Below are positions 1 to 20,663 of a DNA stretch of 20,663 nucleotides, piece by piece. The stretch's first letter is position 1; each line of letters begins with the position of its first letter. Where the stretch lies: the IMG/VR virus record IMGVR_UViG_3300037069_000305, positions 1 through 20,663 of that record; one strand, 5' to 3'. This stretch comes from a virus. The notes under the pieces are model-generated. The model was not told the origin of the DNA and searched no databases. It worked only from the letters and a program-made list of their open reading frames with translations. Made by a program: the position numbers and the translations under genes.

Positions 1-104
1 AGGAAGAGACGCCCGTTCTCCCACGCGCAGTTTTTTCTCCCACTTGAATGTTGGTTACGATTGATGACAAACTGGGATCGTCAATCCAGCACCGAGGTTC
101 CTAA
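1..104. other. Leader upstream of the terminase genes
   Basis: No gene is visible in this stretch. It holds an imperfect inverted repeat (59-67 against 78-86, nine pairs with one G-T wobble), overlapped by an alternative short stem at 72-89, and a T-tract near 31-36 without a convincing stem before it. A GAGG Shine-Dalgarno at 94-97 serves the first gene. Sequences just upstream of small terminase genes often hold cos or pac sites, but nothing here identifies one. I see no good sigma-70 promoter. Confidence 0.3.
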
Positions 105-566
105 ATGGCTCTTAAAGGCAAAATGCAGCGGTATGCGGAGGCTCGGGCGCAGGGTTTAAGCCCCACTGCCGCCGCCGCGCTCGCCGACTACTCCGGCTCC
201 GGCGCGCGGGTAACGGTTTCTCGCATCGAAGCCCGCGCGGATGTGCAGGCGGAAATCCGCCGACTCAAGAAAGGCGAGCGCGTGGGCGACAAGCCGGAAG
301 TCGAAGACGACTCGGGCGAGGACACCGACCCCTGGAAGATGAAGGCGAAGTACCCCTCGTCCCTCGCGCTACTGCAGGACCTTTACAACAATGCGAAGGC
401 CCCAAAGTCGCTCCGCTACCAGGCCGCGAAAGACGCATTGCCCTACGAGCATCCGCGCAAGGAAGCCGGCAAGAAAGAGGAAGTCGAGAAAGCCGCGAAG
501 GCAGCGAGCGCGGGTAAGTTCCGCACGACTAGTAAACCCGGAATGCGTTTGGTGTCCTCGCGATGA
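105..566 (+). CDS. terS: Terminase small subunit (probable)
   Basis: This 153-aa protein probably recognises phage DNA and hands it to the large terminase. The N-terminal part (about residues 7-55) reads as a helix-turn-helix of the small-terminase type: a QRYAEARAQGLSPTAAA helix, a turn, then an SRIEARADVQAEIRRL helix, the usual pattern of a repeated module followed by 'V...I'. The middle is acidic (residues 60-75) and the C-terminus is lysine/alanine-rich and highly charged, a plausible oligomerisation or TerL-contact tail. The ATG at 105 has GAGG seven bases upstream. The stop overlaps the next ATG (ATGA). Position, two short genes ahead of the large terminase, supports the call. Small terminases diverge strongly, so this rests on the HTH pattern and context. 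Confidence 0.7.
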   Translation: MALKGKMQRYAEARAQGLSPTAAAALADYSGSGARVTVSRIEARADVQAEIRRLKKGERVGDKPEVEDDSGEDTDPWKMKAKYPSSLALLQDLYNNAKAPKSLRYQAAKDALPYEHPRKEAGKKEEVEKAAKAASAGKFRTTSKPGMRLVSSR

Positions 567-844
567 TTATCCCGTGGGGCCTGACGCCCGAGGTAGAACG
601 CCGCAACCGGATTCGACTGTCGGTTGCGGCGTTCGCTTATGAGGTCATCGGCGACTCGATCATGTCGGACGCAGAGTACGACCGGCTCGCGCGCTCGATC
701 CGACCCCAGGTGATGACCGGCCGCTTCAACCTCGACGCATTCTTCCTGTCCCGATTCTCGCCCGACACCGGCATGTGGATTCACCAGCACCCGGAGTTAG
801 CGAAGGTGCAGCAGCTGTACTATCGACACTACCAACGGAGTTGA
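563..844 (+). CDS. Small protein with an NAD-dependent DNA ligase domain Ia-like motif
   Basis: This 93-aa protein has unknown function. It starts inside the terS stop codon (ATGA), so it is probably translationally coupled. Residues 23-45 (AFAYEVIGDSIMSDAEYDRL and flanks) resemble the NMN-binding Ia domain of bacterial LigA, which has a 'YxxxDxPxIxDAEYDRLxREL' pattern. The aspartate and the tyrosine-aspartate pair of that motif correspond to D36, Y39 and D40. The histidine that follows the first tyrosine in LigA is replaced by E27. No adenylation domain follows, so it cannot be a ligase. The C-terminal half (FSPDTGMWIHQHPEL, residues 65-79) looks like a conserved phage-specific segment. It could bind a nucleotide, or it could have borrowed the helical hairpin as a DNA-packaging accessory. 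Coding status is well supported; function is not. Confidence 0.75.
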   Translation: MIIPWGLTPEVERRNRIRLSVAAFAYEVIGDSIMSDAEYDRLARSIRPQVMTGRFNLDAFFLSRFSPDTGMWIHQHPELAKVQQLYYRHYQRS

Positions 845-846
845 AC

Positions 847-954
847 ATGGCCGCCCGCACAGAACGGTTGAACACAATGATCCAGCTGGCCAAGGAAATC
901 CGTCGCCAGTTCGCGATCATTCGCAACCGGATGGCTTCGATCAATGGCAGCTAA
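847..954 (+). CDS. 35-aa basic peptide between the terminase genes
   Basis: A short reading frame encodes 35 residues beginning MAARTERLNTMIQLAKEIRR and ending in NGS. It is supported by a good Shine-Dalgarno (GGAG at 837-840, six bases before the ATG), by filling the gap between neighbours exactly, and by its 11-base overlap with the large terminase start at 944. The peptide is predicted to be one basic amphipathic helix (IRRQFAIIRNRM). Function is unknown. An alternative is that the frame is only a leader whose translation couples terL, which itself lacks a strong Shine-Dalgarno. Confidence 0.55.
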   Translation: MAARTERLNTMIQLAKEIRRQFAIIRNRMASINGS

Positions 955-2719
955 ACGGAAGCCCGCAACACCCGCCAGGCGACGCACAACCGCACGCCGC
1001 TCCACGGTATCGCTCAAACGGCCGACGTGGACGACCTCCTGCCTCGACTGGCGCACGCGCATCGTCAACAGCGTACCGCTGACGCCCTGTGAGCCACTAT
1101 TCCCCACTGCCGCCTACTCGGGCATGGAAGTGTTCGATCAGCTGCAGATCGTGGATGCCGGCGTCATGTTCGGCGACTCGCTGCCGTGGATCAAGAGTTT
1201 CGCCGAGTCGATCTTCGGATCGTATTGCGACGTGGAAGGGCATGAGGACGAAGGGCGTCGCCTTATCAAGACGTTCTTCATGCTCATCAGCAAGAAGAAC
1301 ACCAAGTCCACGATTGCTGCGGGGATCATGCTCACGATCCTCATCCAGAACTGGCGGCTAGAAGCGGAGTTCCTGATCCTGTCGCCGACCAAGGAAGTCG
1401 CGGACAACAGCTTCAAGCCGATCAAGGCGGCCATCGACGCCGACCCTGAGTTGAAGGCGATGTTCCATGTGCAGCCGCACCTGCGCCAGATTACGCACCG
1501 TGGGACCAACGCAACGCTCAAGGTTGTGGCTGCGGACAGCGCCACGGTCAGCGGCAAGAAAGCTACAGGCGTCCTGGTGGACGAATTGCACGAATTCGGC
1601 AAGGTGGCCAAGGCCGAAGACATGCTGGTGGAGGCGATGGGCGGCCTAATGAGCCGCCCCGAGGGCTTCGTGATCTATCTCACGACGCAATCGAGCGAGC
1701 CGCCTGCAGGTGTGTTCAAGAAAGAATTGGAGTACGCACGCGACGTTCGCGACGGCAAGTTCGAAGACCCGTCGTATTTGCCCATCATTTACGAGTTTCC
1801 CGACGAATATCTCGATCCGAAGACCAAGTTGTATCTGCGCGAGGAAAATTGGTACATCACCAACCCTAACCTCAACGTCAGCGTGGACCTCGATACGCTG
1901 CGTCAAAAGATCGCAAAAGCGGGTAGAAGCGGCGAGGATTCGCTACAAAGCATCGTAAGTAAGCACCTAAACATCCAGATCGGGCTGGATTTAGGGGCAG
2001 ACCGGTGGCCTGCAGCGGAATACTGGCTGCAACAGGTGCATCCAACGGCGAGAACGGTCGAAGACCTCATCGAATTGTGCGAAGTCATCACCATCGGCAT
2101 CGACGGCGGCGGCCTGGACGACTTGCTGGCCCTTACCGCGACCGGTCGCGTCACCGGGACGCTCGATCAGTTCTTGCAATGGTCGAAGGCGTGGGCGACA
2201 CCCACGGTGATGAAGCGAACGGAGATTGCACCGCGCCTACAGGGCTTCATCGAAGACGGCGACCTGGTGATGGTCGAGATACCGGGCGAGGACAGCGCGC
2301 AGCTGGCGCAGCTGACCAAGCGGCTCATCGACACCGACCTGGTGGCGGGGATCGGCATCGACCCGGCCAAAATCGACGGACTCAAGATGGCGCTCAAGGC
2401 CGAGGGCGTGGACATCGAAGACGACAAGTTCTTCGTCAAAATCCGGCAGGGCTGGTCGCTCTACACGCCTATTTTCAACGTCGAGCGCGCCTTGTGGGAA
2501 GGCCGCTATTGGCACTGCGGGCAACCCTTGGTGGACTGGTCCGTGGGCAACTGCAAGGTCGTGCTGCGCTCTAACGCCATGCTGGTGACTAAGGAAATCA
2601 GCGGAAAGGCCAAGATCGACCCCACGATGGCCGGTTTTAATGCTATGGCGTTGATGGGGTACAATCCGCCAGCCAGGATCGGCGGCTACAGCCTGGATAA
2701 CCTTTCTCTGATGGGATAA
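944..2719 (+). CDS. terL: Terminase large subunit (ATPase/nuclease)
   Basis: This 591-aa packaging motor and headful/cos nuclease docks on the portal. The N-terminal ATPase carries a Walker A-like loop SKKNTKST (residues 116-123, with threonine where the canonical loop has glycine), a Walker B GVLVDE (209-214, catalytic E214) and a coupling motif LTTQS (246-250). The C-terminal RNase H-like nuclease shows three acidic positions: D387 in IGIDGGG, D473 in GIGIDPAK and D560 in KIDPTMAG. Length and motif spacing fit the HK97/P27-like Terminase_1 group. The start overlaps the 35-aa gene. The first ~30 residues are very basic (RKPATPARRRTTARR), possibly a DNA- or TerS-binding tail. The portal follows four bases downstream. 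Confidence 0.96.
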   Translation: MAAKRKPATPARRRTTARRSTVSLKRPTWTTSCLDWRTRIVNSVPLTPCEPLFPTAAYSGMEVFDQLQIVDAGVMFGDSLPWIKSFAESIFGSYCDVEGHEDEGRRLIKTFFMLISKKNTKSTIAAGIMLTILIQNWRLEAEFLILSPTKEVADNSFKPIKAAIDADPELKAMFHVQPHLRQITHRGTNATLKVVAADSATVSGKKATGVLVDELHEFGKVAKAEDMLVEAMGGLMSRPEGFVIYLTTQSSEPPAGVFKKELEYARDVRDGKFEDPSYLPIIYEFPDEYLDPKTKLYLREENWYITNPNLNVSVDLDTLRQKIAKAGRSGEDSLQSIVSKHLNIQIGLDLGADRWPAAEYWLQQVHPTARTVEDLIELCEVITIGIDGGGLDDLLALTATGRVTGTLDQFLQWSKAWATPTVMKRTEIAPRLQGFIEDGDLVMVEIPGEDSAQLAQLTKRLIDTDLVAGIGIDPAKIDGLKMALKAEGVDIEDDKFFVKIRQGWSLYTPIFNVERALWEGRYWHCGQPLVDWSVGNCKVVLRSNAMLVTKEISGKAKIDPTMAGFNAMALMGYNPPARIGGYSLDNLSLMG

Positions 2720-2723
2720 CCCG

Positions 2724-3932
2724 ATGGCACGAATCCTTGGTAGCGGAGTGTGGGAACGCATCAAGGGCGGCTGGAAGACTGTCGGCGCACCCGGCGTCGG
2801 GGCATTCGACTACGGCGGCCCTTGGATTCCAACGGAAGTCGGCCCCATCAGCGCGATCAAGCTGTCGGCCTACTTCGCCTGCATCCGGCTGCTGTCCGAG
2901 TGCATGGGGTCGATGACCTTCCAGCTGTACGACGGCAAGAACAACGTAGTCGAAGACCACAACCTTTACGGGTTGCTGCGGGCACGGCCGAACCAGTACC
3001 AGACCGGCGATGCGTTCGTCAGTGCGATGGCCGCGAACAACATCATGTTCGGCAACAGCATGTCGAAGATCGACCGGTACCGTACGGGCGAGGTTTACCA
3101 GCTGGACTTCTACAACACCGAGTTGTGGGAAGTGGAGTCGGACAAGCAGGGCCGCCCGTCGTTCTTCATGGACGGCAAGCGCATCGCCAACGATGACGTG
3201 CTGCACTGGCCTGGGTTCGGCATGTCGGGTTACTGGGGCATCCCCACGCTACTCGCGGCCGGTCACACGATGGCCATGCAGGTTGAGTCGAACGACGCCG
3301 CCGCGCAGACCTTCGCGAATGGGCTGCGGGTGGGCGGGTTCTTCACCCTGCCGGAGAATCGACAGGCATTCACCCAGCCGCAGCTGGACAATTTCAACGC
3401 CACGCTGACCAAGATGGCCCAGCCGGAGAACACGTCGAAGTGGTTGCCGCTTCTGCCGGGTATGGGCGTCGTCCAGAACACCCAGCTGCGCATCGACCCG
3501 GTGACGGCCGAACTCCTGCAGTCGCGCTACTTCGGTATCGAAGAAATCTGCCGCTACATGGGTGTGCCACCGCCGCTGATCGGCCACACCGACAAGGCAT
3601 CGTCGTGGGCATCCAGTCTGAGCGAACTCAATCAATTCCTGGTGGACTACACGCTGCTGCCGAAGGCGATCCGCTTCGAAAACGTCATCGCGCAAAAGCT
3701 ACTCGGGCGCGTTGACCGCAACCGGCTCCGGCCGAAGCTCAACATGGACTCGCTGTTGCGCGGTGACATCACGACCCGCTTCAATATGTACGAAATCGGC
3801 CGCCAGCAGGGTATCTTGAGTGCTGACGATTGCCGCGACCGCGAACGCCTGCCGCGCATTCCGGGTGGCGACGACTACACACCCACGGGTAAGGCGCAAG
3901 CCAAGGGGGCCAAAAATGAGCCAACTGCTTAA
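2724..3932 (+). CDS. Portal protein, HK97 family
   Basis: This 402-aa protein should form the dodecameric ring at one capsid vertex through which DNA is pumped and to which the neck attaches. Hallmarks are KLSAYFACIRLLSECMGSM (about residues 47-65), followed by the LYDG strand, and late in the protein IEEICRYMGVPPPLIG and LSELNQFLVDYTLLPKAIRF, the clip/stem region typical of HK97-family portals. The length is normal for the family. The Shine-Dalgarno is weak, and the gene starts four bases after terL, so it probably depends on read-through ribosomes. Its end overlaps the protease gene by 17 bases. Confidence 0.96.
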   Translation: MARILGSGVWERIKGGWKTVGAPGVGAFDYGGPWIPTEVGPISAIKLSAYFACIRLLSECMGSMTFQLYDGKNNVVEDHNLYGLLRARPNQYQTGDAFVSAMAANNIMFGNSMSKIDRYRTGEVYQLDFYNTELWEVESDKQGRPSFFMDGKRIANDDVLHWPGFGMSGYWGIPTLLAAGHTMAMQVESNDAAAQTFANGLRVGGFFTLPENRQAFTQPQLDNFNATLTKMAQPENTSKWLPLLPGMGVVQNTQLRIDPVTAELLQSRYFGIEEICRYMGVPPPLIGHTDKASSWASSLSELNQFLVDYTLLPKAIRFENVIAQKLLGRVDRNRLRPKLNMDSLLRGDITTRFNMYEIGRQQGILSADDCRDRERLPRIPGGDDYTPTGKAQAKGAKNEPTA

Positions 3933-4578
3933 AATCGAACGTCAGTTCACCATCACGAAGTCTCTGTCGGAAGACGGCACCTTCGAAGGCTATGCGTCGG
4001 TGTTCGACGTGGAAGACCACGGTGGCGACACGGTGCGCAAGGGTGCGTTCAAGGCCCATTTGGCGAAGCTGACCAAGGAAAAGCGCAAGATCAAGATGTT
4101 GTCGAACCACAACCGCCACGAACTCATCGGCACCTACAAGAGCGTCGATGAGGACGACCAGGGGTTGTATGTCGTCGGCAAGCTCACGCTGGGCGTCCAG
4201 AAGGCCGACGAAACGCGGCTGCTGATGCTGGATGACGCCGTGGACTCGATGAGCATCGGCGGCTACGTGCGCAAGCAGAACATTGACGAAAAGACCTACA
4301 AGCGCGACTTGCTGGAAATCGAACTGGTCGAAATCAGCCCGACTGGGTTCCCGGCACTTGACTCGGCCCGCATTACTGCGGTGAAATCACTGGAACAGGC
4401 TGCGATGAGCAGTGCTGCCGATCTTGAAGCGATCCTGCGCGATGTAGGAGGCTTCTCGGCCAAGGAAGCGAAGATCATCATTTCCAAGGCCAAAACCTGT
4501 GCGCCCCATCGTGATGTTGGGTTCGACACGGCGGCGTTGAAGCAAGTCAGCGACACCATCCGTTCACTCAATCTCTAA
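3916..4578 (+). CDS. Prohead maturation protease, HK97/U35 family
   Basis: This 220-aa serine protease is expected to cleave the capsid delta domain and itself inside the prohead. The start at 3916 is chosen because a purine-rich AAGGGGG element lies just upstream and the family's usual 'EGYASVFD' strand follows at about residues 24-31. Family motifs: H65 in MLSNHN, S113 in DSMSIGGY (nucleophile) and E139 in LVEISPTGFPA, which together match the H/S/E arrangement of the family. Residues 160-220 form a C-terminal extension (LEAILRDVGGFSAKEAKIII) seen in many siphophage proteases and of unclear role. The gene sits between portal and capsid, as expected. Confidence 0.95.
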   Translation: MSQLLKIERQFTITKSLSEDGTFEGYASVFDVEDHGGDTVRKGAFKAHLAKLTKEKRKIKMLSNHNRHELIGTYKSVDEDDQGLYVVGKLTLGVQKADETRLLMLDDAVDSMSIGGYVRKQNIDEKTYKRDLLEIELVEISPTGFPALDSARITAVKSLEQAAMSSAADLEAILRDVGGFSAKEAKIIISKAKTCAPHRDVGFDTAALKQVSDTIRSLNL

Positions 4579-4588
4579 GGGGTACACC

Positions 4589-6001
4589 ATGAAGAACATC
4601 CGCCTCATCGTTTTCGCCCTGCTGGCCGTCTGCGCGCTCGTCGCGGGCCTGCAGCTGGGCTTCGACTCCACTTCGTTCGCGTTCAACGCCCTCATGGCGC
4701 TGGGCGTGGCAGTGGCCCCGCTGTTCAAGCGCAACGGCGACCTGTCGCTCTACGCCTGCGAAACCGACCCGGTGGCACTGGTCAAGACGCTGGCGGATGA
4801 CCTCCGCACCGCGCGCACCGAACTGACCAAGCAGCAGGGCGAGTTGAAGGACGCCCACGCGGAAGTGATGAAGTCGATCACGACCGGCGTGAAGCTCGAC
4901 AAGGAAACCCAGGACAACATCGACAAGGCGATTGCGACCGCCAACGACCAGGCCACCATCGTCAAGGATGTGGCGCAGAAGTTGGAGGACATCCAGAAGT
5001 CCGTCGATGCGCAGAAGACCATCCCGTTCCTGTCGGCCGGTGGCCAAATCCTCAAGCAGCTGGAAGGCAACTTGAAGGAATCGCTGGCCAAGCTGCGTGA
5101 CCGCGAGCAGGGCAAGCTGGTCATCAAGGATGTCATCAACAGCGGCAGCGTCAGCACCGGCATGAAGCGCGAGCCGTACATCGACTCCCTGGTGTCGATG
5201 GAGCGCCAGCCGTTGCGGCTCATCAGCCTGTTGACCACCATCCCGGTGCAGACCGACAGCGTGAAGTTCGGCAAGCAGACCTTGCGTACCAACGCGGCCC
5301 GCATCGTTGCCGAAGGTACGCCGAAGCCGTACAGCGAGTACAAGTGGGAGAACGACACCGCGATCATCGAAGTGCTCGCCCACCTGTCCAAGCTGTCCCT
5401 GCAGGCGCTCGCCGACGCCCCGCGCCTCGCGGCCGAGGTCGAAGCCGAAATGGAATTCGGGCTGGCGCTGGCCGAGGAATGGGAAGTCATCAACGGCGAC
5501 GGTTCCACCGGTCACCTGTCGGGCCTGATCCACAACGCGACTGCGTACGCGATCCCGGCCGGCATGGATACCGATGGCGTCCTGACCCCGGTGGATCGCC
5601 TGCGCGTGGCCATGCTGCAAATCCACTTGGCCTATGCGGTGCCGGACGGCCACGTCCTGAACCCGATCAACATGGCCGAAATCGACCTGCAGCGTCGTGA
5701 CCCGGATGGCAGCGGTGGCTACCTCTACAGCGCGCCGGACGAGAACACTGGCGTTTCGCGCCTGTGGCGTCTGCCGACCGTCGAGACCCCGACCATCGCG
5801 GTTGACAAGTTCCTGACCGGTGCCTTCAAGTACAGCGCGCATCTGTACCGCCGCCAGGGTTCCACCGTCCAGATCAGCACCGAGAACGACAAGGACTTCG
5901 AGAACAACGAAGCCACCATGCGCTGCGAATCGCGCCTGGGTCTGGGTGTGCGTCGCCCGTACGGCATCGTTTACGGTGACCTCAAGAGCGGCGGCTCCTG
6001 A
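4589..6001 (+). CDS. Major capsid protein, HK97 fold, with hydrophobic N-terminus
   Basis: This 470-aa protein has three parts. Residues ~176-470 are the HK97-fold shell protein: an N-arm near SGSVSTGMKREPYID, an E-loop/P-domain around RIVAEGTPKPYSEY, INGDGSTGHLSGL, and a C-terminal FENNEATMRCESRLGL strand. Residues ~55-175 are a charged, helical, coiled-coil-like delta/scaffold region (DDLRTARTELTKQQGELKDA and following), presumably removed by the upstream protease, which would leave about 290 residues. Residues 5-24 and 30-46 are two strongly hydrophobic stretches separated by FDSTS. Such a membrane-like leader is not usual for capsid proteins. The start is firm: AAGGGG lies at 4577-4582, six bases before the ATG. 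A later in-frame ATG at 4694 would remove most of the leader but has no comparable Shine-Dalgarno. A terminator hairpin follows. Confidence 0.95.
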   Translation: MKNIRLIVFALLAVCALVAGLQLGFDSTSFAFNALMALGVAVAPLFKRNGDLSLYACETDPVALVKTLADDLRTARTELTKQQGELKDAHAEVMKSITTGVKLDKETQDNIDKAIATANDQATIVKDVAQKLEDIQKSVDAQKTIPFLSAGGQILKQLEGNLKESLAKLRDREQGKLVIKDVINSGSVSTGMKREPYIDSLVSMERQPLRLISLLTTIPVQTDSVKFGKQTLRTNAARIVAEGTPKPYSEYKWENDTAIIEVLAHLSKLSLQALADAPRLAAEVEAEMEFGLALAEEWEVINGDGSTGHLSGLIHNATAYAIPAGMDTDGVLTPVDRLRVAMLQIHLAYAVPDGHVLNPINMAEIDLQRRDPDGSGGYLYSAPDENTGVSRLWRLPTVETPTIAVDKFLTGAFKYSAHLYRRQGSTVQISTENDKDFENNEATMRCESRLGLGVRRPYGIVYGDLKSGGS

Positions 6002-6002
6002 T

Positions 6003-6034
6003 CGTTAGCGTTACCGTTACTGCTGTGCTAGAGT
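6003..6034 (+). promoter_or_regulatory. Weak candidate promoter with hexamer repeats
   Basis: Three near-identical hexamers stand in tandem at 6003-6020 (CGTTAG, CGTTAC, CGTTAC). Downstream is an extended -10-like element, TGC followed by TAGAGT at 6029-6034 (four of six consensus bases). A poor -35 match, TTAGCG at 6005-6010, lies 18 bases away. If active, it would start transcripts near 6040 and drive the glycosyltransferase cassette independently of the head operon. This is pattern matching only. Confidence 0.22.
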
Positions 6035-6063
6035 GGGGCCACCTAACCAGTGGCCCCATTTTT
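6034..6063 (+). terminator. Rho-independent terminator after the capsid gene
   Basis: A perfect nine-base stem (TGGGGCCAC at 6034-6042, GTGGCCCCA at 6050-6058) with a seven-base loop is followed directly by five T residues (6059-6063). It lies 32 bases after the capsid stop and ends exactly at the ATG of the next gene. It should stop or reduce transcription between the highly expressed capsid gene and the accessory glycosyltransferase genes. Confidence 0.85.
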
Positions 6064-7464
6064 ATGCGCATCGGAATTGGCGTTACCAGTCATAACCGCC
6101 ATGAAGTAACTCGCAAGACGTTGGAACAGATCAAGCGGCGGTTGCCTGCCGGCGCGACGCTAGCGGTCGTGGACGATGCCAGCACGATAGAACCGTTGTT
6201 CTTTGTCAACTATCGTTTCGACACCAACGTCGGCATCGCACGCGCGAAGAACAAGTGCCTGGAATTGCTTGACGGCTGCGACCACATCTTCCTGTTTGAT
6301 GACGACACGTTCCCCATCGCTGACGATTGGTGGAAACCGTACGTCGAGTCGCCCGAAGCACACCTGATGTATATCTTCGAAGACTTCGCGGACGGCAAGC
6401 AGCTGTTCGACACAGCACGCGTGTACGACGACGGGCAACACATCGCTTACTCCCACGCTCGCGGCTGCATGTTGTACTTCAAGCGGCGTGCGCTCGATGC
6501 AGTCGGCGGCTTCGACCCGGCGTTCGGCAAGTGGGGCCACGAACACATCAACCTGAGCGACCGCATCAACGCAGCGGGCCTGACGACGTTCCCGTACATG
6601 GATGTCGCCGGCAGCAACAAGCTGATCCACTCGGGCGATGAGCATCGCAACGTCCACACGACGGTCCCCGGCAGCGAGCGCGGCAAGTGCCTCACGCGCA
6701 ACCTCAAGCTCTACGATGAGCGCGGCGGGATGCCGTACTACGTCGAGTATCGTGCGCCGGAGGGCGGGCAGCATGACGCGGTGCTGTGCTGCTATTTCGT
6801 CGGGATGGTTGACCCGCAGCGCGGCGAAGGCTGGGTGGCCAACTCGTCGGAACTTACAGTGCTGGTTGAAAGTGTCGATGCAGTAGCCCCAACAGCATGT
6901 TTGGCGATCCTCAACAATGCGTCGGTTGCGGCGGTGCTGGGCGGCGTGGAAGTCCCCACTGGCAAAGTGTCGCCCTACTGGCAGCGTTGGATTTCGTTGT
7001 ATCAATTCCTCATGGCCAACCCCAACCTGCGCAACGTCTGGTGCGTGGACGCCACCGATGTCGAAATGCTGCGCAACCCGTTCGATTCGATGGAACCAGG
7101 CGTCCTCTACGTCGGCGATGAGCAGGGTACCAAGCTGGGCATCCCGTGGATGTTTTCGAACCATCCTTCGCGCACGCTGCAGCTGTTCTTCCGCCAGAAC
7201 GCGAATCTACCGTTGCTCAACTGCGGTGTGCTGGGTGGCTCGCGCGACATCGTGATGGAGTTCATCCGCAAGCTGCTGGTGGCCTACGCGAAGAACCGCG
7301 AGGACATGAAGTACAAGCGCGATGCGAGCGTGGGCGAAATCGACATGGGGCTGTTCAACTGGATCGCGCACACGATGCGCCACCGGATCGTGCATGGCCC
7401 CAAGGTCACCACGAAGTTCAAGGCGTTCAAGGACAACGGCACCGCATGGTGGAGGCACAAGTGA
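6064..7464 (+). CDS. Two-domain glycosyltransferase (GT-A, family 2-like, plus second transferase-like domain)
   Basis: This 466-aa protein is predicted to transfer sugars from nucleotide-sugar donors. Residues 1-235 form a GT2-like GT-A domain: IGVTSHNR at the start, VVDDAS (35-40), NVGIARAKN (55-63), the metal-binding DDD in FLFDDDTFP (D79-D81), and KWGHEHINLSDR (156-167), which resembles the catalytic-base/acceptor motif of GT2/GT27 enzymes. Residues ~265-466 look like a second nucleotide-sugar-transferase fold: VWCVDATDVEMLRNPF (326-341, a D329/D332 pair), YVGDEQG and LPLLNCGVLGG (382-392). The start at 6064 fits the fold, although no Shine-Dalgarno precedes it; a GTG at 6025 would add 13 residues across the hairpin. 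Its place between capsid and neck genes suggests virion proteins as acceptors, as reported for some actinobacteriophage glycosyltransferases. That target is inference. Confidence 0.85.
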   Translation: MRIGIGVTSHNRHEVTRKTLEQIKRRLPAGATLAVVDDASTIEPLFFVNYRFDTNVGIARAKNKCLELLDGCDHIFLFDDDTFPIADDWWKPYVESPEAHLMYIFEDFADGKQLFDTARVYDDGQHIAYSHARGCMLYFKRRALDAVGGFDPAFGKWGHEHINLSDRINAAGLTTFPYMDVAGSNKLIHSGDEHRNVHTTVPGSERGKCLTRNLKLYDERGGMPYYVEYRAPEGGQHDAVLCCYFVGMVDPQRGEGWVANSSELTVLVESVDAVAPTACLAILNNASVAAVLGGVEVPTGKVSPYWQRWISLYQFLMANPNLRNVWCVDATDVEMLRNPFDSMEPGVLYVGDEQGTKLGIPWMFSNHPSRTLQLFFRQNANLPLLNCGVLGGSRDIVMEFIRKLLVAYAKNREDMKYKRDASVGEIDMGLFNWIAHTMRHRIVHGPKVTTKFKAFKDNGTAWWRHK

Positions 7465-7703
7465 AAACGAAGAACCCGGCTGTTCCTGCAGTGGCGCAAG
7501 GCAAACGAGCGAGTTTCGTGGTGGTCGATGAACTGATCGAGCAGTCGCCAGTCCCCAAAGGCAAGTGGCGTTGCCACCGCTGCAAAACGATCAACAAGGA
7601 CAGCCACCGCTACTGCGATAGTTGCTTCAACGAACCGACCGCAGGGCGACGCGACATCGACCCCGAAGGCCGCAAGTTCAATCCAGACCCAGGGCACGAC
7701 TGA
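7461..7703 (+). CDS. Small protein with a RanBP2-type zinc finger
   Basis: This 80-aa protein starts at GTG 7461, chosen because GGAGG lies at 7451-7455 and the codon overlaps the stop of the glycosyltransferase (GTGA); an in-frame ATG at 7446 is upstream of that Shine-Dalgarno. Residues 36-55 match the RanBP2/ZnF_RBZ consensus exactly: W36-x-C38-x2-C41-x3-N45-x6-C52-x2-C55. In eukaryotes this fold binds RNA or ubiquitin. In a phage it may be a DNA/RNA-binding or protein-docking zinc ribbon, perhaps an adaptor for the flanking transferases. The rest is short, polar and probably unstructured (basic N-terminus, RRDIDPEGRKFNPDPGHD tail). Function is unknown; the pattern is directly visible. Confidence 0.75.
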   Translation: MKTKNPAVPAVAQGKRASFVVVDELIEQSPVPKGKWRCHRCKTINKDSHRYCDSCFNEPTAGRRDIDPEGRKFNPDPGHD

Positions 7704-7704
7704 C

Positions 7705-8322
7705 ATGCAAATCATCATCGTTTCGCACTACAAGCGTTCCGACTGGGTGCGCAAGTTGCTCGACGTGTTCCCCGGCGCGTTCGTCGTCGTGGACTTCCTT
7801 GACCGTGGCGCGCTGTGGGCGCACACCGAAGCGATCAAGCTCGCCGCGATGCTCAACGAGCGTTGCATCATCATGGAAGACGATGCGATACCGGTGGAGG
7901 GGTTCGCGGACTTGGCGGCCCGCTGGTATCACTGGTATCCAGACGAACTCATCAGTTTCTACCTTGGGACGGGTCGCCCGAAGGCATGGCAAGACTGGAT
8001 AACGGGCGCATTCAACAAGGGCGCGATGGTTAGCGATTCTGACGGTTGGGTGCGGCTTCCCGCCCTCATCCACGGCGTCTGCTACACCTTCCCGCCCGAC
8101 CAAGCCCAAGCCATCGGCGACGGCCTCAAGCGGCTCAACGGCAGCGTCAAAGAGGCTGATACAGCCGTGGGCAAGGCTTGGGGCAAGCCGGTGCTGTATC
8201 CGGTAGAATCGCTGGTGGAACACCGGGACCAGGGTAGCGTCGAGCGGCATCCAGATGGCCAACCGCGCACCGAACCCCGTGTTGCTCGCTTCCTTGCTGG
8301 CCCACTCGCTTACCCAAGGTGA
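7705..8322 (+). CDS. Small glycosyltransferase-like protein
   Basis: This 205-aa protein opens with a Rossmann-like strand (MQIIIVSHYKR) and carries CIIMEDDAIP (residues 54-63). That is the 'LEDDxxP' metal/nucleotide-sugar motif of GT25- and GT2-like transferases (E58, D59, D60). Further family-like features are EADTAVGKAWG (150-160) and VLYPVESLVEHRDQGSV (163-179), the 'YP.SLVxHxxxxS' ending typical of small phage and LPS transferases. It follows the zinc-finger gene by one base and reads into the neck genes with three bases between, so it shares their transcript. It probably acts with the upstream transferase on the same glycan or on another acceptor. Donor and acceptor cannot be read from sequence. 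No strong Shine-Dalgarno is present. Confidence 0.75.
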   Translation: MQIIIVSHYKRSDWVRKLLDVFPGAFVVVDFLDRGALWAHTEAIKLAAMLNERCIIMEDDAIPVEGFADLAARWYHWYPDELISFYLGTGRPKAWQDWITGAFNKGAMVSDSDGWVRLPALIHGVCYTFPPDQAQAIGDGLKRLNGSVKEADTAVGKAWGKPVLYPVESLVEHRDQGSVERHPDGQPRTEPRVARFLAGPLAYPR

Positions 8323-8325
8323 CCT

Positions 8326-8802
8326 ATGGCAATCATCGAACTCGCAGTAGCCCTTGCGCACGTGAAGGCCGACGATGAGGCGGTCGAAGACCCGTTGTTC
8401 GCCCTCTACCTCGACAGCGCGCAGTCCATCTGTGAGGGCTACTGCAACCGCAACTTCTACGAGGACGACACCGCTCGATTCCTCGCGTTCGACGCGGGCC
8501 TGGTGGCGCTGCAGGAAGCGACCGACTGGTACAACGACAAGCTGGACACGTCGCCACGCTGGGAAGCCGTCGCCGCTGCTGGTGACAGCTACATCCAGCG
8601 TCGCGGCACCGCGCTGCGCGCCATCAACGGGTGCGTCGCCGATGGCACCATCAAGGCCGCCATCCTGCTGACCTTCGGCCACCTGTATCGCAACCGGCAA
8701 GACAACATCGTCGGCCAGCAGTCGGCAGTGCAGCTGCCGGTAGGTGCCCAGCGCATCCTGCAGCCGTACCTGTGGATCGGTGACTTGGCAGGAGGCTCCT
8801 GA
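8326..8802 (+). CDS. Head-tail connector, HK97 gp6-like
   Basis: This 158-aa protein is predicted to form the adaptor ring under the portal. The N-terminus has the family pattern ALAHVKADDEAVEDPLFALY followed by a helix ending EGYCNRNF. The C-terminal half has TIKAAILLTFGHLYRNRQ and a final LPVGAQRILQPYL, equivalent to the 'IPAAIKxAILxLVGHWYENRE ... P.GV..LL.P' signature. It is longer than the ~100-aa minimal members because of an alanine-rich insert (residues ~45-105). It is the first gene after the accessory cassette, where connector genes normally follow the capsid gene directly. The stop overlaps the next start (TGATG). Confidence 0.88.
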   Translation: MAIIELAVALAHVKADDEAVEDPLFALYLDSAQSICEGYCNRNFYEDDTARFLAFDAGLVALQEATDWYNDKLDTSPRWEAVAAAGDSYIQRRGTALRAINGCVADGTIKAAILLTFGHLYRNRQDNIVGQQSAVQLPVGAQRILQPYLWIGDLAGGS

Positions 8803-9149
8803 TGAACCTGGGCGATAGCAACCGCCGCATTGCGTTCTGGAAGCTCGACGGCCAGGAAGACGCCGCGAACGAGCCGGTCGATGACCCGTGGGTGCTGCAC
8901 AAGGAAAAGTGGGCAGCGATCAAGGGCGAAACGGGCATGGGTTCCATCCGCGCTGCGGCCACCGCTGGCGGCGTGAGTACCCCGCTGGACCGCTACTCGT
9001 TCCGCATCAACTACGACCTGTCGATCACCATCGGAATGCAGATTCGTGATCGGCAAGGTGGCCTGTTCAACGTGATCGCGGTGCGCCACGATCCGCAAGA
9101 TCGCAACTGGACTGACGTGGTTGGCGAAATCGGTGGTGCCAATGGCTAA
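8802..9149 (+). CDS. Head closure protein (HK97 gp7 / SPP1 gp16-like)
   Basis: This 115-aa small beta-barrel protein is thought to plug the connector after packaging and offer the docking face for the tail. It has the family order: an N-terminal RRIAFWK strand, a 'D.P..WV....W' section (DDPWVLHKEKWAAIKG), and a C-terminal GMQIRDRQGGLFNVIAVRH hairpin. GGAGG at 8791-8795 is six bases before the ATG, a strong Shine-Dalgarno inside the preceding gene. It overlaps the next gene by eight bases. Confidence 0.82.
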   Translation: MNLGDSNRRIAFWKLDGQEDAANEPVDDPWVLHKEKWAAIKGETGMGSIRAAATAGGVSTPLDRYSFRINYDLSITIGMQIRDRQGGLFNVIAVRHDPQDRNWTDVVGEIGGANG

Positions 9150-9648
9150 CCGCCGCTCCACTGTCGATATGTCGGGAGTCTTCAAGGGCTTGGAGCGCAT
9201 GATCGCAGCGGAGGAACCGATTGCCCGTGCGATGGGCGTGGGCATGGGCGAAGCGGTGCGGGACGAAGCCAAGATTCGCGCCCCGGTGTTGAAGCCCGAG
9301 AACGTCGGCACGGATAACCAGCAGCCCTACCTGCTGCGCGACTCGATCTATCTGGCGTTCGACAAGCGCGCTCGCGTGTTGAACAAGACCGCGTACAAGT
9401 ACGGCGTGTCATGGAACAGCAAGAAAGCACCGCATGGTCACCTTGCGGAGTTCGGGCACGAAATGCCCTACCGTTACGCGCGCACCGCTGCGGGCCTGTT
9501 CTACACGCCGATCCCCACGACGCCGACTGACGGCGTGTTCGTCGCCGCGCAGCCGTTCCTTGGGCCGGCGTTCGACGCCAAGTTTTCCTCACTCAACGGG
9601 CTTGCCACCGCAGCCGGTGCCGCCAAATTCAGGGAGCTATTCCCATGA
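9142..9648 (+). CDS. Neck/tail completion protein, HK97 gp10-like
   Basis: This 168-aa protein has the gp10-family hallmarks: an N-terminal helix (VFKGLERMIAAEEPIARAM), 'EAKIRAPV', the central GHLAEFGHEMPYR (residues 99-111, equivalent to the family 'H..EFGT') and the C-terminal AQPFLGPAFDAKF. It is expected to sit at the head-tail junction. ATG 9142 is preferred to an in-frame GTG at 9121 because CGGTGG lies just upstream and the 8-base overlap matches the compact style of the operon. Its stop overlaps the next ATG (ATGA). Confidence 0.87.
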   Translation: MANRRSTVDMSGVFKGLERMIAAEEPIARAMGVGMGEAVRDEAKIRAPVLKPENVGTDNQQPYLLRDSIYLAFDKRARVLNKTAYKYGVSWNSKKAPHGHLAEFGHEMPYRYARTAAGLFYTPIPTTPTDGVFVAAQPFLGPAFDAKFSSLNGLATAAGAAKFRELFP

Positions 9649-10022
9649 GCGCAGAACTGCTGATTCCCCCGTTGCTCAACAGCCTGGTGGCCAACCGCGT
9701 GTGGTACGACGCCACGCCCGACGAAGGCTCGACCAAGGACGCTGGGGGCAAGATGATGCCCTTCATCCTGCTGTCCGTGATGGGCGGCCAGGACCAGGAA
9801 TACGTCGAGCAAACGATGGGGCCGATGACCAACATCCGCCTGCAGATCACCGCCTACCACCCGTCCACGGCGGGCGTCAGGCCCCTCATGGAAGCCGCCC
9901 GTGACCGCCTGCTGGCTTCGGCGTATAGTGTGGGCGTCCTCGGGTCGCCCGTGGCCGTGTACGACCCTGCCAGGAAACTGCGGGGCCGGTTCCAACAGTT
10001 CTCGGTGTGGCTCCCGCAGTAA
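9645..10022 (+). CDS. Tail terminator/completion protein, DUF3168-like
   Basis: This 125-aa protein matches the DUF3168 pattern: a short N-terminal helix ending in LVANRVWYDATPDEG, a PFILLSVMGGQD strand, then MTNIRLQITAYHPS, a helix (RPLMEAARDRLLAS) and a last strand RGRFQQFSVWL. Such proteins form the hexameric ring that ends tail-tube growth and joins the tail to the head. It is translationally coupled to the gp10-like gene and sits immediately before the tail tube gene, the standard place. Confidence 0.85.
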   Translation: MSAELLIPPLLNSLVANRVWYDATPDEGSTKDAGGKMMPFILLSVMGGQDQEYVEQTMGPMTNIRLQITAYHPSTAGVRPLMEAARDRLLASAYSVGVLGSPVAVYDPARKLRGRFQQFSVWLPQ

Positions 10023-10033
10023 TCCAATCCTTA

Positions 10034-10040
10034 TAGGAGG
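10034..10040 (+). promoter_or_regulatory. Strong ribosome binding site of the tail tube gene
   Basis: TAGGAGG at 10034-10040 lies six bases before the ATG at 10047 and is the closest match to the anti-Shine-Dalgarno consensus in the window. It fits the need for many tail tube subunits and confirms the start. Confidence 0.8.
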
Positions 10041-10046
10041 TTCGTC

Positions 10047-10712
10047 ATGCAGTATTTTCCGAACGGTGCCAAGTTCGCGGTCGCGACCACGATGAGTCTC
10101 GCTTCCGCCATCAGCGACATCAGCAACGCCAACCCGGCCGTCGCCAGCGCAGTCGTGCTGCCCGATGAAATGGACATCATCTTGCTCGATTCGAACTGGA
10201 CCGACCTCGCGGACCAGCCGACCTACGCCACGGATGTCGGCGGCGGCGCGTTCACGCTGGCCAAGATCGACACCACCGATACCGGCGTTTACTTCCCCGG
10301 CGAAGGCGAGGGCAGTTACAAGATTCCGGGCGACTTCGTGACCGTCAGCCAGATTCGCGAAGTGAACACCAGCGGCGGCGACGCCAATTTCTTCAACTGG
10401 GGTTACGTCGATGATTCGTCCACGCGCACGCGCTCGCGGCCGACCGACACCAACCCGCTGCAGCTGACCCTGACGCTCGACTGGGACCCCGACAAGCCCT
10501 GGGCCGACGCGCTGGAACTGCTGTCGAAGAAGCGCATCCCGACCGTCCTGCGTGAGCGTCTTTCGACCGGCGACATCCTGCTGTACGCGGGCTATGTCTC
10601 GTACCAAAAGGTGCCCTCCCACACCCGCAACGAGAACATGACCGTGACGGCCGTGATGACGATCAACTCCGATCCGATTCGCTTCCCGCCCGAGTTCTTC
10701 GGCGGCTCGTAA
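10047..10712 (+). CDS. Major tail tube protein
   Basis: This 221-aa protein is predicted to polymerise into hexameric rings forming the tail tube. Sequence support is a beta-rich protein with EMDIILLDSNWTDLADQP and PTYATDVGGGAF near the N-terminus, a central DPDKPWADALELLSKKRIP, and the late RNENMTVTAVMTINSDPIRF strand, a tail-tube layout related to lambda gpV-type proteins. It lacks an obvious C-terminal Ig-like domain. Context is decisive: it follows the tail terminator and precedes the frameshifted chaperones and tape measure. A strong ribosome binding site and two hairpins immediately downstream point to separate control of its dose. It is a plausible acceptor for the glycosyltransferases encoded upstream, which is inference. 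Confidence 0.85.
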   Translation: MQYFPNGAKFAVATTMSLASAISDISNANPAVASAVVLPDEMDIILLDSNWTDLADQPTYATDVGGGAFTLAKIDTTDTGVYFPGEGEGSYKIPGDFVTVSQIREVNTSGGDANFFNWGYVDDSSTRTRSRPTDTNPLQLTLTLDWDPDKPWADALELLSKKRIPTVLRERLSTGDILLYAGYVSYQKVPSHTRNENMTVTAVMTINSDPIRFPPEFFGGS

Positions 10713-10713
10713 A

Positions 10714-10731
10714 ACCTGTCGGGGGACAGGT
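10714..10731 (+). other. Small perfect hairpin after the tail tube gene
   Basis: ACCTGTC (10714-10720) and GACAGGT (10725-10731) form a seven-pair stem with a GGGG loop, two bases after the stop. It has no T-tract of its own and lies three bases before the larger terminator stem. It may protect the 3' end of the tail tube mRNA or be part of the termination structure. Confidence 0.5.
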
Positions 10732-10734
10732 CTG

Positions 10735-10777
10735 CTGGATGTCCACGCTTGCTGGGGCGTGGGCATCCAGTTCTTTT
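10735..10777 (+). terminator. Rho-independent terminator after the tail tube gene
   Basis: A 14-pair stem (10735-10748 with 10757-10770, one G-T wobble, eight-base loop) is followed by TTCTTTT (10771-10777). It should end or attenuate transcripts between the tail tube gene and the less abundant chaperone and tape-measure genes. Confidence 0.82.
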
Positions 10778-10801
10778 CCAGCGACCAGCAGCGAGGGAAT
10801 C

Positions 10802-11167
10802 ATGGCACTTACCGAAAGCACGCCGGAGACAATCAAGGCGTCACTCAAGATCACAGGGCGCGGTGTGGTACAGAACCTTGAGTTGACCTACAAGAACCGC
10901 GATGAGGAAGAAATCGAGGAGTTCACCCGCAACGAACAGAATTTCAAGTTGCCGGAGTCGATCAAGGACAACTCGCTCGATGCTTTCAGATGGGGCAACG
11001 CACAGATGGTGCTGTTCCTTGTCGAGTCGTTCGATGACGGCACCGACAAGACTTACCCTCTCACCGTCGATGGCCTCTTGAAGATGGAAAAAAAGTGGAA
11101 GGGCGTGCTGCGGGGCATTGTTACTGGCTTCCACCAGGCACAGCAGGTCGAAGTCGAAAAAAACTGA
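10802..11167 (+). CDS. Tail assembly chaperone, zero-frame product (gpG-like)
   Basis: This 121-aa acidic protein is the upstream partner of a gpG/gpGT-type chaperone pair, which coats the tape measure and recruits tube subunits during tail assembly and is absent from the finished virion. The start at 10802 has a GAGGGA Shine-Dalgarno; an upstream in-frame ATG at 10739 lies inside the terminator stem and is rejected. The sequence begins MALTESTPETIKASLKITGR, has an EEEIEEFTRNEQNFKLPESI segment and ends QQVEVEKN at TGA. The last sense codons, GAA AAA AAC, form the slippery site described separately. Size and position fit the family; the primary sequence alone would be weak. Confidence 0.82.
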   Translation: MALTESTPETIKASLKITGRGVVQNLELTYKNRDEEEIEEFTRNEQNFKLPESIKDNSLDAFRWGNAQMVLFLVESFDDGTDKTYPLTVDGLLKMEKKWKGVLRGIVTGFHQAQQVEVEKN

Positions 11168-11202
11168 AAGAGGCGGTCGCTGAATTGTTCTGGCGACCGC
11201 CT
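11158..11202 (+). other. Programmed -1 ribosomal frameshift signal
   Basis: The heptamer A AAA AAC (11158-11164) is in the right phase (X XXY YYZ) at the very end of the chaperone gene, directly before its TGA (11165-11167). After a six-base spacer comes a perfect ten-pair stem: AGGCGGTCGC (11171-11180) with GCGACCGCCT (11193-11202) and a 12-base loop. Slippage to -1 reads the overlapping frame to 11487. This is the best-known bacterial slippery heptamer with a stimulatory stem at the usual distance. Confidence 0.92.
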
Positions 11203-11487
11203 ACGAACGAAACGATCGCTAAGTACAGGGGTGCGAAGACCTCTAGAGATTTCCCCGAACCAGTTGTTGCAGTGTGGCTAGAGAACGTCAATGCAGTAAG
11301 ATGGTTCCGGCAGTCGATAACTCAGTTCAACTATGCGCAGCACGGCGCGACGGGATTCAACTACGCGGTGGCGTATCGCGATTTTGACGACATGGGTTTG
11401 GTTGGCGTCGAACGCGACACCTGGAAGCGGAAGTTGAGAGTCATGGAAGCCGCTGCACTTGAACAGATCAACATGCCCTCCGAGTGA
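11164..11487 (+). CDS. Tail assembly chaperone, -1 frame extension (gpT-like, DUF1799-like)
   Basis: These 107 codons have no convincing start of their own and should be made as the C-terminal part of a 228-aa fusion after -1 frameshifting at 11158-11164; the joint reads EVEKK then LKEAVAELFW. The sequence resembles DUF1799: VVAVWLENVNAVRWFRQSIT, QHGATGFNYAVAYRDFDDMG, and a final RKLRVMEAAALEQINM. In lambda the T domain binds the tail tube protein while G binds the tape measure, so the fusion bridges the two. A TTG at 11185 with a distant AGAGG is a much poorer explanation. The stop codon lies inside the following hairpin. Confidence 0.88.
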   Translation: MKEAVAELFWRPPTNETIAKYRGAKTSRDFPEPVVAVWLENVNAVRWFRQSITQFNYAQHGATGFNYAVAYRDFDDMGLVGVERDTWKRKLRVMEAAALEQINMPSE

Positions 11488-11499
11488 GGGCATCTTTTT
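11473..11499 (+). terminator. Terminator-like hairpin between chaperone and tape measure
   Basis: ATGCCCTC (11473-11480) and GAGGGCAT (11486-11493) form a perfect eight-pair stem with a five-base loop, followed by CTTTTT (11494-11499). It overlaps the stop codon of the frameshift product and ends two bases before the tape measure Shine-Dalgarno (GGAGG, 11501-11505). Partial termination would lower tape-measure dose; ribosomes finishing the frameshift product could melt the stem. Confidence 0.78.
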
Positions 11500-11511
11500 A
11501 GGAGGCGGGTG

Positions 11512-14500
11512 ATGGCGAACGGCGAAGGTAGCATCGGTGCAGCCAGGATCAACCTTGTCGTTGATGCGAGTGATTACACCAGCGAACTCAAGCGCGCACA
11601 GAATGCCGCCGCTGAATTCGGCAACGCCGCAGAGGAAGCCTTCGGCCGTTCGGAAGGACGAAGCCGCAGCGCGCAAAAGCGGTTGCTCGACTATGTGGCT
11701 GCGCTTGGCAACGCCAGCAGCGAACAGCGCCAGTTCTTGTCGTTGCTCAACAAGGCGTCAGGTGCCGGCGCGTCCGACGCGGTGCTGAAGGCGGCCACCA
11801 AGGGCTTCAACGAGTACGCCAGCAGCGTCGAACTCGCCAAGATCAAGACGGAGGCGTGGGAACAGGGCCAGAAGCGCGCGATGACCGCTGCGCGTGGGCT
11901 TGCCGATGAGGTTCGACGTAGCGGCGACAACGCAGCCAAGGCGGCGAACGAGCGCGCACGCGCCTACGTCGAAGGGCGGGCCACCCAGCAAGCAGCGAAC
12001 AGCCAGTCGCAGTTCAACTCCCTGTTGGGCGTCAACGAGCGTGATGCACTAGCACAAGCCAAGCGTCGTGCCGATGCCGAAGCGGCGATCCTACCGTTCC
12101 TGCAGCAACAGGAGCGCGAGCTTGAGCAACAGTTGGCTCTTGCGCACCAGATCAACAACGCTCGCGACGAACAGGTGCAGCGTTCCGCGCAGTTGGGCAT
12201 CAACAGCCAACTCGGTGTGACCGAACGCGACCTAGCGGCCCAGGCGCAACGTCGTGCCGATGCGGAAGCTGCGTTGCTGCCGATCTTGCAGAAGCAGGAG
12301 CAAGAGCTTGAACGCCAGCTGCAACTGACCAAGCAGATCGACGCGGCGCGCGATGCCCACGTGCAGAACAGCGCGCAGTCGAGCATCAATTCGTTGCTTG
12401 GTGTGCAGCAACCGCGCTCTGGCCAGTATCTTGCGGATCAGCGGCGCGTGGTTGAAGCCCTGCAGGCCCAAGTCGCGGCCGAAGACGCCGTGGAAGCGGA
12501 GGCGCGTGAGATTCACCGTCAGTGGACAGCTATCAACAAGGAAGTAGTCGCTGCCACTAGCAACATGGGTCACTACGACCGCGCGCGTGCCAATGCGCTG
12601 CAGCAGTTTGGGCCGGTCAACGCCAAGCCGATCATCGACCAGATTAACGCGCTTGAGAAAGCGAACACCACCATTCGCGGCACCACAGTCAACGCCAAGC
12701 AGCTGCAGCAGGCGATCCGCTTCCTGCCGGCGCAGTTCACCGACATCGGCGTGTCGCTCGCTGGCGGTATGAACCCGTTGCTGGTCGCGTTCCAACAGGG
12801 TGGCCAAATCCTCGATCAGTTTCGGTTGGCTGGTGCCACCACGGGCGATACGTTCCGCATGATCGGTTCGTATGCGGCGAAGCTGGTCACGCCGATCACT
12901 GCTGCCACGGCTGTTGTTGCTGCGCTTGCGTACACCGCGTACGACGCTGCGAAGGCGATGGAGAACCTTGCCATTGCTGGTGCCAAGGGCTTCGGGCAGG
13001 CCGGCAGCGCAGAACAGCTGTACGCGCTCACGGAAGGACTCAACCAGCTGCAGAACATCCGCCTTGGGCCTGCGGAGGAAGCGGTCGCGCGGCTGGCTGC
13101 TGGCGGTCGCCTGGTGGGCGAGAACATGCAGCTTGCGGCCGAAGCCACTGCGCGTTGGTCGTCGCTGACTGGCGAAGCCGTGGATCAGGTGGCGGCGCAA
13201 TTTGAAGCCATCGCGAAAGACCCACTGCAGGCTATCGAGTCGGGGTTGGTGCGGGTCACGGAAGCGCAGTACAACCAAGTGCGTGCGCTAGTCGTGGTTG
13301 GCAACCAGCAGGAAGCGGTGAACCTGCTGACGAAAATCTGGTACGACACGATAAACGGTAACAGCGCGCAAGTGGAATCGCACCTGAGTAGCGTCAGCCG
13401 CGTGCTGCAGGGGATCAAGGATGATTTCGGCGAAGCCACTCGCGGTGCTGGTGATTTTTTCAACAACATCATCGACAACGTGGGCGTCACGCGGTCGAAG
13501 CTGATAGCGCTCAAAGGCCCTATCGCTGCGTTGATGGACCCGTCGTTCTGGCAGGCGGATGCCCCGAAGGTCGCTGCCAAGACTGGCGGTGGTACTGCGC
13601 AACTATTCGATCCTGCTGCCGCGCAGCGTGCCAAGGCGCAAGCACTGGAAGTTGCGACCTATCTGGCCACGGCTGATGAAAATGCGCAGCGGCAGATCAC
13701 TCGCAACCGCATCATCGCGGACGGCGAACGACTCAAGATAGATTCCGCCACGACTGCACAAATTATTGCGCGGCAGGACAAGCTGTGGGCTGCTGCCGAC
13801 GCCAAGAAAAACAAATCCGGTCGCGGTGGCACTGGTGCCCGCACTGCAGCCAAGGACGTTCGCTACGACTACCAGCTGGAATCGGCGCTGCTACAAACGC
13901 AGACCCGTGAAGTGCAGGCGGCGTACGCGGTCAAGCAGATTACGGCCGAAGCCTATTACGAATCGCTCATCAAGTTCGCGAAGCAAGAGTTCGACATCCA
14001 GAAGCGTTCGAACGCGGAACAGCTGGCGGCCATCGCGGGTAAGAAAGGCCAGGAGCATGAAGTTGCTCGCCTGCGCGTGGCCGACGCCATTGCGGAACAG
14101 CAGCTTGCCCAGCGCACCATCGACATCCAATCGCAGCAAGCGCAGTACATGGAGCGCTTGACGCAGGAGCGCTTTGCGTACTCCAATGCCCTGCAGCACA
14201 ACGTCGAAATGCAGCAAGAGGAATACGACATTGCGTTGAAGCGCATGACGATAGCTGACCGCGAGTTCGAACGGTGGAATGCCGAGAACGAAATCCGGCG
14301 CGAAGGTATTCGGCTGCAGGAGGAAGTGTCGCGTTGGGCGGAAGAAAACCCGAACCAAGTGGAGGAAGGGCAACGCCGTGCACAAGAGGCGCTGGACGCT
14401 ACCAACGCCAAGCTAGAGCAGATGGCGCAAGCCTACGCCAACATCGACGCAGCACAGGCCGACTGGGCCGTTGGCGCAACGAAGGCGTGGGAGAACTGGC

Positions 14501-15102
14501 GCGATGAAGTGAGCGATGTCAGTGCCCACGCTGAAAAGGTCACCACGGCATCGCTCGATGCGATCACCGACCTCACGACCGATGCGTTGACGGGCAACCT
14601 CAAGAGTTGGGGCGACTACTTCGACGGCATCGCCTACATGATTACGCAGTTCATCGTGAAGCAGCAGTTGACCAAGTGGATCGAAAGCATCGGCAAGTCC
14701 ACCAGTGGTAACGCTGGCGGCGGTGGCTTTTGGGGCATGGCTGCAGGCTTCCTGTCGGGCATCCTGGGCGGCGCTGGTACTGGCGGCGGCACGGTGGCGT
14801 CCACGGGCGCTGGTGGCCCTACGGTTGGCCCCATGTTCGACAGGGGTGGCTTCACTGGCCACGGCAACGACAACGATATCGCGGGCTTCGTGCACAAGAA
14901 CGAATACGTGGTACCTGCGCCGGTAGTGCGTGCCATTCGTTCCGGTCGTTCGATGGGCGCTGGTGGCGCTACCAGCGCAGCACGTGGGCCGGTGACGATC
15001 ATCCAGAACAACTCGTTCCCGCTGGCATCCGACCGTACGACGCGCGAGCAATACTTGCGCGGTCAAGCGAAGCAAACCAACAAGGCACTGGCGAAGGTAT
15101 AA
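11512..15102 (+). CDS. Tail tape measure protein (lambda gpH-like)
   Basis: This 1196-aa protein sets tail length and is ejected ahead of DNA. ATG 11512 is chosen over GTG 11509 because GGAGG (11501-11505) is six bases upstream. Order: N-terminal helical region beginning GSIGAARINLVVDASDYTSE; a two-copy 62-residue tandem repeat (170-231 and 232-293); the gpH-type segment LPAQFTDIGVSLAGGMNPLL (from 405) with a hydrophobic stretch TPITAATAVVAALAYTAY (about 460-477) likely to enter the inner membrane; long coiled-coil, Gln/Arg-rich helices (about 750-1000); the lambda-type C-terminal motif LDAITDLTTDALTGNLKSWG (from 1015); a Gly-rich linker; and GGFTGHGNDNDIAGFVHKNE (from about 1112), the usual 'GG.TG.G....G.VH..E.V' tail. 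No lytic domain is evident. Confidence 0.95.
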   Translation: MANGEGSIGAARINLVVDASDYTSELKRAQNAAAEFGNAAEEAFGRSEGRSRSAQKRLLDYVAALGNASSEQRQFLSLLNKASGAGASDAVLKAATKGFNEYASSVELAKIKTEAWEQGQKRAMTAARGLADEVRRSGDNAAKAANERARAYVEGRATQQAANSQSQFNSLLGVNERDALAQAKRRADAEAAILPFLQQQERELEQQLALAHQINNARDEQVQRSAQLGINSQLGVTERDLAAQAQRRADAEAALLPILQKQEQELERQLQLTKQIDAARDAHVQNSAQSSINSLLGVQQPRSGQYLADQRRVVEALQAQVAAEDAVEAEAREIHRQWTAINKEVVAATSNMGHYDRARANALQQFGPVNAKPIIDQINALEKANTTIRGTTVNAKQLQQAIRFLPAQFTDIGVSLAGGMNPLLVAFQQGGQILDQFRLAGATTGDTFRMIGSYAAKLVTPITAATAVVAALAYTAYDAAKAMENLAIAGAKGFGQAGSAEQLYALTEGLNQLQNIRLGPAEEAVARLAAGGRLVGENMQLAAEATARWSSLTGEAVDQVAAQFEAIAKDPLQAIESGLVRVTEAQYNQVRALVVVGNQQEAVNLLTKIWYDTINGNSAQVESHLSSVSRVLQGIKDDFGEATRGAGDFFNNIIDNVGVTRSKLIALKGPIAALMDPSFWQADAPKVAAKTGGGTAQLFDPAAAQRAKAQALEVATYLATADENAQRQITRNRIIADGERLKIDSATTAQIIARQDKLWAAADAKKNKSGRGGTGARTAAKDVRYDYQLESALLQTQTREVQAAYAVKQITAEAYYESLIKFAKQEFDIQKRSNAEQLAAIAGKKGQEHEVARLRVADAIAEQQLAQRTIDIQSQQAQYMERLTQERFAYSNALQHNVEMQQEEYDIALKRMTIADREFERWNAENEIRREGIRLQEEVSRWAEENPNQVEEGQRRAQEALDATNAKLEQMAQAYANIDAAQADWAVGATKAWENWRDEVSDVSAHAEKVTTASLDAITDLTTDALTGNLKSWGDYFDGIAYMITQFIVKQQLTKWIESIGKSTSGNAGGGGFWGMAAGFLSGILGGAGTGGGTVASTGAGGPTVGPMFDRGGFTGHGNDNDIAGFVHKNEYVVPAPVVRAIRSGRSMGAGGATSAARGPVTIIQNNSFPLASDRTTREQYLRGQAKQTNKALAKV
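12019..12390 (+). repeat. 186-bp tandem duplication inside the tape measure gene
   Basis: Two adjacent in-frame units, 12019-12204 and 12205-12390, encode 62-residue copies. Both start with S-x-LGV-x-ERD, contain RRADAEAA-x-LP-x-LQ and QELE/RELE with QL, and end in NSAQ or RSAQ then three residues to IN. A third copy begins at 12391 (SLLGVQ) but breaks off after five residues. Copies differ at many codons, so the duplication is old or diversified. Confidence 0.88.
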
Positions 15103-15104
15103 CC

Positions 15105-15701
15105 ATGCAGAACTTCATTGACCATCAGCTGAGTCTCCGCGCGTCGCGCGAGTTCCGCCGCGTCAGCCAAGGGCGCACCGAACACGTGCCGATGGACAAT
15201 GGCGAAGACATTTATAACGCCAAGTGGCGCTATCGCCGGATGCGGTACTTTGCGTCGTTCGCCTTGGTCACGCCGGAGACTCAAGCGGAACTCACGGGTG
15301 CGAACCATGCTGCGATGTCGATGCTGCTGTTGTTCCGCTTCCGCGACCCTGGTGACTTCCAGGTGGTCGATTCGCCGCTCACGGTGGCCGCTGGCACCAA
15401 GACGCCCATCCAGCTGACCAAGCGCTACTACTTCGGCCCGAGTTCCTACGGCGACCGCATGATCCAGGCGGTTGACCACGCGGTCGTCAAGACGCAGGCC
15501 GGCGTGGAAGTCCCCGGCACGCTGGACAAGGTGCTGGGCCTGTTTACGCCAACGAACAACTGGGCGGCCACGCCGCACAAGTGGAGCGGGCGCTACTGCG
15601 TGTGGGTGCGCTTCGCTTCCGACGACTTCGATTCGACCATGCTAACCTTGGACATATCGACCGCCGACGTTGAACTGCAGGAAGGACGCGCTCACCGATG
15701 A
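15105..15701 (+). CDS. Distal tail protein, DUF2460-like (GTA gp12-type)
   Basis: This 198-aa protein is predicted to form the ring (Dit) joining tail tube to hub. It matches DUF2460/TIGR02217 features: an N-terminal segment with REFRRVSQGRTEHVPM, RYRRMRYFASFALVTPETQA, then RFRDPGDFQVVDSPLTVA, TKRYYFGPSSYGDRMIQAV and a final VWVRFASDDFDSTMLTLDIS. The 'R.F...F.F.D..DF' core strands are characteristic. AAGG at 15094-15097, seven bases before ATG 15105, fixes the start. The stop overlaps the next ATG. This and the next three genes keep the order of gene-transfer-agent tail genes 12 to 15. Confidence 0.88.
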   Translation: MQNFIDHQLSLRASREFRRVSQGRTEHVPMDNGEDIYNAKWRYRRMRYFASFALVTPETQAELTGANHAAMSMLLLFRFRDPGDFQVVDSPLTVAAGTKTPIQLTKRYYFGPSSYGDRMIQAVDHAVVKTQAGVEVPGTLDKVLGLFTPTNNWAATPHKWSGRYCVWVRFASDDFDSTMLTLDISTADVELQEGRAHR

Positions 15702-16639
15702 GCAAGAGCATCCCAATCACCCTGCAGGAAGACTACGCTGGCCATGCGCTGACGCACTGGCACATCGTTCGCATCCGCACCAAGGACGGCCAGCTGTTCG
15801 GGTTCACCGATGGTGACGTGGCGGTCGAGTACGACGCTGCCCCCTTCGTCGATGCCGACGACAATGAGATTCCCGGCGACGACTTCGGGATGATGACGCA
15901 CATCGCCGAGAATGGCGGCATCACGTTGTCGAAGGTCGAATCAGGCTCGGATTTGACGGTCAACAACGGCGAGTTCAAGACGGTCCCGAACGACGACACG
16001 ATCACGCCAGAAAAGATGCTGGCTGGGTTGCTCGACTCGGCCGAAGTGTACGTGTACCGCATCAACTTCATGGACTTGTCGCGCGGGCACGAACTGCTGC
16101 ACTACGGTTACGGTGACACCGCTCGCATGTCCGACATGCAAGCCATCACCGCGTTCCGCTCGATGTCGGATCGGCTCAAAGAAACCGAAGTGGAGTTGTG
16201 GAGCAAGACATGCCCCTCCGTGTTCGGTGGACCGAAGTGCCCGAAGGAACTGGTGTGGATCGACGTTGACGTAACCGGCGTGGATGAGGACGAGCCGACC
16301 AGGATTTTCGGTGTGAGCGCGTCGCCTGCAGACAACTTCTACAAGTACGGCATCGCGCGCTGGGTCGATGGTGACAATGCGCCGAAGGAATACGACGTTG
16401 AGCGCAATGTTGCTGGAACCATCGTGCTACTACTCGACATGGACTTCCAAGCGAAGATCGGGGATCGGGTGCAGCTGCGGGAAGACTGCAGCAAGGTGTA
16501 TGACGACGCAGAACATGGTTGCTTGCATCACTGGGGCGAAGTGGATCGCAATCTGCATCACCGTGGTTGCCCCGATATTCCCACGGCCGATGGCGGGTCT
16601 TCGATGATCCCCGGAAACAACATGGAGAGCGACGAATGA
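15698..16639 (+). CDS. Tail hub protein, DUF2163-like (GTA gp13-type, putative Fe-S)
   Basis: This 313-aa protein is predicted to form the trimeric hub between Dit and the tip. The N-terminal half has the DUF2163 pattern HWHIVRIRTKDGQLFGFTD, ENGGITLSKVESGSDLTV and AEVYVYRINFMDLSRG. The C-terminal half matches the Phage_BR0599-like part. Five cysteines sit late in the protein: C172, C181, C264, C275 and C291. The family and lambda gpL, which bind an iron-sulfur cluster, use four cysteines with similar distribution, so C172/C181/C264/C275 are the likely ligands. The usual family ending 'GN..NFRGFPHIPG' appears here as RNLHHRGCPDIP. Starts within an ATGA overlap, with AAGGA at 15682-15686. Confidence 0.88.
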   Translation: MSKSIPITLQEDYAGHALTHWHIVRIRTKDGQLFGFTDGDVAVEYDAAPFVDADDNEIPGDDFGMMTHIAENGGITLSKVESGSDLTVNNGEFKTVPNDDTITPEKMLAGLLDSAEVYVYRINFMDLSRGHELLHYGYGDTARMSDMQAITAFRSMSDRLKETEVELWSKTCPSVFGGPKCPKELVWIDVDVTGVDEDEPTRIFGVSASPADNFYKYGIARWVDGDNAPKEYDVERNVAGTIVLLLDMDFQAKIGDRVQLREDCSKVYDDAEHGCLHHWGEVDRNLHHRGCPDIPTADGGSSMIPGNNMESDE

Positions 16640-17046
16640 CGCCACGTGATCTGATCGGTGTTCGTTGGCACCATCAGGGACGCGACCCTGTGCTTGGCGT
16701 CGATTGCATCGGCGTGGTCATCGTGTACCTGCGTTCGTTGGGCTACACGATCAATGACCGCACCGACTACACCCATGACCCTGATGGCTCTCTGCTGGCC
16801 GAAGCGACTCGCGTACTTGGCGCTCCCGTGGCGCTGGGCGCTGGTGCGGGCAACTTCATCCAGCCTGGGGATGTCGTACTGATGGAGTTCTCGCGCCACA
16901 AGCCACGTCATGCAGCCATCGTTGGCGATCACCCGCATGGGCCGACCATCATCCACGCTGACAACAAGGCGGGCAAAGTTGTTGAGCATCGCGCCGACGA
17001 ACAATGGAAACGTCGGGTTGTCGGTGTGTGGAGGGTCGCCGCATGA
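16636..17046 (+). CDS. NlpC/P60-family tail tip peptidase (GTA gp14-type)
   Basis: This 136-aa predicted cysteine peptidase would cut peptidoglycan stem peptides during DNA entry. The catalytic cysteine is C24 in GVDCIGVVIVY, the histidine H92 in RHAAIV, and the third polar residue probably H107 in IIHADN. The LGYTINDRTDYTHDPDG segment and QPGDVVLMEF strand are typical. Length is normal for the phage branch. ATG 16636 overlaps the hub stop (ATGA), and its own stop overlaps the next ATG, so three tip genes are coupled. Lambda gpK carries an equivalent domain. Confidence 0.93.
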   Translation: MTPRDLIGVRWHHQGRDPVLGVDCIGVVIVYLRSLGYTINDRTDYTHDPDGSLLAEATRVLGAPVALGAGAGNFIQPGDVVLMEFSRHKPRHAAIVGDHPHGPTIIHADNKAGKVVEHRADEQWKRRVVGVWRVAA

Positions 17047-20000
17047 GCCGTTCAACTATCGGTGGTGTTGCTGGTGCGGCCATTGGCTTCATCGTTAGCG
17101 GCTACAACCCACAGGGAGCTTACTGGGGCTGGGTGATCGGCTCCGGCGTGGGCGCGCTCACGGATAACACCAAGACCTACGGGCCGCGCTTGGGGGATGC
17201 CGCGCAGCAGTCATCGCAGGACGGCACGTCGCGCACCTACGGCTACGGCACGTTCCCGACGACGGGCGTGATCCTGTGGCGCGACAAGCGCAAAGAGCAT
17301 GAGGAAGAACAGGGCAAGGGTGGGCCTTCCAATGTCAGCTTCACGTACACGTGGAGCTATGCTATCGGCGTGTGTCTGGGGCCGATCAACAACTACCTCA
17401 TCATCGAGCGCAACGGCACCATCGTCTATGACACGCGCACCAATGAAGAATTGACTGCGGTTGGATACGACAGCGATCAGATTGCCAAGACTCGCGCGGC
17501 GCAAGCGAAGTGGATGGAAAAAGCGCGCCTGTACTTTGGTGACGATGACCAGATGCCCGACTCCACGATCCAAGCGGTGAAAGGCGTCAACAACGCCCCT
17601 GCCTACCGTGGCTTTGCGTACATCGTACTGACCAATGAAGACGTTACGAGCGACGGTGGCGCGATCCCGCAGTACAGGTTCGTTGTTAGCGAATGCGGCT
17701 CAACCTCGGTGGACGAAACGATTACGTTCCCCAATCGTGTGCTGGTGACGGGCGCGGCGACAAGCGGAGAAAAGTTTGCGAGGGCGCTGGTAAACGACCC
17801 TGTTGATTTTGAAATGATCCCGCTGTCGTCCGGGGCGACCATCGCCGCGCAAGGCACTGCCGCCTACGGCAAGAACACATGGTCCGTACTCGGCAGCAGT
17901 GCCGAAGGTGGCGTGTACTCGGTGGACAATCGAGTGACATGGCTACCTGTCGAGTTCGTCGGGCGTGGTGGCGGCAATGTCGGGCATCACGTTTATGGCA
18001 ACCGGCAATTCGTCGCAGCGCTTGGCGATGGTGCTGGCCCGCAAGTGCTGATTTCAAACTGGCCACCTACGGTGTACACCGCTAGGAACATCCCGGCCAG
18101 TTGGATCACCAGCCTCGGTTATGCGAAGGGCTGGTACTACTACAGCACCGCTCAAAACATCCTGTATCGGACCCACGACTTCATTGATGTCGAAGTGCTG
18201 CATGAGTCGTTGGACAACGCGGCCGACTACCACTATTACTTCCAATACATCGAGTTCGATGGGTACGTGTACGCGACACGCTTCCAGTATTTCGACACGG
18301 GTTCGCGTCGGCACCAGCTGGTGCGCTCAGAGAGCGGACTGTTTGATGACGTGGAAATAATTGTCGATCTTCCGCCATCGGACTTCGCACCGTTGTATTG
18401 GCTGGAAGCTGTCGATGAATCCACGCTGGTTGTTTACAAGAGCGGCGGCTACATCCTGTCCAGCACGGATGGGTTTACTGCCACAACTTCGGTTGGGCTG
18501 GCCCATCCTCCGGTGATTACGTCGGGGCCGTTGATGTTGAAAGAACGCAAGATGACATCGGCGAACGGGCGGCTGTATGTGATGGGGGTTGGTGGAAGCC
18601 AAACGGAAATAGTGCACTCCGACGACTTGGTGACGTTTGATACTTCGATTACTCCGCAGTCCACTACGACCAGCATCGTTGCAAGCTCGATGGAAATGGA
18701 TATTTACGCTCCGATCCCTGATGCGCCGGGTTCGTATGTTGGTCCTGATGGTGAAATCCTAACTCCCCCTGGTGTGCAGACGAACCGCTGTACCCCAGTG
18801 TTGTCCGCTATCGTCGCTGACCAGACATTGAAGCGGGAAATCAGTCGCATCGTCGTGGGTGAATTGAACACCACTTACGTTGATGGGTTCCGCGTGGCCA
18901 CGCAGACAAGCCCGCTGGCGAATATCCAATCACTGATGTCGGCGTACCAATTCGACGGCTCTGAGCATGACGGGCAGCTGTGGTTCCTCATGCGTTCGCA
19001 ACGCGCGCTGACCTTCACGATCACGATGGATGATTTGGTCGAGCAAGGTGGCGATCCGTTCGACTGGGAAATCACCAAGGAAAACGATCTTCTGCGAAAG
19101 GTGACGGTCAATTACTTCGACCCTCTTACCAACTACGCGCAGACTTCCCAAGACTGGGAAATGCGTTCGTCCACTATAAAGGCGTTGGGCGAAGGTACGT
19201 TTGAAATGGCCCTGACGGGAACTAAGGAATGGGCGAAGCAAGGTGCTGAGAAGTCGGGGAAGATCGCCTGGGCGGAACGTCGCGAAACCAAGTTGAAGGT
19301 GACGTTGAACCATGCTGCGCGACACACCGGAGAATGGGGCGAGTTCATCGACGGTAGGGGCGAGCGCCACGTTGTCCGCATCACGCAGATCAACGACGAA
19401 GGCATGGTGCGCGAACTGACCTTGCGCAAGACCCGCCGCAGTGCCTACGAGTCGCTGGCGGAAGGCGTGGCATCCCCATTCCCGACGTTCCCGGCCGGCA
19501 ACATGCGGGGGCCAACGGTATCTGTCGTGATGAATATGCCCGTGCTGACCCCGGATAACGACAAGGCTGGCGTCCATTGGGCGGCTACTGGGATGCTTTC
19601 CACATGGAAGGGTTCGAAGCTGTCGCTTGCCCGCACTGCCGGCACGTGGGAAGTAGCGGGGGCAATGGATAAGTCTTGCACGATGGGGTGGCTTGTTTCC
19701 ACATTGCCCAGCGCGAGCCGCTATGGTCGCGACGATACGAATACGCTGACGGTGCAGCTGTACCCGTTTTGCCCGAAGACACTGGAAAGCACCACTGACG
19801 ATGGCATCCTGGCCGAAGCCAACGCCGCAGCACTGGTGTACCCGGACGGCACGGTCGAAATGATCCAGTTCACGACAGCCACGCTTATCGCGCCGAACAT
19901 CTATGAACTTACGGGCTTGATGCGGGGACGCAAGGACACTACCCCTGGCGAGCATCTGGCCGACGCCATGTTCGTGTTGCTCGATACTGCCATTCGGTTC

Positions 20001-20426
20001 GTTGAGCTTCGGCCAGATGACGTGGGCACCACCATCACGTTCCGTGCCGTGTCGAATGGGACCGACCCCGACGCGGCTGATGAAGACGTGCTGACGATGA
20101 CCAGTATCGAATCGCTGCGCGAATGGCAACCGTACAACGTCGTGCTGAGGGCTGATGGTGCCGGTGGTTACTGTGTCGAGTGGATTGGTCGTGGCCGACT
20201 CGGATCATCCTTGATGCCCCAGCATTCGATAAACTTCGGTGGCTATTCCGTGACCTTCACTGAGGGCGCGGACACGCTTACTGTTTCTACGGTGGAGCAA
20301 TCTACCTGCCAATCGCAAGCTGCGCTTGAAGCTGCGTTCGGGATTGGCTTCGGCACACCAACGGTGTACGTTGTCGCCAAGTCCCGCATTGACCCCTCCT
20401 TTGACTCGCCCGCAGGAACGCCATGA
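17043..20426 (+). CDS. Large tail tip / host specificity protein with beta-propeller-like insertion
   Basis: This 1127-aa protein is the probable central tip and receptor-recognition protein. The Gly-rich N-terminus (GGVAGAAIGFIVSGYNPQGA) and the block YTWSYAIGVCLGPINNYLII to APAYRGFAYIVLTN (about residues 100-200) match the start of GTA gp15-type tip proteins. Residues ~220-590 are atypical: at least six repeats of about 45 residues, each with a hydrophobic strand, a turn and an S/D-rich strand (near 275, 318, 360, 405, 458 and 508), resembling a sialidase/YCF48-like beta-propeller. From 593 (DQTLKREISRIVVGE) the Phage-tail_3 (PF13550-like) domain follows, with NIQSLMSAYQFDGSEHDGQL. The end has IYELTGLMRGRKDTTPGEH, the conserved 'L.GLLRGRRGTE' motif. 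No GTA TIM-barrel is evident. The start is in an ATGA overlap. Confidence 0.85.
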   Translation: MSRSTIGGVAGAAIGFIVSGYNPQGAYWGWVIGSGVGALTDNTKTYGPRLGDAAQQSSQDGTSRTYGYGTFPTTGVILWRDKRKEHEEEQGKGGPSNVSFTYTWSYAIGVCLGPINNYLIIERNGTIVYDTRTNEELTAVGYDSDQIAKTRAAQAKWMEKARLYFGDDDQMPDSTIQAVKGVNNAPAYRGFAYIVLTNEDVTSDGGAIPQYRFVVSECGSTSVDETITFPNRVLVTGAATSGEKFARALVNDPVDFEMIPLSSGATIAAQGTAAYGKNTWSVLGSSAEGGVYSVDNRVTWLPVEFVGRGGGNVGHHVYGNRQFVAALGDGAGPQVLISNWPPTVYTARNIPASWITSLGYAKGWYYYSTAQNILYRTHDFIDVEVLHESLDNAADYHYYFQYIEFDGYVYATRFQYFDTGSRRHQLVRSESGLFDDVEIIVDLPPSDFAPLYWLEAVDESTLVVYKSGGYILSSTDGFTATTSVGLAHPPVITSGPLMLKERKMTSANGRLYVMGVGGSQTEIVHSDDLVTFDTSITPQSTTTSIVASSMEMDIYAPIPDAPGSYVGPDGEILTPPGVQTNRCTPVLSAIVADQTLKREISRIVVGELNTTYVDGFRVATQTSPLANIQSLMSAYQFDGSEHDGQLWFLMRSQRALTFTITMDDLVEQGGDPFDWEITKENDLLRKVTVNYFDPLTNYAQTSQDWEMRSSTIKALGEGTFEMALTGTKEWAKQGAEKSGKIAWAERRETKLKVTLNHAARHTGEWGEFIDGRGERHVVRITQINDEGMVRELTLRKTRRSAYESLAEGVASPFPTFPAGNMRGPTVSVVMNMPVLTPDNDKAGVHWAATGMLSTWKGSKLSLARTAGTWEVAGAMDKSCTMGWLVSTLPSASRYGRDDTNTLTVQLYPFCPKTLESTTDDGILAEANAAALVYPDGTVEMIQFTTATLIAPNIYELTGLMRGRKDTTPGEHLADAMFVLLDTAIRFVELRPDDVGTTITFRAVSNGTDPDAADEDVLTMTSIESLREWQPYNVVLRADGAGGYCVEWIGRGRLGSSLMPQHSINFGGYSVTFTEGADTLTVSTVEQSTCQSQAALEAAFGIGFGTPTVYVVAKSRIDPSFDSPAGTP

Positions 20427-20663
20427 GCATCGAACCGATCACTGGACTCACATATCAAGAGGCTGGTAGCCGTCAAACCGACGCGCTGCAAAACGCCGAA
20501 GTGAATTACTACGGCGCGTGGCTCAACCCTGTTGTGCTTGCTGTCGGGCAAGCAGCACCGACCGGCAGTGAGGTCAATGGTGACCGCTACATCGTCGGTG
20601 TCGGCACTGGGCTATTCGCAGGGTGGGACAACCGACTTGCAGTGAAGCGCGGCGGCGCGTCCT
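20423..20663 (+). CDS. DUF2793-like tail-associated protein (partial, runs off the window)
   Basis: An open frame begins at ATG 20423, overlapping the tip protein stop (ATGA), and stays open to the end of the window (80 codons visible). It starts MSIEPITGLTYQEAGSRQTD and contains AAPTGSEVNGDRYIVGVGTG followed by LFAGWDNRLAV. This is the DUF2793 pattern ('APP..P.DGD.YIV...ATG.WAG....IA'), found after tip genes in GTA-like phages and often the N-terminal anchor of tail fibres or receptor-binding proteins. The C-terminal part that would show its specificity lies outside the window. Confidence 0.82.
   Translation, partial: MSIEPITGLTYQEAGSRQTDALQNAEVNYYGAWLNPVVLAVGQAAPTGSEVNGDRYIVGVGTGLFAGWDNRLAVKRGGAS

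What the first reader, a model, noticed from the sequence alone, without database searches (positions are those of the whole stretch)
6064..8322. Glycosyltransferase / zinc-finger / glycosyltransferase cassette inserted between capsid and neck genes
In HK97-like phages the connector gene normally follows the capsid gene directly. Here 2.26 kb of non-structural genes separate them: a fused two-domain transferase, a zinc-finger protein coupled to it by a GTGA overlap, and a second small transferase. A terminator sits at the upstream edge. The gene order suggests a self-contained virion-modification module, with the capsid or tail tube protein as likely acceptor. That two transferases flank a docking-type zinc finger suggests a complex rather than independent enzymes. 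Known: some phages glycosylate capsid and tail tube proteins with enzymes encoded near structural genes. The three-gene set is not one I recognise.
Basis: partly seen in the sequence, partly recalled or inferred. Interest (0 to 1): 0.78.

Follow-up and report, generated by a model that had tools for sequence, protein, structure and literature searches.

The report
Capsid-side phage glycosyltransferase cassette
Between its shell gene and its neck gene this bacterial virus carries two sugar-attaching enzymes that travel as a pair in hundreds of other phages; one of them is related to an enzyme reported to be needed for putting sugars on a mycobacteriophage shell, so the cassette probably sugar-coats the virus particle, while the small zinc-finger gene between the two enzymes is found nowhere else we searched.

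Summary
In detail: 6064-7464 GT1, 7461-7703 zinc-ribbon protein (GTGA overlap), 7705-8322 GT2, between capsid and head-tail adaptor, behind a strong hairpin plus T-run. The three-gene reading does not hold: the zinc-ribbon gene has no relative in any collection searched. GT1 (PHROG 1579) and GT2 (PHROG 854) are a known, near-obligate pair: GT1 lies beside GT2 in 80/85 viral and 29/34 genomic GT2 loci. The junction is a variable slot (nothing, HNH nucleases, kinase, methyltransferases, pyruvyl transferase). Searching with the adaptor alone, all seven close relatives carry GT2 in the same interval, behind different upstream enzymes (PHROG 1579, 8858, 1962); their GT2s form one clade, so the partner is exchanged while GT2 stays. 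GT2 is homologous to Che8 gp110 (30%, E=2e-18), reported essential for capsid glycosylation, and Che8 gp108 is related to the 8858 partner. Best explanation: a virion-glycosylation cassette with a constant transferase (perhaps acting on the capsid or tail tube) and an exchangeable partner. Acceptor and enzyme order are inferred. The hairpin also follows capsid genes in relatives without a cassette. New variant of a known kind; interest moderate.

The parts
4589..6001 (+). major capsid protein (HK97 fold family), upstream neighbour and one candidate acceptor
   Evidence: Pfam Phage_capsid 7e-32; PHROG 10
6030..6062 (+). intrinsic-terminator-like hairpin with T-run ending at the GT1 start codon; feature of the capsid gene's 3' end
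   Evidence: MFE -21.9, z -3.9; similar hairpins after the capsid in L010, L012, L013, L014, L291 and in GT-less relatives
6064..7464 (+). GT1: predicted two-domain GT-A glycosyltransferase, PHROG 1579; conserved DDD (79-81), EH (160-161), D-x-x-D (329-332)
7461..7703 (+). 80-aa protein with one RanBP-type zinc-ribbon motif, translationally coupled to GT1; no relative found
7705..8322 (+). GT2: single GT-A glycosyltransferase, PHROG 854, GT25-like fold, invariant EDDA (58-61); homologue of Che8 gp110
8326..8802 (+). head-tail adaptor Ad1, downstream neighbour
   Evidence: PHROG 40, 2.8e-17
10047..10712 (+). major tail tube protein, alternative candidate acceptor
   Evidence: Pfam Phage_tail_3 4.7e-38, PHROG 584

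Best explanation
The locus is a phage virion-glycosylation cassette. Two soluble GT-A enzymes, made late from the structural operon, put a short glycan on a major virion protein (capsid and/or tail tube). GT2, the constant enzyme, most likely acts on the protein acceptor. GT1, a two-domain enzyme, most likely builds the rest of the glycan, and in relatives of this phage it is replaced at the same site by unrelated partner transferases that would give a different glycan. The zinc-ribbon gene is a private insertion at the GT1/GT2 junction and is not part of the conserved machinery. Shown here: identity of the genes, near-obligate pairing, variable junction, fixed site with exchanged partners, and homology of GT2 to Che8 gp110. 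Inferred: protein acceptor, which enzyme acts first, and the sugar.
For: GT1-GT2 pairing in GT2-anchored searches: 80/85 viral and 29/34 genomic loci; 73/80 in GT1-anchored ones. Adaptor-anchored search, which does not select for GTs: all seven close relatives (L010, L011, L012, L291-L294) have GT2 immediately upstream of Ad1. Partner enzymes are PHROG 1579 (window, L012), 8858 (L010, L291, L293, L294) and 1962 (L011). These GT2s form one supported clade of seven (SH-aLRT 95), with window grouped with L010 and L291 (99) although its partner differs. GT2 v. Che8 gp110: 30% over 199 aa, E = 2e-18; the L010 partner v. Che8 gp108: 39% over 190 aa, E = 3e-36. PMC12363180 reports Che8 gp110 and Corndog gp38 as essential for capsid glycosylation, and glycosylated capsid and tail-tube proteins. 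In ENT47670 and about 14 related loci the pair follows the major tail protein. The junction slot holds methyltransferases, a pyruvyl transferase or an APH-like kinase in other phages, fitting a glycan-tailoring operon. GT2's model resembles collagen hydroxylysine galactosyltransferase and LH3. Neither GT has a strong transmembrane segment.
Against: No glycan or acceptor was observed. In many Enterobacterales phages the pair lies between lysis and terminase genes, not beside a virion gene, so position alone does not name the acceptor. The experimental claim for Che8 is taken from citing papers; the primary paper (Freeman 2023) is not held. Window GT1 itself is not clearly homologous to Che8 gp108 or gp109 (best E = 0.002). 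GT25-like folds also act on lipo-oligosaccharide. The order GT2-first is a guess from its constancy.
Confidence: 0.72

Rival explanations
1. The pair modifies the host surface (LPS or capsule) during late infection or lysogeny, blocking superinfection, like the O-antigen gtr clusters.
For: GT2-type and GT25-like enzymes are common in LPS and exopolysaccharide synthesis. The pair sits in prophages of many Enterobacterales.
Against: No flippase and no membrane-anchored transferase beside it; neither protein has a transmembrane segment. The same pair occurs in mycobacteriophages, whose hosts lack LPS. Late structural position.
Confidence: 0.15
2. The enzymes glucosylate modified phage DNA, as in T4.
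For: PHROG names GT2 'glucosyltransferase'; GT1 has a trace match to PHROG 842, a beta-glucosyl-HMC-alpha-glucosyltransferase (E = 0.05).
Against: GT2 is predicted GT-A, GT25-like, whereas T4 DNA glucosyltransferases are GT-B (own knowledge). No hydroxymethyl-pyrimidine synthesis genes in the window, although it holds only 20.7 kb of an incomplete genome.
Confidence: 0.05
3. The zinc-ribbon protein is a genuine third component that docks the two transferases to each other or to the capsid.
For: Tight translational coupling (GTGA, embedded GGAGG) and an intact four-cysteine motif. A different small zinc-ribbon protein with a membrane segment occupies the slot in L107.
Against: No homologue in phages, viral contigs, plasmids or 369 genomes of the class of Luteimonas; absent from all relatives, where GT1 and GT2 usually abut. 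The L107 protein is alike only in having a zinc ribbon.
Confidence: 0.1

Closest known systems
Mycobacteriophage virion glycosylation, e.g. Che8 gp108-gp110 and Corndog gp38 (Freeman et al. 2023, known here through PMC12363180 and PMC11256854)
   Same: GT2 is homologous to Che8 gp110, the last of a row of adjacent GT genes. The partner in sister phages (L010, L291) is homologous to the N-terminal domain of Che8 gp108. Many mycobacteriophages carry window-type GT1 plus GT2.
   Different: Here the cassette lies between capsid and connector in a probable proteobacterial phage, not at the right genome end; the window's GT1 is not a gp108 or gp109 homologue; a zinc-ribbon gene is inserted.
GT1-GT2(-HNH) morons of Hendrixvirinae and related phages (HK542, mEp390, ENT39118, AsXd-1)
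   Same: Same two families in the same order; GT1 and GT2 overlap in HK542 and ENT39118.
   Different: Placed between lysis and terminase genes and often followed by HNH; GT1 about 41% and GT2 39-43% identical to the window's. AsXd-1 has an HNH gene in the junction.
Cronobacter phage ENT47670 and relatives
   Same: Same pair, placed directly after a major virion gene, the tail tube.
   Different: Tail-tube rather than capsid neighbour; no inserted zinc-ribbon gene.
GT25 family (collagen hydroxylysine galactosyltransferase, LOS glycosyltransferases)
   Same: Predicted GT2 fold matches these structures and many viral GT25 annotations.
   Different: No sequence-level Pfam match; TM-scores only about 0.5-0.6 to solved structures.

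Membership tests
PHROG 1579 glycosyltransferases | Full-length profile match | tested here: met
   E = 2.1e-157, residues 2-466 to profile 21-482/482
PHROG 854 glucosyltransferases | Full-length profile match and invariant EDD motif | tested here: met
   E = 8.1e-40, residues 2-195; E58-D59-D60 invariant in 14 sequences
Mycobacteriophage (Che8-type) virion glycosylation | Homologue of gp110, reported essential for capsid glycosylation | tested here: met
   30% identity over 199 aa, E = 2e-18; role from PMC12363180
Mycobacteriophage (Che8-type) virion glycosylation | Homologues of partner enzymes gp108/gp109 adjacent | tested here: not met
   Window GT1 best E = 0.002 to gp108; sister phages L010 and L291 do have a gp108 homologue
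Mycobacteriophage (Che8-type) virion glycosylation | Covalent glycan on capsid or tail-tube protein | not testable with these tools
   Needs mass spectrometry of virions
GT25 fold family | GT-A fold closest to GT25 members | tested here: met
   Foldseek: mimivirus R655, LH3 and COLGALT1 among the top hits, E 1e-6 to 1e-4; many viral GT25 annotations
GT25 fold family | Sequence-profile match to the family | tested here: not met
   No Pfam or NCBIfam match for GT2
O-antigen gtrABC seroconversion cluster | Flippase and membrane-bound bactoprenol glucosyltransferase | tested here: not met
   No hydrophobic 19-residue segment above 1.7 in either GT; no such neighbours
RanBP2-type zinc finger proteins | Pfam Zn_ribbon_RanBP above curated cut-off | tested here: inconclusive
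   20.8 bits v. cut-off 27, E = 2e-4; motif W-x-C-x2-C-x10-C-x2-C intact

The most novel reading that the evidence does not exclude
In this phage lineage the capsid-connector interval is a dedicated 'glycotype' locus: a constant transferase matched to the virion acceptor stays, while the upstream enzyme is exchanged between unrelated families, so closely related phages carry different surface glycans, comparable to serotype switching but on the virion.
Probability: 0.4. Interest if true: 0.68.

Novelty: new variant of a known kind. Interest (0 to 1): 0.5.

Why it matters
As far as the papers found here show, virion glycosylation by phage-encoded enzymes has been demonstrated in only a few mycobacteriophages. 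The evidence here places homologues of the key enzyme, nearly always with a partner enzyme, across phages and prophages of Enterobacterales and other Proteobacteria, including cultured laboratory phages such as HK542 and ENT47670 where it could be tested directly. The fixed site with exchanged partners gives a concrete hypothesis for how phages diversify surface glycans and which enzyme sees the protein.

Tried and rejected
Zinc-ribbon homologues by tblastn (phages, plasmids), viral-contig scan and 369 genomes: none; short proteins are hard to find, so absence is not proof. The terminator as a module boundary: rejected, since hairpins follow capsid genes in 20 of 57 loci tested, mostly GT-less ones (0.3 expected from shuffles). 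The promoter/terminator scan missed the 6030-6062 hairpin, apparently because its stem counting absorbs part of the T-run, so it was folded directly. An extended -10-like TGTGCTAG just before the hairpin, similar in window, L010 and L012, was left as a note. PDB sequence search with GT profiles: nothing significant. Adaptor and GT2 relatives in 395 genomes of the Luteimonas family: no close relative of this phage, host unresolved.

Full report
Observation. A hairpin of -21.9 kcal/mol (z = -3.9) with a T-run stands directly before GT1's ATG. In distant capsid relatives without GTs the capsid-to-adaptor distance is about 0.4-0.7 kb, against 2.3 kb here.

What the two large genes are. GT1 matches PHROG 1579 end to end and the Pfam galactosyltransferase-7 C domain above its cut-off. 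Its predicted model (pLDDT 68, to be read with care) matches dual-domain GT-A polymerases over both halves, and blood-group-type GT-A enzymes over one stretch of about 230 columns. Conserved acidic motifs lie in both halves. GT2 matches PHROG 854, folds confidently (pLDDT 87) as a single GT-A domain closest to collagen galactosyltransferase, LH3 and mimivirus R655, and has an invariant EDD.

They are a pair. In GT2-anchored searches, GT1 lies next to GT2 on the same strand in 80 of 85 viral loci and 29 of 34 genomic loci. In GT1-anchored searches, 73 of 80 have GT2. These sets contain near-copies, mycobacteriophages above all. In about half of the GT2-anchored loci the two abut or overlap; otherwise the gap holds HNH endonucleases, an APH-like kinase, methyltransferases, a polysaccharide pyruvyl transferase or small unknown proteins. 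The window's zinc-ribbon gene is one such insertion and has no relative in phages, plasmids, viral contigs or 369 genomes. L107 has a different, membrane-anchored small zinc-ribbon protein in the same slot.

The site. A search with the adaptor alone, which does not select for GTs, returned seven close relatives; every one has GT2 just upstream of the adaptor (L292 is cut by the contig end). The upstream partner differs: PHROG 1579 in window and L012, 8858 in L010, L291, L293 and L294, 1962 in L011 (L011's contig begins inside this gene, so more could lie upstream). The GT2 tree puts these seven GT2s, the window's included, in one clade (SH-aLRT 95; L292 was too short) and joins window to L010 and L291 (99), which have the other partner. 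The simplest reading is partner exchange at a fixed site beneath a constant GT2; by hand count at least two exchanges, three if L011 is counted.

Link to experiment. PMC12363180, citing Freeman et al. 2023, reports that mycobacteriophages glycosylate capsid and tail-tube proteins and that Che8 gp110 and Corndog gp38 are essential for capsid glycosylation; PMC11256854 reports glycans on Che8 and Rita capsids. Window GT2 and Che8 gp110 align over 199 residues at 30% identity, E = 2e-18. The PHROG 8858 partner of L010 aligns with Che8 gp108 at 39% over 190 residues. Window GT1 has no clear Che8 homologue, so the window matches the Che8 system in GT2 but not in the partner. The primary paper was not available.

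Mechanism. Most likely GT2 acts on the virion protein and GT1 extends the glycan: GT2 is the constant member, its fold is close to protein-glycosylating GT25 enzymes, and its homologue is the one reported as essential. This order is inference. In ENT47670 and related loci the pair follows the tail-tube gene, so the tail tube is as good a candidate acceptor as the capsid. In many Enterobacterales phages the pair sits between lysis and terminase genes, so position is only a hint.

The terminator. Hairpin plus T-run directly after the capsid gene is found in all six capsid-site GT loci checked and also in many GT-less relatives (20 of 57 loci in all v. 0.3 expected by shuffling). It belongs to the capsid gene's end and does not delimit the cassette.

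Verdict. Real, and partly as interpreted. The virion-modification idea is well supported by homology; the three-part docking complex is not. New variant of a known kind: known enzymes at a capsid-side site with exchanged partners.

Noticed in passing
window 10805-11487: Tail assembly chaperone pair with a classic -1 slippery heptamer A AAA AAC (11158-11164) directly before the TGA of the upstream frame; the downstream frame (11095-11487) continues as the usual G-GT fusion.
   Followed up: partly
window 6022-6034: Extended -10-like motif TGTG-C-TAGAGT just upstream of the post-capsid hairpin, with similar motifs in L010 and L012. A start there would make a transcript lacking the hairpin's 5' arm, which could insulate the downstream genes from capsid transcription.
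   Followed up: partly
L142 6307-6969, L206 2166-2828, L207 3901-4563: Polysaccharide pyruvyl transferase (PF04230, tested for L142) gene between GT1 and GT2; hints at pyruvylated virion glycans.
   Followed up: partly
L310 2172-3347 (Che8 gp108): Che8 gp108 appears to be a fusion of a PHROG 8858-like GT domain with a macrocin-type methyltransferase domain (read by eye from the sequence); a free methyltransferase of PHROG 21658 sits in the GT1/GT2 slot of L219.
   Followed up: no
L132, L133, L134: GT1 (PHROG 1579) without GT2, downstream of a protease-type gene and, in L132 and L134, upstream of the portal gene.
   Followed up: no
window 15099-16639: The ORF at 15099-15698 hits a PHROG labelled glycoside hydrolase, in the usual place of a minor tail gene, followed by a tail assembly protein.
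   Followed up: no
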